Part shown: positions 1 through 64,000 of the stretch, one piece after another
Position numbering within the stretch: the first letter of the stretch is position 1
How the letters are laid out: each line of letters starts with the position of its first letter
DNA from: an uncultured Opitutia bacterium
Lineage (GTDB): Bacteria; Verrucomicrobiota; Verrucomicrobiia; Opitutales; Opitutaceae
NCBI GenBank assembly: GCA_903827245.1
Contig: CAIKHO010000048.1
Span: 1-64,000 of the forward strand
DNA length: 64,000 bases
Reading direction: 5' to 3'
Translations under genes and position numbers: made by a program
The notes under the pieces: model-generated
What the model was told of the DNA's origin: nothing
The model's database searches: none
What the model saw: the letters and a program-made list of their open reading frames with translations, nothing else

Positions 1-93
1 ACGGATCGGGTGATCCGCCGCAATCAGCGTCTCGACGTTAATCAGGCTCACGAAACCAGGTTGGGAGGGGCGTTGGCCGCGCATGGTATCCAT
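1..93 (-). mobile_element. IS transposase, N-terminal fragment (cut by window edge)
   Basis: Reading the minus strand from an ATG at 93 gives 31 codons that stay open to the edge of the window. The peptide contains MRGQ near its start, then FVSLINVETLIAADHPIR. The MRG start, a short spacer, a V-x-L/V-E stretch and an (A/P)ADHP(L/I)R end are the usual opening of IS5/IS1182-type DDE transposases. A second in-frame ATG at 84 would begin exactly at MRGQ and may be the true start. The catalytic domain lies outside the window, so activity cannot be judged. No terminal inverted repeat could be identified between this start and the prepilin gene. Confidence 0.55.
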
Positions 94-137
94 AGTACGA
101 ATACAAAATGCGGAATCAAGCGTTTTTCAGCAGCCTG

Positions 138-512
138 CTAGTTGGAATAGGTCAACGTCCGAGCACCCGCGATGCCAGAGACAATGATCGGCATGGCTGC
201 GGTGTAGTTTGCGGGATAGGCTTCCCCTGCCACGGCACTGAATGACTTAACGTAAGCCGATGATCCGACGAGCGACGAAAACAGGACCATACTTGTGCCC
301 TTTTCCGTGAAGTACTGGTCGGCGGCTGCAGCCAGAATCCGCATGTTATTGAGCACCGCCTTGTCTTGGGACGCGACCTGCACTTTCTGAAAGGCGGGTA
401 TAGCCATCGCCGCCAACAGGCCGATGATGACCACCACGATCATGATCTCGACCAGAGTGAATGCTTTAGACCCGGTGTTTTTCGTAAACGTCTGGGATGG
501 GGGCTGCACCAA
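138..512 (-). CDS. Type IV prepilin-like protein (N-terminal methylation motif)
   Basis: This 124-codon gene encodes a small pilin or pseudopilin. A short leader ending in SKA is followed by FTLVEIMIVVVIIGLLAAM, the classic hydrophobic alpha1 helix with Glu at position 5 of the mature protein. The residue before the processing site is Ala, not the usual Gly. The first codon at 512 is TTG; the GTG at 509 has an AAGG a few bases upstream and is the likelier start. The rest is a short, weakly conserved globular domain. No pilus assembly genes adjoin it; the only other one in the window is a damaged pilC about 36 kb away. It would be inserted in the inner membrane and processed by prepilin peptidase. 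Confidence 0.8.
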   Translation of the reverse strand: MVQPPSQTFTKNTGSKAFTLVEIMIVVVIIGLLAAMAIPAFQKVQVASQDKAVLNNMRILAAAADQYFTEKGTSMVLFSSLVGSSAYVKSFSAVAGEAYPANYTAAMPIIVSGIAGARTLTYSN

Positions 513-558
513 CCTTCAGCGGGGGAATGATGCATGCAAAGCATTTTTTGGCGGGTTG

Positions 559-1008
559 TCACTTTTTCGAGGGCCCGATCTTCCGTTTCTTCGGCGACGC
601 CACCCGTTTTCCGGCCGATTTGGGTGCCTTCGGCTTGGAAACAAGCCCCAGCAGTGACGGCACCGACACTTCCACGGCATCCTTCCACAGGCTTTCCAAG
701 CGGTATTTTGCCCGGTTTTCCGTGGTGAAGAGATGAACCATGATCTCAAATGTATCCACCACCGTCCAGCCGCTGTCCTGCGCCGTTTCAATGCCGACGA
801 TATGGGCCTTGGCGGCATCGAGCACCTTTTCAACCTCCACGCGCAAGGCGCGCAAATGCGGCTCTGAGGTACCAGTCGCCAGCACCAGGTAGTCCGTGAT
901 CGATGACTGCTTGCTGATGTCCAGCACGCGCAGATCCGCAGCCTTTTTCTCGGCCAATGCCTCACAGCACAGTTTCACCAACGCGAGCGGTTTCGTCAGA
1001 GCTTTCAT
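559..1008 (-). CDS. rsfS: Ribosomal silencing factor RsfS (DUF143 family)
   Basis: The 149-residue protein matches RsfS/Iojap, which binds ribosomal protein uL14 on the large subunit and blocks subunit joining when nutrients are short. The core motif runs around residues 25-110: ADLRVLDISKQSSITDYLVLATG, then the later stretch VGIETAQDSGWTVVDTFEIMVHLF. The C-terminus carries a basic Lys/Pro tail of about 35 residues beyond the usual fold. Its ATG directly follows the TGA of nadD (TGAATG), so the two are almost certainly translated from one message. The nadD-rsfS pairing is conserved in many bacteria and supports both calls. Confidence 0.93.
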   Translation of the reverse strand: MKALTKPLALVKLCCEALAEKKAADLRVLDISKQSSITDYLVLATGTSEPHLRALRVEVEKVLDAAKAHIVGIETAQDSGWTVVDTFEIMVHLFTTENRAKYRLESLWKDAVEVSVPSLLGLVSKPKAPKSAGKRVASPKKRKIGPSKK

Positions 1009-1587
1009 TCAGCGGTAGAGTTGCTTCTGCTTGATATACACGATCGACTTGTGGGGTACGAAGTAGTCGAGCGCCAGATCGCGCTTCACGCGATCCCGGA
1101 GTTCAGTGGAGCTGATCGCCAGAAGATGCCCATCGCAACGGTGCAGGCGCAACCCGGGGCTCATGGGCGACGCCTTCACAGGATAGCCCGGGCGTTCCAG
1201 GAAGATAAATTCCACGAGGCTGGACAGCTCGCCAATGTCCTTCCACAGGTGCAGCTTGGGCAGCTGGTCTCCTCCGATGATCCAATAGAGGTCATCCTGG
1301 GGATAAAGCGCCCGGAAATGCCGGGCCGAATCAATGGTGTAGCTGACCCCGCCGCGGCGCAGCTCGTAGTCCGAAACCTCGAAGCGCCGGTCCCACTCGA
1401 TCGCCGCGCTCAACATGGCCATGCGGTCCTCAGGCGACGACTGGACGTCGTTGGGCTTAAGCGGAGCCTGCGCCGCGGGGACAAAGATGAGCCGGTCCAG
1501 TTTGTACTGCTCGTAAGCGTCCTGCGCGGCCATCAGATGGCCAAAATGCACCGGATCGAAACTTCCGCCCAGAAAACCAATTTTCAC
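1009..1587 (-). CDS. nadD: Nicotinate-nucleotide adenylyltransferase NadD
   Basis: This enzyme transfers AMP from ATP to nicotinate mononucleotide in NAD synthesis. The start is taken as the GTG at 1587, which puts GFLGGSFDPVHFGHL at residues 4-18, as in the family; the frame stays open to 1740 but the extra part has no family resemblance and runs up to the tRNA gene. The HFGH motif (the H/TxGH of nucleotidyltransferases) and ISSTELR near the C-terminus (the SxTxxR motif) are both present. Length from GTG is 192 residues, normal for NadD. It is immediately upstream of rsfS with no gap. Confidence 0.93.
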   Translation of the reverse strand: MKIGFLGGSFDPVHFGHLMAAQDAYEQYKLDRLIFVPAAQAPLKPNDVQSSPEDRMAMLSAAIEWDRRFEVSDYELRRGGVSYTIDSARHFRALYPQDDLYWIIGGDQLPKLHLWKDIGELSSLVEFIFLERPGYPVKASPMSPGLRLHRCDGHLLAISSTELRDRVKRDLALDYFVPHKSIVYIKQKQLYR

Positions 1588-1744
1588 AAGCCGGGGAACG
1601 TGCCGCACGTCCCTGCAACCAGCAAGGTTCAATTCCGCCCGACTCTCAGCCAGCCAGAAAGCCTTGGCCGGCCGCGGTGCCTGAACTGACAGCGAGAGTT
1701 GACGCTCGGTCCGGCACACTTGACAGTCGGCGTCCTTCACCGAC

Positions 1745-1830
1745 GCCCGGGTGGCGAAATGGTAGACGCTGGGGACTTAAAATCCCCTGACTGCAAAGTC
1801 ATGCGGGTTCGAGCCCCGCCCCGGGCACCA
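1745..1830 (+). tRNA. tRNA-Leu (anticodon TAA)
   Basis: The cloverleaf closes with GCCCGGG at 1745-1751 pairing with CCCGGGC at 1820-1826, followed by A and an encoded CCA. The anticodon stem GGGGA/TCCCC encloses a loop with TAA. A short variable-arm hairpin (TGACT...AGTCA) marks it as class II, and the T-arm GGGTTCGAGCCCC is intact. Confidence 0.95.
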
Positions 1831-1985
1831 ACCTTCGCCGAGGCTGTGGTCGGCAAGCCAATCAATGGCTGATCCTGCGTACCTGTCCCCTCAACGATTG
1901 TTTCCCGGCGAAGGTTATCCTCCATGCGCCGGGCGGAGGAGGACATTTCAGCCACTCCAGGTGAAAGGGTGCGATCATGCTGCGC

Positions 1986-2915
1986 TCAGGCCGAGGCGGC
2001 TGCTGGCTGCGACATCAACGTTTCGGTCACTGCGCGGCAAAGCCCGACAAACGTTTCCTCGCCGAGGGCGAGTCGCCGGCCCTTGAGGTGGGCCACGCTC
2101 CACTTCCGGCGGAGCTTGCGCGGGCCGAGCGGGAGCGAGACAAGCGAGCCGTTTTCGATTTCCCCGCGCGCGATCCAGGGCGCGAGTACGCCGGTGCCCA
2201 GCCCGATTTTCACCAGTTCCTTGATTGCCTCCATGCTGCCGAGCTCGATGAAATTGCTGAGCAGAACCTTCTCATCGCGAAAATATTCGTTCACGAGCCG
2301 GAAGGTGTAGCTGCTCTTGTTGTACAGCACGAGCGTCTCCTCGGCGATGGCCTCGCGCGGCACCCGGCCCATCCGCACCCACGGGTGCAGCGGGGCCACC
2401 ACGAACCTCAGCTCATCCTGGAACAGCGGGGTGAAGTTGATATCCGTCTGTCCCGCCGGCTCCAGCATGATCGCAAGGTCAATGTGGTTACCCCGGAGCA
2501 GGTCCAGTTGCAGCCCATGGTCGCCGGGCTCGATCTTGATGACGCATTTCGGAAAACTCTGCCGGAATTCCCGCAGCACCGTCGGCAGGATATACTGGCA
2601 GGCGGTCGTGCTGGCCCCGACGCGCAGCCGCCCGTGGCCCCACTTCGTCAGGGTGTCGAGCCCGGCCCGGGCCGCCTCCATCTCGCGCATGATTTTTTCG
2701 GCGTGCCGCAGGAATTGTTCGCCCGCCTGGGTGAGCATGACCCGCTTGCCCGCGCGGTCGACCAGGCGGCAGCCGACTTCCTCCTCCAGGGCCTTGATGG
2801 CGTGGCTGACCGCGGACTGCGTCAAAAAAAGATCCTTCGCCGCCAGCGTGAAACTGCCCCGCCGCGCAAGCGCGGAAAACGCGAGGATCTGGCGGCTGTC
2901 CAGGATGGCCTTCAT
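1986..2915 (-). CDS. LysR-family transcriptional regulator
   Basis: The 309-residue protein has an N-terminal winged helix-turn-helix at about residues 5-62 (FTLAAKDLFLTQSAVSHAIKAL region) and a periplasmic-binding-protein-like effector domain from about residue 90. The phrase GASTTACQYILP at the start of the effector domain resembles CbbR/CysL-type members. The ATG at 2915 is preferred over the upstream TTG/ATG extension because it begins the family homology. It is divergent from the NrtA-like gene, with a 19-bp perfect palindrome in the intervening DNA, so regulation of that neighbour is the obvious inference. The ligand cannot be told from sequence. Confidence 0.9.
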   Translation of the reverse strand: MKAILDSRQILAFSALARRGSFTLAAKDLFLTQSAVSHAIKALEEEVGCRLVDRAGKRVMLTQAGEQFLRHAEKIMREMEAARAGLDTLTKWGHGRLRVGASTTACQYILPTVLREFRQSFPKCVIKIEPGDHGLQLDLLRGNHIDLAIMLEPAGQTDINFTPLFQDELRFVVAPLHPWVRMGRVPREAIAEETLVLYNKSSYTFRLVNEYFRDEKVLLSNFIELGSMEAIKELVKIGLGTGVLAPWIARGEIENGSLVSLPLGPRKLRRKWSVAHLKGRRLALGEETFVGLCRAVTETLMSQPAAASA

Positions 2916-2923
2916 GGATGAGC

Positions 2924-2956
2924 CTGATTCATCAATCGGATGAATTGTTCGATCAG
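2924..2956. promoter_or_regulatory. Palindromic operator candidate between LysR gene and NrtA-like gene
   Basis: At 2927-2945 the sequence is ATTCATC, five bases, GATGAAT: a perfect 7+7 inverted repeat. An outer CTGAT/ATCAG pair (2924-2928 and 2952-2956) extends the symmetry. The site lies 12 bp upstream of the LysR start and about 75 bp upstream of the divergent gene, the position expected for a LysR autoregulatory and activating site. The binding assignment is inference. Confidence 0.45.
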
Positions 2957-3019
2957 CAGTAATTGAGCCATGCGCACCCGGTGGCACGGCGGAGGCTGGA
3001 TTGGCCTCACCTTAAAAGC

Positions 3020-4096
3020 ATGCCGCCCACCGCATCCTCCCACGCCGCTCCCGCGTCGCCGCGCCGAAAGTCCCTGCGGCTGGGCTTCATCCCGCTGACC
3101 GACGCGGCCCCGCTCATCGTGGCGCAGGAGCTCGGGTATTTCACCCGGCATGGCGTCGACGTCGTGCTGCACCGCGAAGTCGGCTGGGCAACCATCCGCG
3201 ACAAGATCATCTACGGCGAACTCGAGGCCGCCCACGCCCCGGCGCCGATGCTGTGGGACGCCGAGCTCGGCCTTAACTGCCCGCCCAGTGCGGTGCTCAC
3301 CGCGCTGGTGCTCAATCTCCACGGCAATGCCCTGACCCTCGCCAACACCCTTTGGGCCGAGGGGGTCAGGGACGACGCCACCCTTCGCGCCCTCGTGCTC
3401 TCCCGGCACGGCGAACGCCGCGTCACGTTCGGGGTCGTCTCCCTGTTCTCCTCGCATCACCTGCTGCTGCGCAACTGGCTTCGCACCGCCGGGATCAATC
3501 CCGACCGCCATGTGCGGATCGTCGTGGTGCCGCCCGCGCAGATGTTCCGCAACCTCGCCGCCGGCACGATCGACGGCTACTGCGCCGGCGAACCGTGGAA
3601 TTCCCTCGCGGTGCGCGAGGGTGCCGGCTGGTGCCCCGCCTGGAGCGCCGCGCTGGCCCCGGGCCATGTCGAGAAGGTGCTCATGGTCACGCAGCGTTTC
3701 GCGGACCGGTTCCCCGCCGAGCATGCCGCGCTCGTGGCCGCGCTCACCGCGGCCTGCGCCTGGTGCGACGAGCCGCAAAACCGCAAGCCTCTCGCCGGGC
3801 TCCTGGCGGGCGCACGCTATCTCAACCTCCCCGTCCGCGTGATCGCGCCCGCCCTGCTCGGCCGGTTCGACTGCGGCCACGGCCGGGTAGAAACCGTGCC
3901 GGACTTCCATGTCTTTCACCGTGACGCGGCCAACGTGCCCTCCGTGGAAAAGGCCGCCGCGCTCCAGCACGACCTGATCGGCGCCGGGCTGCTGCCGCCC
4001 GCCGCCGACCCTCCCCTGCCCCATCGTCTGTTTCGCGAGGATCTCCTGCACGAAGCCTTGCGCCGACACCCGGTGAATCAGCTCATGCCTGCCTAG
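3020..4096 (+). CDS. NrtA/CmpA/NasS-family binding protein without signal peptide
   Basis: The 358-residue protein belongs to the nitrate/bicarbonate substrate-binding family (NMT1-like fold). LRLGFIPLTDAAPLIVAQELGYF occupies residues about 18-40, followed by a typical IRDKIIYGELEAAHAPAPM segment and a YCAGEPWN motif near residue 195. Unlike transporter-bound NrtA it has no signal peptide or lipobox; the N-terminus is an Ala/Pro/Arg-rich stretch, so it should be cytoplasmic. No permease or ATPase adjoins it. That matches NasS, a soluble nitrate/nitrite sensor, although NasS normally works with an ANTAR protein (NasT) not seen here. The ATG at 3020 is chosen over an upstream TTG at 2963. Its divergent partner is a LysR regulator. 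Confidence 0.75.
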   Translation: MPPTASSHAAPASPRRKSLRLGFIPLTDAAPLIVAQELGYFTRHGVDVVLHREVGWATIRDKIIYGELEAAHAPAPMLWDAELGLNCPPSAVLTALVLNLHGNALTLANTLWAEGVRDDATLRALVLSRHGERRVTFGVVSLFSSHHLLLRNWLRTAGINPDRHVRIVVVPPAQMFRNLAAGTIDGYCAGEPWNSLAVREGAGWCPAWSAALAPGHVEKVLMVTQRFADRFPAEHAALVAALTAACAWCDEPQNRKPLAGLLAGARYLNLPVRVIAPALLGRFDCGHGRVETVPDFHVFHRDAANVPSVEKAAALQHDLIGAGLLPPAADPPLPHRLFREDLLHEALRRHPVNQLMPA

Positions 4097-4325
4097 GAGC
4101 TTGGAGGTATCGTCCGGGCCGCTGGGCAGGTTCCTTGGCTCTGCTGAAAGGCCTGCATCGAGTGGTTGGCAGCCGGGCAGCCGTGGAAATAAGCGCGGAT
4201 GAAATCCGGTGCGTTGCCCGGTAAGCGCGCCTTTACCCATAGGGCCTGAACAAAAATGGCTCGCGAGATGGCCCGGCGGGCGCCACAACCGGCGGCTCCA
4301 AACCCTCCCCTGGTTTCCCCACCCT

Positions 4326-6767
<2,442 letters not shown>

Positions 6768-6817
6768 ACGATCAAGGGCTAACGCGCTAACCCCGGCGCG
6801 TTTAGCCGCCCTATCAA

Positions 6818-6846
6818 GGCCGCGGTTTCCCGCCGCGGCCTTTTTG
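6818..6846 (+). terminator. Rho-independent terminator after hppA
   Basis: GGCCGCGG at 6818-6825 pairs perfectly with CCGCGGCC at 6833-6840 across a 7-base loop, followed by TTTTTG. It lies 50 bp after the hppA stop codon and separates it from the thioredoxin-like gene. Confidence 0.85.
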
Positions 6847-6981
6847 CTGCCAATTTCCGGGCGCCGACAGCCGAGGCACCATCGCAACCTGCACTTGCGC
6901 ACCACCGGGCCATTTGCTCATTGTCCGGCGCCCTGCTTGGTGCCTGTTTCCCGTTTCATCCCGCCCGGCAACCGCCTCTCC

Positions 6982-7821
6982 ATGAAAATCAAATCCCTTC
7001 TCGCCTGCGCCCTGCTCGTCGCGCTGCCCTGCAGCCCTCTCCTCCGTGCCGCCGACAAGGGCGACCTCAAGGCCGACCTCGCCGCGCTGGTCGACAAGAT
7101 CAAGGCCAAGCTGGCCACCGGCGCAACCAGCGAGGACCAGTTCACCGATGAGCTCAAGGGCTTCGACGCGATTCTCACGGCCCACAAGGACGAGAAGACC
7201 GATGAGGCGAGCGAGGTCCTGGCGATGGAGGCGGGCCTCTACATCGAGGTGTTTCACGACGCGGACAAGGGCATCGTGCTCGTCAAGCGGATCAAGACCG
7301 ACTTTCCCGAGACCGCGCTCGGCCGCCAGGCCGACGAAATCATCGGCGGCCTGGAAAAACAGGCGGCGGGCGAACGCATCCAGCGCAGCCTCGCGGTGGG
7401 CTCCCCGTTTCCGGATTTCAGCGAGAAGGACACCGACGGCCACGCCCTCTCGGTGACGAACTACAAGGGCAAGGTCGTACTGGTGGACTTCTGGGCCACG
7501 TGGTGCGGGCCGTGCCTCGCCGAGCTGCCGAATGTCGTGAAAACCTACCAGCAGCTGCACGACAAGGGTTTTGAAATCATCGGCGTCAGCCTCGATCGCG
7601 AGGGCGACGGCGACAAACTCGCCGCCTTCACCAAGGAGCACCAGATGGCCTGGCCGCAGTTCTTCGACGGCCTGTACTGGGGCAACAAGCTCGCGGTCAA
7701 ATACGGCGTCAACAGCATCCCCAACACCTTCCTCCTCGACCGCGAGGGCAAGATCATCGGCAAGGACCTGCGGGGCGACGCGCTGTCCGCGGCCGTGATC
7801 AAGGCGCTCCTCGCCAAATAG
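6982..7821 (+). CDS. TlpA-like thioredoxin-family protein, exported
   Basis: The 279-residue protein begins with a signal peptide (MKIKSLLACALLVALPCSPL, cleavage after LRAA likely). An alpha-helical region of about 110 residues follows, then a thioredoxin fold of the AhpC/TSA-TlpA type. The active-site motif WCGPC is at about residues 174-178, preceded by VVLVDFWAT, and the cis-Pro region is SIPNTFLLD. It probably reduces disulfides in the periplasm. The helical N-terminal domain, containing runs such as DKIKAKLATG, is of a kind seen on Verrucomicrobial and Bacteroidetes thioredoxins but has no assigned role. No cytochrome c maturation genes adjoin it. Confidence 0.88.
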   Translation: MKIKSLLACALLVALPCSPLLRAADKGDLKADLAALVDKIKAKLATGATSEDQFTDELKGFDAILTAHKDEKTDEASEVLAMEAGLYIEVFHDADKGIVLVKRIKTDFPETALGRQADEIIGGLEKQAAGERIQRSLAVGSPFPDFSEKDTDGHALSVTNYKGKVVLVDFWATWCGPCLAELPNVVKTYQQLHDKGFEIIGVSLDREGDGDKLAAFTKEHQMAWPQFFDGLYWGNKLAVKYGVNSIPNTFLLDREGKIIGKDLRGDALSAAVIKALLAK

Positions 7822-7891
7822 GCCCGCGCCACTCGCAGCCATCCGGCGGCAGGCCTGCGAACCACGGAGTCTCCCGCTTCTATCCGCCCCG

Positions 7892-9121
7892 ATGAGCCGC
7901 CGCGAACTCTCTCCGCGGGGCATGCTGTTCATCCTCACGGGGCTGAACCTCTTCAACTATCTCGACCGCTTCGTGCTGCCCGCCGTACTGACGCGGCTCC
8001 GCGGCGATCTCGGCCTCAACGGCGACCAGGCCGGCACGCTGGCCACGGCGTTCCTGGCGGGCTACTTCGTCACGTCGCCGTTCTTCGGCTACCTCGGTGA
8101 CCGCTGGCCGCGGAAATGGCTGATCGCCGCGGGTATTTTCGTCTGGAGCATCGGCACCGTTATGACCGGGTTTGCGCACAGCTACGGCGAAATGCTCGCC
8201 TGGCGGGCACTCGTGGGCGTGGGCGAGGCCAGCTACGCCACCATCAGCCCCGGCCTCATCTCGGATATTTTCCCCGCCAGCCGGCGCAACAACGCCCTGA
8301 CTTTTTTTTATGTCGCCATCCCCGTCGGCGCGGCCCTCGGCAACATCCTCGGCGGCTGGGTCGCAGCCCACTGGACCTGGCGGGACGCCTTCCTCTGGGC
8401 CGGTGCACCGGGACTGATGCTCGCACTCGTGCTCCTGCCCTTTGCCGAGCCCCGCCGCGGCGGCTCCGACGCCGGAGCCCCTGAGCCCTCCAAGCCGCGG
8501 GCCCGCGATGTCCTGAAACTCTTCACCCTTCCCTCGTACCTGCTGGTCGTGCTCGGCTATACCGCCTACACCTTCGCGCAGGGCGGATTTGCCCACTGGG
8601 CTCCGGCTTACCTCGAGGAGGTCCATGGCGTGCCCACGGATTCGGCGGGGCTTTTCTTCGGCGCCACCCTCGTATTCTCCGGGTTGGTGGGCACCCTGAT
8701 CGGCGGATACGCCGCCACCGCCTGGCAGCGGCGCCATCCCTCGGGCTACGCCCTGACCATGGGGCTGTCGGTGCTGATTTCGGTCCCCCTCGCGTTCGCC
8801 GCCTTCCACACCCCGGACCGGACGCTCTGCATGGTCGCCCTCGGCGCATGCATGTTCTTCACCTTTATTTCCACCGGGCCCACCAACACGCTGATCCTCG
8901 AGACCGTGCCGGTGAACCTGCGCGCCAGCGCCATGGCGATGTCGATTTTCATGATCCATCTGTTCGGCGACCTGTGGTCGCCCAAGCTGGTCGGCCGGAT
9001 CGCGGACGTCTCCGGACTCGGCCACGCCGTCCTCATCCTGCCGGGCGCGCTGCTGGTCGCCGCGATCTTCTGGCTCGTGCTGGCCGGACGGACCGCAAGG
9101 AACCGCATTCAACCCGGCTGA
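7892..9121 (+). CDS. MFS transporter, Spinster-like
   Basis: The 409-residue protein has about 12 hydrophobic helices. Residues 15-40 read LNLFNYLDRFVLPAVL, followed by the loop 2-3 motif GYLGDRWPRKW, the major-facilitator signature G-x3-D-R-x-x-R. The YLDR and GVGEASYATISPGLISD phrases are typical of the Spinster (Spns) branch, which includes sphingolipid exporters in eukaryotes and unassigned permeases in bacteria. The substrate is unknown. It starts 70 bp after the thioredoxin gene on the same strand and converges with the transglutaminase-like gene across an inverted repeat. Confidence 0.88.
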   Translation: MSRRELSPRGMLFILTGLNLFNYLDRFVLPAVLTRLRGDLGLNGDQAGTLATAFLAGYFVTSPFFGYLGDRWPRKWLIAAGIFVWSIGTVMTGFAHSYGEMLAWRALVGVGEASYATISPGLISDIFPASRRNNALTFFYVAIPVGAALGNILGGWVAAHWTWRDAFLWAGAPGLMLALVLLPFAEPRRGGSDAGAPEPSKPRARDVLKLFTLPSYLLVVLGYTAYTFAQGGFAHWAPAYLEEVHGVPTDSAGLFFGATLVFSGLVGTLIGGYAATAWQRRHPSGYALTMGLSVLISVPLAFAAFHTPDRTLCMVALGACMFFTFISTGPTNTLILETVPVNLRASAMAMSIFMIHLFGDLWSPKLVGRIADVSGLGHAVLILPGALLVAAIFWLVLAGRTARNRIQPG

Positions 9122-9150
9122 TCACGCCTCGAACGGCGATTTTGCCGAAC

Positions 9151-9217
9151 GTCGGGGCGTCCCTTGCGGACGCCCGTTGAACGCCGCAAACCGGGCGTCC
9201 GCAAGGAACGCCCCGAC
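9151..9217. repeat. REP-like inverted repeat, family A (paired copies)
   Basis: Two 26-base arms (9151-9176 and 9192-9217) are inverted copies with one mismatch, separated by 15 bases. The arm core is GGGGCGTTCCTTGCGGACG. Single related copies occur at 18411-18434 and 62942-63007. It sits between convergent genes and could also end both transcripts, but lacks a T-run. Confidence 0.85.
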
Positions 9218-9257
9218 ATCGATCCGCATGAAAACGGCCCAGGTGCGGCGGTGCCGG

Positions 9258-10058
9258 TCAGGCCACCGCAGCGGACACCGGTACGGCCGCGCACGTCACT
9301 TTTACCGAGCCGGCGTTGACGCGGCCGAAGATGGTCGTCAGCGCGGCGTTGGCGGCATCGCGGCCGCGGGCGATGATCACGATGTTTTCCGGGGGAATGC
9401 TGTCGCTGGGATCGAAGAGATACCATTGGCCGCCGAGATAGACTTCAAGGCAGGCATGGAAATCCATCGGCTCGAGTCCCGCCGCGTAGCCCCCGACATA
9501 GCGGGCCGGGATCGAGAGCGCCCGGCAGAGCGCAATGGCGAGGTGGGTGTAGTCGCGGCATACGCCCTTGCGGAGCTGCCAGACGTCCCACGCCGAGGTG
9601 CGTGAATCCGTCGCGCCGGGGGCGTAGGTGAGATTGGCGTCGACCCAGCGGCAGATCTCCCGCACCTGCTCGGTCCGGTTGTCGATCTTGCCGAAAAGCT
9701 CCCAGGCCAGCGGCGCAAACCGGTCGCTCTCGCAGTAGCGGCTGGGCAGCGTGTAGGTCAGCACGGCTAGGGGGAGACGCCCGGGGTTGTCGGATTTCAT
9801 GTCCGGCGGCAGCGGCGCGCGCAGCACTTCCACCGTCGCCGCATAGCGCAGCTCGAACGGCCCGGCCGGCACTTCCACCCGGAAGACCCGGTTGCCTTTC
9901 GACGTCGAAATACGCTCCGCCGGCACCTCCGGCACGCAGACCACGCTCTCGTTGAGCAATTTCTGCTGTGGACCGGTGTTGGCGAGGATGTTGAACGTGA
10001 AGTTGGCGGTGGGCGCCACCACCTGGTAGGCAAACGTGCAACCGACGGAAAGAATCAT
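9258..10058 (-). CDS. Transglutaminase-like cysteine peptidase-fold protein
   Basis: The 266-residue protein has a beta-rich N-terminal half and a transglutaminase-core domain from about residue 105. The triad is visible: Cys167 in KGVCRDYTH, His201 in MDFHACLEVYL and Asp216 in YLFDPSD. Bacterial members of this family are mostly proteases or amidases, and many sit with ATP-grasp and alpha-E genes, which are absent here. No clear signal peptide is seen. The substrate is unknown. It is transcribed alone, convergent with the MFS gene. Confidence 0.88.
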   Translation of the reverse strand: MILSVGCTFAYQVVAPTANFTFNILANTGPQQKLLNESVVCVPEVPAERISTSKGNRVFRVEVPAGPFELRYAATVEVLRAPLPPDMKSDNPGRLPLAVLTYTLPSRYCESDRFAPLAWELFGKIDNRTEQVREICRWVDANLTYAPGATDSRTSAWDVWQLRKGVCRDYTHLAIALCRALSIPARYVGGYAAGLEPMDFHACLEVYLGGQWYLFDPSDSIPPENIVIIARGRDAANAALTTIFGRVNAGSVKVTCAAVPVSAAVA

Positions 10059-10176
10059 GGCAGGGGCGAATGTGCCAGCCGTGCAACGGGCCGCAATCCC
10101 AACCTCGGGGACGCAGGGGCGATTGGTGATTGCTTATCCCTCATTTTTTTAATGAGCCGGACCCGATCAAATTTTA

Positions 10177-10244
10177 GCCACTGATTCCACAGATCGCACA
10201 AATGATCGCATGGGTTATCCGTGCCCATCTGTGTAATCAGTGGC
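10177..10244. repeat. Inverted repeat, family E (ACAGAT/ATCTGT type)
   Basis: Arms GCCACTGATTCCACAGAT (10177-10194) and ATCTGTGTAATCAGTGGC (10227-10244) are near-perfect inverted copies. A second copy is at 19745-19814 inside a larger nested repeat. It occupies the gap between divergent genes and may carry their promoters. Confidence 0.85.
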
Positions 10245-10354
10245 CAAACTCTCCGCGAGATTGCCTGACCGGGTCGGAAATCCGTCCTGCCTACCTCGGT
10301 GTGACCCACCCCGCTTGCTTGACCGGGTCCACCGCGCGAACTCTGCTCGCGATC

Positions 10355-10843
10355 ATGTCCGCCACCACCCTTTCGATCCGGCCGGCCACCGCCGGCGATG
10401 TGCCGCTCATTCTCGCTTTTATCCGTGACCTCGCCATCTATGAAAAGTTGCTGCCCACCGTGGAGGCCACCGAGGAAAAACTCCGCGCCACGCTGTTCCC
10501 CGCGGCCGGCACCCCGGCCGCGGAATGCGTGCTGGCCTTTTCCGGCGTCACGCCCGCCGGCTTTGCGCTATTCTTTGCCAACTACTCGACGTTTCTCGCC
10601 AAGCCCGGACTCTACCTGGAGGACCTTTTCGTGAAGCCCGAACTGCGGGGCCGCGGCATCGGCAAGGCCCTGCTGGTCCACCTCGCACGTCTCGCGAACC
10701 AGCGCGGTTGCGGCCGCATGGAATGGTCCGTCCTCGACTGGAACCAGCCGGCGATTGAATTCTACGAATCGCTCGGCGCGCAACGCCTCCACGAATGGAC
10801 CATCTGCCGCCTGACCGGCGCGGCCCTCGCGCAGTACGCGTAG
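10355..10843 (+). CDS. GNAT N-acetyltransferase, diamine/thialysine acetyltransferase-like
   Basis: The 162-residue protein is a GNAT-fold acetyltransferase. LYLEDLFVKPELRGRGIGKAL covers the acetyl-CoA pyrophosphate loop (R-G-x-G-x-G/A), and the C-terminal MEWSVLDWNQPAIEFYESLGA matches the spermidine/spermine N1-acetyltransferase (SSAT/SSAT2) subgroup closely. It would acetylate a polyamine or a related primary amine in the cytoplasm; the exact amine is not determined. The ATG at 10355 starts the family homology; the open frame upstream runs through the intergenic repeat and is not coding. Confidence 0.88.
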   Translation: MSATTLSIRPATAGDVPLILAFIRDLAIYEKLLPTVEATEEKLRATLFPAAGTPAAECVLAFSGVTPAGFALFFANYSTFLAKPGLYLEDLFVKPELRGRGIGKALLVHLARLANQRGCGRMEWSVLDWNQPAIEFYESLGAQRLHEWTICRLTGAALAQYA

Positions 10844-10853
10844 CGCCGTTTAC

Positions 10854-10935
10854 AAATCTTTCTCTTTCCTCCTTCTCTTTATCTTTCGTCAGTGCTCCAC
10901 GCGTCGAACCGGAGAAAGAGGAAAGATAAAGATTT
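10854..10935. repeat. Inverted repeat, family G (AAATCTTTCTCTTTCC type)
   Basis: AAATCTTTCTCTTTCC starts at 10854 and is mirrored by GGAAAGATAAAGATTT ending at 10935; arms are pyrimidine-rich and purine-rich respectively. A shorter relative occupies 53071-53147. It lies between the convergent acetyltransferase and response-regulator genes. Confidence 0.7.
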
Positions 10936-10949
10936 CAAGCGGCAAACCC

Positions 10950-11597
10950 TCACACCTTCACCAGCCCGTGCTGAATGCTGTAGCGCGTGAGGCTGGCCAC
11001 GTCGCGCACCCCGATCTTGTCCATGATGTTGGCGCGGTGCTTTTCGACCGTACGGACACTGAGGTCGAGCTGGGAGGCGATTTCCTTCGAGGAGTGGCCG
11101 CTGGCGACCAGTTGCGCCACCTCGATTTCGCGCGCGGAGAGCGGGTCGGAACCGGACTGCACCGGGGGCGGGCTGGCGGGCGGTGTCTTGCCCGGCGTGA
11201 TTCTCGTCTTCGCGGCAAAATAGATCCCGCCGGCCGCCACCTCCTGCACCGCCTGCACGAGATAATTGAGCGGCTTGGTCTTGTCCACGTAGCCCTGCAC
11301 ACCGAGCGAGATGAATTGCCCCGGCAACTCGCCGTCCGTGCTGCCCGTCAGCACCAGGATGCGAATGTCAGGCAGCTTCTCGCGCAAAATGCGGATCACC
11401 TCGAGACCGTGCAGGCCCGGTAGGTTCAAGTCGCAAATGACCAGGGCCGGCTTGGCTTTCAGGCAATAGGCCAGCGCCTCGTTGCCGTCGCCAAATTCCG
11501 CCACCACCGTGAGGCCCCCGGCTTTTTGCACGGTCGAGCGCAACATGTGACGAACCATGGTTTCGTCTTCAATCAGAACGACATTCATCGCGGACAT
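10950..11597 (-). CDS. NarL/FixJ-type response regulator
   Basis: The 215-residue protein has a receiver domain (residues 4-120) with the acidic pair ED at 10-11, phospho-acceptor Asp56 in VICDLNLPG, Thr in VLTGS and Lys in YVDKTKP. A short Pro-rich linker leads to a LuxR helix-turn-helix (LSAREIEVAQLVASGHSSKE, then LDLSVRTVEKHRANI) at about 152-210. No sensor kinase adjoins it, so it is an orphan in this window. M4 (MNVVLIED) is an equally possible start. It probably binds DNA as a dimer once phosphorylated; target genes are unknown. Confidence 0.93.
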   Translation of the reverse strand: MSAMNVVLIEDETMVRHMLRSTVQKAGGLTVVAEFGDGNEALAYCLKAKPALVICDLNLPGLHGLEVIRILREKLPDIRILVLTGSTDGELPGQFISLGVQGYVDKTKPLNYLVQAVQEVAAGGIYFAAKTRITPGKTPPASPPPVQSGSDPLSAREIEVAQLVASGHSSKEIASQLDLSVRTVEKHRANIMDKIGVRDVASLTRYSIQHGLVKV

Positions 11598-11661
11598 GGT
11601 GTGTTAGGGTGGGAACAATGACGCGAGCCAAGGTTTTCAACCTTAACGGCGCACCGCAAGC

Positions 11662-12297
11662 TCAGGCCGCGCGAATTTGTCCCCATACAAACCGGCGCAG
11701 TGCCCGGAAATCCTCCGGCAGAAAAACGCCGCGATTCCCGGCGAAGGCCTCCGCCCCGCCCGTCACCCATGACTTGGCGAGCAAACGGGCATGCTGGTCG
11801 GGCCGCAGGGCGACCCAGTAGGGACAGTCGACGCAGTGGGAGCCGCTGATGCGCTCCCGGGCCCGGGCCAGTTCCTGCCGGCGGCAAACCCCTGCGACCA
11901 CCTCGCGGTAGGAGTCGCGGCACTGCCGGAATTCCGGCTGCAGGCAGGCCTTGAGCAGCTGCCGCGTGGGCGTATCGAGTTCCGCCTGCCGTCCCAAAAT
12001 TTCCAACCCCTGGAAAATTTTCGCCGTGAGGCGGGCCACGCGGTCCGCCGTCATTTCCCCCGGCTCGCCGGATTCGGCCGGAGCCAGAGGCCGGGGCAAT
12101 CCCTCCTCATTGACCACCGCCCAGAGCCGCGCCGCGTATTCCAGCAATAATTTTTCGGGCAGGGGCGGACGGTCGTTCTGCGCGAAAAACCGGCGCAGGC
12201 AGTTTCCCGCCAGCAGGGCAAAGGTCGCCGCCGGCCCGCCATGGTCCGGCAGCAGGCGTTGCTGGTCCTCCGGGCTGGGCTCTTCGCGGATCGGCAT
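11662..12297 (-). CDS. Hypothetical protein with C-x2-C motif
   Basis: I do not recognise a family. From the ATG at 12297 (MPIREEPSPEDQQ) the protein has 211 residues; an earlier ATG at 12327 adds ten. It is mostly helical, with Arg- and Leu-rich stretches, and has a small Cys-containing motif, HCVDCPYW, near residue 155 plus further Cys residues (CLQPEFRQC, GVCRR) 25-40 residues before it, which could form a metal site. No membrane segments or signal peptide are seen. It lies upstream of, and on the same strand as, the NarL-type regulator, with about 64 bp between them. Confidence 0.6.
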   Translation of the reverse strand: MPIREEPSPEDQQRLLPDHGGPAATFALLAGNCLRRFFAQNDRPPLPEKLLLEYAARLWAVVNEEGLPRPLAPAESGEPGEMTADRVARLTAKIFQGLEILGRQAELDTPTRQLLKACLQPEFRQCRDSYREVVAGVCRRQELARARERISGSHCVDCPYWVALRPDQHARLLAKSWVTGGAEAFAGNRGVFLPEDFRALRRFVWGQIRAA

Positions 12298-12367
12298 GGG
12301 CGTCGTCCCTGCACTTCGGCGGAGCACAGCCCAAAGTCAACGCGGGCCGAGAGACTCCGGCTCGCCG

Positions 12368-12441
12368 CTGTAGGAGCGGCTTTACGCCGCGATGGTTTGT
12401 GCAGCCGGCCAGATCATCGCGGCGTAAAGCCGCCCCTGCAG
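12368..12441. repeat. REP-like inverted repeat, family B (TTTACGCCGC type)
   Basis: Two 27-base arms (12368-12394 and 12415-12441) are inverted copies with two mismatches around a 20-base loop. Each arm carries TAGGAGCGGCTTTACGCCGC or its close variant, itself partly palindromic, closely resembling the GTAGGAGCGGCTT REP elements of gammaproteobacteria. Confidence 0.88.
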
Positions 12442-12589
12442 TTGATCATGGCCGGAAATCCGGAAAAATTGTCATGGTCACAGATTCACAATCATGGCAA
12501 CTGTACTGGTATCAAACGCCCGGTGCTGGCCCTGCCGTCCCGCCCGTGTTTCGCCTACACTGATCCTTCAAGCCCTCTCCCTCCCCGCC

Positions 12590-14035
12590 ATGATCCAGAC
12601 CCTCGCCACGCCCAAGCCGACCGCGCTTTACGTCACCCTCGCCGACGAGCTGCAGTCGCTCGTCGGGCAGGGCACGCTCCGCCCCGGCCACCGGGTCCCG
12701 TCGGTGCGCCGCATGGCGCTCCAGCGCGACGTCAGCATCTCCACCGTGATCCAGGCCTACACGCTGCTGGAAAACCGCGGCGTGCTCGAGGCGCGTCCGC
12801 AATCGGGCTACTACGTGCGCGCCCGGCTGCCGGGTGACGTCCCCGAGCCGCGCATGGCCCGGCCCATGGCCAAGCCCAGCTATGTCGGGGTCAATGACCT
12901 CACCGCGGAAATCATGATGTCCGCCACCGACCCCGGCGCCGTGCCGCTCGGGGCGGCGCTTCCCGACCACACCCTGTTTCCCACGAAGAAGCTCGCGCGA
13001 CTGCTCGGCGCCGTCGGCCGCAACGACCCCGCGCTCCTCGGCCGCTACGCCATGAACTGGGGTTACGATCCCCTCGCGCGGGAAATCGCCCGGCGCTACC
13101 TCCAGACCGGCACACCACTCGCCCACGACGAGCTGGTGATCACGCTCGGTTGCGCGGAGGCCATTAACCTTTCCCTGCGTGCCGTCACCAAGCCGGGCGA
13201 CACCGTGGCCCTCGAGTCCCCCGCCTACTTTGGCTTCCTCGAGACCATCCAGAGCCTCAACCTCCGCGCGCTGGAAGTGCCGACCGATCCGCGCACAGGC
13301 ATCTGCCTCGACGCCACGCGCGACGCGTTGGAGAACAATGACGTCAAGGTCGTCCTCGTGATGCCGACCTACCAGAACCCACTCGGCTCCTGCATGCCGG
13401 ACGAGAAGAAGGAGCGGCTTTACCGCCTGCTGGCCGACTACGATGTGCCCGCCATCGAGGATGACATCTACGGCGACCTGCACTTCGGCGAACGCCGGCC
13501 GAAGCCGCTTAAGGCGTGGGACACGGACGGACGCGTGCTGCTCTGCAGTTCCTTCAGCAAGACCCTGGCCCCGGGCCTGCGCGTCGGCTGGTGCGCGCCG
13601 GGACGCTACCTCGAGCGTGTGCGCCGGCTCAAGTTCACCAACACCCTGGGCACACCCGTGGTGCTGCAAAAGACCGTTTCCGATTTTCTGCGCAACGGCG
13701 GCTACGACCATCATCTCCGTTCGATCCGCCGGGCGTACCAGAACCAGCTCCACCTTTTCTCCCAGGCCGTCCTGCGGCATTTTCCCGAGGGCACGCGGCT
13801 CAGCCGTCCCCAAGGCGGATTCGTGCTCTGGGTCGAGCTGCCGCCGGGCGTGGACACGCTGCGCCTGCACCGCGACGCCCTGAAGCACCGGATCAACATC
13901 GCTCCCGGCGCGTTGTTTTCCGTGAAGGACCGCTATCGGAACTGCCTGCGCCTGAATTGCGGCCTGCCATGGAGCGAGCCGATCGAGGCCGCCGTGCGTA
14001 CGCTGGGCGAGCTTGCCCGGAAGCAGGCGGCTTGA
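12590..14035 (+). CDS. MocR-type regulator (GntR HTH fused to aminotransferase fold)
   Basis: The 481-residue protein joins an N-terminal GntR winged helix (residues about 10-78; VPSVRRMALQRDVSISTVIQ, then YTLLENRGVLEARPQSGYYV) to a fold-type I aminotransferase domain. The PLP lysine is in SSFSKTLAPGLRVGW at about residue 324, with YGDLHFGE and NPLGS motifs also present. MocR proteins sense PLP or amino compounds and regulate nearby genes. The two EamA exporter genes immediately downstream (48 bp gap) are the probable targets or co-operon members. The ATG at 12590 is chosen; TCATGG occurs upstream at 12446, 12472 and 12492 and could be part of an operator, a weak observation. Confidence 0.92.
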   Translation: MIQTLATPKPTALYVTLADELQSLVGQGTLRPGHRVPSVRRMALQRDVSISTVIQAYTLLENRGVLEARPQSGYYVRARLPGDVPEPRMARPMAKPSYVGVNDLTAEIMMSATDPGAVPLGAALPDHTLFPTKKLARLLGAVGRNDPALLGRYAMNWGYDPLAREIARRYLQTGTPLAHDELVITLGCAEAINLSLRAVTKPGDTVALESPAYFGFLETIQSLNLRALEVPTDPRTGICLDATRDALENNDVKVVLVMPTYQNPLGSCMPDEKKERLYRLLADYDVPAIEDDIYGDLHFGERRPKPLKAWDTDGRVLLCSSFSKTLAPGLRVGWCAPGRYLERVRRLKFTNTLGTPVVLQKTVSDFLRNGGYDHHLRSIRRAYQNQLHLFSQAVLRHFPEGTRLSRPQGGFVLWVELPPGVDTLRLHRDALKHRINIAPGALFSVKDRYRNCLRLNCGLPWSEPIEAAVRTLGELARKQAA

Positions 14036-14082
14036 AGGCCACCGCTGCGCCCGCCTGCCCATCGCATGGATTCTCTCCGCCC

Positions 14083-14979
14083 ATGAACCGCGCCGACGAA
14101 ACCCGCGGCCTGCTGCTCGGCTGCCTTGGCATGCTGGGTTTCAGCCTGACTCTGCCGATGACCCGCCTGGCCGTGGCCGAGCTCGACCCGGTCTTTGTCG
14201 GTCTGGGCCGGGCGCTCGTCGCCGCGGTGCTCGCGGCCATCGTGCTGGCCTGGCGGCGCGACCCGCTGCCCGCGCGGCGCCACCTGCCCGGGTTGTTCAT
14301 CGTGGCGCTTGGGGTCATCGTAGGCTTCCCGCTGTTCTCGTCGCTGGCCATGCGGCATGTACCCGCCGCGCATGGCGCCGTGGTGATCGGGTTGATTCCG
14401 CTGGCGACCGCGGTTTTTGCCGTGCTGCGGACCCACGAGCGACCTTCACGCGGGTTCTGGGCGGCGGCGTTCGCCGGCAGTGCCGCGGTGGTGGCATTTG
14501 CCCTCGTTGAGGGTGGCTGGCATCTGCAACCCGCCGACGGCCTGCTGCTGGCCGCGGTCATCCTCTGCGGCCTCGGTTACGCGGAAGGCGGGCGGCTGGC
14601 GCGCGAACTTGGCGGCTGGCGCGTCATCTCATGGGCGCTGGTGCTGGCGGCCCCTTTCATTGTGGTACCGGTCGCCATGGTCTCAGCGGCGCACGGCCTG
14701 CACGCATCGGCCCGGGCCTGGGCCGCGTTTGGCTATACCGGGGTCATCAGCATGTTCCTCGGATTCTGGGCCTGGTACCACGGCCTCGCGCGCGGCGGGG
14801 TGGCGCGTGTCAGCCAGGTGCAGTTGCTCCAGTGCTTTCTAACCCTCGGGTGGGCGGCCCTGCTGCTCGGCGAGCAGATCTCAACCCTCACGATGGTCAT
14901 GGCCGTGCTGGTGGTCGCGATTGTCGCGCTCGGGCGCCAGGCCGCCATCCTGCGGCCGGCCGCGGAAAGCGCAGCGTGA
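14083..14979 (+). CDS. EamA/DMT-family transporter
   Basis: The 298-residue protein has ten predicted helices arranged as two EamA repeats (about residues 6-140 and 150-285). The N-terminal helix reads GLLLGCLGMLGFSLTLPMTRLA, the family's usual Pro-containing first helix, and a late GEQIS phrase marks the second repeat's end. Members export amino acids or metabolites. It follows the MocR-type gene and its stop overlaps the start of a second EamA gene by four bases (GTGA), so the three form an operon. The substrate is unknown; an amino acid or amine is likely given the regulator. Confidence 0.87.
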   Translation: MNRADETRGLLLGCLGMLGFSLTLPMTRLAVAELDPVFVGLGRALVAAVLAAIVLAWRRDPLPARRHLPGLFIVALGVIVGFPLFSSLAMRHVPAAHGAVVIGLIPLATAVFAVLRTHERPSRGFWAAAFAGSAAVVAFALVEGGWHLQPADGLLLAAVILCGLGYAEGGRLARELGGWRVISWALVLAAPFIVVPVAMVSAAHGLHASARAWAAFGYTGVISMFLGFWAWYHGLARGGVARVSQVQLLQCFLTLGWAALLLGEQISTLTMVMAVLVVAIVALGRQAAILRPAAESAA

Positions 14980-15896
14980 ACACCTCCGCCCCGGCGCCGT
15001 CCCGCTCCGCGCTCGTCCTCGCGTTCTCCGCAATCTACCTGATCTGGGGCAGCACTTACCTCGCGATCCGCGTGGCCGTGGCCACCATGCCGCCGTTCCT
15101 GATGGCCGGGGCGCGCTTCATCATTGCCGGCACGTTGCTGCTGGCCTTTCTGCGCTGCCGCGGAACGGCTTGGCCCAACGCCCGGCAATGGCGCGTCAAC
15201 ACGATCATCGGAACCTTCCTGCTGCTCGGCGGCAACGGCCTGGTCGTCTGGGCGGAGCAGGTGCTTCCCTCGGGGGTCACCGCGTTGCTGATCGGCGTGA
15301 GCCCGCTTTTCTTCGTCCTCACCGAATGGGCCTGGCCCGGGGGCCTGCGCCCGACTGCGTTGACCATGGTCGCGCTGCTTATGGGTTTTGCCGGGGTCAC
15401 GTGGCTCGCCGCGCCGTGGGAGAACGCGGCGCAGGGCGGCCTGAACCTCGGCCGGCTGGCCGGGGTCCTCGCCTCGGCCGCGTTCTGGGCCTTCGGCTCG
15501 ATTTACTCGCGGCACCAAAAGCACGGGGCCGATCCCTTCCTGGCCTCGGCCGTCCAGCTCCTCGGCGGCGGCGGCGCCCTCCTCATTGCGGCGCTGGTCC
15601 ATGGCGATTTCGCGCAGCTCAATCTTGCCGGGATCTCCGCGCCGTCGTGGGCCGCGTTCGCCTATCTGGTCAGTGTCGGTTCGCTGGTGGGCTTCTCCGC
15701 CTTCGTTTGGCTGATGAAGCACAGTACACCGGCGCTGGTGTCCACCTACGCCTATGTGAATCCCGTCGTGGCCATCTTCCTCGGGTGGCTCGTGCTCGGC
15801 GAATCCATCGGGCCGCGCACACTGGTCGCCTCGGCCATCATCGTGACCGCAGTCGCGATCATCACCGCGCAGAAGAGCCGGCCGGCCGGGACTTGA
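14976..15896 (+). CDS. EamA/DMT-family transporter, YedA-like
   Basis: The 306-residue protein starts at a GTG (14976) overlapping the previous stop by four bases. Two EamA repeats are present: IYLIWGSTYLAIRVAVATMPPF in helix 1-2, and the C-terminal AYVNPVVAIFLGWLVLGE, the strongest family signature. The WGSTY start places it nearer RhaT/YedA than its neighbour, so the pair is not a simple recent duplication. EamA proteins can act alone or as pairs; close coupling suggests a shared export task under the MocR-type regulator. Confidence 0.87.
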   Translation: MNTSAPAPSRSALVLAFSAIYLIWGSTYLAIRVAVATMPPFLMAGARFIIAGTLLLAFLRCRGTAWPNARQWRVNTIIGTFLLLGGNGLVVWAEQVLPSGVTALLIGVSPLFFVLTEWAWPGGLRPTALTMVALLMGFAGVTWLAAPWENAAQGGLNLGRLAGVLASAAFWAFGSIYSRHQKHGADPFLASAVQLLGGGGALLIAALVHGDFAQLNLAGISAPSWAAFAYLVSVGSLVGFSAFVWLMKHSTPALVSTYAYVNPVVAIFLGWLVLGESIGPRTLVASAIIVTAVAIITAQKSRPAGT

Positions 15897-16282
15897 AGGC
15901 TGATCCGCCCGCGCCACCGCCGGACCGACGGCCCAAATCCGTTCCGTTCCGTTCGTACCACCTTTCGGCTTTCCCGCCTGACTGCAACCGGGGCTCGGAG
16001 AAAAAGGGTAATGGATCCGTTTGCCCCGTAGGCCGCCGGCCGGCCGGCACCATGAGGCCGCGAGCAAGCTCGCGGCCTGCCCGGATTCCTCAAACTGACC
16101 ACTCCCGGAAAAAGGCAGGAAGCGCGGAACGAACGCCGCGGAGCTGCGTCAAGCGCGGGATCCAACCCCATCCAACCGTGCGCTCGATCCGCCTGCAGCT
16201 GCCCGCAAGAACGCAAACGAACTACGCAAAATTTGCACCCGCGGGCTTGCGCAGCGTTTTACGAAAGCCAAGCTGACACCCC
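15897..16282. other. Intergenic region of 386 bases
   Basis: No credible gene is present. It contains a short tandem TCCGT/TCCGTTCCG stretch near 15939, a perfect palindrome at 16055-16078 (listed separately) and presumably the promoter of the symporter operon. No terminator with a T-run was found for the EamA genes. Confidence 0.6.
16055..16078. repeat. Perfect short palindrome (REP-like)
   Basis: AGGCCGCGAG, CAAG, CTCGCGGCCT: a 10-bp perfect stem with a 4-base loop. The core GCGAGCAAGCTCGCGG resembles Pseudomonas-type REP units. No T-run follows, so it is not an ordinary terminator. Confidence 0.7.
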
Positions 16283-16585
16283 ATGCCCAATCCCCCAACG
16301 CCCCATGATGACGTGGTGCATAGCGAGCCGTTTTTGCGTTCGCTCATGCGCCGCCAGCTGAGTCTCTCGATTGCCTGCGCTGTGACGTTCCTCGTCGTGC
16401 TGCTCGGGCTGCCGCTCCTGAACTACTTCGCCACGGATTTCATGGCCACCCGTGTCGCCGGCTTCACCCTGACCTGGCTGGTCATCGGGGTGCTGTTCTT
16501 TCCCTTCATCTGGATCATTTCGTGGGTCTTCATCAAGCGCTCCATCGCCCTTGAGGAGGAAGAGGTCAAATCCGTCAAACGCTGA
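16283..16585 (+). CDS. DUF485-family small membrane protein (YjcH-like)
   Basis: The 100-residue protein has a polar N-terminus, two hydrophobic helices (about residues 28-48 and 58-82) and a charged tail ending EEEEVKSVKR. This is the layout of DUF485/YjcH, which is almost always encoded just before an acetate-type sodium:solute symporter. Here the ActP-like gene begins 3 bp after the stop. Its role is probably to stabilise or modulate the symporter in the inner membrane. Confidence 0.85.
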   Translation: MPNPPTPHDDVVHSEPFLRSLMRRQLSLSIACAVTFLVVLLGLPLLNYFATDFMATRVAGFTLTWLVIGVLFFPFIWIISWVFIKRSIALEEEEVKSVKR

Positions 16586-16588
16586 GCC

Positions 16589-18394
16589 ATGATCACTCCC
16601 TTTGCCTTTCTCAATGGCGTCGATCCCTGGATCTTTGCCTTCTCGTTCGTCACGGTGGCCGTGACCATCGGCATGGGCCTCTGGTCGGCCCGCAGTTCCA
16701 AGACCGCCAGCGACTTCTTCGTCGCCGGCCGCTCGGTTTCGGTCGGCTGGAACGCCTCGGCGATTTCCGGCGAATATCTCTCGGCCGCGTCCTTCATGGG
16801 CATCGCCGGCATGGTGATGTCATCCGGCTACGACGCCCTGTGGTATCCCGTGTGCTACGCCTGCGGCTACCTGTTCCTGCTGCTGTTCATTGCCGGCCCG
16901 CTGCGGCGGTTTGGGGCGTACACCATCCCGGATTTCGCCGAGGGCCGTTACGATTCGCCGGTTTTCCGCAAGATCGCCGTCGTTTTCGTGCTGTTCATCG
17001 GGTTCTTCTATACCATGCCGCAGATGAAGGCGGCGGGCACGACCCTCGCCTACATTTTCCCGGGCATGCCTTACTGGGGCGGAGTGGTGCTGGTCGGCGC
17101 CGTCATCACGCTCAACGTGGCGCTCGGCGGCATGAAAGGCATCACGCTGGTCCAGGCGGTGCAGTACTGGGTGAAGCTGTTCGCCATCTCGGCCCCGGTG
17201 TTCGTGCTGATGGCGGTCTTCGGTTTTTATAACGGCCAGCTCGGCGCCAACGCCGCGCCCACCGAAGCCGCGCCCGTGACCCAGAACGTGGAGCGCAAGC
17301 CGCTCGTGCAAAAGGCCCCCAAGGACTCCTACTGGCTCGCGCCGTTCGGCCCGCTTACCACCAAGGCGGTCAACGCCGCCGCCGCCACCATCAAGGATGA
17401 CACGGCGCGCAAGGCCTACCTCGAGGAGCATCAACGGCCCTATTCCCTGCTCTACACCTATTCCCTGATCATGGCGCTCGTCTGCGGCACTGCCGGCCTG
17501 CCGCACATCCTGGTGCGCTTTTATACCAACCCCGACGGTGCGGCCGCCAAGCGCACCACCATGTGGGTGATGATTCTCATCGGCGTCTTCTATGTCTTCC
17601 CCCCGATCTTCGGGGTCATCGGACGAAACCTGATGCCCGACCTTTACTCCGGCATCGGGGCCAAGGGCACGGACAAGGTCGTGCTTGAACTTCCGACATT
17701 GCTGACCGCGAAGTTTGGCGTGCTCGGGTCCATCCTGAGCGGCATCACCTGTGCCGGTGCGTTCGCCGCCTTCATGAGCACGTTCAGCGGCCTGCTCGTC
17801 TCCATGACCGGGGCACTGGCCCACGACGTCTACGGACGGATGATCAAGCCCACGGCAACTGCGGGGGAGCGGATGCGAATGTTCAAATGGTGCGCCATCC
17901 TCGTGGGGGGCATCGCGGTCATCCTGGGCTGCTTCGTGGAGCCCTTGGAAATCGCCTTCATGGTCGGCCAGGCCTTCGCGATCGCGGCGGCGAGCTACTT
18001 CCCCCTGCTCTTCATGAGCGTGTGGTGGCGCGGCATGACGATGAAGGGCGCGGCGGCCGGCATGTTGACGGGCGGACTGGGTTCACTGGTCGCGGCCGCC
18101 CTGACCAACGTGGCCACGCTCTCGCTCGACCCGGGCCCGATGGGCAAGGTCTTCGCCAGCTTCAAGCCGATGAATGTTTTTTGGGCGGCGCATCCCCTGC
18201 TGCGCATCCTGTGCGAGCAGCCTGCGATCTGGGCCGTACCGCTTTCCATCGGCCTCATGGTCGTGGTTTCCAAACTCACGGCCGACCAGGTGCCGGGCAA
18301 CATCCGCATGAAGATGCTCGTGCTGCATGCGCCGGAAAAACTCGGGCTCAAGCAGGAATACATCCAGGAGCACAGCGCCGGGGCCGGGCACTGA
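16589..18394 (+). CDS. actP: Cation/acetate symporter, ActP-like (SSS family)
   Basis: The 601-residue protein belongs to the sodium:solute symporter family. The opening FVAGRSVSVGWNASAISGEYLSAASFMG region (about residues 45-75) and GLPHILVRFYTNP near residue 305 are characteristic of ActP/MctC. About 13 membrane helices are predicted. Between helices 6 and 7 there is a polar insertion of about 65 residues (around residues 215-285, Lys/Ala-rich, with QNVERKPLVQKAPKDS) that is longer than in E. coli ActP. It would take up acetate or another short monocarboxylate with a cation. It is co-transcribed with the DUF485 gene. The gene symbol is by similarity of type only. Confidence 0.85.
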   Translation: MITPFAFLNGVDPWIFAFSFVTVAVTIGMGLWSARSSKTASDFFVAGRSVSVGWNASAISGEYLSAASFMGIAGMVMSSGYDALWYPVCYACGYLFLLLFIAGPLRRFGAYTIPDFAEGRYDSPVFRKIAVVFVLFIGFFYTMPQMKAAGTTLAYIFPGMPYWGGVVLVGAVITLNVALGGMKGITLVQAVQYWVKLFAISAPVFVLMAVFGFYNGQLGANAAPTEAAPVTQNVERKPLVQKAPKDSYWLAPFGPLTTKAVNAAAATIKDDTARKAYLEEHQRPYSLLYTYSLIMALVCGTAGLPHILVRFYTNPDGAAAKRTTMWVMILIGVFYVFPPIFGVIGRNLMPDLYSGIGAKGTDKVVLELPTLLTAKFGVLGSILSGITCAGAFAAFMSTFSGLLVSMTGALAHDVYGRMIKPTATAGERMRMFKWCAILVGGIAVILGCFVEPLEIAFMVGQAFAIAAASYFPLLFMSVWWRGMTMKGAAAGMLTGGLGSLVAAALTNVATLSLDPGPMGKVFASFKPMNVFWAAHPLLRILCEQPAIWAVPLSIGLMVVVSKLTADQVPGNIRMKMLVLHAPEKLGLKQEYIQEHSAGAGH

Positions 18395-18410
18395 GCCGGC
18401 CTCCCGCGCA

Positions 18411-18434
18411 GGGGCGTTCCTTGCGGACGCCCCT
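18411..18434. repeat. REP-like unit, family A (single)
   Basis: GGGGCGTTCCTTGCGGACGC begins here and continues CCCT; GGGGCGT pairs with ACGCCCC to give a 7-bp stem. It is the same core as at 9151-9217 and 62942. It follows the symporter stop by 16 bases. Confidence 0.85.
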
Positions 18435-18482
18435 ACATTTCCAAGCTCCGGATTAAGCCTGGGGTTGGTGTGGGATTTTGAA

Positions 18483-18550
18483 GCAGGAGCCTGCTGGCAG
18501 GCGATTTTCGCGCAGTCCGCGTTACTCGTCGCCTGCCAGCAGACCCCTAC
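18483..18550. repeat. REP-like inverted repeat, family C (CCTGCTGGCAGGCGA type)
   Basis: GCAGGAGCCTGCTGGCAGGC starts at 18483 and is mirrored by an arm at 18529-18550 (GCCTGCCAGCAGACCCCTAC ends it). Arms are 22 bases with three mismatches. A relative overlaps the 3' end of rsmE at 53880. Confidence 0.88.
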
Positions 18551-18615
18551 ATCAAACCATCAGATGAATTCCTTCCTTTCCCTGACCGAACGGAGTTCAA
18601 CCGAATGATCCCGCG

Positions 18616-19638
18616 TCAAACGCCGGCGAGCGGCGCCAGGCTCTCGCGCTTCAGCTCGCGCGTCATGAGCGCGGCCAGCGCGGCGGCCGGTTTCTTGCCG
18701 GCAAAGAGGATCGCATGCACCTCGCGGAGAATGGGCGCGTCGATTTTCTTTTCCGCGCAGAGACCGGCGAACGACTCCGTCGTGTTGTAGCCCTCGACCA
18801 CCGTCTTGCGGTGCGCGATCAGCTCCGCCGCGCCCCGGCCCTCGCCGATCGACTGGCCAAACTCGCGGTTGCGACTCCAGCCGCCGTGGCAGGTCGCGAC
18901 GAGGTCGCCGAACCCGCTCAGCCCGTAAAAGGTCTCGGGGCGCGCACCCAGCGCCGCTCCCACCCGCACCATCTCGGCCAGGGCCCGCGTGAGCAGCGCC
19001 GCCTTCGCATTGTCGCCGAGGCGCAGCCCGTCGCAGCACCCGGCGGCGATCGCATAGATGTTCTTGAGGCATCCGCCGTACTCCACGCCCGCCGGGTCGT
19101 CGCTGGTGTAGATGCGAAGCGTCGGGCCGCTCAGGGCGGTCTGCACCCCGGTCATCCACGGATTGGCCCGGTCCGCCGCGAGCACCATCGCGCCCGGGAG
19201 GCCGCGCGCGATTTCCGCGGCGTTGGTCGGCCCGGTCAGCGACCCCACCGGAAGCCCCGGCAGGGTTTGCGCGAGAACCTGGGAGGGCCGTAAATGCGTG
19301 CCCAGCTCAAGGCCCTTGGCCAGACTGACGACCAACCGCACACCGGAATCTGCTCCGAGAACGGCTTGCAACCGTTCCCCTGTCTCGCGCAGGGCGTGGG
19401 AGGGACAGGCGATGAGCACCACTTCGGCCCCGGTCACTCCGGCGGATAGGTCAGACGTGATCCGGAGTTCCGGCGGCAAAACAAAGCCCGGCAGGTAGTC
19501 CGCATTCTCGCGTGTCGCATACATGGCCTCCGCCTGCGCGGAACGGCGCGGCACCAGCACGACCCCATGGCCGAGCCGCAAAAGGTGCAGGGCAAAAGCC
19601 GTGCCCCAGGCGCCCGCGCCGACGACACAAAAATTCAT
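18616..19638 (-). CDS. gpsA: Glycerol-3-phosphate dehydrogenase [NAD(P)+]
   Basis: The 340-residue cytosolic enzyme reduces dihydroxyacetone phosphate to sn-glycerol 3-phosphate for phospholipid synthesis. A dinucleotide-binding motif GAGAWGTA is at residues 8-15, SLAKGLE near 105, SLTGPTNAAEIARGLP near 135, and the catalytic lysine lies in GGCLKNIYAIAAG. The substrate-binding NREFG motif follows further on. Length is normal. It is a single gene flanked by repeat-filled intergenic DNA on both sides. Confidence 0.95.
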   Translation of the reverse strand: MNFCVVGAGAWGTAFALHLLRLGHGVVLVPRRSAQAEAMYATRENADYLPGFVLPPELRITSDLSAGVTGAEVVLIACPSHALRETGERLQAVLGADSGVRLVVSLAKGLELGTHLRPSQVLAQTLPGLPVGSLTGPTNAAEIARGLPGAMVLAADRANPWMTGVQTALSGPTLRIYTSDDPAGVEYGGCLKNIYAIAAGCCDGLRLGDNAKAALLTRALAEMVRVGAALGARPETFYGLSGFGDLVATCHGGWSRNREFGQSIGEGRGAAELIAHRKTVVEGYNTTESFAGLCAEKKIDAPILREVHAILFAGKKPAAALAALMTRELKRESLAPLAGV

Positions 19639-19698
19639 GGGGCAGTACTAGCCTAGGGAGCGCACCGAACACACGGAAAAAACGCCGGACCGGTCCGT

Positions 19699-19868
19699 TT
19701 GGCCACGAAGAGGCCCAGAATGACACGAAAGGCCGGATTGTTTCGGTCACTGATGACACAGATGGGCACAGATATCGCATGCGACTATCCGTGCTCATCT
19801 GTGTAATCAGGGGCTAAAAATTCTCGGATCTTACACGGATTGTTTTCGTGTCATTTCGTGCCTTTCTT
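19699..19868. repeat. Nested inverted repeats, family E with an outer arm pair
   Basis: The inner element (19745-19814) has GACACAGATGGGCACAGAT mirrored by ATCTGTGTAATCAGGGGC and matches the copy at 10177-10244. An outer pair, AATGACACGAAA (19719-19730) and TTTCGTGTCATT (19844-19855), with GGCCACGAA and TTTCGTGCC beyond, encloses it. It fills most of the gpsA-lysA gap. Confidence 0.8.
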
Positions 19869-19921
19869 GTCCGCCGCAGCCTTGGCAGAAGAGGATTGTG
19901 GCCAAAAATCCACGGCACGAG

Positions 19922-21226
19922 CTACTTCAAAAAGGCCGGAATCTTCTCGCCGGCGATGATTTGCTCAAAGGTCTCGCGGGCGTTCACGAGTTCGAAGGCC
20001 GAGCCCTTGACCAGCACCTCCGCAGGCATCGAGCGCGTGTTGTACCGGCTCGCCATCACGTAGCCGTAGGCACCGGCACTCATGAAGGCGAGGAGCTCGC
20101 CCTCGCCCAGCTCCTGGAGCTGGCGGTCCTTGGCAAAGCAGTCGCCGCTCTCGCAGATCGGCCCGACGACGTCGGCTACCAGCGCGCGGCGCGCGGTGTC
20201 GCGGTGCAGCGGCACGATCTCGTGGAAGCTGTCGTACATCGCCGGCCGCACCAGATCGTTCATCGCGGCGTCGACGATGAGGAAATTCTTTCCCGCGCCG
20301 CGCTTCAGGTGCTCGACGCGCGCCAGCAGCACGCCGGCGTTGCCGACCATGAAACGCCCGTGCTCCAGCAGAATCTTCAGTCCGAGCGGCTTGAGCAGCG
20401 GCACCAGCGCGGCGCCGTACGTCTCCGGCGTCAGTGGGCGCTGGTCGGCCGGTTGCGCTTCCCACCAGGCCTGCTGGCCGCTCGCGAGGGCATCGCGGTA
20501 GACGATGCCCATGCCGCCGCCGATGGAGAAATACGTGATGCCGTACTTGGCCTTCAACTCGGCCGCAAAGGGCGCGACCTTCTCGACCGCCTCCACAAAG
20601 GGTGCCACCGACGTCAGCTGCGAGCCGATGTGCATCTGCACGCCGCGGAGCAGGAGATGCGGGTACTTGGACGCGGCCTCGTACGCGGCGGCAGCGTATT
20701 TCAGCGGGATGCCGAACTTGTTGTCGCTCTTGCCGGTGGTGATCTTGGCGTGCGTGTGCGCGTCGACGTCCGGGTTGATCCGGATGGCGATCGGTGCCTT
20801 CAAGCCGAGCTTGCCGGCGACGTGGTTGATGCGGGCGAGTTCGGGCTCGCTCTCGACGTGGAACGAAAAGATGCCGTTCTCGAGCGCCAGCTTGATCTCG
20901 GCCTCGCTCTTGCCGACGCCGGCAAAGACGCTCCGCTGCACATTGGCGCCGGCCGCCAGCACCCGGCGGATCTCGCCGCCGCTGACGAGGTCGAACCCGG
21001 CCCCGAGGTTCGCGAAGTGCCGCAGCAGCGCCAGATTCGAGTTGGCCTTCATCGCGTAGCAGATCTGCACGTCGAGCCCGGACAAACCCTTGGCCAGGCG
21101 GTTGTAATTGTCGGTAATGGTCGCCGCGCTGTAGACGTAGGTCGGCGTGCCGTAGAGCTGCGCGACGGCCGCGAGATCGACGGATTCACAGTGCAGGTTC
21201 TGGCCGGTGTAGTGGAAGTGATGCAT
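19922..21226 (-). CDS. lysA: Diaminopimelate decarboxylase
   Basis: The 434-residue PLP enzyme makes L-lysine from meso-diaminopimelate. The alanine-racemase-like barrel carries the PLP lysine in CYAMKANSN (about residue 60). HIGSQ near residue 200, the Gly-rich phosphate site SIGGGMG and the C-terminal CESGD (substrate/PLP contact) are all present. A G-D-AYG variant, SAGAYGYVMASRYN, follows. Length is normal. It stands alone on the minus strand, divergent from a small membrane protein gene. Confidence 0.95.
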   Translation of the reverse strand: MHHFHYTGQNLHCESVDLAAVAQLYGTPTYVYSAATITDNYNRLAKGLSGLDVQICYAMKANSNLALLRHFANLGAGFDLVSGGEIRRVLAAGANVQRSVFAGVGKSEAEIKLALENGIFSFHVESEPELARINHVAGKLGLKAPIAIRINPDVDAHTHAKITTGKSDNKFGIPLKYAAAAYEAASKYPHLLLRGVQMHIGSQLTSVAPFVEAVEKVAPFAAELKAKYGITYFSIGGGMGIVYRDALASGQQAWWEAQPADQRPLTPETYGAALVPLLKPLGLKILLEHGRFMVGNAGVLLARVEHLKRGAGKNFLIVDAAMNDLVRPAMYDSFHEIVPLHRDTARRALVADVVGPICESGDCFAKDRQLQELGEGELLAFMSAGAYGYVMASRYNTRSMPAEVLVKGSAFELVNARETFEQIIAGEKIPAFLK

Positions 21227-21301
21227 GGGGAGACGAAAAAAGTCGTTAAAACCCGCACGCTAGCGAGTTTCCCCTTGAAAAAACGACCCTAAACTTGCGA
21301 A

Positions 21302-21565
21302 GTGACCGCTGTGTTGCGCGCCTTGAAGAACTTCTGCCACCGCCCTGCCATCCGTTTCGGCCTGGCGCGCGACAGCCGCAGCCATCTGCGCGACCCGCGA
21401 TTCGTCAGCTTCGTGGCGCAGAGCAACCGCAAGGTTCTCAACACGGATTTTCACGACGCCGTCCTGCGCGGCCGCAAGCTGGCCCGGAAGGCGTTCGTTG
21501 TGCTGCTCGCCTTGGGCGGCGCCTGGATCGCCCTCGAAAGCGCCCGTGCCCTGTCGGTGTTTTGA
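21302..21565 (+). CDS. Small hypothetical protein with C-terminal membrane helix
   Basis: A GTG-started frame of 87 residues lies 75 bp from the divergent lysA start. The first 60 residues are basic and polar (SRSHLRDPRFVSFVAQSNRK), then one hydrophobic helix spans about residues 65-80 (KAFVVLLALGGAWIALESAR). No family is recognised. The orderly split between a basic cytoplasmic part and one helix, and its position, make it plausible but unproven. Confidence 0.45.
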   Translation: MTAVLRALKNFCHRPAIRFGLARDSRSHLRDPRFVSFVAQSNRKVLNTDFHDAVLRGRKLARKAFVVLLALGGAWIALESARALSVF

Positions 21566-21743
21566 AGCCGGCCGCTTTGGGAGACGATTGCTACCTCCCA
21601 CCGTCGCTGAACGCGCGAATTATCGGCCGTAGCAGCTGACGTAAGGAAGCTGTCCCCTTCCCTTTCTCTGTCTTTCCTCGGATTGCCTCCTGTAAAACAT
21701 CCGATCCCTCGCACAGGAGACGACCCAAGACCGATCCGAGCGG

Positions 21744-21953
21744 TCAGACCGCCAGCCGGAGATCGTGCGAAGCCCGTGCTGCGACCGGATCTAGCTGGAC
21801 CAAGAGCGGCCGGCGGATGCGGCCATAGTCGGCCATCGCGATGGCCGTGACGCCAATCAGGACAAAAAGGCTGACACCGGCTTCGAAGCTGAGAACAAAC
21901 GCGAGCCCGACGGCGGCCGCGGAAACAAGGGCGATGAGTGAGTTGGTCTTCAT
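21744..21953 (-). CDS. Small two-helix membrane protein, hypothetical
   Basis: The 69-residue frame starts MKTNSLIALVSAAAVGLAF. Two hydrophobic helices (about residues 5-22 and 25-42) are followed by a polar tail with YGRIRRPL. The composition and clean start suggest a real small inner-membrane protein. I cannot assign a family; such short genes occur singly in related genomes. It lies downstream of sdhB on the same strand, separated by 198 bp in which I see nothing clear. Confidence 0.55.
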   Translation of the reverse strand: MKTNSLIALVSAAAVGLAFVLSFEAGVSLFVLIGVTAIAMADYGRIRRPLLVQLDPVAARASHDLRLAV

Positions 21954-22151
21954 GGTATGCAGTGATTGTTACCAAGAATACCCAGCTAACCGTGAAAGGT
22001 TACAAGGCGCGGAGGGCCCGATAAAAACCCTTCGATCCAGACAGCAGCATTGGTTGCCACTACGCCTCGAGCTGTTTCAGAGCTGATCCATCTGACGACA
22101 ATCTCCCTGTTATTTCATGCGCGGGTCAGCCGCACCGCTTGGTCAGGTGAC

Positions 22152-22961
22152 TCAACCCGCGCCGCCCGTGCTGGCCGACGCCGGCTTGAAGGCGTGGCGG
22201 AAGCTGGCCGCCAGATAATCGCGGTTCATGCGCGCGATGAAATCGTGGCTGATCGTCTTCGGGCAGGCGGCGCTGCACTCGTACTGGTTCGTGCAGTTGC
22301 CGAAACCAAGGGAATCCATCGTGCCGACCATCGCGAGCACGCGCTTGTCGCGTTCCGGCTGGCCCTGCGGGAAAAGTCCGAGCTGGGAGACCTTGGCCGC
22401 GACAAAGAGCATCGCGCTCGCATTCTTGCAGGCCGCCACGCAGGCGCCGCAGCCGATGCAGGCCGCCGCATCCATCGCCAAGTCCGCGTCCTCCTTCGGC
22501 ACCGGGATGGAATTGGCATCGGGCGCAGAGCCCGCGCGCACGGTGATGAATCCGCCCGCCTGCATGATCTTGTCGAACGCGGACCGGTCGGTGACCAGAT
22601 CCTTGATCACCGGGAAAGGCTGGGCTTGGAACGGCTCCACGACGATCACGTCGCCATCCCGGAAACTGCGCATATAGACTTGGCAGGTGGCAACGCCGCG
22701 ACCCGGGCCGTGCGGCTTGCCGTTGATGGTGCAGGAGCAGGTGCCGCAGATGCCCTCCCGGCAGTCGTGCGCGAACGCGATCGGCTCCTCCCCCTTCGTC
22801 GTGAGCTCGTCGTTCACCACGTCGAGCATCTCGAGGAACGACATGTGCGGGCTGAGATCCTTGGCCGGGTAATCGACAAACTTCCCGGGCTGGTCAGGAC
22901 CGGCCTGCCGCCAGACGCGAAGGGTGACGCTGAGGGGGGTGCTGGAGTTGTCGGCGACCAT
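22152..22961 (-). CDS. sdhB: Succinate dehydrogenase/fumarate reductase iron-sulfur subunit
   Basis: The 269-residue subunit carries the electron-transfer centres of complex II. The [2Fe-2S] ligands are in [11 protein letters not shown] and a later GVATCQ, the [4Fe-4S] ligands in [11 protein letters not shown], and the third set in [13 protein letters not shown]. The long form with an insert between clusters ([15 protein letters not shown]) is that of the b558-type enzyme of Bacteroidetes, Chlamydiae and Verrucomicrobia. It is the last gene of the sdhC-sdhA-sdhB operon, 60 bp after sdhA. Confidence 0.95.
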
Positions 22962-23021
22962 GACGGTGGAATTTACGGAGGACGAGTTACGAATTACGAT
23001 TGGCGGATCGGTAAATCCGTC

Positions 23022-24944
23022 TCACTTGTAGTTCCTCACGCTCATCTTCACGAACTCGTAATTGAGCGGCTCCTTGTTGAGCAGGGGCGCCTTGCCCTCG
23101 CCCTGGAATTCCCAAGCGGAGACAAAGGCGAAATTCTCGTCGTCGCGCTTGCACTCGCCATCGGGAAACTGGTGCTCCTCGCGGAAATGTCCGCCACAAC
23201 TTTCCTCGCGGGTGAGCGCGTCGAGGCAGAGCAGTTCCCCCAGCTCGATGAAGTCGGCGACGCGGCCGGCGCGCTCGAGCGACTGGTTGAGCGTGGCGCC
23301 CGAGCCGGGCACCTTGACCGTGGCCCAGAACTCCTCGCGCAGCTTCGGGATTTCCTGCAGCGCCTTCCGCAGGCTGGCGGCGTTGCGCGCCATGCCGCAA
23401 TGCTCCCACATGATCTTGCCGAGGCGCTTGTGGAAATGGTCCACCGGCACGCCAGTCTTGTTGGCCAGCAGGCGGGCGTTGAGTGCCCGGACGCCGGCCT
23501 CGGCCGCCATGAATTCCGGTGCATCGGGCGAAGGCCGGGAGCCGGGCTTATGCGACGCCAAGTAATCCCCGATCGTGTAGGGAATCACGAAATAACCGTC
23601 CGCCAAGCCCTGCATGAGCGCGGAGGCGCCGAGGCGGTTGGCGCCGTGGTCCGAGAAGTTGGCCTCGCCCAGCACGAACAGGCCGGGAATGTTGGACATG
23701 AGGTTATAGTCCACCCAGAGGCCGCCCATGGTGTAATGCACGGCCGGGTAAATGCGCATCGGTACCTGGTACGCGCTCTCGGCGGTGATCTCGCGATAGA
23801 TGTCGAACAGGTTGCCGTAGCGCTCCCGGACTCCGTTCTCCCCGAGACGGCGGATGGCGTCGGCAAAATCGAGATAAACGCCAAGGCCGGTCTCACCCAC
23901 CCCGCGGCCTTCGTCACACACGCGCTTTGCGGCGCGCGAGGCGATGTCACGGGGACAGAGATTGCCGAACGCCGGGTACATGCGCTCGAGATAATAGTCG
24001 CGATCGACCTCGGCGATGGCGCCCGGCTCCTTGAGGCGGTCCTCCTTCTTCTTCGGCACCCAGATCCGGCCGTCGTTGCGGAGCGACTCTGACATCAGCG
24101 TGAGCTTCGACTGGTAGTCGCCGCTCACCGGGATGCAGGTCGGGTGGATCTGCGTGTAGCAGGGATTGGCGAGGCAGGCGCCGCGCTTGTAGGCGCGCCA
24201 GATGGCGGAGGCGTTGGACCCCCGCGCGTAGGTTGAGAGATTGAAGACATTGCCATAACCGCCGGTGGCGAGGATGACGGCATCGGCGGCATGGCGCTGG
24301 ATTTCGCCGGTGATGAGATCGCGGACGATGATGCCCTTGGCATGGCCGTCGACGAGGACCAGGTCGAGCATCTCGCTGTTGGTGTGAAGCTCTACCGCAC
24401 CCGCACCGACCATGCGGGAAAGTGCGGAGTACGCGCCGAGGAGCAGCTGCTGTCCGGTCTGGCCGCGGGCGTAGAATGTGCGGCTGACCTGCGCGCCGCC
24501 GAACGAGCGGTTGGCGAGGAGCCCGCCGTACTCGCGCGCGAACGGCACGCCCTGCGCGGCGCACTGGTCGATGATGTTGACGGAGACCTCCGCGAGGCGG
24601 TGCACGTTGGCCTCGCGCGAGCGGTAGTCGCCGCCCTTGAGGGTGTCGTAGAAGAGCCGGTGGACGCTGTCGCCGTCGTTCTGGTAATTCTTGGCGGCAT
24701 TGATGCCGCCCTGCGCGGCGATCGAGTGCGCGCGGCGCGGGCTGTCGTGGAACACGAAGCTTTTCACCTTGTAGCCGAGCTCGGCCAGCGTCGCGGCCGC
24801 CGAGGAGCCGGCCAGTCCGGCGCCGACCACGATGATGTCGTACTTCCGCTTGTTCGCCGGGTTGACGAGCTTGATCTCCGCCTTGTGCTTGCGCCACTTG
24901 TCGGCCAGCGGGCCGGAGGGGACTTTGGATTCAAGTTTGGCCAT
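23022..24944 (-). CDS. sdhA: Succinate dehydrogenase/fumarate reductase flavoprotein subunit
   Basis: The 640-residue catalytic subunit oxidises succinate to fumarate. An FAD-binding [10 protein letters not shown] motif lies near residues 41-50, and the covalent FAD histidine is His73 in AHSIAAQGG. The substrate-site HPT motif appears in QIHPTCIP, and the C-terminal domain has the usual MGGLWVDYN and [13 protein letters not shown] stretches (the latter with the active-site Arg region). It lies between sdhC and sdhB, 9 bp downstream of sdhC, in a single transcription unit. Confidence 0.96.
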
Positions 24945-24953
24945 GGCGGAAAA

Positions 24954-25739
24954 TCAGCGGTTCGTGGCCACGGTGACGGGGGCCTTGTAGCCTTCGCGCA
25001 GTCCTTTGGCCCCGATGAGCACGGAGCCGGGGATGATCAGGTTGCCGAGAAAATAGGCAGCGCAGAACACCAGCGCGATTTTGCGCAGCGTCCCGGACCA
25101 CTGGGCCGAGCGCCAGCCGACCGTCTGGAAAAAACTGTCGAGCCCGTGCAGCAGGTGGAGGCTCAGCAGGCCGACGGCGACGATGTAGAAAAGCGAGACC
25201 AGCGGGCTCTGGAAGCCGAGGATCACCATGCTGTGCACATCCAGCACCTCGGCCCCGGCCTTGATCACCGGAAAGCCCGCAACGCGATAGTCGGCCGTCA
25301 TGGTGTAACGCGGCAGGTTTTCCTTGAAATGGGCGGTGCCGGTCACGCCGAGCGTAAATTGCGCGAGATGGTAGAGCACAAAGGCGAGCACGACATAGCC
25401 CGTCCAGCGCACCATGCGCGAGGCCAGCGTGGCGCGGATCCATTTCTTGGCGCTGCGCGGTCCGTTGGACTCGCGGGCCTCGCGGTTTTCGAGGGTGAGC
25501 ACAGTCGCGGCCCAGATATGGAGTCCGACACAAAGCAGCAGGACGATCCGGGCCACCCAGAGCAGCGGCCCCAGCTGGTGCAGGAAGGCCGCGTAGCCGT
25601 TGATATGGTCGGGGGACTCGAAGATCTGCAGGTTGCCCACGAGATGACCGATGACAAAGCCCACGAGGACCAGACCGGTGACGGCCATCAGGAATTTCCG
25701 CCCGATGGAGGAGCTGAACAGATTACCAACGAGACTCAT
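24954..25739 (-). CDS. sdhC: Succinate dehydrogenase cytochrome b558 subunit
   Basis: The 261-residue membrane anchor has five hydrophobic helices and His residues suitable for two b hemes (GHLVGNLQIF, LHIWAATV, YHLAQFT, LHLLHGLDS). The single fused anchor classifies the enzyme as type B, the menaquinone-linked form. First gene of sdhCAB. The 150 bp upstream hold the presumed promoter; no obvious regulator site was recognised there. Confidence 0.93.
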   Translation of the reverse strand: MSLVGNLFSSSIGRKFLMAVTGLVLVGFVIGHLVGNLQIFESPDHINGYAAFLHQLGPLLWVARIVLLLCVGLHIWAATVLTLENREARESNGPRSAKKWIRATLASRMVRWTGYVVLAFVLYHLAQFTLGVTGTAHFKENLPRYTMTADYRVAGFPVIKAGAEVLDVHSMVILGFQSPLVSLFYIVAVGLLSLHLLHGLDSFFQTVGWRSAQWSGTLRKIALVFCAAYFLGNLIIPGSVLIGAKGLREGYKAPVTVATNR

Positions 25740-25889
25740 CTTGGGGTTTCAGGATCAAATGGTGCCGGACCATGTACATGGCCGCGGACGTTGTTGGTAA
25801 GGTAAAGCACCCCACCATGTAAAGGCCCGCGCCTAGGCCACATCACAAGCCCCGCGAATATAAGCGAGCCTAACCCGTTTCAGAAGCGA

Positions 25890-27167
25890 CTACTTCGCCA
25901 GAGGCTTGAGCAGCGCGAATTTCCCGCTGGCCGCCGGGGCGATGAACTTCCGCCGGAAGGCATTCACCCGCGCCCCGAAGCCCAAGAGGCCGGCCAGCGC
26001 GGACTCGACCGCGCCGTGATCGGCCGCCTCGTCCGCCACATAGTGGAAATCCCAGCGCGTCTCGCCCGTCTGCAAGAGCGAGTAGTGCCAGCAGGCGAAA
26101 TCGCCCGGCAGGGCGGCGTCGATGTCGCTGGGCGAGACCAGCGAGCCATCCGGCCGGAAGTGAAGGTTGCCCTCGCGACCGAGCAACCGGAAGCCGTGCG
26201 GAAACTGCTGCACGATGTCGCCCGTGTGGTAGCGCAGCAGCGGCATCGCCTCGCGATCGCGCGTCGTGACGTAAATCTGGTAAACGCCGGGGAGGCCGGG
26301 CCGCCATGGCACCAGCTCGACGAAGGCGTTGGCATCGATCACCTGCGAGTTGTCCTTGAAAGCCTCGCCCACAAAGAGGTAACCCGCCTCGGTGGAGCCG
26401 TAGAGATCCACCTGCGGCGCAGGAAACGCCTCCGCGATGCGCTGGCCGTGCTGCCGGCTGGCCTTGCCGTAGGTCAGGATGACCGCCCGCAGGCTCGGCA
26501 CGCGCACGCCGCGTTTCCGGGCCGCGCGCGCCAGCAGGGACAGATAAACCGGCTCGCCTTCAAGCACCTCCGGCTGCGTCGCCTGCAGCTCAAGCACGAT
26601 GCGGTCCCACTCGGTCTCGGGAAACACGAAGGGATCGCTCGAGAGGTTGAGGTAGACGGTGCCGTCGAAATAACGGTGCGGAAACGGATGATCCTCGTAC
26701 GGACAGAGGTTGCTGGAGCACCCGATGGGCGCGAGGACGCACTTGCGGTACGGGCGGCCCGTGAACTGGCGTAGGATCGGCGAGGTTTGGTAGGCGCGCT
26801 CGGTCTGTGCGTTCCACCAGCCATCCTCCATGATGACCGTCATCGGGGACTGGGTGGTGCCGCCGGTCGACTCGTACTCGTAGCGCTTGGTCTGGAAGCC
26901 GCGCTCGATCTCCGCGTAGTCGGCGAAAAACGCCTGGTGGCCGCGCTCCACGATCTCCTTTTTCGACAAAGCCGGGATCTCGCGATAACAGGACCACTGC
27001 AGCGGCGACGGATGCAGGGGAAAACGCTGCGCATACAGCGGGCTGCGCGCATAGATCTTCCGGATCTCGCCTTCCAGAGGTGCGGGCACGAACTCCCCCG
27101 TGATGGAATCGAGGGTTCCGGGGGGATTGGCGAAAGTCGGCGCGGGCATGAGGTTTGAGACGGTCAA
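25890..27167 (-). CDS. PaaK-like adenylate-forming enzyme
   Basis: The 425-residue protein resembles phenylacetate-CoA ligase (PaaK/CapK family). A Gly/Thr-rich ATP loop, ESTGGTTQSPM, lies near residues 99-109. LYGSTEAGYLF is the acid-binding/adenylation motif, and YHTGDIVQ near residue 315 is the A5/A8-type motif. The usual long C-terminal subdomain is short. The acid activated is unknown, and no CoA-dependent pathway genes adjoin it. It is followed by a Nudix hydrolase on the same strand (22 bp), so the two may be co-transcribed. Confidence 0.75.
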   Translation of the reverse strand: MTVSNLMPAPTFANPPGTLDSITGEFVPAPLEGEIRKIYARSPLYAQRFPLHPSPLQWSCYREIPALSKKEIVERGHQAFFADYAEIERGFQTKRYEYESTGGTTQSPMTVIMEDGWWNAQTERAYQTSPILRQFTGRPYRKCVLAPIGCSSNLCPYEDHPFPHRYFDGTVYLNLSSDPFVFPETEWDRIVLELQATQPEVLEGEPVYLSLLARAARKRGVRVPSLRAVILTYGKASRQHGQRIAEAFPAPQVDLYGSTEAGYLFVGEAFKDNSQVIDANAFVELVPWRPGLPGVYQIYVTTRDREAMPLLRYHTGDIVQQFPHGFRLLGREGNLHFRPDGSLVSPSDIDAALPGDFACWHYSLLQTGETRWDFHYVADEAADHGAVESALAGLLGFGARVNAFRRKFIAPAASGKFALLKPLAK

Positions 27168-27189
27168 CTAAGTGTCCCGGGAGCTGAAG

Positions 27190-27768
27190 TCAAATGCCAC
27201 GGCCCTTCAGTTCCGTCCAGACCGGCTCGAAGAGCCACAATGCATTCAGCACAAGCGCGTGGGTGATGCGGCCGGTGCGTGCCCACGTAAAAACCTCGTC
27301 CACGGGCGCGGTCGACACGGCGATCTCCTCGTCATGATCCCAGGCGGTGTCCCCGGCCCGCACCGCGGCCTCGACCAGCACAAGATGGCAGCAGTTGCTC
27401 TGGATGGCCGGATTCGGGTGGACGCTGCCGAGCAGCCGGGCCGTCCCTCCAGCATAGCCCGTCTCCTCCCGCAGTTCGCGCATGCCGGCGGCAACCGGAT
27501 CTTCGCCCTTCTCGATCACGCCGCCGGGAATTTCCAGCGAGAAGGCGTCGATGCCGTAACGAAACTGCCGCACCAGCACGAGGTGGCCCTGCGGGGTGAG
27601 TGCGATCACGTTCACCCAGTCGGGGGCATCAACCACGATGAATTCACGTTCCGTGCGGCGCACGGGATGGCGGAACTGCACCGCATAAAGGTCGAGGACG
27701 CGCGTGCTCGCCACCAGACGCCGGCCATGCCTTTCCCAGCGCGATGGTTCGGGCGATGTCGGATTCAT
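27190..27768 (-). CDS. Nudix hydrolase, ADP-ribose pyrophosphatase-like
   Basis: From the ATG at 27768 (MNPTSPEPS) the protein has 192 residues. The Nudix box is complete: GGVIEKGEDPVAAGM followed by RELREETGY, matching G-x5-E-x7-REUXEEXGU. An upstream beta region (VRQFRYGIDAFSLEIPGG) is typical of ADP-ribose/NDP-sugar pyrophosphatases, which clear reactive nucleotide sugars. An earlier ATG at 27798 would run back through the LysM gene's terminator and is not used. Confidence 0.9.
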   Translation of the reverse strand: MNPTSPEPSRWERHGRRLVASTRVLDLYAVQFRHPVRRTEREFIVVDAPDWVNVIALTPQGHLVLVRQFRYGIDAFSLEIPGGVIEKGEDPVAAGMRELREETGYAGGTARLLGSVHPNPAIQSNCCHLVLVEAAVRAGDTAWDHDEEIAVSTAPVDEVFTWARTGRITHALVLNALWLFEPVWTELKGRGI

Positions 27769-27771
27769 GCG

Positions 27772-27815
27772 GCAAAAACAAAAATGCCTCCCGGCCACGG
27801 AGGCGAGGAGGCATT
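27772..27815 (-). terminator. Rho-independent terminator of the LysM gene
   Basis: On the minus strand AATGCCTCC (27815-27807) pairs with GGAGGCATT (27791-27783) around an internal loop, followed by TTTTGTTTTT. It lies 20 bp after the LysM stop and ends just before the Nudix gene start. Confidence 0.85.
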
Positions 27816-27834
27816 CAAATTGGGGGAAAACCGA

Positions 27835-28350
27835 TTATTTCTTGGCGGGTAACTTGATCTTCTGGCCGACCTTTAGCTTGGATGATTCAACTCCGGGATT
27901 GACGGCTGCGATGTCGGCCGGGCTGACACCCTGAGCGCGCGCAATCTTGGCAAACGTGTCACCCTGCTTGATGACATACTCACCGGGGCCGGCCACGACC
28001 GGGCCGCCGCCGCCCTTGCTGACGGCCGGCTTCTTGGAGCCTTCCTCCAGCTTGGCAATCTTCTCGTTCGCCGCCGTGATCATGCCGCCCAGCTGCGTGA
28101 CCGCGGACTGCGTCTGGGTCATGAGCTCGGTGAAATTCTTCGTGGCCTTGTCGGCCGTGGCCGCAGCGGAATTGGCGGTGGACTCGATTGCGTCGATCTT
28201 CGCGACTTTTTCCTCGTGGGCCGCAAGGGTTTTGTTGGCGGAGGAGACCTTCACCAAGGCAACGGCGGAAAGCACCAGCGCCAGCAGGCCGACGATCACG
28301 CCGGCCACGGGCAGGTAGGAGCTGTTATTATCACGAGAAATGGTATCCAT
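27835..28350 (-). CDS. LysM-domain protein with N-terminal membrane anchor and coiled coil
   Basis: The 171-residue protein has a transmembrane helix at about residues 14-36 (VAGVIVGLLALVLSAVALVK), then a coiled-coil-like Ala/Glu/Lys region (residues 40-105), a Gly-rich hinge (SKGGGGPVVAGP) and one LysM domain at the C-terminus (YVIKQGDTFAKIARAQGVSP to KLKVGQKIKLPA). LysM binds peptidoglycan N-acetylglucosamine, so this is probably an inner-membrane protein reaching the cell wall. It has its own terminator; tRNA-Pro and repeat DNA lie upstream. Confidence 0.85.
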   Translation of the reverse strand: MDTISRDNNSSYLPVAGVIVGLLALVLSAVALVKVSSANKTLAAHEEKVAKIDAIESTANSAAATADKATKNFTELMTQTQSAVTQLGGMITAANEKIAKLEEGSKKPAVSKGGGGPVVAGPGEYVIKQGDTFAKIARAQGVSPADIAAVNPGVESSKLKVGQKIKLPAKK

Positions 28351-28733
28351 GGTTAAATAGAGTAGTCGCGCAGAAGTAGCGGAACGGCCCGGCGAAGCAA
28401 GCAGAGATTATTAACATTTGTTACGGCGCGGTGGCTGCCGGCCGCAAGTCGTGCGTTGTGGTACAATTTCGCGCAGAGACGCAAAGACCCGGGGTCGAGG
28501 CGAATTTCCACAGAGGCACGGAGGACCTAGAGCGGTTCGCCGATGATTGATCTGCGTTCTCCGCGTCTCTGCGTGAAATTCCGGCTTCCGAGCCCAACAC
28601 CCTGCCTTACTCCGCGGCTTTGTGTCGCTGCGCAAAACCGGCCTGGCAGGATTGATCCCAAACCGTACCACAACCAAGCCGTGGAATACGTTGACAGTGC
28701 AGCCCGATGCGCGTGCGCTCAGCCCCTACTTTT
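28351..28733. other. Intergenic region of 383 bases
   Basis: No gene is supported. It includes the family F inverted repeat at 28465-28580 and a degenerate copy of the same type of sequence around 28610-28640 (TTTGTGTCGCTGCG). The tRNA-Pro promoter and LysM promoter must lie here. Confidence 0.6.
28465..28580. repeat. Inverted repeat, family F (CGCAGAGACGC type)
   Basis: AATTTCGCGCAGAGACGC (28465-28482) and GCGTCTCTGCGTGAAATT (28563-28580) are inverted copies with one mismatch, 80 bases apart. The inner part has CACAGAGGCACGGAG, also of this repeat type, which is widespread in intergenic DNA of several Gram-negative phyla. Confidence 0.8.
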
Positions 28734-28810
28734 CGGGGTGTAGCTTAGCCTGGTAGAGCGCCTGGTTTGGGACCAGGAGGTCGCAGGTTCGAATCCTGTC
28801 GCCCCGACCA
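28734..28810 (+). tRNA. tRNA-Pro (anticodon TGG)
   Basis: Acceptor CGGGGTG (28734-28740) pairs with CGCCCCG (28800-28806 region, one G-U), followed by A and encoded CCA. The anticodon stem CCTGG/CCAGG encloses TTTGGGA, giving TGG. The T-arm CAGGTTCGAATCCTG is intact. Confidence 0.95.
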
Positions 28811-28844
28811 TTTTCAGGCGGCCGGATACTTCCGGCGCCGACGA

Positions 28845-29591
28845 TTACTTTCCGTCCGGTTTGATCGAAATCGCCGGCAGGGCCAATGACGCCGCGCCCT
28901 TGGGGGCTTCCGCGGCCGGTGCCGGAAGGCGGGAGCGCAGGGCCAGTCCGCGCTGGGTCCAGGGGCTCGAGGGATCGATCTGCATGAGTTGATCGGAAAG
29001 TTTCATGACGTCAGCAACCCGGCCGGCTTCCGCCGCCACGCTGGCGAGATGATAGGCGGCCTCGGCCCGGAGACCCTTGAGCTGGCCCGCGTCGTCGGAC
29101 AGCTGCCGGAGCGCGGCTTCACCCTCGGCGGTCTTGCCCACGCCGAGCTGGGCCATCGCCGCGCCGAGCCTCGCGCGCGCCGCGAACGGACCCGTCTTCA
29201 GGATTGCGACCCCTGCGTTATAGTCGGCGAGGGCTTCTGCGAACTTGCCCGAGGTATAGGCTTCGTCGGCGAGCCGCAGCTGGGCCACGCCCGCCAGCGG
29301 ATGCCCGGGATTGGCGGTGGCAAAGGCCTTCAGTTTCTCGGAGGTGCTGGCGGCGGCGTAGTCTTTCTCGATCCCGGCCTCGCGCTGCCCGGCCGCAAGG
29401 TCCCAGCCGCCCCATGCCAGGATGGCGAGCAGGATGACCACGCAGGCAGCAATGATCGTCCGGCCGTGATTTTTCCAGATCTGGTGCAGCCTGTCCTCCA
29501 AGCTCAAGGCGACGTAGTTCTCATCGACGGCGACAAGGTTGCGGTCGTCACCGGCGGATTTGGAATCGGAGGGAAGGGCAGGCGTGGTCAT
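28845..29591 (-). CDS. YfgM-like membrane-anchored TPR protein
   Basis: The 248-residue protein has a polar N-terminus, one membrane helix at about residues 46-66 (IIAACVVILLAILAWGGWDL) and a periplasmic tetratricopeptide-repeat domain (FAEALADYNAGVAIL, AAMAQLGVGKTAEGEAALRQ and similar). This order matches YfgM, an ancillary subunit of the Sec translocon/BamB region in proteobacteria. No bamB is adjacent. The C-terminus is a Pro/Ala-rich tail. Possible role: periplasmic chaperone-like protein. Confidence 0.75.
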   Translation of the reverse strand: MTTPALPSDSKSAGDDRNLVAVDENYVALSLEDRLHQIWKNHGRTIIAACVVILLAILAWGGWDLAAGQREAGIEKDYAAASTSEKLKAFATANPGHPLAGVAQLRLADEAYTSGKFAEALADYNAGVAILKTGPFAARARLGAAMAQLGVGKTAEGEAALRQLSDDAGQLKGLRAEAAYHLASVAAEAGRVADVMKLSDQLMQIDPSSPWTQRGLALRSRLPAPAAEAPKGAASLALPAISIKPDGK

Positions 29592-29798
29592 GAAAGCGTG
29601 GGTTTTGTCCTAAGGAAGGAACACGAGAACAAAACCCCGCCACGGTGTAAATGCAGGAATCGTCCGGATCCTAGGTCTGCCATGGAGCTCCGCCAGCCAT
29701 GCATCCCGGCGCAACGAATGCGATTTTCGCCCGTCAAGCCGCCTCGATTCCAAAAGCTTCGCGTTTCACGGTTCACGCTCCCTACCCCTTGATCCAAA

Positions 29799-29818
29799 GA
29801 TGCAGCCTTGGCTGCATC
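29799..29818. other. Perfect hairpin in the 5' leader of the 29840 gene
   Basis: GATGCAGC, CTTG, GCTGCATC form an 8-bp perfect stem with a 4-base loop, ending 21 bases before the ATG. No T-run follows. It may be a leader structure or a short repeat; its role is unknown. Confidence 0.4.
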
Positions 29819-29839
29819 GAGCACCCCCCTGCATCCCTT

Positions 29840-30739
29840 ATGACCACCATTCCCGCATTCCTGCGGCCCTCCCTCCGGTCCAGCCTCGCGCTGGCAATCG
29901 CCTGTCCTCTGTTCATCGTTCTAAGTTCGCGTCTGTCGGCCCAGACCGCCGGTACCGATGCGGGCGCGCCCGTGTTTTCCGAGGATTTTGAGTCCGGCAC
30001 GTTGAATCCGAAGGTCTGGCATTTGGCCCAGGATGGAGACGTCGAAATTACCGTCCAGCAGAAGCAGGTCGCGCATGGCAAATCCGCCCTGATGATCCAC
30101 ACCGCCAAGGGCGCAAACCGGGCATTTGCGTCCATCGTCGCCACGCACCTGCCGGACTCCGTCCGCAAGCATTTCTTTGGCCGGGCCTACATGTTCATCA
30201 GCCCTGACATGCCGGCCGGGCACGATGCCTTGCTTAGCGCCGGGCGGCCCGGATGGCCCCTCTCGGACTTCCTGGAGATCGGGGCTTCAGGCGGCAGGAA
30301 TCCCATCGTTTCCTACCAGCAAAATGCCCCTCTGCCTGTGATCCGCGGCGAGGACGTCTTCGCCGACAAGGGCCCGCCGGCTTACCCCGTCGGGCGCTGG
30401 TTCTGCCTCGAATGGGAGTTCAACGACCAGCCCGACACGATGACCGTTTGGATCGATGGCGAAAAGGTTCGCGAAGCACCCTCCTTGAACAACGGCTTCC
30501 AAAATCGGCCGAGAAATCCTGCGGCCAAGGGTGGTCCTGCCGCCAAGGGCGACGCCGCACCCGCCCCTGCGCCAGCGGCACCGCCCGTCCCGAAGTTCGA
30601 GGTCAAGAATAGCGACCTGACAGGCGGCTTCTACGATTTCGCCTTCGGGTTCCGCTATTGGGGCAGCCCGAAGACGGATTACGACATCTATTACGACGAT
30701 ATCGCCATCGATACCAAGCGCATCGGGCCGGTGAAGTAA
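29840..30739 (+). CDS. Exported lectin-like/jelly-roll protein, hypothetical
   Basis: The 299-residue protein starts with a signal peptide (residues 1-35; ALAIACPLFIVLSSRLSAQ). The mature part reads FSEDFESGTLNPKVWHLAQ near its start and ends YDIYYDDIAIDTKRIGP, the pattern of concanavalin-A-like (LamG/polysaccharide-lyase-type) beta sandwiches. A low-complexity insert of about 30 residues rich in Ala, Pro, Lys and Gly lies near residue 245. No catalytic motif is identifiable. It is monocistronic, with a strong terminator. Confidence 0.75.
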   Translation: MTTIPAFLRPSLRSSLALAIACPLFIVLSSRLSAQTAGTDAGAPVFSEDFESGTLNPKVWHLAQDGDVEITVQQKQVAHGKSALMIHTAKGANRAFASIVATHLPDSVRKHFFGRAYMFISPDMPAGHDALLSAGRPGWPLSDFLEIGASGGRNPIVSYQQNAPLPVIRGEDVFADKGPPAYPVGRWFCLEWEFNDQPDTMTVWIDGEKVREAPSLNNGFQNRPRNPAAKGGPAAKGDAAPAPAPAAPPVPKFEVKNSDLTGGFYDFAFGFRYWGSPKTDYDIYYDDIAIDTKRIGPVK

Positions 30740-30779
30740 GCGGCGCCACCCTCGCCTACCTTATCGCCTTCCGGCGATG

Positions 30780-30814
30780 GCCAGCTGCGTTGGTTCGCAG
30801 CTGGCTTTTTGTTG
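30780..30814 (+). terminator. Rho-independent terminator
   Basis: GCCAGCTGCG (30780-30789) pairs perfectly with CGCAGCTGGC (30796-30805) around TTGGTT, then TTTTTGTT. It ends the transcript of the exported protein gene 40 bp upstream. Confidence 0.93.
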
Positions 30815-30829
30815 ATTCGGATATGCAGG

Positions 30830-30900
30830 TGAACGTAGCAGCCGAGGTAACGGGGCTGGATTGAGATACGTGGCCACTCCGCCTGCTCGGCTGCTACGTC
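30830..30900. repeat. Inverted repeat, family D (GTAGCAGCCGAGG type)
   Basis: TGAACGTAGCAGCCGAGGT starts at 30830 and continues ACGGGGCTGGATT; CTCGGCTGCTACG near 30886-30898 mirrors part of it. The same left arm occurs at 53973, where the right arm is better preserved. Confidence 0.8.
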
Positions 30901-30923
30901 CTGGAAACAATCCGGCTTTCTGT

Positions 30924-31802
30924 TCAGTCGAAGACAACCGTCTTTTTGCCATAGGCCAGCACGCGGCTCTCCAAATGCCAGCGCACGGCCTGGGCAAGCA
31001 CGCGCTTTTCGAGGTCGCGCCCCATCCGGATGAGATCGTCGACTCCGTGGCGATGTGTCACCCGGGCGACATCCTGGTGGATGATCGGGCCGTCATCGAG
31101 TTCGGGCGTCGCGTAGTGTGCCGTCGCCCCGATCAGCTTCACGCCGCGTGCGTGTGCCTGGTGGTAGGGCCGGCCACCGGCGAAGGCCGGCAGGAATGAA
31201 TGGTGGATGTTGATCACGGGCCGGGCCAGGCCGGCGAGAAAATCCCCCGACAGCACCTGCATGTAACGGGCCAGCACAACCAGCCGGACATCCAGCTTGC
31301 GCAGCAGCCGGAGCTGGCGCGCCTCCGCCGCGGCCTTCGTCCGGGCCGTCACCGGAATGTGGTGAAAGGGCAGCCCGTAGCTGCGCGCCGCCTTGGCTAG
31401 GTCGCGGTGATTTGAGATCACAGCAACCAGGTCGCCCGAAAATTCGCCCGCCTTCCAGCGCAGCGCGAGGTCGTGAAAGCAATGGTCCGCCCGCGAGACC
31501 AACACGGCCACGCGCGGCCGCTCCGCGGAATTGGCCAGCGTCACCGCCATGCCCAGCGGCCCCGCGAACTGGCGGAATTCCGCCATCGCCGATTCAACGC
31601 CGGCGGCGCCGTCCCCGTCCGGGCCGGTGAAAGAGGGAACCCACTCCACGCGTTGAAAGAAAACCCCCGCCTCCCTGTCACGGTGCTGGTCCGCATGCAG
31701 GATGTTGCCCCCGCGGGCGAAAATCCAGCCGGCCACCCGTGCCACCAGGCCCGGCTGGTCGGGGCCGTGAAGCAGGGCGACAAGCGTGCCGGGCTCACCC
31801 AT
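30924..31802 (-). CDS. purU: Formyltetrahydrofolate deformylase
   Basis: The 292-residue enzyme hydrolyses 10-formyl-THF to formate and THF. An N-terminal ACT domain (residues 1-85; LHGPDQPGLVARVAGWIFA, then GGNILHADQHRD) is followed by the formyltransferase fold, with INIHHSFLPAF containing the catalytic Asn/His region and a later ATAHYATPELDDGPI with the Asp. Length matches the family. It follows carB by 2 bp, so the two share a transcript. Confidence 0.93.
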   Translation of the reverse strand: MGEPGTLVALLHGPDQPGLVARVAGWIFARGGNILHADQHRDREAGVFFQRVEWVPSFTGPDGDGAAGVESAMAEFRQFAGPLGMAVTLANSAERPRVAVLVSRADHCFHDLALRWKAGEFSGDLVAVISNHRDLAKAARSYGLPFHHIPVTARTKAAAEARQLRLLRKLDVRLVVLARYMQVLSGDFLAGLARPVINIHHSFLPAFAGGRPYHQAHARGVKLIGATAHYATPELDDGPIIHQDVARVTHRHGVDDLIRMGRDLEKRVLAQAVRWHLESRVLAYGKKTVVFD

Positions 31803-31804
31803 GG

Positions 31805-35041
<3,237 letters not shown>

Positions 35042-35210
35042 GGCCGTAGATTTCGCCGAGAGTTGTGGCCGGCGAAACGCTCGGCAAGCGGGAAAGCGGA
35101 GAACCGGGCGTTTCACGCCGGGCGGCTGATCGGCAGCCAGCCTTCACCCGCATGCTCCGGAATAAATGGCCGGCTCCGGCATGCCGGAAGCCTGACCAAT
35201 CCTTGCGCTC

Positions 35211-35540
35211 ATGCCTGGGTCTGATTTTCTGCCCGGCATGTTGCGTCTTCTCCAGACAACCTTGGGCCGGCTCCGTTTGATCGGTTTTTGCGAAGGCGCG
35301 TCGTTTCTCCTGCTGCTTGGCGTGGCGATGCCCCTGAAGTACCTCGCTGGCCGGCCGGAGGCGGTCCGCATCGCCGGGATGGCCCATGGCGTGCTTTTTT
35401 TGCTCTATGTCGCCACGGCGATCCAGGCGACCGGCGAATACGGCTGGCCGCGGAAAACCGCGATCAAACTGGTCGTGGCCGCCCTGCTGCCTTTCGGTCC
35501 GTTTTACGCCGACGCCAAATTACTTCGTCCGGTTGCCTGA
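35211..35540 (+). CDS. DUF3817-family integral membrane protein
   Basis: The 109-residue protein has three hydrophobic helices: LRLIGFCEGASFLLLLGVAMPLKY, AHGVLFLLYVATAIQA and AIKLVVAALLPFGPFYADAK. The R-x-I-G-x-x-E-G opening and the closing PFGPFYAD are hallmarks of DUF3817 (YdzA-like). Function is unknown. M10 at 35238 (MLRLLQT) is an alternative start that fits the family length better. It converges with the NtrC-like gene, 24 bp apart. Confidence 0.85.
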   Translation: MPGSDFLPGMLRLLQTTLGRLRLIGFCEGASFLLLLGVAMPLKYLAGRPEAVRIAGMAHGVLFLLYVATAIQATGEYGWPRKTAIKLVVAALLPFGPFYADAKLLRPVA

Positions 35541-35564
35541 CCCTCCCCCGCCGCAACGATCCGT

Positions 35565-36821
35565 TCAGCCCAGCTTGCCGGTGTCGACACCGAGCACTTT
35601 CGCGGCCACGGCCTTGTCCCCGCGGGACACATGCAGCACCATGTCGATGTACTGCTTCTCCTGGCCGGCGAGATACTCGGCGAGGCTCGGCCAGTGCTTC
35701 AGCTCGCGCAGGCGCATCGGAAGCTGCTGCGAGGTGACAATGCGGGTCTCGGCAGTGGCGGCGATTTTTGAGACCACCTGGTTGAGCTCGGCCAGGTTGC
35801 CCGGCCAGTGATAGGCAGTCAGCACCGCCAGCGCGTCGTCGGAGAACTCGAGGAGGCCGGCGTCGAAATGCGGATTGGTGCCCTGGCTCGCGAAATGTTT
35901 CGCGAGGAGTGGAATATCCCCGGCGCGGTCGCGCAACGGGGGCACATGCACCGGCAGCGACGCCACCCGGTAAAAAAGCTCGTCGTGGAATTTGCCCTCG
36001 TCCGTGAGTTTTTCCAGGTCCTCGCTCGTCGTGCAGATAAGACGGAAGCCGTGGGCATTGTTGCGCAGCACGCTGACCAGTTCCTTCTGCATCGGCAGCG
36101 ACAGACACTGGATGTGCTGGAGGAAAAGCGTGCCGCCCCTGGCCTGCTTCACCCAGGTGCCGCCCTCGCCGTTCTCCCCGAGGAGGCCCGAGCGGAAATT
36201 CGCCTCGTTGCAGAGGGAGCAGTCGATCCGCACCAAGGGCGCCTCGGGCGGGTTCGAGCCCGCGTGCAGCACTTCGGCCAGGGTTGTCTTCCCGGAGCCG
36301 CTTTCGCCCGTGAGCAGCACCGGCGTGCGCACGGTGGCGAGCTTCTTGACCTGCTGGATGAGCTTCTTGACCGGCGGGCTCTTCCCGATAATCCGCGCCT
36401 CGATGTCGCCCGCCTTGGCGGAGGAAACACCGCCCGCGGACGCACGCTCGGCCTGAAAATGCTTGTACTCCAGGCCCCGTTTCAGGGTGGCAATGAGCTC
36501 GTCGACCCGGAAGGGCTTTTGCAGGTAATCAAAGGCGCCGAACTTCAGGGCCTGCACCGCGCTTTCGGTGCTGGCGTAGGCCGTCATGATGACAACCACC
36601 GTGTTGGGGTCGTAGAGCTTGATCTGCTTGAGGAGCGTGATGCCATCCATCGGCTTCATGTCGATGTCGGCCAGCACGAGGTCGAACTTCTCCGCCTTGT
36701 ACCGCGCCAGCGCCTTCTCCCCGTCCGTGGTGAACGAGGTGGTGAACCCGGTGGGCTGGATGACCGCCTCCAGCATCTCGTGGATCGAGAGGAGGTCATC
36801 GACGATGAGGACTGAAGGCAT
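35565..36821 (-). CDS. NtrC-family response regulator with degraded AAA+ and HTH motifs
   Basis: The 418-residue protein has a receiver domain (residues 1-120; phospho-acceptor Asp in VLADIDMKPMDG, Lys in YLQKPF) and a sigma-54-activator-like AAA+ domain (from about 140) with Walker A GESGSGKT. Three key elements are missing. The GAFTGA loop that contacts sigma-54 is absent: the region reads GLLGENGEGGTWVKQ. Walker B is GGTLFLQHIQ, without the Asp-Glu pair. The Fis-type helix-turn-helix stops at KVLGVDTGKLG, before its recognition helix is complete. It is therefore unlikely to hydrolyse ATP or activate sigma-54. It lies 65 bp downstream of pilC, recalling PilR context. Confidence 0.85.
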   Translation of the reverse strand: MPSVLIVDDLLSIHEMLEAVIQPTGFTTSFTTDGEKALARYKAEKFDLVLADIDMKPMDGITLLKQIKLYDPNTVVVIMTAYASTESAVQALKFGAFDYLQKPFRVDELIATLKRGLEYKHFQAERASAGGVSSAKAGDIEARIIGKSPPVKKLIQQVKKLATVRTPVLLTGESGSGKTTLAEVLHAGSNPPEAPLVRIDCSLCNEANFRSGLLGENGEGGTWVKQARGGTLFLQHIQCLSLPMQKELVSVLRNNAHGFRLICTTSEDLEKLTDEGKFHDELFYRVASLPVHVPPLRDRAGDIPLLAKHFASQGTNPHFDAGLLEFSDDALAVLTAYHWPGNLAELNQVVSKIAATAETRIVTSQQLPMRLRELKHWPSLAEYLAGQEKQYIDMVLHVSRGDKAVAAKVLGVDTGKLG

Positions 36822-36886
36822 GGAGGGCCCGAACGTTCCGGGTTTGGCGGACCGGTGTCAACAGGCGCGACAGGCGCCCCCGGGGC

Positions 36887-38061
<1,175 letters not shown>

Positions 38062-38228
38062 GGGGCGCAGCTAAACGGCCGCTTCAGGCGCCGGCAACCC
38101 CATTTCCGAACCTCGCAGGTAAAAAACCTGCAAGAAACCCGGCCGGGACTAGGTAACACGGACGCCGGGGCCCGACCCAAGACAGGCTTGACCCATCCAT
38201 GACGCCAACGAAGCTCGCCCCGCCGTCC

Positions 38229-38302
38229 GCGGCTGTAGTTTAGTGGTAAAACCTCTGCCTTCCAAGCAGGTGTCGACAGTTCGATTCTGTCCAGCCGCAC
38301 CA
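38229..38302 (+). tRNA. tRNA-Gly (anticodon TCC)
   Basis: Acceptor GCGGCTG (38229-38235) pairs with CAGCCGC (38292-38298), then A and encoded CCA. The anticodon loop CTTCCAA gives TCC, and the T-arm ACAGTTCGATTCTGT is intact. Confidence 0.95.
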
Positions 38303-38375
38303 AGTTTCTTTTCGGGATCGGGAAGCATTTGCCCGCCGCAGCCTTGGCGAAGGAAGGCTTCCTGCGCCAAACATC

Positions 38376-39233
38376 ATGACCAACTCCGCGAGTGCCGCCA
38401 GCCCGGCCATCCTGCTGGTCGACAACGGATCCATGGCCCCGGCCGCCACCACGAACCTGCGCGCCATCGCCGCGCGCCTCGGTTCTGCGCTGGAACGGAA
38501 GGTCGAGCCGGTATCGCTGTTGCACTCCAGCGCGATTTCCGCCGGGGAATTGGGCGGTCAGCCGGCGGAAATCCTGGAATCCGCGCTGGAGGAACGCCTG
38601 CGCGCCGGCACCGCTGATTTTCTCGTCGTGCCGCTCTTCTTCGGACCCAGCGGCGCCTTGGGCGATTATCTGCCGCGTCGCGTCGCGTCGCTGAAGATCA
38701 GGTTTCCGCAGCTGCAGGTGCGCCTCGGGCTTCCACTCGTCGATGTGGCGGAGCCACACGATCAGCGCATGGCTGCGATTCTCGAGGATCGCGTGCGCGC
38801 AGCCCTGCCCGCTGCCGGGGCGCCGCCGGCCGTGATCCTCGTCGATCACGGAAGCCCGGTACGCGCCGTCGCCGGCGTCCGCGATCATCTCGCCGCGCAA
38901 CTCCAAGCCCGGCTCGGCCCCGCCGTGCGCGGCGTGCTCGCCGCCTCCATGGAGCGCCGGGATGGACCCGACTATGCGTTCAACGAGCCCTTGCTCGAAC
39001 GGGCGCTCGTTCAACCCGGCTTCGATGCGGGCCCGGTCATTGTTGCCCTGCTTTTTCTCTCCCCCGGGCGTCACGCCGGCCCCGGCGGAGATATTGCGCA
39101 AATGTGCGCCGCCGCCGAGCGGCATCAGCCCGGGCTGAAAACCGTGATGACCGATCCGGTCGGTTCGCATCCGGGGCTGATTCCCATCCTCCTCGACCGG
39201 ATCCGCACCGGCCTCGCGCGCCCTCCACTTTAA
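38376..39233 (+). CDS. cbiX: Sirohydrochlorin chelatase, CbiX/SirB type (two-domain)
   Basis: The 285-residue protein has two tandem CbiX domains. The second (from about residue 148) keeps the metal-site histidines in ILVDHGSP and LSPGRHAGPGGDI. The first (from residue 9) has VDNGS and FFGPSGALGDYL, lacking both histidines, so only the C-terminal half looks catalytic. It would insert iron (or cobalt) into sirohydrochlorin. Its placement beside sumT and cysI points to siroheme for sulfite reductase. Its last four bases overlap the end of the convergent sumT gene. Confidence 0.85.
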   Translation: MTNSASAASPAILLVDNGSMAPAATTNLRAIAARLGSALERKVEPVSLLHSSAISAGELGGQPAEILESALEERLRAGTADFLVVPLFFGPSGALGDYLPRRVASLKIRFPQLQVRLGLPLVDVAEPHDQRMAAILEDRVRAALPAAGAPPAVILVDHGSPVRAVAGVRDHLAAQLQARLGPAVRGVLAASMERRDGPDYAFNEPLLERALVQPGFDAGPVIVALLFLSPGRHAGPGGDIAQMCAAAERHQPGLKTVMTDPVGSHPGLIPILLDRIRTGLARPPL

Positions 39234-40012
39234 TTGGCGGTGGCCACGGCCGCGAGTTCCCGCGTCTGGGCCGGGACACGCGCGACATCGCCGATGATCA
39301 CCAGCGCGGGCGCGGCGATTTCAGCGCCAATCGCTCCTTGAATTTCGGCGAGCGTCGAGAACTCAATCTGTTGATCCGCCCAGCTCACCCGGCTGACCAC
39401 GGCCACGGGCATGTCAATGGCCATGCCGCCCGCGATCAACTGCTCCGCGATGCCCGCCAGGCGGCGCGTGCCCATGTAAATGCACAGCGTCGCCCGCAAC
39501 TGTGCATACGCCGCCCAGTCGATCGCCGATTCCGGCTTTGCCGGATTTTCGTGCCCCGTCAGAAAAACCACGGCGGAGGAAAAATCCCGGTGGGTCAGCG
39601 GCACCCCGGCCGCCGCACCCGCGGACGCGGCGGCCGTGACACCCGGCACGACTTCGCAGGAAATGCCAGCCCGCAGCAGCGCCGTGAGCTCCTCGCCGCC
39701 CCGGCCAAAGATAAAAGGATCCCCGCCCTTCAGCCGCACCACCCGGCGCCCCGCCTGCGCGTGCGTCAGCAATAGCTCGATGATGTGCTCCTGCTGGGCG
39801 CTGTGCTGGCCGCAGCGTTTGCCCACCGGGTGCAATTCACAGCCAGCCCCGCACGCCTGGAGGAGATCGCGATTGATCAGGTCGTCATACACGACAACTT
39901 CGGCCGCTTGCAAAAGCCGAAGTCCGCGTACCGTAATCAGGTCGACCGCGCCCGGTCCGGCTCCCACGAGCCAGACAAAACCCTTTGGTTCCGATGAGGT
40001 TGCTTCAAACAT
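39230..40012 (-). CDS. cobA: Uroporphyrinogen-III C-methyltransferase
   Basis: The 260-residue single-domain enzyme uses two S-adenosylmethionine to make precorrin-2. VWLVGAGPGAVDLITVRG (residues 13-30), the VVYDDLI motif, VVRLKGGDPFIFGRGGEE and VVPGVTAAASAGA are all family signatures. Unlike E. coli CysG it has no fused dehydrogenase/ferrochelatase; the chelatase is the neighbouring CbiX, and the precorrin-2 dehydrogenase is not in the window. It is divergent from cysI across 71 bp, implying shared control with sulfur assimilation. Confidence 0.95.
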   Translation of the reverse strand: MFEATSSEPKGFVWLVGAGPGAVDLITVRGLRLLQAAEVVVYDDLINRDLLQACGAGCELHPVGKRCGQHSAQQEHIIELLLTHAQAGRRVVRLKGGDPFIFGRGGEELTALLRAGISCEVVPGVTAAASAGAAAGVPLTHRDFSSAVVFLTGHENPAKPESAIDWAAYAQLRATLCIYMGTRRLAGIAEQLIAGGMAIDMPVAVVSRVSWADQQIEFSTLAEIQGAIGAEIAAPALVIIGDVARVPAQTRELAAVATAN

Positions 40013-40083
40013 AACTAGTTTACTAAGTATGACATCTTTTAGTCTTTACCCGTTGTTCAATAGGATCAAGCATTCTCTGCGTC
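40013..40083. promoter_or_regulatory. Divergent promoter region of cobA and cysI
   Basis: This 71-bp stretch is much richer in A and T than its surroundings. It contains ACTAGTTTACTAAGTATGAC at about 40015-40034, a partly symmetrical AT-rich block of the kind bound by Rrf2-type or similar repressors. No exact -35/-10 pair or riboswitch could be fixed. Shared regulation of siroheme synthesis and sulfite reduction is the inference. Confidence 0.4.
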
Positions 40084-41787
40084 ATGTCTGAAAGCACAGT
40101 CGCACCCATCAACAAGAACGAGGTTCTCAAGCAGGCCATTCCCACGCTTGCGGGTAACATTGCGGCCACATTGGCCGATACCTCCGTCGACCGCTTTAGC
40201 GACGACGACACGCAATTCACGAAATTTCACGGCATCTATCAGCAGGATGATCGCGACCTGCGCAAGAGCGCCAAGAAATACATGATGATGATCCGCAGCC
40301 GTATTCCGGGCGGCGTCATGACGGGCAAGCAGTGGATCGTCTTCGACGACCTCGCGACGGCCTACGGCAACAACACCCTCCGTGTCACCACGCGCCAGTG
40401 CATTCAATTTCACGGCGTCCTTAAATCCGGACTCGGCCCGCTCATCAAGCGCATCAACGAGTCCCTCCTCTCGACCCTCGCGGCCTGCGGCGACGTGAAC
40501 CGCAACGTCACCGCCTCGCCCACGCCTGCCACCACGATGGCGCGCGAAGAGGTCTACGCCGATTCCCTGCGCACCGCCTATGCCCTTGCGCCCACGACTA
40601 AGGCCTACCACTCGATCTGGATCGACAACGTTCAGCTGAACCTCGAGGACCCCGCCAACAAGAACTTCGTCGACCCTCTCTACGGCCAGACCTACCTGCC
40701 GCGCAAATTCAAGATTTCCTTCGTCGTTCCGCCCGTGAACGACATGGATCTCTTCACCAACGACCTCGGCTTCATCGCCATCGTCGAAAACGACAAGCTC
40801 ATCGGCTACAACGTCGCCGTCGGCGGCGGCATGGGCCGCAGCCATGGCCAGGTGCAGACCTTTCCCCGTCTCGCCGATGTGATCGGCTTCATCGCCCCCG
40901 AAAGCGTCATCGAGGTCGCAAAGGCCGTGCTCACCACCTTCCGCGATTTCGGCGACCGCACGAACCGCAAGCACGCCCGCTTCAAGTACGTCGTCGAGGA
41001 ACGCGGCGTCGACTGGGTCCGCGCGGAAATCAGCCGCCGCTCCGGCATTCCGTTCGCTCCCGAACGCGCCTACAAGTTCACGACGACGGGCGACCTCTAT
41101 GGCTGGCACCGCGGCGTCGACGGGAAAAAATTCCTCACCCTCTTCGTCGAGACCGGCCGCGTGAAGGATGTGGCGGGGCGTGCACAGAAAACCGCGCTAC
41201 GCGAGATCGCCCTGAAATTCCCCCACGTGGAATTCCGGCTCTCCGCCAACCAGAATGTCATCATCGCCGGCGTGCCCGATGGCGACCAGGCCGCGATCAC
41301 CGCGCTGCTCGCCTCTCACGGCGTCCCGGTGGAGAACCAAGCTTCCGTGCTGCATGCCGCGTCGATGGCCTGCCCGGCCCTGCCGACCTGCGGACTCGCC
41401 CTCGCCGAATCCGAACGCATGCTCCCGGGCCTCCTCGATCGCATCGGGAAGCTGACCGGCGAGCTCGGCCTCGGCAGCGAGGAAATCATTATCCGCTCCA
41501 CGGGCTGCCCGAACGGCTGCGCCCGCCCCTACACGGCGGAGGTCGCCTTCGTCGGCAAGGCGCCCGGCCGCTACCAGCTCTGGATCGGCGGCAGCGCCAC
41601 CGGCACGCGCCTCAACCGCGTCTTCAAGGATGTCGTCAAGGATCCCGAGATCGAAAACGAATTGCGCCCGCTGCTGACCCGCTGGCGGGACCAGCGCCTT
41701 GCCGGCGAACGCTTCGGCGATTTTTCCGCGCGCGTGATCCTGCCCGAGCTCGCCCAGACCGCCGCCGCCAACCCGCCGCCCGCCTGA
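40084..41787 (+). CDS. cysI: Assimilatory sulfite reductase hemoprotein (CysI type)
   Basis: The 567-residue protein reduces sulfite to sulfide using a coupled siroheme and [4Fe-4S] cluster. Cluster ligands are in ACPALPTCGLALAESER and STGCPNGCARP, and the substrate-binding Arg/Lys segments include RVTTRQCIQFHG and the NVQLNLED region. Size and the closing KAPGRYQLWIGG match CysI of the NADPH enzyme. There is no cysJ flavoprotein nearby, so the electron donor may be ferredoxin or an unlinked reductase. It heads the cysI-cysH-cysD-cysN-cysC cluster. Confidence 0.94.
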   Translation: MSESTVAPINKNEVLKQAIPTLAGNIAATLADTSVDRFSDDDTQFTKFHGIYQQDDRDLRKSAKKYMMMIRSRIPGGVMTGKQWIVFDDLATAYGNNTLRVTTRQCIQFHGVLKSGLGPLIKRINESLLSTLAACGDVNRNVTASPTPATTMAREEVYADSLRTAYALAPTTKAYHSIWIDNVQLNLEDPANKNFVDPLYGQTYLPRKFKISFVVPPVNDMDLFTNDLGFIAIVENDKLIGYNVAVGGGMGRSHGQVQTFPRLADVIGFIAPESVIEVAKAVLTTFRDFGDRTNRKHARFKYVVEERGVDWVRAEISRRSGIPFAPERAYKFTTTGDLYGWHRGVDGKKFLTLFVETGRVKDVAGRAQKTALREIALKFPHVEFRLSANQNVIIAGVPDGDQAAITALLASHGVPVENQASVLHAASMACPALPTCGLALAESERMLPGLLDRIGKLTGELGLGSEEIIIRSTGCPNGCARPYTAEVAFVGKAPGRYQLWIGGSATGTRLNRVFKDVVKDPEIENELRPLLTRWRDQRLAGERFGDFSARVILPELAQTAAANPPPA

Positions 41788-41835
41788 GGGCCGGCTTCAC
41801 TCTCACGGCTACTCGCGCCCGCGAATGTCCCTCCC

Positions 41836-42492
41836 ATGACTCCCGACCAAATTGCCACGGCGAACCACGAACTCCGCTCGAAGTCGCCGCTTGAAATCAC
41901 CCGCTGGGCCATCGCCCACGGTGGCGGGCGCGCGATTGTCTCCACCAATTTCCGCCCGTACGAAGCCGCCATCCTTCACGCAAGCGTACAGGCGCAGCCG
42001 GACATTCCCGTGCTCTGGGTCGACCACGGCTACAATCGCCCGGCGACCTACAAGCATGCCGAGGAGCTGCGCACGCGCTTCAAGCTGAACCTCCAGCCGT
42101 TCCTGCCGCTGATGACGCCCGCTCATCGCGACGCCCTTTACGGCCCCATCCCGACGACCGAGGACGAGGCAGGCCTGAAGCGCTTCAGCGCCGTCATGAA
42201 GCTGGAGCCGTTTCAACGCGGGATGAAGACCCTCGCGCCCGCCGTCTGGATCACCGCCCTGCGCAAGGTGCAGAACCCGAACCGCGCCGAGCTCGATATC
42301 CTTTCACCTGACGCCAACTTCGGCGCCCTGAAGGTCAGCCCCTTCTTTTATTTCACGGACGCCGACATGGAGGCCTACCTCGCGGAGCACAAGCTCCCGA
42401 ACGAGTGGGACTATTTCGACCCGGCCAAGGCGGACGAAAAGCGCGAATGCGGCCTGCACGCCGCGTGGGGCAAGAAGGCCGTGAACCAGTAA
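41836..42492 (+). CDS. cysH: Phosphoadenylyl-sulfate (PAPS) reductase
   Basis: The 218-residue enzyme reduces PAPS to sulfite with thioredoxin. It has the PP-loop-like fold (AIVSTNFRPYEAAILHA) and the catalytic cysteine near the C-terminus in KRECGLH. The paired Cys motifs that bind a [4Fe-4S] cluster in APS reductases are absent, so PAPS is the expected substrate, consistent with the APS kinase gene downstream. It follows cysI by 48 bp. The frame starts at ATG 41836. Confidence 0.92.
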   Translation: MTPDQIATANHELRSKSPLEITRWAIAHGGGRAIVSTNFRPYEAAILHASVQAQPDIPVLWVDHGYNRPATYKHAEELRTRFKLNLQPFLPLMTPAHRDALYGPIPTTEDEAGLKRFSAVMKLEPFQRGMKTLAPAVWITALRKVQNPNRAELDILSPDANFGALKVSPFFYFTDADMEAYLAEHKLPNEWDYFDPAKADEKRECGLHAAWGKKAVNQ

Positions 42493-42565
42493 AAACGCTT
42501 GGTTCGCGGTGCGGAGAAGGCGGGAACCCCGTCTTCGTCTCGCCCCGTCGTCAGATCCATCGCCG

Positions 42566-43468
42566 ATGAGCAACTACCACCTCGACCATCTCCAGCACCT
42601 CGAAACCGAGGCGATCCACGTCATGCGCGAGGTCGCCGGCGAGTTCGAGCGGCCGGCGCTGCTCTTCTCCGGCGGCAAGGATTCCATCTGCCTGATCCGT
42701 CTCGCCGAAAAAGCCTTCCGCCCCTCTGAACTGCCGATGCCGCTGCTGAACGTCGACACCGGCCATCACTTCCCCGAGCTGAACGAATTCCGCGACGCGC
42801 GCGCCAAGGAACTCGGCGCGAAGCTCATCGTCCGCCGCGTCGAGGACGCCATCGCCAGCGGCGTCGCCGTGCCCGCCCCGGGCGAAATCAGCCGCAACCG
42901 CCTCCAGATTCCGACGCTGCTCGCCGCCATCGAGGAGTTCCGTTTCGACTGCTGCATCGGCGGCGCCCGGCGGGACGAGGAAAAGGCCCGCGCCAAGGAG
43001 CGCTTTTTCAGCTTCCGTGACAGCTTCGGCCAGTGGGACCCCAAGAACCAGCGCCCGGAAATCTGGAACCTGTACAATGCGCGCATCAATCCCGGTGAAA
43101 ACATGCGCGTGTTCCCGCTCAGCAACTGGACCGAAATGGACGTGTGGGAATACATCCGCCGCGAAAAGCTGGAGGTGCCGACCATCTATTTCAGCCATCG
43201 CCGCCAGTGTGTCCGCCGCCAGGGCCAGTGGCTGCCTGTGACGACCCTCGTGCCACCAAAACCGAATGAAGAGGTTCGCGAACTGGTCGTCCGGGTGCGC
43301 ACCATCGGCGACATCATCAGCACGGGCATGGTGGAGTCCCCGGCCGATTCCGTCGACGACATCATCGCCGAGATCGCCGCGGCCCGCGTGACCGAGCGCG
43401 GCTCGCGCGCGGACGACAAGTCCTCCGAGGCCGCGATGGAAGACCGCAAAAAGGCGGGATATTTCTGA
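42566..43468 (+). CDS. cysD: Sulfate adenylyltransferase subunit 2
   Basis: The 300-residue subunit catalyses ATP sulfurylation of sulfate to APS together with CysN. The PP-loop LLFSGGKDSICLIRLAEKAF is near residues 35-55, and VDTGHHFPE, GGARRDEEKARAKER and the C-terminal AAMEDRKKAGYF are diagnostic. The ATG at 42566 (MSNYHLDHL) is chosen over an in-frame ATG at 42509 by homology. It lies 73 bp after cysH and 34 bp before cysN. Confidence 0.96.
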   Translation: MSNYHLDHLQHLETEAIHVMREVAGEFERPALLFSGGKDSICLIRLAEKAFRPSELPMPLLNVDTGHHFPELNEFRDARAKELGAKLIVRRVEDAIASGVAVPAPGEISRNRLQIPTLLAAIEEFRFDCCIGGARRDEEKARAKERFFSFRDSFGQWDPKNQRPEIWNLYNARINPGENMRVFPLSNWTEMDVWEYIRREKLEVPTIYFSHRRQCVRRQGQWLPVTTLVPPKPNEEVRELVVRVRTIGDIISTGMVESPADSVDDIIAEIAAARVTERGSRADDKSSEAAMEDRKKAGYF

Positions 43469-43502
43469 GGCCGCCCGCCTCGCAACCTTTCGCGAACCGC
43501 CC

Positions 43503-44822
43503 ATGCCCGCCTCCCAGCATCATCCCGTCGACATCCTCCGCTTCAACACCTGCGGGAGCGTCGACGACGGCAAGTCCACCCTCATCGGCCGCCTGCTCTA
43601 CGATTCAAAATCGCTGATGGAGGACCAGATCGAGGCGCTGGAGCGCTCCGCCGACATCACCGGCGGCGGCCAGATCAACCTCGCCAATCTCACGGACGGC
43701 CTCCGCGCGGAACGCGAACAGGGCATCACGATCGATGTCGCCTACCGCTACTTCGCCACGCCGCGCCGCAAGTTTATCATCGCCGACACCCCGGGCCATG
43801 TGCAGTACACGCGTAACATGGTCACCGGCGCCTCGAGCGCCAACCTGTCGATCGTCCTTGTCGATGCGCGCCTGGGCGTGATCGAGCAAAGCCGCCGCCA
43901 CAGCTGCATCGCCTCCCTGCTGCGCATTCCGCACCTGATCGTGGCGATCAACAAGATGGACCTCGTCGACTGGAGCGAGGCGCGCTTCATGGAAATTCGC
44001 GACCAGTTCGAGGAATTCCTGCCCCGGCTCGACATGAAGGATGTGCAGTTCATCCCGATCAGCGCGCTCAATGGCGACAACGTCGTCGAGCCGTCGAAGC
44101 ACACGCCCTGGTACGCCGGTCCGACTTTGCTCGGCCATCTCGAAAGCGTCCATATCGGCAGCGACTGGAACCTCAACGGCTTTCGTCTCCCCGTGCAGTG
44201 GGTCAACCGCCCGAACAATCCGCAGGATGCGAAGCTGCACGATTTCCGCGGCTTCAGCGGCCAGATTGCCGGTGGCATCGTGCGCGTCGGCCAGAAAGTG
44301 CTGGCACTCCCCGCCGGCATCACCAGCACCGTCCAGCAGATCTGGACGTATGACGGACCGGTCCAGGAGGCGTTCTGCCCGCAATCGGTCACCCTCGTGC
44401 TCGCCCACGACATCGATATCAGCCGCGGCAGCATGATCATCGGACTCGATCAGCTGCCGGGCACCGGCACCGAATTGCACGCCAAGGTCTGCTGGATGCA
44501 CCAGCGCCCGCTCCTGCGCGGGAAAAAATACTTCCTCAAGCACACCTCGAATACTGTGCAGGCCGTGGTCAGCGAGATCGAGCACCGGATCAACATCACC
44601 ACCCTCGAGCCCGAGCCCGCGCCCACCGAGCTCGGCCTGAACGACATCGGCGAAATCCGCCTGCGCACCGCCAAGCCGCTCATCTACGACGGTTATGCCG
44701 CCAACCGGCTGACCGGCTCGTTCATCCTCGTCGAGCAGGGAACGAACGCCACCGTCGCCGCCGGCATGCTCCACGCGTCGCGCGAGGTCGTGAAGCCGGA
44801 GAACGCCGACTACGTGATCTAA
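43503..44822 (+). CDS. cysN: Sulfate adenylyltransferase subunit 1 (GTPase)
   Basis: The 439-residue EF-Tu-like GTPase drives APS formation by CysD. G-motifs are clear: GSVDDGKSTLIG (residues 18-29), DTPGH, and NKMDLVD; switch I has the GITIDVAYRYF variant typical of CysN. Two beta-barrel domains follow. There is no fused APS kinase domain; CysC is encoded separately downstream, 95 bp away. Confidence 0.96.
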   Translation: MPASQHHPVDILRFNTCGSVDDGKSTLIGRLLYDSKSLMEDQIEALERSADITGGGQINLANLTDGLRAEREQGITIDVAYRYFATPRRKFIIADTPGHVQYTRNMVTGASSANLSIVLVDARLGVIEQSRRHSCIASLLRIPHLIVAINKMDLVDWSEARFMEIRDQFEEFLPRLDMKDVQFIPISALNGDNVVEPSKHTPWYAGPTLLGHLESVHIGSDWNLNGFRLPVQWVNRPNNPQDAKLHDFRGFSGQIAGGIVRVGQKVLALPAGITSTVQQIWTYDGPVQEAFCPQSVTLVLAHDIDISRGSMIIGLDQLPGTGTELHAKVCWMHQRPLLRGKKYFLKHTSNTVQAVVSEIEHRINITTLEPEPAPTELGLNDIGEIRLRTAKPLIYDGYAANRLTGSFILVEQGTNATVAAGMLHASREVVKPENADYVI

Positions 44823-44917
44823 GGGTGCCGGACGCGCCCGGCGGCCTCCCGGACGGAATCTGTGCGGCGGAAATTTCGTCGCCTCAACGACACCACCGGG
44901 CATAGTTCAGCCCATTC

Positions 44918-45568
44918 ATGGCCGGCTCCCATCCAGCTCCATTATCCGCGAAGGCCGGGTCATCGCCCGGAAACTCCTTTTGGGCAAAAAGCCAGATCAA
45001 GGCCGCGGAAAGGGCCCGGCGCCATGGCCACGCCGGCCGCGTCATCTGGTTCACCGGTCTTTCCGGCGCGGGCAAATCCACCCTCGCGATCGCGCTCGAA
45101 CGCCGGCTCTTCGACGCGGGCCGGCAGGTCTACCTGCTCGATGGCGACAACCTCCGGCACGGGCTGTGCGCCGACCTCGGGTTTTCCACCGGCGGGCGAA
45201 CCGAGAACATCCGGCGGGCCTCCGAGGTCGCGCGGCTTTTTGCCGACGCCGGCCTGATCTGTCTCGCCGCGTTCATCTCTCCGCGACTTGCCGACCGCGA
45301 ACACGCCCGCCGGCTCCTGCCTCCGAGGGGATTTATCGAGGTGTTCGTCAACACGCCCATCGAGGTCTGTCGCCAGCGTGATCCCAAGGGCCTGTACGCC
45401 CGCGCCGATCGCGGCGAAATCGCCGAGTTCACCGGCGTGTCAGCGCCGTATGAGGCGCCACCCAATCCGGAAATTACCCTGCGCACCGATCTCGATTCCG
45501 TCGAGACCTGCATTGGCCGTATCCTCAGCTACCTCGGGCACCTGGAACCGCCGGCCGCCGCGCACTGA
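44918..45568 (+). CDS. cysC: Adenylylsulfate kinase
   Basis: The 216-residue kinase phosphorylates APS to PAPS. VIWFTGLSGAGKSTLA (P-loop) is near residues 42-57, with LLDGDNLRHGLCADLGFS and a later RAD/GEI segment as in the family. The N-terminal 40 residues are longer than in E. coli CysC and unstructured-looking. It closes the sulfate assimilation cluster and explains the PAPS-type CysH. Confidence 0.95.
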   Translation: MAGSHPAPLSAKAGSSPGNSFWAKSQIKAAERARRHGHAGRVIWFTGLSGAGKSTLAIALERRLFDAGRQVYLLDGDNLRHGLCADLGFSTGGRTENIRRASEVARLFADAGLICLAAFISPRLADREHARRLLPPRGFIEVFVNTPIEVCRQRDPKGLYARADRGEIAEFTGVSAPYEAPPNPEITLRTDLDSVETCIGRILSYLGHLEPPAAAH

Positions 45569-45658
45569 CGCAACGCCAGGCTTTCGCCCGTCCAGGCTCT
45601 GAGCTATTGCATTGACACTCCCCCCGCCCCGAACGCGAAAATCCCCGCCCTTTCCTTC

Positions 45659-46639
45659 ATGAAACGCGTCCTCCTCACCACCACGTCCTTCCAGGACACG
45701 CCCGGCGAACATCACCAGCTTCTCGCCGACACGGGCTGGGAAATCGTCCGCGCGCGCGGCCCGCTTAACGAGGCCGACACGCTCGCGCTCGTCGGTGACA
45801 TTGACGCCTACATCTGCGGCGACGACGCCATCACGCGCCAGGTGCTCGAGAAGGCCCGGCCGCGGCTCAAGGTGCTGAGCAAATACGGCATCGGCGTCGA
45901 CAAGATCGACGTGAAAGCCTGCACCGAGTTCGGCATCCCGCTGCTCTTCACGCCCGGCGTGAACCACACCACCGTCGCCGAGCACACCTTCCTGCTCCTC
46001 CTCGCCCTCGAGAAGAACCTGCTCTTCCACACCGACTCCACCCGCGCCGGCGGCTGGAAGCGCAAGACCGGCCACGAGTTGCTTGAGAAGACCATCGGGA
46101 TCATCGGCCTCGGCCGCATCGGCAAGGAAGTCGCCCTCCGCGCCCGCGCGTTCGGCATGAACGTCATCGCCTACGATGTCTACTGGGACGAAAAGTTCGC
46201 CGCCGCCCATCAGGTAAAACGCGCCGCCAGCCTCGACGAGGTCTATGCAGCGTCCGACTACCTCTCGCTGCATACCAACCTCACGCCCGAGACCCGCGAC
46301 ATGATCGGCGCCAAGTCATTTCCCAAGATGAAAAAGGGCGTGCTGATCCTCAACTGCGCCCGCGGTGAGATCGTCAACACCGCGGACATGGTCGCCGCCC
46401 TCAAGTCCGGCCAGGTCGGTGGCTACGGCACCGATGTGCTCGACGTCGAACCGCCCGCCCCCGACCACCCGCTGCTCAAGCTGCCGAACGTGGTGTGCAC
46501 GCCACATATCGCCTCGCGCACCTTCGAGAGCGTCGTCCGCCAGGCCACCACGGCAGTGAAAAACCTCACCCTCGCGATGAATGGCGAGAAGCCGATCGCC
46601 CAGGTCAACCCCGAGGTGCCGGTCAAGAAAGCCGTCTGA
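45659..46639 (+). CDS. D-isomer-specific 2-hydroxyacid dehydrogenase (PGDH-like)
   Basis: The 326-residue NAD-dependent enzyme has a Rossmann motif GIIGLGRIGKEVA near residue 145, the Arg of NCARGEIVN near 235, the Glu of DVLDVEPP and the catalytic His of TPHIAS near 280. It lacks the ACT domain of biosynthetic SerA. The 2-hydroxyacid is not specified by sequence. It lies 57 bp upstream of an MDH2-fold dehydrogenase and near a KDG-kinase-like gene, suggesting sugar-acid or other hydroxyacid metabolism. Confidence 0.85.
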   Translation: MKRVLLTTTSFQDTPGEHHQLLADTGWEIVRARGPLNEADTLALVGDIDAYICGDDAITRQVLEKARPRLKVLSKYGIGVDKIDVKACTEFGIPLLFTPGVNHTTVAEHTFLLLLALEKNLLFHTDSTRAGGWKRKTGHELLEKTIGIIGLGRIGKEVALRARAFGMNVIAYDVYWDEKFAAAHQVKRAASLDEVYAASDYLSLHTNLTPETRDMIGAKSFPKMKKGVLILNCARGEIVNTADMVAALKSGQVGGYGTDVLDVEPPAPDHPLLKLPNVVCTPHIASRTFESVVRQATTAVKNLTLAMNGEKPIAQVNPEVPVKKAV

Positions 46640-46695
46640 ACCGCCGTCCATCTTTTCCCGCCACTCTTACTTTTATCCTCACCTTCCTTTCCGCC

Positions 46696-47790
46696 ATGTC
46701 CGAAATTTTCTACGTCGTCCCCGAGGAACAGCACAACGCCCTCGTCAGCGCCGCCTATAAAAAGCGCGGCTACACCAGCCAGGAGGCCGCCGCCGGCGCG
46801 CGTTTCTGTGCCGAGGCCACGCGCCATGGCATCCGCACGCACAACGCGCTGAAGGCCCTGCACCTCGACCATCTCTTCGGCTCCGCCGCCGGCGGCTGCG
46901 TGCCCAAGGCGAAGATCGAGAAGGTCCCGACGCGCTTCCGCGGCGCCCAGGTCTGGAATGCCAACAAGAAGCTCGGCCAGGCCACCGGCTACGCCGCGAT
47001 CGAGGCCGCCATCAAGCTGGCCGACCGCTACGGCGTCGGCATGATCTCCGTCGACAACGCCTTCCACTACCTCTGGGGCGGCGGTTACGTGATGGACGCT
47101 GCGCGCCGCGGCTACATCGCCTACACCAACTGCACCGCCGCGCTCGCCGAGGTCGTGCCGTTCGGCGGGAAATATCCCACGCTCGGCACCAACCCGCACT
47201 CCTGGGGCTTTCCCACCACCGCGGCCATCGGCTACCCCATCGTGATCGACTGGGCCACCTCGGTCGTCGCCATGGGCCGCGTCCAGCAGCTCGCCCGCGA
47301 GGGCAAGCAGCTCCCGCCCGGCGCCGCGGTCGACGTCAACGGCAACCCCACGACCGACCCGCAGCAGGCGAAGTACCTCCTGCCGTTCGGCGCGCACAAG
47401 GGCTACGGTCTCTCGCTCATGAACGAGGTCATCGGCGCCTTCATCGGCGGCTCGCTGCCAACGCTCCGCAGCCGCTGGGACCAGCAGCCCGACGAGAAGC
47501 ACACCTGCGCCTTCTTCTTCCAGGTCTGGCACCCCGACGCGATGAATGCCGGCGCCTTCGCCAAGGGCCGCAACCAGACGGAGAACGTCAAGGCCGTCAT
47601 CGGCGACATCCTCGGCCACGGCAACGAGGGCTGCATGCTCCCCGGCCAGCTCGAGGCCCAGGCCGCCGCCCGTAGCGCCAAGAACGGCGGCCTGCTCTTC
47701 TCCGAGGCCGAAATCGCCGCCTTCAACGAAATCGCCACCGAGGCCCGCAAGCGCCCGTGGAAACTCAGCGACCTGAAGGTCGCCGAGTAA
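46696..47790 (+). CDS. Malate/L-lactate dehydrogenase (MDH2/Ldh2) family oxidoreductase
   Basis: From the ATG at 46696 the protein has 364 residues. The fold is recognised by the early TRHGIRTHNALKAL (family: S-H-G-x-x-R), the VDNAFHYLWGGGYVMDAA segment (family: S-x-H-x-G), the LGTNPHSWGFPT nucleotide-site motif and GAHKGYGLSLMNE. The SHG is changed to RHG-I-R-T-H, so it is a divergent branch. Related enzymes include YiaK (diketogulonate reductase) and ComC. It is downstream of a PGDH-like gene and upstream of a PfkB kinase. Confidence 0.82.
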   Translation: MSEIFYVVPEEQHNALVSAAYKKRGYTSQEAAAGARFCAEATRHGIRTHNALKALHLDHLFGSAAGGCVPKAKIEKVPTRFRGAQVWNANKKLGQATGYAAIEAAIKLADRYGVGMISVDNAFHYLWGGGYVMDAARRGYIAYTNCTAALAEVVPFGGKYPTLGTNPHSWGFPTTAAIGYPIVIDWATSVVAMGRVQQLAREGKQLPPGAAVDVNGNPTTDPQQAKYLLPFGAHKGYGLSLMNEVIGAFIGGSLPTLRSRWDQQPDEKHTCAFFFQVWHPDAMNAGAFAKGRNQTENVKAVIGDILGHGNEGCMLPGQLEAQAAARSAKNGGLLFSEAEIAAFNEIATEARKRPWKLSDLKVAE

Positions 47791-47800
47791 TTTGAATGGG

Positions 47801-47905
47801 GAAGGTTGAAGGCTGAAAGAACGATCCGGCCGAAGGCCACTCTGGCTCCTCCCTCAACCTTTCTCGCATAACCGCGCGCGTCTTTCATCTTTCACCCTGC
47901 AACTT
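47801..47905. repeat. Imperfect inverted repeat (GTTGAAGGCTGAAAG type)
   Basis: GAAGGTTGAAGGCTGAAAGA starts at 47801 and is loosely mirrored by CTTTCATCTTTCACCCTGC ending near 47900; an inner GGCCGAAGGCC lies between. It fills the gap between the dehydrogenase and the kinase genes. Confidence 0.55.
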
Positions 47906-47920
47906 TAAAACTCCCGCAAA

Positions 47921-49015
47921 ATGAGCCTTAAAATCAAATCCGCCTCCGAATGTAAGTACGACCAGATCTCGCTCGGCGAGGTCATGCTGCGCCTTGACCC
48001 CGGCGAGACCCGCGTTCGCGTCGCCCGCGAGTTCAAGGTCTGGGAGGGCGGCGGCGAATACAACACGTCCCGCGGTCTGCGCAAATGCTTCGGCCTCCGC
48101 ACCGCCGTGTGCACCGCGTTCGTGGACAACGAGGTCGGCCACCTCGTCGAGGACTTCATCATGCAGGGTGGCGTCGCCACCGACTTCATCAAGTGGCGCG
48201 AGGACGACGGCATCGGCCGCACCGTCCGTAACGGCCTGAACTTCACCGAGCGCGGCTTCGGCATCCGCGGCGCCGTCGGCGTCCCCGACCGCGGCAACAC
48301 CGCCGCGTCGCAGCTTAAGCCAGGTGACTTCAACTGGGACGACATCTTCGGCAAGCAAGGCGTCCGCTGGTTTCACACCGGCGGCATCTTCGCCGCGCTT
48401 TCCGAGAGCACCGCGCAGATCACCGTCGAGGCCGTCAAGGCCGCGAACAAGCACGGCACGATCGTCAGCTACGATCTCAACTACCGCCCGTCGCTCTGGA
48501 AGACCATCGGCGGCCTCAAAAAGGCGCAGGAGGTCAACCGCGAGATCGCGAAGTACGTCGATGTGATGATCGGCAACGAGGAGGATTTCACCGCGTCGCT
48601 CGGCTTCGCCGTCAAGGGCGCCGAGGACCTCAAGCACATCGAGACCGGCGCCTTCAAGGCGATGATCGAGACGGCCGTGAAGGAATTCCCCAACTTCAAG
48701 GTGGCCGCCACCACGCTGCGCCACGTCCACACCGCCACGGTGAACGACTGGAGCGCCATCCTCTGGCACGACGGCAAGTTTCACGAGAGCCGCCAGTATC
48801 CCCGCCTCGAGATCCTCGACCGCGTCGGCGGCGGCGATTCCTTCGCTTCCGGCCTGCAGTTCGGCTTCCTCTCCAAGAACGACCCGCAGGCCGCCGTCGA
48901 CTACGGCGCGGCCCACGGCGCGTTCGCCTCGACGACCCCCGGCGACACCTCGATGGCCACCCAGAAGGAAGTCGAGAAGCTCATGAAGGGCGGCAGCGCC
49001 CGCGTCGTGCGGTGA
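47921..49015 (+). CDS. PfkB-family sugar kinase, 2-dehydro-3-deoxygluconokinase-like
   Basis: The 364-residue ribokinase-fold enzyme starts SLGEVMLRLDPGETRVRVA and has the Gly-rich EGGGEYNTSRGL substrate motif near residue 44. The anion-hole/catalytic base motif is DRVGGGDSFASG near residue 300, in the GGGD form common in KDG kinases. YDLNYRPSLW is the ribose-like region. It would phosphorylate KDG or a similar keto-sugar acid. No aldolase (eda) is present in the window. Confidence 0.85.
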   Translation: MSLKIKSASECKYDQISLGEVMLRLDPGETRVRVAREFKVWEGGGEYNTSRGLRKCFGLRTAVCTAFVDNEVGHLVEDFIMQGGVATDFIKWREDDGIGRTVRNGLNFTERGFGIRGAVGVPDRGNTAASQLKPGDFNWDDIFGKQGVRWFHTGGIFAALSESTAQITVEAVKAANKHGTIVSYDLNYRPSLWKTIGGLKKAQEVNREIAKYVDVMIGNEEDFTASLGFAVKGAEDLKHIETGAFKAMIETAVKEFPNFKVAATTLRHVHTATVNDWSAILWHDGKFHESRQYPRLEILDRVGGGDSFASGLQFGFLSKNDPQAAVDYGAAHGAFASTTPGDTSMATQKEVEKLMKGGSARVVR

Positions 49016-49048
49016 CGCGGGATTTTGCGGCTTCGCCCTGCCCTGGCC

Positions 49049-49450
49049 TCAAAACCGCTGCTGATAGCGAAAGCCCGAGCCCGGGTCATATGGGACCGGC
49101 TCGTACGGCTGGAGCCTGAGCGTCGGTTTCCGCGGGGGAATCGGGTCTTTCAACCGGTTGGGCGTGGCTTGGTAGAATTCCCACACCTCAACCGGTGCAG
49201 CAGCGTCGGGGCTTGAGGCCGGAGCGGTCCAGGCGATCACCCCGCCATACATCACCACTTCGGCCCGGCCGTCGTAGATCCATAATTCAAAGCCGCGGCC
49301 CTCGCTGCGGAACAAGGGTGCACCCAGCGTTGCCACCGCCTGCTCCGCGGTCATGCCCAGCTTGAGCTGCGTCCAGCCATCCGCGCCCCGGGCCATGCCG
49401 GGTAAGAGAAGGGACAGCAGAGCGAGCAAAAACAGGAGCTTCCGGGCCAT
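49049..49450 (-). CDS. Small exported protein with SmpA/BamE-like domain
   Basis: The 133-residue protein has a signal peptide (MARKLLFLLALLSLLLPGMA) and a short domain reading WTQLKLGMTAEQAVATLGAP, then GFELWIYDGRAEVVMYGG, the pattern of the SmpA/OmlA/BamE-like fold (L-x-x-G-M-T at its start). No lipobox cysteine is seen. The C-terminal part is Pro-rich. It may act in the envelope; partner unknown. Confidence 0.7.
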   Translation of the reverse strand: MARKLLFLLALLSLLLPGMARGADGWTQLKLGMTAEQAVATLGAPLFRSEGRGFELWIYDGRAEVVMYGGVIAWTAPASSPDAAAPVEVWEFYQATPNRLKDPIPPRKPTLRLQPYEPVPYDPGSGFRYQQRF

Positions 49451-49792
49451 GCCCGCCTATATCGGCCGCTCACCGGTAAAACTGAACGGGATAACCTCCG
49501 TCAGCCAGCTGGGCGCCAGCAATCAGCCATGTCCCGGCCGATATCCGGGCCTCTTTAACCGCAATCCTGTCGTCTTGCCGATCTTCCAGGCCCACCCTAG
49601 GCCTCGGCCGCTGATGAGCTTCCTGCCCCCGTCTTGTCCTGCTTTTATTTCTGGAGCGCGGCGGACACGGTTTCGCGATCCGCGATGCCAAAGGCCCGGT
49701 CACCCGCTGGCCGGACTTGTGTGCCGACTGGATGAAGGAAATTGGCGTCCTGCACTGATCCGGCGCCCAAGCTCCCGGGACGCCCCGGCCCG
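49451..49792. other. Intergenic region of 342 bases
   Basis: It carries no intact gene. A 35-residue C-terminal relic of a hydrolase lies at 49651-49758. GATATCGG-type short matches (ATATCGGCCG near 49457, CGGCCGATATC near 49537) form a weak inverted pair. The rest shows nothing recognisable. Confidence 0.5.
49651..49758 (+). pseudogene. C-terminal relic of an alpha/beta-hydrolase (esterase-like)
   Basis: The plus-strand frame ending at TGA 49756-49758 reads LERGGHGFAIRDAKGPVTRW, then PDLCADWMKEIGVLH. G-G-H-G-F followed by W-P-x-L-x-x-D-W-x-x-x-x-G is the catalytic-His and terminal helix of dienelactone-hydrolase/acetyl-xylan-esterase-like enzymes. Upstream in the same frame stops occur at once (TGATGA near 49612), and no other frame continues the fold. 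It is most likely the remains of a deleted gene. Confidence 0.5.
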
Positions 49793-50866
49793 TTACGGCG
49801 CAGCCAAGCCCAGCCGCACCGACCACCGCGCGAATTCCTCCTGCAGCCCCGGCTCGATCGGAATGCCCTCGCGCGTCCGTCGGGCGGCACAAAGCAACTG
49901 CGGGTCGCCGGGGACCAGGATGGGAACGGAACGATCGGCACGAGGTTGCACCCGGGCCTCGCGGGCCGCACGGCCGGCCACCGACGCCAGCGTCCGCCCG
50001 CCCGCGAAACGGCGGGGATCCACGACGATGAAAAATGAGCCCAGCCGGCGCCGCCGGCTCAATTGCGCGTACATCAGCGGAATGTGCGGACCAAAGGGCA
50101 TGCCGTTCAGCGGGCCGCAGAGCAGGTCGATCATCAGCGCCAGGCCGTAGCCCTTGTAGCCGGCGAGCGGCAGCAGGCACTCGACGGCGGTCGGGTCGGT
50201 GGTCGGCCGGCCCCGGGCGTCCAGCGCCCAGCCCGGCTCAAGGGCACGGCCCTCCCGGCGATAATTCATCACGCGGTTGTACGGCACCGCGCTCGTCGCC
50301 ATGTCGAGGCAGAGCGGGCGCGCGGGGTCGCGGGTCGGGATGGTGATGCAAATGGGATTTGTCCCGAGGAATTTTTTTCGCCCGCCATGCGGCGCGACAA
50401 ACGCGTCGGAATGAGTAAAGCCGATGCTGACCATCCCCGCGGCCGCCGCCGTCCGACCGTACAGTCCGATGGCCCCGCAATGGCTGGAGTTCGACACGCC
50501 CACCACTCCGATGCCGTTTTTCCGGGCGAGCGCGATCGCCGCCGCCATCGCCCGATGGCACGCCAAAATTCCGTGCCCGTGTCCGCCATCGAGCTGGGCC
50601 GAACACGGACCCGTGCGCTTGAGCCGCAGCTTCGGCCGCGGCTCGATGGAACGCGCCTGCAGCCGCGTGAGATAATGCCCCAGCCGTGCGATGCCGTGGG
50701 AATCAACTCCCCAAAGGCTGGTCTGCACGAGGCTGGTCGCAATCAGCCGCGCCTCGGCCCGCTTCACGCCGACCGCTTGCAGGCACTGCGTCGCCCAGTC
50801 GGCCAGCCGCGTCGCCGGCACCAGGGTCGTCGCCTTCTCCTGTCGTCTCGTGTTTTTGGATTTCAT
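49793..50866 (-). CDS. Malate/L-lactate dehydrogenase (MDH2/Ldh2) family oxidoreductase
   Basis: The 357-residue enzyme has canonical family motifs: GVDSHGIARLGHYL near residue 53, VSNSSHCGAIGLYG near 123, LGTNPICITIPT near 166 and AGYKGYGLALMIDLL near 235. It is closer to the main family (ureidoglycolate, sulfolactate, malate-type dehydrogenases) than the 46696 protein, and so not a recent duplicate of it. The substrate is a 2-hydroxyacid of unknown identity. It is convergent with the esterase relic and lies 72 bp downstream of a site-2 protease gene on the same strand. Confidence 0.87.
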   Translation of the reverse strand: MKSKNTRRQEKATTLVPATRLADWATQCLQAVGVKRAEARLIATSLVQTSLWGVDSHGIARLGHYLTRLQARSIEPRPKLRLKRTGPCSAQLDGGHGHGILACHRAMAAAIALARKNGIGVVGVSNSSHCGAIGLYGRTAAAAGMVSIGFTHSDAFVAPHGGRKKFLGTNPICITIPTRDPARPLCLDMATSAVPYNRVMNYRREGRALEPGWALDARGRPTTDPTAVECLLPLAGYKGYGLALMIDLLCGPLNGMPFGPHIPLMYAQLSRRRRLGSFFIVVDPRRFAGGRTLASVAGRAAREARVQPRADRSVPILVPGDPQLLCAARRTREGIPIEPGLQEEFARWSVRLGLAAP

Positions 50867-50938
50867 GCCGGGGAATAAAAATGCGGCCGGCCCATCCTGC
50901 GGATCATGTCCTTGGGGAGCCGGGTTGCGTGGCTTCCG

Positions 50939-51787
50939 TCAGTTGGCCTGCACCAGCACATGCGAGGAATACATCCCGGCCACCAGTCCGGCCATCAGGC
51001 CGAAGTAGAGCACGGCCATGGTCCAGCGTTGCGCGGGTGTGACCTCAAAGTAGCGCTTTTCCGCGTCGCTCTTCGGCCGGAACAGGCTGAACAGGCGCGG
51101 CAGCGACATGAGGAGGATCAGGATCAGCAGGAAATTCGGGTGCATATACGCCATGGCGCCCATGATGACCACGCCCGCCACCCACAGCCACGGCGAGAGG
51201 GCCGTCGCAATCCGGCCGCCATCGAGCTGGCCGATGGGCACCAGGTTGAAAAGGTTCAGGAAGAAACCCGAGTAGGCCACCGCGAGGAACAGCGGGTTCT
51301 GCGTCGGCCAGTACAGCGCGTAGCACCCGGCCGCGCCCAGCGCGCCGAAGAGCGGCCCGCCGATGCCCACGCACGCCTCCATCCACGCATTGCGCGGCGC
51401 ATCCTTCAGCACAATGAACGCGCCCATGAACGGGATGAACATCGGCGCGCTGACCTTGAGCCCGAACCGTTTCGCCACCACGAGATGCCCGCACTCGTGG
51501 ATGAAAATCAGCAGCACAAAGCCCAGCGCGAATTTCCAGCCCCAGAACAGCGCGTAGGCCCCGATGGAAAGGATCATCGTGCCGCCGGTCTTCAGGATCA
51601 ACGGCAGGAACTTGACCACGGCCAAGAGGATGAACTTCAGCTTGCCGAAAAGCAGTGCCACCGCCGCGCCGACCGGGCCCAGCGCCCGCTTGATCCGGGC
51701 GCCGACCGACATCTTCGGCGGATCCACGCGCAGCGAAGTCCCGTCGGGCGGTGCTTCCGGTCGCAAGGGTGGCGTAGTCTCTTCCAT
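50939..51787 (-). CDS. Site-2 protease family (M50) membrane metalloprotease-like protein
   Basis: The 282-residue protein has six or seven hydrophobic helices. The zinc-binding FIHECGHLVVAKRFG is near residue 98, and the third ligand lies in NLVPIGQLDGGR near residue 195, so the active site looks intact. A proline-rich N-terminus precedes helix 1. M50 proteases cut membrane-bound regulators. No anti-sigma factor gene is adjacent, so the substrate is unknown. Confidence 0.88.
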   Translation of the reverse strand: MEETTPPLRPEAPPDGTSLRVDPPKMSVGARIKRALGPVGAAVALLFGKLKFILLAVVKFLPLILKTGGTMILSIGAYALFWGWKFALGFVLLIFIHECGHLVVAKRFGLKVSAPMFIPFMGAFIVLKDAPRNAWMEACVGIGGPLFGALGAAGCYALYWPTQNPLFLAVAYSGFFLNLFNLVPIGQLDGGRIATALSPWLWVAGVVIMGAMAYMHPNFLLILILLMSLPRLFSLFRPKSDAEKRYFEVTPAQRWTMAVLYFGLMAGLVAGMYSSHVLVQAN

Positions 51788-51861
51788 TCCGGCGCAGCCT
51801 CCGGTTCACGCCGGCCCGCGTCAATGGCTTTGGCGCACCGGATCCGCCGGAATCGCAATTC

Positions 51862-51950
51862 CCCATCGTTCTCATTCTCGTTCTTCGTTCTCGTTCTCGA
51901 ATACAACCAACCCGAGAACGATAAACGATTACGAGAATGAGAAAGATGGG
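51862..51950. repeat. Long inverted repeat, family H (TTCTCATTCTCGT type)
   Basis: CCCATCGTTCTCATTCTCGT starts a 38-base arm (51862-51899), mirrored at 51913-51950 by an arm ending ACGAGAATGAGAAAGATGGG. Mismatches are confined to the middle. The arms are direct-repeat-like (CGTTCTC units). It lies upstream of the site-2 protease start. Confidence 0.85.
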
Positions 51951-52080
51951 TCCTGATCGAGGATGAAATCGGGCCGCACTCCTTCCCCTTCAAACTTGTC
52001 CACCCGCCATCGCCCCCCAACGTTCAGCCTGTCCCCTCTCCGCCAGCCCTTGTCCCTCGCCACCGCCACGCGCCACTTCC

Positions 52081-53070
<990 letters not shown>

Positions 53071-53147
53071 AAATTTTTCTCTTTCGTCTGGCCGGACCTG
53101 GAAGGAAGAGGAGAAAGATTAAGATAAAGAGGAAAGACAAAGATTTC
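53071..53147. repeat. Imperfect inverted repeat, family G, carrying the rsmE ribosome-binding site
   Basis: AAATTTTTCTCTTTCGTCT (53071 onward) is mirrored by purine-rich AGAGGAAAGACAAAGATTTC just before the rsmE GTG. It is related to 10854-10935. The purine arm supplies a GAGG about 15 bases before the start codon. Confidence 0.6.
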
Positions 53148-53148
53148 A

Positions 53149-53907
53149 GTGAACCTCATTCTCTTCGACCCCGCCGAGACCGCCACGCCGCTTCCCCTCA
53201 CGGATCCGCGCGCGCAGCACATCCTCGACGTGCTGCGACGCAGCGTGGGCGAGACCTTCGACGCCGGCCTCATTAACGGCCCCCACGGCAAAGGCACGCT
53301 CGCCGCGATCGACCCTCTCACGCTCACCCTCACTTTCTCTTGGGGCTCCGTCCCCCCGCCGCTCGACCCGCTCACCTTGATCATCGGCCTGCCCCGGCCG
53401 CAGACCGCGCGCAAGATCCTGCAGGAAGCCACCGCCCTGGGGGTGAGCGCGCTGCACTTCGTGCTCACGGACAAGGGCGAGTCGAACTACGCCCGCAGCA
53501 CGCTCTGGTCCTCGGGCGAATGGCGCCGCCACCTGGTCGCCGGTGCCGAGCAGGCGTTCGACACCCGCCTCCCCGAAGTCACCCACGGACGCACCCTGGC
53601 CGAAGTCATCACCGCCTTGCCTCACAACGCCGCGCGACTCGCCCTCGACAACTACGAGGCCTGCGACGCACTTTCGGAGTGTCACCTATTACGTGACATT
53701 CCAAAACCTCCGATCCCGGTTGTCCTGGCGCTCGGATCCGAGCGGGGCTGGGCGCCGCGCGACCGCGATCAACTGCGGGCGGGCGGTTTTACGCTGGTTC
53801 ATCTCGGCCCGCGCGTGTTGCGCGTCGAAACCGCCTGCATCGCGGCCCTGGCCTTGGTCAAGGCCCGGCTCGGCTCGATGCAGGAGCCTGCTTGCCGGCG
53901 ATTCTGA
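53149..53907 (+). CDS. rsmE: 16S rRNA (uracil-1498 N3)-methyltransferase
   Basis: The 252-residue SPOUT-class enzyme has the PUA-like N-terminal domain (HILDVLRRSVGETFDAG) and a knotted SAM domain with QEATALGVSALHFVLTDKGE, ALGSERGWAPRDRDQL (the G-x-E-G-G/R-x-x motif) and LGPRVLRVETACIAAL near the C-terminus. It starts at GTG. The final codons (SMQEPACRRF) fall within a REP-like repeat starting at 53880, so the natural C-terminus has been replaced or extended by repeat sequence. Confidence 0.93.
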   Translation: MNLILFDPAETATPLPLTDPRAQHILDVLRRSVGETFDAGLINGPHGKGTLAAIDPLTLTLTFSWGSVPPPLDPLTLIIGLPRPQTARKILQEATALGVSALHFVLTDKGESNYARSTLWSSGEWRRHLVAGAEQAFDTRLPEVTHGRTLAEVITALPHNAARLALDNYEACDALSECHLLRDIPKPPIPVVLALGSERGWAPRDRDQLRAGGFTLVHLGPRVLRVETACIAALALVKARLGSMQEPACRRF

Positions 53908-53960
53908 CAAGGCAGATTTGCGGACGCGACAGGTTCCCCGCCCGCAAGCCGGCCCCCAAC
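53880..53960. repeat. REP-like repeat, family C, overlapping the rsmE stop
   Basis: GCAGGAGCCTGCTTGCCGGC begins at 53880, close to the arm at 18483. CCGCAAGCCGGCCCCC near 53943-53957 is a weaker mirror. The first 28 bases encode the last residues and the stop of rsmE. Confidence 0.75.
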
Positions 53961-53972
53961 CCGACTCATGCA

Positions 53973-54053
53973 GTTGAACGTAGCAGCCGAGGTCACGAGG
54001 CTGGATTATTATACTACGGGGTCCAACCCAGCCTCGTGACCTCGTCTGCTACC
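53973..54053. repeat. Inverted repeat, family D, full copy
   Basis: The left arm starts GTTGAACGTAGCAGCCGAGG (53973) and continues TCACGAGGCTGGATT; the right arm at 54025-54053 carries CCAGCCTCGTGACCTCGTCT. Arms of 28 bases have two mismatches. A second copy of the left arm is at 30830. Confidence 0.88.
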
Positions 54054-54093
54054 TCCCGGAAGCGATCCAACGGCATCGTCGCAGCACGTTTCT

Positions 54094-54798
54094 TCAACTG
54101 ATCAGCAGCAGGCGCGGCAGCTGGCCGGGAAGAGTCGCCGGTGCACGGTGGATGCACGGCGGAACCGGACTGCCGGGCCAGTCGCAGGCGATGCGCCAGA
54201 GATGGCCGAGTCCAAAGGAGAAAGGCTGCGCGTCCACGTCCGGGGCGTAGTGAAGGTCGTAGCAGTTTTCTTTCAGGTGCTCGCGAAAGTCGTCATTATC
54301 CTCCCCGCCAAAGAGCCGGAGGAGTTCGGCACGGGTTTCAGGGACGTCCACGCGCCGTCGCGCCTGGTCGTTGCGCAGGCCCTCGCTCGCCGGCCCGTGA
54401 TAGGTACAAAGCCAGGTGTCGGCCTCGACCGGGGCGCTGTCGGCGTGGAAGGAGAAGACATCCGTGGGCACGGGCCCCGGATCCTCGTCGCGAGGGTAGC
54501 CATGGATGCAATTAAGCAACGGATCGCGGTCCTGTTCCCGAAGCAGCCGCAGGTCGGTCAGAAGCACGTCGATCGCAACCCGACCCGCGGTGCCTACCGG
54601 AAGTATCCGCAGGCGGGCCTCATCGAGGGTGACGATCCCCTCTCCCCCGCCCAGCAGGTCCAGCACTTCGCCGAAATCGCCCGGCAGGGTGCGCGGCCAG
54701 CAGAGGGCGTTGACACCGCCTTCGAAACGGGTGGTGAGCAGTTCCTGGAAACTGTTCACCCGCTTGATCCGCGTGTAGCCGGGCGGCAGGGTGGTCAT
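54094..54798 (-). CDS. Hypothetical protein, DUF1826-like
   Basis: The 234-residue protein has no signal peptide or membrane helix. TWLCTYHGPASEGLRNDQAR near residue 128 and CIHRAPATLPGQLPRLLLIS at the C-terminus resemble the DUF1826 family, where C-T-Y-x-G-P-G is followed by a late H-R-S/A-P. The intervening FSFHADSAPVEAD has a His/Asp pair that could be a metal site, as in cupin-like oxygenases, but this is speculative. A charged stretch, RLFGGEDNDDFREHLKENC, is prominent. It lies 75 bp upstream of rsmD on the minus strand. Confidence 0.6.
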   Translation of the reverse strand: MTTLPPGYTRIKRVNSFQELLTTRFEGGVNALCWPRTLPGDFGEVLDLLGGGEGIVTLDEARLRILPVGTAGRVAIDVLLTDLRLLREQDRDPLLNCIHGYPRDEDPGPVPTDVFSFHADSAPVEADTWLCTYHGPASEGLRNDQARRRVDVPETRAELLRLFGGEDNDDFREHLKENCYDLHYAPDVDAQPFSFGLGHLWRIACDWPGSPVPPCIHRAPATLPGQLPRLLLIS

Positions 54799-54873
54799 GT
54801 CCGGAAATCGGCGCTGATGTTTCGCAGACCGATCATGAAATTTTCACATTCGCTCATCGGCTTCAAGGGGCTC

Positions 54874-55440
54874 CTATGATTTCCGGAAGAAGCAGACTGT
54901 CGGCTGGCGGGCGCCCTTGCCGAGGCGCTTCAGGCAGATCCAGCCCGGGGGTGTCAGGGTGAGTTCGCCGGGCATTTCGAAGACCACGAGCGCGTCGGGC
55001 TGCGCCGCCAGCAGATCGTCGAGGCGCGCGAACAGCCGCAGCGCCAGTTCAGTGATGATTTCATAAGGCGGATCGATGAACACCAGCCCGGGCGCCGCGC
55101 CGTCGGCGTCCAGCGGGGCTGTGAGCGCGTCCGCCTGCCGGATCTCCATGTTATCCAGGCCGCGGCCGAGGCTCTTGCAGACGGCGGCGAGGTTGTGACG
55201 CAGGCAGCCCGCCGCCTTGGCGTTTTTTTCGATGAAGATGCCGCTGGCTGCGCCCCGACTCAGCGCTTCAAGTCCGTAAGCCCCGCTGCCCGCGAAAAGG
55301 TCGAGGAAGCGCGCGCCCGGAACGCGTGCGGCCAGACTGGAAAAAACCGCCTGGCGCAACCCGTCCGTCGCAGGGCGCACCGCATCGCCCTTGGGCACCA
55401 GCAGCGGGATGCCACGCGCCGTACCACCGCTTATACGCAT
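54874..55440 (-). CDS. rsmD: 16S rRNA (guanine-966 N2)-methyltransferase
   Basis: From the ATG at 55440 (MRISGGTARG) the protein has 188 residues. RPATDGLRQAVFSSLAA, the SAM motif DLFAGSGAYGLEALSRGA and the catalytic FIDPPYE are all characteristic. Length is normal. It methylates G966 in the 30S subunit. The in-frame ATG at 55488 runs into intergenic repeat DNA and is not used. Confidence 0.95.
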   Translation of the reverse strand: MRISGGTARGIPLLVPKGDAVRPATDGLRQAVFSSLAARVPGARFLDLFAGSGAYGLEALSRGAASGIFIEKNAKAAGCLRHNLAAVCKSLGRGLDNMEIRQADALTAPLDADGAAPGLVFIDPPYEIITELALRLFARLDDLLAAQPDALVVFEMPGELTLTPPGWICLKRLGKGARQPTVCFFRKS

Positions 55441-55524
55441 GGGATTGCCTTCCTGCCCCCAGGCCCGACTCCCGGGGTTTTTGGCCACGGGTTGGAAGAA
55501 TCAAACCGCGGATTCATTTTCACA

Positions 55525-55590
55525 GGAGGTAACGAAGGCAACAAAGGGCCTCTCGTTTTCTTTGGTCCTTCGTTCTCTCCGTTACCTTCC
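55525..55590. repeat. Inverted repeat, family I (GGTAACGAAGG type)
   Basis: GGAGGTAACGAAGGCAACAA (55525 onward) is mirrored by CGTTCTCTCCGTTACCTTCC ending at 55590. Arms of about 26 bases have several mismatches. A flanking TTTTCACAGG/TTCCGTGAAA pair extends it. Confidence 0.75.
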
Positions 55591-55686
55591 GTGAAACGGA
55601 TGGAAGATTGGAATCTTCCGGGGCTCATCGGTGATTTTAGCGTCTTCTCCGTGACCTCTGTGTTCAAAATGTGCATCACTGCGCGG

Positions 55687-56649
55687 ATGTCATTCCCGCT
55701 CTCCGACCACTGCAACGGGAAAACCTTCTTCAACCTCGGCGAGCGGGCCGAACGCGGGTTGAGGGAAGTGCTGCGCTGGAAGCTCACCAGCCGGGTCACA
55801 CCCTGGCCGCGTTGGGTCGAGTTGGCCCCCGCCGCGCCTCCGCGCGCACCGGTCCGGGACGAAATCGTCGCGACCTGGATCAATCACTCGACCTTCCTGC
55901 TGCAGACGCCGCAGGGCAATTTCCTGACGGACCCGGTGTTTTCCGACCGGGTGAGCCCGGTGAGCTGGATCGGGCCGCGGCGCGTGCACGCGCCCGGCGT
56001 GCCGTTCGACGCATTGCCGAAAATCCACGGTGTCCTGCTCAGTCACGACCACTACGACCATTGCGACCTGCCCACCCTGCAGCGCCTGGCCGCCACCCAC
56101 CAGCCCCTGATCCTCGCACCGCTGGGTCATCACGCGTTGCTGGCGGAAAGCGGCATCACGCGCGTGATCGATCTCGACTGGTGGCAGGCGCACGCCTGGG
56201 GGGCGGATTTCTCGATCACGCTGACTCCCGCCCGCCACTGGTGCCGGCGAAAGATCGGGGCGACGAATCACCGGCTCTGGGGCGGATTTTTCCTGCGGGC
56301 CGGGAGCCAGGGCGTGTATTTCGCCGGCGACTCCGGCTATGACCCGGATCATTTCACGGCAATCGGCCGCCGGCTGGGCGCACCCGACCTCGCCATGATT
56401 CCGATTGGCGCCTACGAACCGCGCTGGTTCATGCGCAGCGCGCACATGAATCCGCCGGAAGCGGTGCAGGTTCATCGCGATCTCGGTGCCCGGCAAAGCA
56501 TCGCGATGCACTGGGGCTGCTGGCACCTCACCGATGAAGGCCGCCTGGATCCGCCCCGTGCGCTGGCCGCTGCATTATCCGCCACAGGTGTGCCCTCGGA
56601 TGCGTTCCGGGTTCTGGTTCCCGGGTCGAGCGTGAGCACGCGTCCCTGA
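55687..56649 (+). CDS. MBL-fold metallohydrolase, NAPE-PLD-like
   Basis: From the ATG at 55687 (MSFPLSDHCNGKTFFNL) the protein has 320 residues. The metal motif is SHDHYDHCD, with further ligands in TPARHWCRR, FAGDSGYD and AMHWGCW. The RDEIVATWINHSTFLLQ opening and GPRRVHAPGVPF region match the N-acylphosphatidylethanolamine phospholipase D/RomA-like branch. The substrate is probably a phospholipid or phosphodiester. ATG 55669 is an alternative start. It has no clear operon partner; a monooxygenase gene starts 125 bp later. Confidence 0.87.
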   Translation: MSFPLSDHCNGKTFFNLGERAERGLREVLRWKLTSRVTPWPRWVELAPAAPPRAPVRDEIVATWINHSTFLLQTPQGNFLTDPVFSDRVSPVSWIGPRRVHAPGVPFDALPKIHGVLLSHDHYDHCDLPTLQRLAATHQPLILAPLGHHALLAESGITRVIDLDWWQAHAWGADFSITLTPARHWCRRKIGATNHRLWGGFFLRAGSQGVYFAGDSGYDPDHFTAIGRRLGAPDLAMIPIGAYEPRWFMRSAHMNPPEAVQVHRDLGARQSIAMHWGCWHLTDEGRLDPPRALAAALSATGVPSDAFRVLVPGSSVSTRP

Positions 56650-56773
56650 GCGCCTGCTTCATCGATCGCACCGCCACCGCGCCCCCGAATGGGTTCGCCA
56701 GCGGAACAAGCCCGAATAGCATCCTGTCGCAGCCTGCCGACACCTTGATCACACATCCGCCACCCCATCGTCC

Positions 56774-57907
56774 ATGAGCCGGAAAATGATCATCGCCGGC
56801 GGCGGCATTGGTGGCATGACCGCCGCACTCGCGCTGCAGCGCGCCGGCCTCGACGTCACGATCTTCGAGCGGGCGCCTGCCTTTGCCGAAGTCGGCGCGG
56901 GCATGAGCCTCTGGCCCAATGCGACCCACGTCCTGCAGTCGCTGGGCGTGCTGGATGAGGTCCTGGCCCGCGGGGAACCGGTCACGCAGTTCAACCTGCA
57001 CCGCCCCGACGGAAAACCCATTTCCACGATCCCGATGGATGGTTTTGCCACGCCCGCCGTTTGCATTCACCGGGCGGATCTGCACCAAGCCCTGCACCAA
57101 TCGCTGCAGTCCGTCGGTCTGGAGCCCAATCAGGTCGTCCAGTCATTTTCCCAACGGCGCGGCCGGGTCACCGCGCGGTTGGCCAGCGGGCTCGAGGCCA
57201 CGGCCGACGGACTGATTGGCGCGGACGGCATCAACTCCGCGATCCGGGCGCAGATTCATGGGGCCGCCCGTCCCATTTACCGGGGCTATTGCATCTGGCG
57301 CGGCATTGCACCGGACACGGGGCGGCGGGTTCGCGGGCACATCAGTGAGACCTGGGGCGCCGGCCAGCGGTTCGGCATCCTGCCCATGGGACAAGGGCGC
57401 ATCTGCTGGTATGCCACCCGCAACGGACCGCCATCGCAGCCCGACGCCCCCGCGGGACGCAAGGCGGAGATTCAAGAACTGTTCGACGACTGGCATCAGC
57501 CCATTCCGGAGCTGATTGCAGCCACACCGCCAGCCAGCATCATGAAGAACGATGCCCACGACCGGAATCCCCTCCGCCAGTGGGGCGAAGGCTGCGTTAC
57601 CCTGCTGGGAGATGCCGCCCACCCGATCACTCCAAATGTCGGCCAGGGAGCCTGCATGGCGATCGAGGATGCCGCCGCGCTGGCCAAGTTCCTGCGTCAG
57701 GCAACCGACACCGCGGCGGCGTTCCGGGACTACGAGAGGATGCGAAAGGCCCGGACCGCTTATGTGGCGCGCCAATCCCGCCGGATCGGTGCAATCGGGC
57801 AATGGGAAAACCCGTGGATCGTGAAAGGGCGCAATTTCATCACCCGGCTTGTCCTCTCGTGCTCGCCCAACGAGCAACTCAACACGGTCTATGCCTACAA
57901 GATCTAG
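56774..57907 (+). CDS. FAD-dependent monooxygenase, salicylate-hydroxylase-like
   Basis: The 377-residue class A flavoprotein has the FAD motif GGGIGGMTAALALQRAG (residues 8-24), the internal GADGINSAIR (DG motif) near 145 and GDAAHPITPNVGQG near 275. These three define PHBH-fold aromatic or heteroaromatic hydroxylases. No membrane segment. The substrate is unknown; no ring-cleavage genes are present. Its 3' end overlaps the start of the yceI gene by 17 bp. Confidence 0.88.
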   Translation: MSRKMIIAGGGIGGMTAALALQRAGLDVTIFERAPAFAEVGAGMSLWPNATHVLQSLGVLDEVLARGEPVTQFNLHRPDGKPISTIPMDGFATPAVCIHRADLHQALHQSLQSVGLEPNQVVQSFSQRRGRVTARLASGLEATADGLIGADGINSAIRAQIHGAARPIYRGYCIWRGIAPDTGRRVRGHISETWGAGQRFGILPMGQGRICWYATRNGPPSQPDAPAGRKAEIQELFDDWHQPIPELIAATPPASIMKNDAHDRNPLRQWGEGCVTLLGDAAHPITPNVGQGACMAIEDAAALAKFLRQATDTAAAFRDYERMRKARTAYVARQSRRIGAIGQWENPWIVKGRNFITRLVLSCSPNEQLNTVYAYKI

Positions 57908-58484
57908 TTCGCGTCCCGTCTCCTTCCCGGCGGCCCGCCTGCTCCTGGCCCTGTGGCTCGTCCCGGCGGCGGTCGCCGCCGCGGGCGATCCCATGGTGAT
58001 CGTGGATTCCGCGCAGTCGCAGGTGGACATTTCCGTGAAGGCCACGGTCGACTCGTTTGTCGCGCACCTCGTGGATTTTGAAACGTCCCTCACCACCGCG
58101 CCGCAGACCGGGCAGATCACGGCGGCGGTCTTCCGTTTCAATTTCGCCTCGATCAAGACCGGCAATACCGACCGTGACCGCGACATGAACGAGTGGCAGC
58201 AAACCCCCAAATTTCCCGACGTGGTTTTCACCCTCGTCGCGCTTGATGCCGGAAGCGACGGGCGGACGGTCGCACGTGGCCAGCTACGTTTTCATGGGAT
58301 CGAAAAAACCGTGAGTTTTCCGGTCGTGATCGAGATCAAGAAGCCGGTCGTCACGGTCGACGGCGATGTGACGATCGATACCCGTGATTACGGACTGCCG
58401 GTGATCAAGAAATACCTGTTCCTGAAGGTCGACCCGGTCGTGGCGGTGCATTTCCATCTCCAGGGAAAACTAGCCGGTTTATAA
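57891..58484 (+). CDS. YceI-family periplasmic lipid-binding protein
   Basis: From the ATG at 57891 the protein has 197 residues with a signal peptide (residues 1-31, ARLLLALWLVPAAVAAA). YceI proteins are lipocalin-like barrels binding isoprenoid chains: VDISVKATVDSFVAHLVDFE, AAVFRFNFASIKTGNTDRDRDM and FHGIEKTVSFPVVIEI are in line with the family. The start lies inside the upstream monooxygenase gene, so translation is probably coupled and the barrel might carry a lipid used or made there; that link is inference. Confidence 0.85.
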   Translation: MPTRSSSRPVSFPAARLLLALWLVPAAVAAAGDPMVIVDSAQSQVDISVKATVDSFVAHLVDFETSLTTAPQTGQITAAVFRFNFASIKTGNTDRDRDMNEWQQTPKFPDVVFTLVALDAGSDGRTVARGQLRFHGIEKTVSFPVVIEIKKPVVTVDGDVTIDTRDYGLPVIKKYLFLKVDPVVAVHFHLQGKLAGL

Positions 58485-58736
58485 CCCACGGGAAATCCGG
58501 CTCCGGTCGCGAGCGACCTGCTTTCCCCGCTGGTATTCGGGGGCAGCAAAGGAAAACCCGTGGATTCGGAACCAATTCGCTTATTCCGGGTTAGATTTGG
58601 TGCATGGGTTGCCACATATTATTTGCACCGAGCCTTAAACCGTTTTGATTAGGCTCCTAACTATTATCCTGTCTGCCGGCTGCCGACTTGCCGGTTGCAG
58701 GGCTTTTTCGCCGCTGCGTCTCTCCGCCATCCCAAC

Positions 58737-60212
58737 ATGTCTTTGCGCCAACTTTTCGCCTGCATCGGCCTGACCGCCGGGCTGGCCCAGCCCATCGGGG
58801 CCGCAGAGCGTGAACACAACGCGTGGCCGGTCAGCGTCACCCAGGTCGATGCCCAAGGCGCCACCCAATCGTGGGAGGGAGCCGGGCCGTTGCTGTTCAA
58901 GCAACCCCTGGACGAAGGACGCACCGCGACGGGATTCCGCCCGTTCTATGTCCGGAAGCGCGATGCGGCCGGCAGACTCACCGAGGCCAGCTTCATCTAT
59001 CCGATCCTGACCTATCGCAATGACGGCGACGCCTACCGCTGGAGCCTGCTGCAACTGGTGAACCTCTCCGGCCCGCAACGCGGCGCGCCGACGCAGGGCA
59101 ACTACGACGGCTTTGACGTCTGGCCCTTTTATTTCTCGCGGCAGACCGGTTCACCCGAGACCTCCTATCGCGCCCTTTTCCCGATCGCCGGCACGGTCAA
59201 GGACCGCCTGTTCAACGAGCGCATCTCGTGGGTGCTGTTTCCGGCCTACCTGCGGACGGAAAACCGCGGCGTGACCGCCACCTCGATCCTGTGGCCCTTC
59301 GTGCGCACGATCCATGGCGCCGGCAGCTCGGGCTTTGCGCTGTGGCCGCTCTTCGGCTGGCGCGGCCAGCCCGGGGTTTATCGCAGCGAGTTCTACCTCT
59401 GGCCCCTGATCTACAACAGCGTTTCCCGCCTCGGCGAGCCCGTCCCGGCGGAGTCCTTTGGCGTGCTGCCGTTCTACTCGCGCGAGCACAGCGCCGAGGC
59501 CGTGAGCGAGACGTATGCGTGGCCCTTCCTTGGCTACACCCATCGCACCGCTCCCTATCGCTACGACGAAACCCGTTATTTCTGGCCGTTGTTCGTCCAA
59601 GGCCGGGGTGACGACCGCTACCGGGACCGGTGGGCGCCGTTTTATACCCACTCGATCATCAAGGGCGTGGACAAGACGTGGGTGATGTGGCCGCTGTTCC
59701 GCCAGCAGCGCTGGGTCGACGGCAAGGTCGCCCAAGTCAGGACCCAGTTCCTTTTCTTCATCTACTGGTCGCTCGAGCAGCGCAGCACGACCAATCCGCA
59801 CGCCGCCCCGGCGGAAAAAACCCATTACTGGCCGCTCGCCAGCGTGTGGGACAGCGGCACGGGCCACCGACAGGTCCAGGTGCTGAGCCCGATCGACGTT
59901 TTTTTTCCGACGAACGAAAACATGAACCTGCTCTGGTCGCCGCTCTTTGCCCTCTACCGCTACGATTGGCGGGCGCCCGATGATACGCGGCACTCGCTGC
60001 TTTTCGACCTCGTCACGTGGCGGCGTGAGCCGTCGCGGACGGAGTTTCACCTCGGCCCGCTCCTCGGCGTCGAGTCGTCGGCGTCGGAGGGCCGCATCAC
60101 GCTCGCCGGAGGGCTGGTGCGCCTCCGCCGGACCACGGACGGCCGCGGCTGGCGGCCCTTCTGGTTCGATTTTTCGGCAAAGTCCGCCAATAGTCCGGCC
60201 CAGCAACGCTGA
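58737..60212 (+). CDS. Exported W-P repeat protein of unknown function, first gene of Mla-like operon
   Basis: From the ATG at 58737 (MSLRQLFACIGL) the protein has 491 residues with a signal peptide cleaved near GAAERE (residue 22-24). I do not recognise a family. Between about residues 128 and 320 a short motif, [VLAMF]-[WF]-P-hydrophobic-[FY/hydrophobic], recurs at about residues 129, 148, 168, 186, 203, 222, 244, 262, 283, 300 and 318, a spacing of 17-22. Examples are DVWPFYF, SILWPFVR, FALWPLFG, FYLWPLIY, TYAWPFLG, YFWPLFV and VMWPLFR. Weaker copies continue to residue 440. The aromatic, alternating pattern suggests beta strands, possibly an outer-membrane or periplasmic beta structure. 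It lies 10 bp upstream of mlaE. Confidence 0.75.
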   Translation: MSLRQLFACIGLTAGLAQPIGAAEREHNAWPVSVTQVDAQGATQSWEGAGPLLFKQPLDEGRTATGFRPFYVRKRDAAGRLTEASFIYPILTYRNDGDAYRWSLLQLVNLSGPQRGAPTQGNYDGFDVWPFYFSRQTGSPETSYRALFPIAGTVKDRLFNERISWVLFPAYLRTENRGVTATSILWPFVRTIHGAGSSGFALWPLFGWRGQPGVYRSEFYLWPLIYNSVSRLGEPVPAESFGVLPFYSREHSAEAVSETYAWPFLGYTHRTAPYRYDETRYFWPLFVQGRGDDRYRDRWAPFYTHSIIKGVDKTWVMWPLFRQQRWVDGKVAQVRTQFLFFIYWSLEQRSTTNPHAAPAEKTHYWPLASVWDSGTGHRQVQVLSPIDVFFPTNENMNLLWSPLFALYRYDWRAPDDTRHSLLFDLVTWRREPSRTEFHLGPLLGVESSASEGRITLAGGLVRLRRTTDGRGWRPFWFDFSAKSANSPAQQR

Positions 60213-60222
60213 TCTCCACCGC

Positions 60223-60987
60223 ATGAAGCAAATCACCGCCATCCTCGTGGGCTTCGGCAGCACGATCCAGCTCCTGGTGCGTGCCCTGTCGTACACGGCA
60301 ACGCTGCCGCGGCAATGGGCCCGCTTCATCGAGCAATGCTATCTCATCGGCTATACCACCCTGCCGATTGTCGCCATCCTGAGCTTTTTCATCGGCAGCG
60401 TGCTGGCGCTCCAGGCCGGTTACTCGATGGCGGATTTCGGCGCCAAGGAATTCATCGGCACCCTTGTCGGTCTCTCGATGGCGCGGGAACTCGGGCCCGT
60501 GATGGTCGCCATCCTGGTCGCCGGCCGCGTCGGCTCGGCCATCGCCGCCGAGCTCGCATCCATGAAGGTTTACCAGGAGATCGACGTGCTGGAGACCATG
60601 AACATCCCCCCCGCCCGGATGCTCGTGCTGCCCCGCCTTGCCGCGATCCTCGTCATGATGCCCGTGCTCGCCATCATCGCCGACCTCGTCGGCTGGTACG
60701 GCGGCGCCATCGTGGCGAAATACACCCACGCCATCGCGATCGACCCCGAGACTTACTTCGCGGCCCTGCGCCATTTCATGAAGTTCAAGGACGTCGTGAA
60801 CGGCCTGATGAAGGCGGAGGTGTTCGGTTTCGGCGTCGTGCTCGTCAGCTGCAACATCGGCCTCAATACCAGCGGCGGCCCGCGCGAGGTCGGCGCCTCC
60901 GTGACCAAGGCCGTCGTCGTCTCGCTGATCCTGATCCTCGTGGCCGACTACTTCATCACCGACGTCCTCCAGCAAATTTTCCCGTAA
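60223..60987 (+). CDS. mlaE: MlaE-family ABC transporter permease
   Basis: The 254-residue permease starts 10 bp after the W-P repeat gene. FIGSVLALQAGYSMADFGAKEFIG, LVGLSMARELGPVMVAILVAGRVGS (the E-L-G-P conserved turn) and AAELASMKVYQEIDVLETM are family signatures. Five helices are predicted. With MlaF and MlaD it forms a phospholipid or lipid transporter at the inner membrane. Its stop (TAA at 60985) overlaps the mlaF ATG by one base. Confidence 0.93.
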   Translation: MKQITAILVGFGSTIQLLVRALSYTATLPRQWARFIEQCYLIGYTTLPIVAILSFFIGSVLALQAGYSMADFGAKEFIGTLVGLSMARELGPVMVAILVAGRVGSAIAAELASMKVYQEIDVLETMNIPPARMLVLPRLAAILVMMPVLAIIADLVGWYGGAIVAKYTHAIAIDPETYFAALRHFMKFKDVVNGLMKAEVFGFGVVLVSCNIGLNTSGGPREVGASVTKAVVVSLILILVADYFITDVLQQIFP

Positions 60988-61799
60988 TGCCCTCCCCTTC
61001 CTCCAGCGCCACCCGCAATCCGTTCACCGAGGCCGAAACGCCGGCCGTGGGTGTTGCGCTCGAACACCTCGTGAAGGACTTTGGCAGCCACAAGGTGCTC
61101 AAGGACGTCAGCTTTGCCGTCTCACCCGGGGAAATCTTCGTGCTCATGGGGCCGAGCGGTTCCGGCAAGAGTGTGCTGCTGAAGCAAATTGTCGGGCTCG
61201 AGGCTCCCACCTCGGGCCGGGTCCTCGTCGACGGCCGGGACGCCATCGACCCCGCCACCCGCGAGCAGGTGCGCATGGCCCTCGTTTTCCAGTCCGGCGC
61301 ACTCTTCAATTCGCTGTCCGTCTACGACAACCTCGCGCTTTATCCGCGGGAACACCGAGTCGCCAGCGAGGCCGCCATCCGCGAAAAGGTGATGCGGGCG
61401 CTCCAGATCATCTCGCTGGAAGACACCGCGGACAAATTCCCCTCCGAGCTCTCCGGCGGCATGAAGAAGCGCGTGGCCATCGCCCGCGCCCTCGTGATGG
61501 AGCCGCAACTCATGCTTTACGACGAGCCTACCAGCGAGCTCGACCCCGTGACCAGCGCCTCGATCAGCGAGATCATCGCCACCCTGCGGGAGGAGTACCA
61601 CGTGACGACCATCGTGGTTTCGCACGACCGTGACCTCGCGCTCAACATCGCCGACTGCATCGGCCTGCTCATCGGCGGCGAGCTCATCTTCAACGGCACG
61701 CCGGCCGAGCTGCGCGCGTCGAAGGACCCGGTCATCACCGATTTCCTGAATCCGAAAATCGACCTGAAGAACCCGCGTTTCAAGAAACTCGCCACCTAA
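60987..61799 (+). CDS. mlaF: MlaF-family ABC transporter ATP-binding protein
   Basis: The 270-residue ATPase has Walker A MGPSGSGKSVLLKQIVGLE, Q-loop VFQSGALFNSLSVYDN, signature SGGMKKRVAIARAL, Walker B MLYDEPTSELDP and H-loop VVSHDRD. The usual T-S-G-L-D-P is T-S-E-L-D-P here, and SGALFNSLSVYDN is a hallmark of MlaF/Mkl-type ATPases. It powers the MlaE permease. MlaD follows 32 bp later. Confidence 0.95.
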   Translation: MPSPSSSATRNPFTEAETPAVGVALEHLVKDFGSHKVLKDVSFAVSPGEIFVLMGPSGSGKSVLLKQIVGLEAPTSGRVLVDGRDAIDPATREQVRMALVFQSGALFNSLSVYDNLALYPREHRVASEAAIREKVMRALQIISLEDTADKFPSELSGGMKKRVAIARALVMEPQLMLYDEPTSELDPVTSASISEIIATLREEYHVTTIVVSHDRDLALNIADCIGLLIGGELIFNGTPAELRASKDPVITDFLNPKIDLKNPRFKKLAT

Positions 61800-61831
61800 A
61801 ACCACTTTGCCCTCCAACCGGAGAACCACAC

Positions 61832-62824
61832 ATGAATAACGCACAACAGACCGCCCGCGTCGGGCTTTTCTTCCTCCTCGGCCTCGCCCTCGTCTGGGTG
61901 ACCTTCGAGACCCTCAGTGATGGCAAGCTCTTCAAGGACCGCGGCTACACCGTGGTCGCGGGTTTTGACGACCTGCGCCAGCTGAAGATCGGCGACGAGG
62001 TGCGCATGGCCGGCGTCAAGATCGGCTCGGTCGAAAAGACCCGCCTCGCCGGCCGTCGCGCCGAGGCCGTCCTGCGCATCGATCCCGACGTGCAGATAGC
62101 CGGCGACGCGAGCGCCACCATCGTTATGTCCGGTCTTATCGGCAGCAACTACATCGGCATCGACCTCGGCACCCGCGGCACGGCTCCCCTGCAGCCCGGG
62201 GCCGAGATCCACACGAGCGTCACGCCCGACATCAACGCCATCATGACCCAGCTCGGCAACCTCGGCAGCAAGTTCGACAGCGCGCTCGGTACTCTGGGCG
62301 ATTCCCTGAAGGGCAAGGACGGACAACCGGGCCTGTTTCAAAAGCTCGACACCCTCGTTGGCGAAAACGGGAGCAAGATCACTGCGACCATGACCAACCT
62401 CCAGGAGGTCACGGCCAAGTTGAACAAGGGCGAAGGCACCATGGGCAAGCTGATCAACGATCCCAAGCTGCACGACGACCTTCTTGCCACGGTGGACGAG
62501 ATCAAGTCCGCCGCGACCCAGGCCAAGACCTTCGTGGCCGACGCCCAGACGATCATCGACCAGGTGAAGTCCGGCAAGGGCCCGCTCGGCACGCTCGTCT
62601 TTGACGAGACGACCGCCAACAACCTCAAGGCCACCGTGAAGAATGTGCGCGATGTGTCCGACAAGCTCGCGCGTGGCGAAGGCACCCTCGGCAAGCTGAT
62701 CAACGACGACAGCCTTTACCTCAGCGCCCAGGGCACCTTGAAGAAGGCCGACCGCGCGCTCGATGGGTTGGACGACACCGGCCCGATCAACGCGCTCGGG
62801 ACCGTGGCAAAGTCGCTGTTCTAG
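61832..62824 (+). CDS. mlaD: MlaD/MCE-family lipid-binding protein
   Basis: The 330-residue protein has an N-terminal membrane helix (residues 9-25, RVGLFFLLGLALVWVTFE) and one MCE domain (about 35-125; DDLRQLKIGDEVRMAGVKIG, LIGSNYIGIDLGT). The helical tail contains three copies of a Gly-rich unit: KGEGTMGKLINDPKL, SGKGPLGTLVFDETT and RGEGTLGKLINDDSLY at about residues 199, 248 and 284. Such tails are common in MCE proteins and may form a helical tunnel across the periplasm. It closes the operon. Confidence 0.93.
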   Translation: MNNAQQTARVGLFFLLGLALVWVTFETLSDGKLFKDRGYTVVAGFDDLRQLKIGDEVRMAGVKIGSVEKTRLAGRRAEAVLRIDPDVQIAGDASATIVMSGLIGSNYIGIDLGTRGTAPLQPGAEIHTSVTPDINAIMTQLGNLGSKFDSALGTLGDSLKGKDGQPGLFQKLDTLVGENGSKITATMTNLQEVTAKLNKGEGTMGKLINDPKLHDDLLATVDEIKSAATQAKTFVADAQTIIDQVKSGKGPLGTLVFDETTANNLKATVKNVRDVSDKLARGEGTLGKLINDDSLYLSAQGTLKKADRALDGLDDTGPINALGTVAKSLF

Positions 62825-62941
62825 AGCGAAGCCATGCGGGTGGAGCCGGTTGGCCCAACACGCTGGATCGACGCGGCTTCGCCGCAACGCGTTGAGGTCA
62901 TTGCGTTCCACCTGAAGTCTTGGTGACACGGAGACTCTCGT

Positions 62942-63007
62942 GTAGGGGCGTTCCTTGCGGACGCCCGGCTTGCCCGCACCGGAGGGCGGCGGCGAGCACC
63001 GCCCCTA
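62942..63007. repeat. REP-like element, family A, composite
   Basis: GTAGGGGCGTTCCTTGCGGA begins at 62942 and continues CGCCCGG; CGCCCCTAC at 62999-63007 mirrors the outer GTAGGGGCG. It sits in the convergent gap between mlaD and the isomerase gene. Core identity is to 9151 and 18411. Confidence 0.85.
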
Positions 63008-63016
63008 CCTTCGATC

Positions 63017-63802
63017 TCAGTACCCTGCGTCAGCCAGCTGGCGCCGCAGCTCGATCAGCGCGGGGATAGCCCCGACTGCCATCGGCTCCGTCCAGACACA
63101 CTCGATGGCGAGCCGTTGGCAGCGCACGGCCTTCTTCAAGGCCCGCAGAAACGGCCGGAAGTCGTCGCCCATCTCACCCGGGCGCGAGCGCTTTTCCTTC
63201 TCGGCGACATGCGCATGGACGATGAGGTTCGCGTGGCGCTCGATCGGTGCCGGATTCTCGTCGTTGCGCAGCATGTGAAAAATATCGACCAGGAGGCGGA
63301 CGTGCGCGTGGTTGCAGCGCTGCACCGCCTCGGCGCCTTCGTCGATGGTGTTTACGAGATTGCATTCACCGCGGTTCAGCGGCTCCACCACGACGGTGAC
63401 ACCGTGCTTTTTCGCGATCGGGGCGACGATTTTAAGCGCCTCGACGTATTGCTCGAAACCGCGCACGGCGGACCAACCCTCCGGGACCTGCCGCGCACCG
63501 GCCGAACCGAACACGATGGTCGTCAGGCCGATCGACTTGGCCCGCGCAAAGGCCGTCTCGGTATAACGCGCCAGCCGCGCCTGGTCCACAACGGGGCCGG
63601 TGACCTTGAGATCGGCGGGGAGAAAGCAATTGGCCGAGGGCATCGGGCGCGGGCTGCCGCGCATGGCGGCCGCGCTCGCGGCAAACTCCGTCTCCAGCGC
63701 CTCCGGCTTGAGGAAGTTCTGGACGTGGCCCTCGATAAAGTCGAAGGGCAGTTCCTTGAAGCTGGTGAGATCCGCCGGATGGGCGCAGAGGCCGAGTTGC
63801 AT
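63017..63802 (-). CDS. Sugar phosphate isomerase/epimerase-like TIM-barrel protein
   Basis: The 261-residue protein belongs to the xylose-isomerase-like (AP endonuclease family 2) barrel. VVEPLNRGECN near residue 138 carries the metal-binding Glu, VRLLVDIFHM the Asp/His, HAHVAEKEKR the His pair and IECVW the last Glu. The substrate is unknown. It is read towards mlaD and converges with it across a repeat. A start at ATG 63802 gives MQLGLCAHPADL, a typical first strand. Confidence 0.88.
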   Translation of the reverse strand: MQLGLCAHPADLTSFKELPFDFIEGHVQNFLKPEALETEFAASAAAMRGSPRPMPSANCFLPADLKVTGPVVDQARLARYTETAFARAKSIGLTTIVFGSAGARQVPEGWSAVRGFEQYVEALKIVAPIAKKHGVTVVVEPLNRGECNLVNTIDEGAEAVQRCNHAHVRLLVDIFHMLRNDENPAPIERHANLIVHAHVAEKEKRSRPGEMGDDFRPFLRALKKAVRCQRLAIECVWTEPMAVGAIPALIELRRQLADAGY

Positions 63803-63837
63803 GGAATAATTCTGATGAAGCTAGACCGCGCGTTTGC

Positions 63838-63964
63838 GGGTGGCCGCCGACCTCCGGGCGGCGGCCGTTTGATTCTGCACAGAAAAAAACACCGACGCAG
63901 ACCAAGACCGCCGCCCGGTCCGTCCGGCACAGGCTTGGCGAAGCCAGAAGGTCGGCGGCCACCC
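63838..63964. repeat. Nested inverted repeats, family J (GGGTGGCCGCCGACCT type)
   Basis: GGGTGGCCGCCGACCT (63838-63853) and AGGTCGGCGGCCACCC (63949-63964) are perfect 16-bp inverted copies. Inside, CCGGGCGGCGG (63854-63864) pairs perfectly with CCGCCGCCCGG (63908-63918). The remaining bases to the window end carry no gene seen here. Confidence 0.88.
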
Positions 63965-64000
63965 TTTCCCATTTTCGCTCTTAACCTTGAACATCGGGTC

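Follow-up and report, generated by a model that had tools for sequence, protein, structure and literature searches.

A repeat protein encoded ahead of a long-MlaD Mla transporter as a candidate envelope-side partner in Verrucomicrobiota

The classical Mla system consists of the MlaFEDB complex together with MlaC and MlaA. A related arrangement is found in plastids, where TGD1-2-3 is an MlaEFD-like importer. TGD1-2-3 is accompanied by TGD4, a separate outer-envelope protein that binds phosphatidic acid (PMC8005216). The minimal MlaEFD system of Veillonella parvula has no MlaA or MlaC; its long MlaD presumably forms a periplasmic tunnel and ends in a C-terminal outer-membrane barrel (PMC10665443). 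Most bacterial MlaD proteins are long, but only about 10% carry such a barrel, and for the PVC bacteria, whose MlaD proteins have no C-terminal barrel, helper proteins yet to be identified have been proposed (PMC10665443). Another tunnel-type MCE protein, that of the PqiABC system, is tethered by a separate outer-membrane partner, PqiC, a small lipoprotein that forms an octameric ring (PMC10897342).

Here, we describe an operon from an uncultured Opitutia bacterium in which the first gene encodes an exported repeat protein, referred to as WP, followed by genes for MlaE, MlaF, and MlaD. The operon lies within a window of 64,000 nucleotides, the whole stretch of DNA that was analyzed, and has the following features.

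58737..60212, + strand: WP gene, encoding a 491-amino-acid exported repeat protein of no named family (open reading frame; no Pfam or PDB match; start codon aligned with close relatives)
58737..58802, + strand: predicted WP signal peptide, approximately residues 1 to 22 (MSLRQLFACIGLTAGLAQPIGA), without a lipobox (by inspection)
58809..60176, + strand: about 23 hydrophobic units with a period of about 19 residues, WP residues ~25 to 480 (spectral peak, conserved prolines P51 to P441, unit profile)
59124..59693, + strand: eleven aromatic/hydrophobic-Pro copies of WP, residues 130 to 319
60223..60987, + strand: MlaE-type permease, 254 amino acids, WP-linked subtype (PF02405, 3.3e-75; TIGR00056 above cut-off; MlaE tree)
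60987..61799, + strand: MlaF-type ABC ATPase, 270 amino acids (PF00005, 7.9e-35; conserved position beside MlaE)
61832..62824, + strand: long MlaD (MCE protein), 330 amino acids, without a C-terminal barrel by sequence (PF02470, 7.2e-17; long form common to WP-linked operons)
62774..62821, + strand: conserved hydrophobic MlaD C-terminal tail (..DTGPINALGTVAKSLF), last residue Phe, a candidate docking tip

Rechecking reproduced exactly the coordinates and the intergenic distances of an earlier note on this DNA, namely, a 10-bp gap, a 1-bp overlap, and a 32-bp gap. The permease, ATPase, and MCE assignments proposed there were likewise matched by profiles; for MlaE, the TIGR00056 score is 224 bits against a cut-off of 212, and for MlaD, the PF02470 match spans residues 37 to 111. 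By its predicted domains, then, this operon is a member of the Mla/MCE family of lipid transporters. The MlaE, MlaF, and MlaD MCE domains are homologous to those of classical Mla; in contrast to that system, the operon has no MlaA, MlaC, or operon-borne MlaB, its MlaD is ~330 rather than ~153 amino acids long, and WP has been added in first position. The earlier note had listed mlaA, mlaB, and mlaC as absent. For mlaA and mlaC, this holds genome-wide, with 0 matches to PF04333 and PF05494 in the window's whole genome, while Escherichia coli and Caulobacter gave matches in the identical search; for mlaB, no STAS gene was found within the operon, which is the extent of that claim. A YceI-like gene lying upstream was considered and rejected as a component of the system, as no YceI homologue occurs in any of the fetched loci of relatives.

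The WP protein itself falls into no named family. Pfam returned 0 matches at E<=1, and the PDB gave 0 at E<=10, also when searched with a profile of 25 sequences. WP and 24 relatives had no MlaA-, MlaC-, or PqiC-type matches in Pfam or NCBIfam, and WP has no similarity to the AsmA, TamB, or MlaC families in Pfam. The sole likeness is at the level of the repeat, to NCBIfam NF047486 (LA_1737), a C-terminal family from Leptospira (E-value of 0.015 and 15.2 bits for the window protein; 1.7e-6 for one relative, and 28.1 bits for the best relative). The curated threshold for this family is 60 bits, far above these scores, and the two matched segments of the protein are out of register; membership of WP in the LA_1737 family was therefore rejected in favor of a shared repeat type. 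The suggestion that WP is unlike any known partner thus stands, and the searches of Pfam, PDB, and NCBIfam produced no clear match to an unrelated family.

In WP relatives, too, a hydrophobic N terminus is combined with a putative cleavage site of small residues. The eleven aromatic-Pro copies noticed earlier were recovered, with prolines (P130, 149, 169, 187, 204, 223, 245, 263, 284, 301, and 319) that are each 95 to 100% conserved in a 177-sequence alignment. The dipeptide Trp-Pro occurs nine times in the mature protein, versus a mean of 1.7 and a maximum of 7 in 20,000 shuffles; the excess is less marked for aromatic-Pro as a whole (13, versus a shuffled mean of 5.7 and a maximum of 14). 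The extent of the repeat had been understated at residues 128 to 320. The strongest peak in the spectrum of the family-averaged hydrophobicity is at 19.8 residues (28 times the mean power), and conserved prolines extend from P51 to P441; therefore, there are about 23 units, and the ~19-residue repeat covers nearly the entire mature protein.

Several lines of evidence bear on the fold of WP. AlphaFold, run on three WP sequences, yielded a pLDDT of 29. Among the top 20 short-range coevolving pairs, 8 fall on the antiparallel band of neighboring units, compared with 2.1 expected for separation-matched pairs, and this signal is lost once the anchors are shifted. Such coevolution supports hairpin turns rather than full strand pairing and does not resolve a barrel closure between the first and last strands. 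A beta-solenoid was rejected, given that nearest neighbors coevolve as hairpins, although a weaker parallel signal remains at separations of >=21. The putative strands are hydrophobic on both faces with a proline in mid-strand, which is atypical for outer-membrane barrels. Moreover, a C-terminal aromatic outer-membrane signal is missing from most WP members, with an aromatic residue within the last three positions in 26 of 176; in the window protein, WRPFWFDF is followed by a 12-residue polar tail. Taken together, WP is predicted to fold as an antiparallel meander with about 23 beta strands, which are each centered on Trp/Phe-Pro and hydrophobic on both faces. The hydrophobic repeat and the hairpin coevolution support this prediction, and with it the beta-rich character proposed in the earlier note, indirectly.

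WP homologues are present throughout the Verrucomicrobiota-type phylum, and their gene neighborhood is strongly conserved. Flanks were readable for 181 distinct homologues, and MlaE lies downstream of WP in 161 of them: in 156, it is within 300 nt or fused in frame, and in 5 more, it is within 1.6 kb. The distance in close relatives is typically -4 to +15 nt. Homologues are thus found mostly beside mla genes, and the WP-MlaE-MlaF-MlaD order is kept in deep homologues from the phylum's other lineages, at less than 40% identity. The remaining 20 homologues (18 distant and 2 close) are not beside mlaE.

The permease associated with WP is of a distinct subtype. MlaE proteins encoded beside WP share 54 to 84% identity in the window's family and order, while this type is found in none of the examined genomes lacking WP, where the best identity is <=41%. 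In the MlaE tree, five genomes without an adjacent WP gene have an MlaE that groups with the WP-linked proteins, and those of three others fall beside them; all eight genomes carry WP elsewhere. At the level of predicted genes, these comparisons show that WP and its MlaE subtype co-occur throughout the phylum, and the association of WP with the MlaEFD transporter is well supported.

MlaD also differs between the two kinds of operon, with ~330 amino acids in WP operons versus ~153 in the classical operons of sister genera. The C-terminal residue is F or L in 98 of 98 WP-linked MlaD proteins, and the classical short MlaD lacks their hydrophobic tail. A low-confidence model of the window MlaD (pLDDT of 43) has an N-terminal membrane helix at residues 3 to 27 and is helical past the MCE domain, with no strand region there. 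Neither sequence nor this model revealed a Veillonella-type C-terminal outer-membrane barrel; the window protein differs from V. parvula MlaD in having a short hydrophobic tail and a separate WP (PMC10665443).

The distributions of WP and of the classical components are complementary. Of 273 genomes in the order, 1 has both WP and MlaA, versus 16 expected (Fisher p of 1.5e-8), as does 1 of 36 in the family. The MlaC and MlaA profiles match an identical 13 of 54 relatives, and a classical mlaEFDCA operon of the same phylum is exemplified by locus L342, positions 3480 to 6897. Each cassette, WP or classical, brings its own MlaEFD. WP and MlaA/C are each clustered on the RpoB tree, on which WP changes state about nine times and MlaA/C never changes in the same way as WP. 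A tree-corrected pair test, with 5 supported pairs, was perfect in direction without reaching significance (median p of 0.25). Judging from gene content, genomes of the order carry either the WP cassette or the classical short MlaD with MlaC and MlaA, and the two states are nearly mutually exclusive.

We propose, with a probability of roughly 0.6, that WP is a dedicated envelope-side partner of a distinct Mla (MCE) transporter subtype. The earlier note had already suggested a new partner for lipid transport, and the synteny, the near-exclusion with MlaA/MlaC, and the association with long MlaD all favor this view; its restriction to one lineage was too narrow, since WP is phylum-wide. In the most likely scenario, MlaC and MlaA would be replaced by WP, an exported beta-meander and perhaps an outer-membrane barrel, on which the tip of long MlaD docks. 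The periplasm would be spanned by a helical tunnel of six long MlaD chains, whose hydrophobic C-terminal tails would contact WP at the outer membrane. There, WP would be a barrel or a beta-rich receptor on the inner face of the membrane, and lipid, of whatever kind and in whichever direction, could travel between WP and the ATPase MlaEF with no need for MlaC as a soluble shuttle. A more specific version is tentative, and we hold it to be somewhat short of even odds: WP may be an undescribed family of 22- to 24-stranded outer-membrane lipid portals with a hydrophobic interior, plugged onto the tips of the six-fold MlaD tunnel. The two would form a continuous inner-to-outer-membrane conduit; this Mla architecture would be widespread in the phylum, where it and classical MlaFEDCA would be swapped for each other as cassettes.

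Other explanations merit consideration. WP might instead be a periplasmic lipid carrier or an open beta-groove (MlaC-like or TamB/YhdP-like) that holds lipid on a hydrophobic face and passes it to or from MlaD. The two hydrophobic strand faces, the lack of a canonical C-terminal signal in most members, and the replacement of MlaC as well as MlaA would all suit such a protein, as would ~23 antiparallel hairpins; nevertheless, the short turns and the strict length of the units are equally compatible with a closed meander, Pfam gives no AsmA/TamB/MlaC similarity, and a shuttle should be needless with a long MlaD (PMC10665443). We regard this explanation as unlikely. Less likely still, WP could help to assemble or anchor the MlaD tunnel with no lipid contact of its own, in a role like that of PqiC for PqiB. 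The strict coupling of WP to long MlaD and its conserved tail agrees with this idea, and the PqiC tether provides a precedent (PMC10897342), yet an anchor would need less than a 491-residue hydrophobic repeat whose Trp-Pro motifs are near-invariant. Also, WP lacks a lipobox, unlike the lipoprotein PqiC (PMC10897342).

The near-exclusion could also reflect envelope chemistry or lineage history, with WP-MlaEFD carrying a different lipid or hydrophobic compound. Consistent with this, 14 genomes outside the order hold both WP and MlaA, each cassette has its own MlaEFD, and both traits are clustered on the RpoB tree; unrelated substrates, however, would not predict the deficit of coexistence within the order or the several independent switches, and we consider this reading improbable. 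Finally, WP could be an unrelated exported protein that shares the mlaEFD promoter by chance, as the homologues away from mlaE might suggest. This is hardly credible given a gene order that is kept across the phylum at <40% identity, overlapping start and stop codons, the co-loss of WP with WP-type MlaE, and the persistence of WP elsewhere in each examined genome with a separated pair.

A probable partner of MlaEFD, WP offers a conserved and concrete candidate for the postulated MlaD helper protein in Verrucomicrobiota and bears on how long MlaD proteins without a barrel engage the outer membrane. The resemblance to TGD1-2-3 with TGD4 is one of arrangement only (PMC8005216). Related genera that have either WP with long MlaD or MlaC/MlaA with short MlaD represent natural swaps for comparing a fixed bridge with a shuttle.

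Some of the WP genes away from mlaE adjoin an lpxC-like or phosphomannomutase-like gene. No WP homologues were found in viral contigs or plasmids. WP is retained in genomes of 0.7 to 1.1 Mb, a hint that it is not easily lost.

Sequence comparisons across the phylum Verrucomicrobiota tie the exported repeat protein WP, encoded by the first gene of the operon, to a particular kind of MlaE. The WP gene is followed by MlaE (+10 bp), MlaF (-1 bp), and MlaD (+32 bp), and the coordinates and spacings that the earlier note gave for these four genes proved exact on re-reading.

58737-60212, + strand: WP, 491 amino acids, signal peptide, without a lipobox
61832-62824, + strand: MlaD, with a hydrophobic C terminus at 62774-62821

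MlaE and MlaD are matched by Pfam, and both have relatives of solved structure. WP had zero matches in Pfam at E ≤ 1 and zero in the PDB at E ≤ 10, with either a single sequence or a profile as the query; its named relatives are uncultured Opitutae and Verrucomicrobia bacteria. A YceI-like gene of the exported, lipid-binding type (57849-58484) ends 252 bp upstream of WP, and no homologue of it was found in the relatives' fetched loci.

WP occurs in 33 of the 57 nearest genomes, 74 of 273 sampled genomes of the order Opitutales, and 124 of 289 in the phylum sample. Among 185 distinct homologues, 4 were cut by a contig end, leaving 181 with usable flanks. MlaE starts within 300 nt of WP in 156 of these, including one in-frame fusion, and lies 0.3 to 1.6 kb away in 5 more, for a total of 161 (85/87 close and 76/94 distant homologues). 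Close relatives usually space the two genes at -4 to +15 nt, and distant ones at ~50 to 60 nt. In the remaining 20, mlaE is not adjacent; each genome examined for such separation (G044, G048, G155, G175, and G240, and beside them G136, G243, and G248) carries an MlaE falling among the WP-linked sequences or beside them. On the MlaE tree, WP linkage requires 6 changes, versus 39 with shuffled labels. MlaE beside WP is 54 to 84% identical to the window's MlaE in the family Opitutaceae and the order; 28 of 30 WP-lacking genomes have an MlaE, none exceeding 41% identity.

PF04333 (MlaA) and PF05494 (MlaC) matched an identical set of 13 genomes among 54 relatives, of which only G025 has WP as well. 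WP and MlaA occur together in 1 of 273 genomes of the order (G316) versus 16 expected (Fisher p = 1.5e-8) and overlap in 1 of 36 in the family (p = 2.6e-6), with both p values ignoring relatedness. An RpoB tree needs 9 changes for WP, and independent pairs on its well-supported branches showed MlaA/MlaC changing opposite to WP in ~3, no difference in ~2, and the same direction never; the direction is clean, and significance is out of reach with so few pairs. Outside the order, 14 sampled genomes have both WP and MlaA. Many MlaA domains there, in other lineages of the phylum, lie in open frames of 600 to 880 residues, suggesting that MlaA is enlarged or fused in those lineages.

MlaD also comes in two kinds. 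WP-linked MlaD has a median length of 330 residues in close relatives and 325 in distant ones. In 98 of 98 cases the final residue is F or L and closes a conserved hydrophobic tail, such as GPITAVGVAANALF or SPITTFSSIFFGAF, which is a candidate docking peptide. Classical operons within the phylum (mlaE-F-D-C-A, as at locus L342, 3480-6897) encode an MlaD of ~153 residues with mostly polar ends. Grasekamp et al. (2023, PMC10665443) reported that barrel-bearing long MlaD tends to accompany the absence of MlaA/MlaC, that PVC MlaD is without the C-terminal barrel, and that barrel-less MlaD may form a six-stranded tip or require unidentified proteins. WP suits the gap left by barrel-less MlaD and is a candidate for such a protein.

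The earlier note described about eleven aromatic-Pro copies over residues 128 to 320, and these are identifiable as eleven prolines.

Prolines of WP: P130, 149, 169, 187, 204, 223, 245, 263, 284, 301, 319

These are 95 to 100% conserved across 177 aligned sequences that cover the phylum, and P51, P69, P89, P366, P402, and P441 are at least 92% conserved. Hydrophobicity has a period of 19.8 residues over the entire mature protein. Each unit opens with a polar turn rich in G/N/D/P, followed by F/W, small, L/V, W/F, Pro, L/F, Y/F/W, G/S, and R, and then the next turn; charge practically never occurs at -2 and +1 relative to the proline. The dipeptide "WP" is clearly commoner than in shuffled sequence. 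The general aromatic-Pro count is close to the top of the shuffled range, and so the case for the repeat rests on conservation and spacing.

AlphaFold on three sequences gave no usable WP model. Of the 20 strongest short-range pairs from mean-field coevolution (177 sequences, effective 160), 8 fall on the antiparallel band between neighboring units, versus 2.1 expected at matched separation; of the 80 strongest, 25 do, versus 8.5. Shifting the anchors by 3 to 6 residues collapses the count. This supports hairpins joining successive units and, thus, a beta meander of ~23 strands. The same analysis gave no clear signal for the long strand arms or for barrel closure, and it shows a weaker parallel signal at separations of at least 21. 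An outer-membrane barrel is favored but not established, because the strands appear hydrophobic on both faces in the unit profile and most members are missing an aromatic C-terminal residue.

Judged by sequence, WP has an export signal, shares an operon with mlaEFD, is inherited together with long MlaD and one subtype of MlaE, and nearly excludes MlaA/MlaC within the order. The mechanism inferred from this is that long MlaD assembles into a hexameric tunnel and contacts WP at the outer membrane through its hydrophobic tail; lipid would then pass between WP and MlaEF with no shuttle. PqiC for PqiB (PMC10897342) and TGD4 for TGD1-2-3 (PMC8005216) are useful comparisons of role, with no claim of homology. 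The MlaEFD core is of a familiar type. WP seems to be a protein family without earlier description, one that defines a transporter subtype. No description of it was found in the open-access literature, and beyond the phylum the search covered plasmids and viral contigs and found no homologues. Weak similarity to LA_1737 points to related repeat proteins in Leptospira.

The window's own genome has two more MCE loci (G000:C21:11322-11846 and G000:C9:37734-38039; fetched as L002, L004, and L003), both missing WP, and one has two MCE domains within a single frame. Several WP loci elsewhere are unusual. WP is without mlaE at L272 (3341-5940), downstream of an lpxC-like gene, and at L295 (3110-5970), where it overlaps the preceding phosphomannomutase-like gene. 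At L131 in genome G243 (open reading frame 1047-6581), a WP-like domain ends an open frame of ~1,845 residues. Four loci from one family (L197, L192, L200, and L201) have 0.5 to 1.5 kb between WP and mlaE. In genome G012 (L031:1450-3507; L220), WP and MlaE form a single 686-amino-acid frame missing the last ~50 WP residues, which is either a true fusion or a sequence error. Loci L206 to L212, from genomes of 0.7 to 1.1 Mb, retain WP and an adjacent MlaE, with an overlap of ~13 to 16 nt between the end of WP and the start of MlaE.
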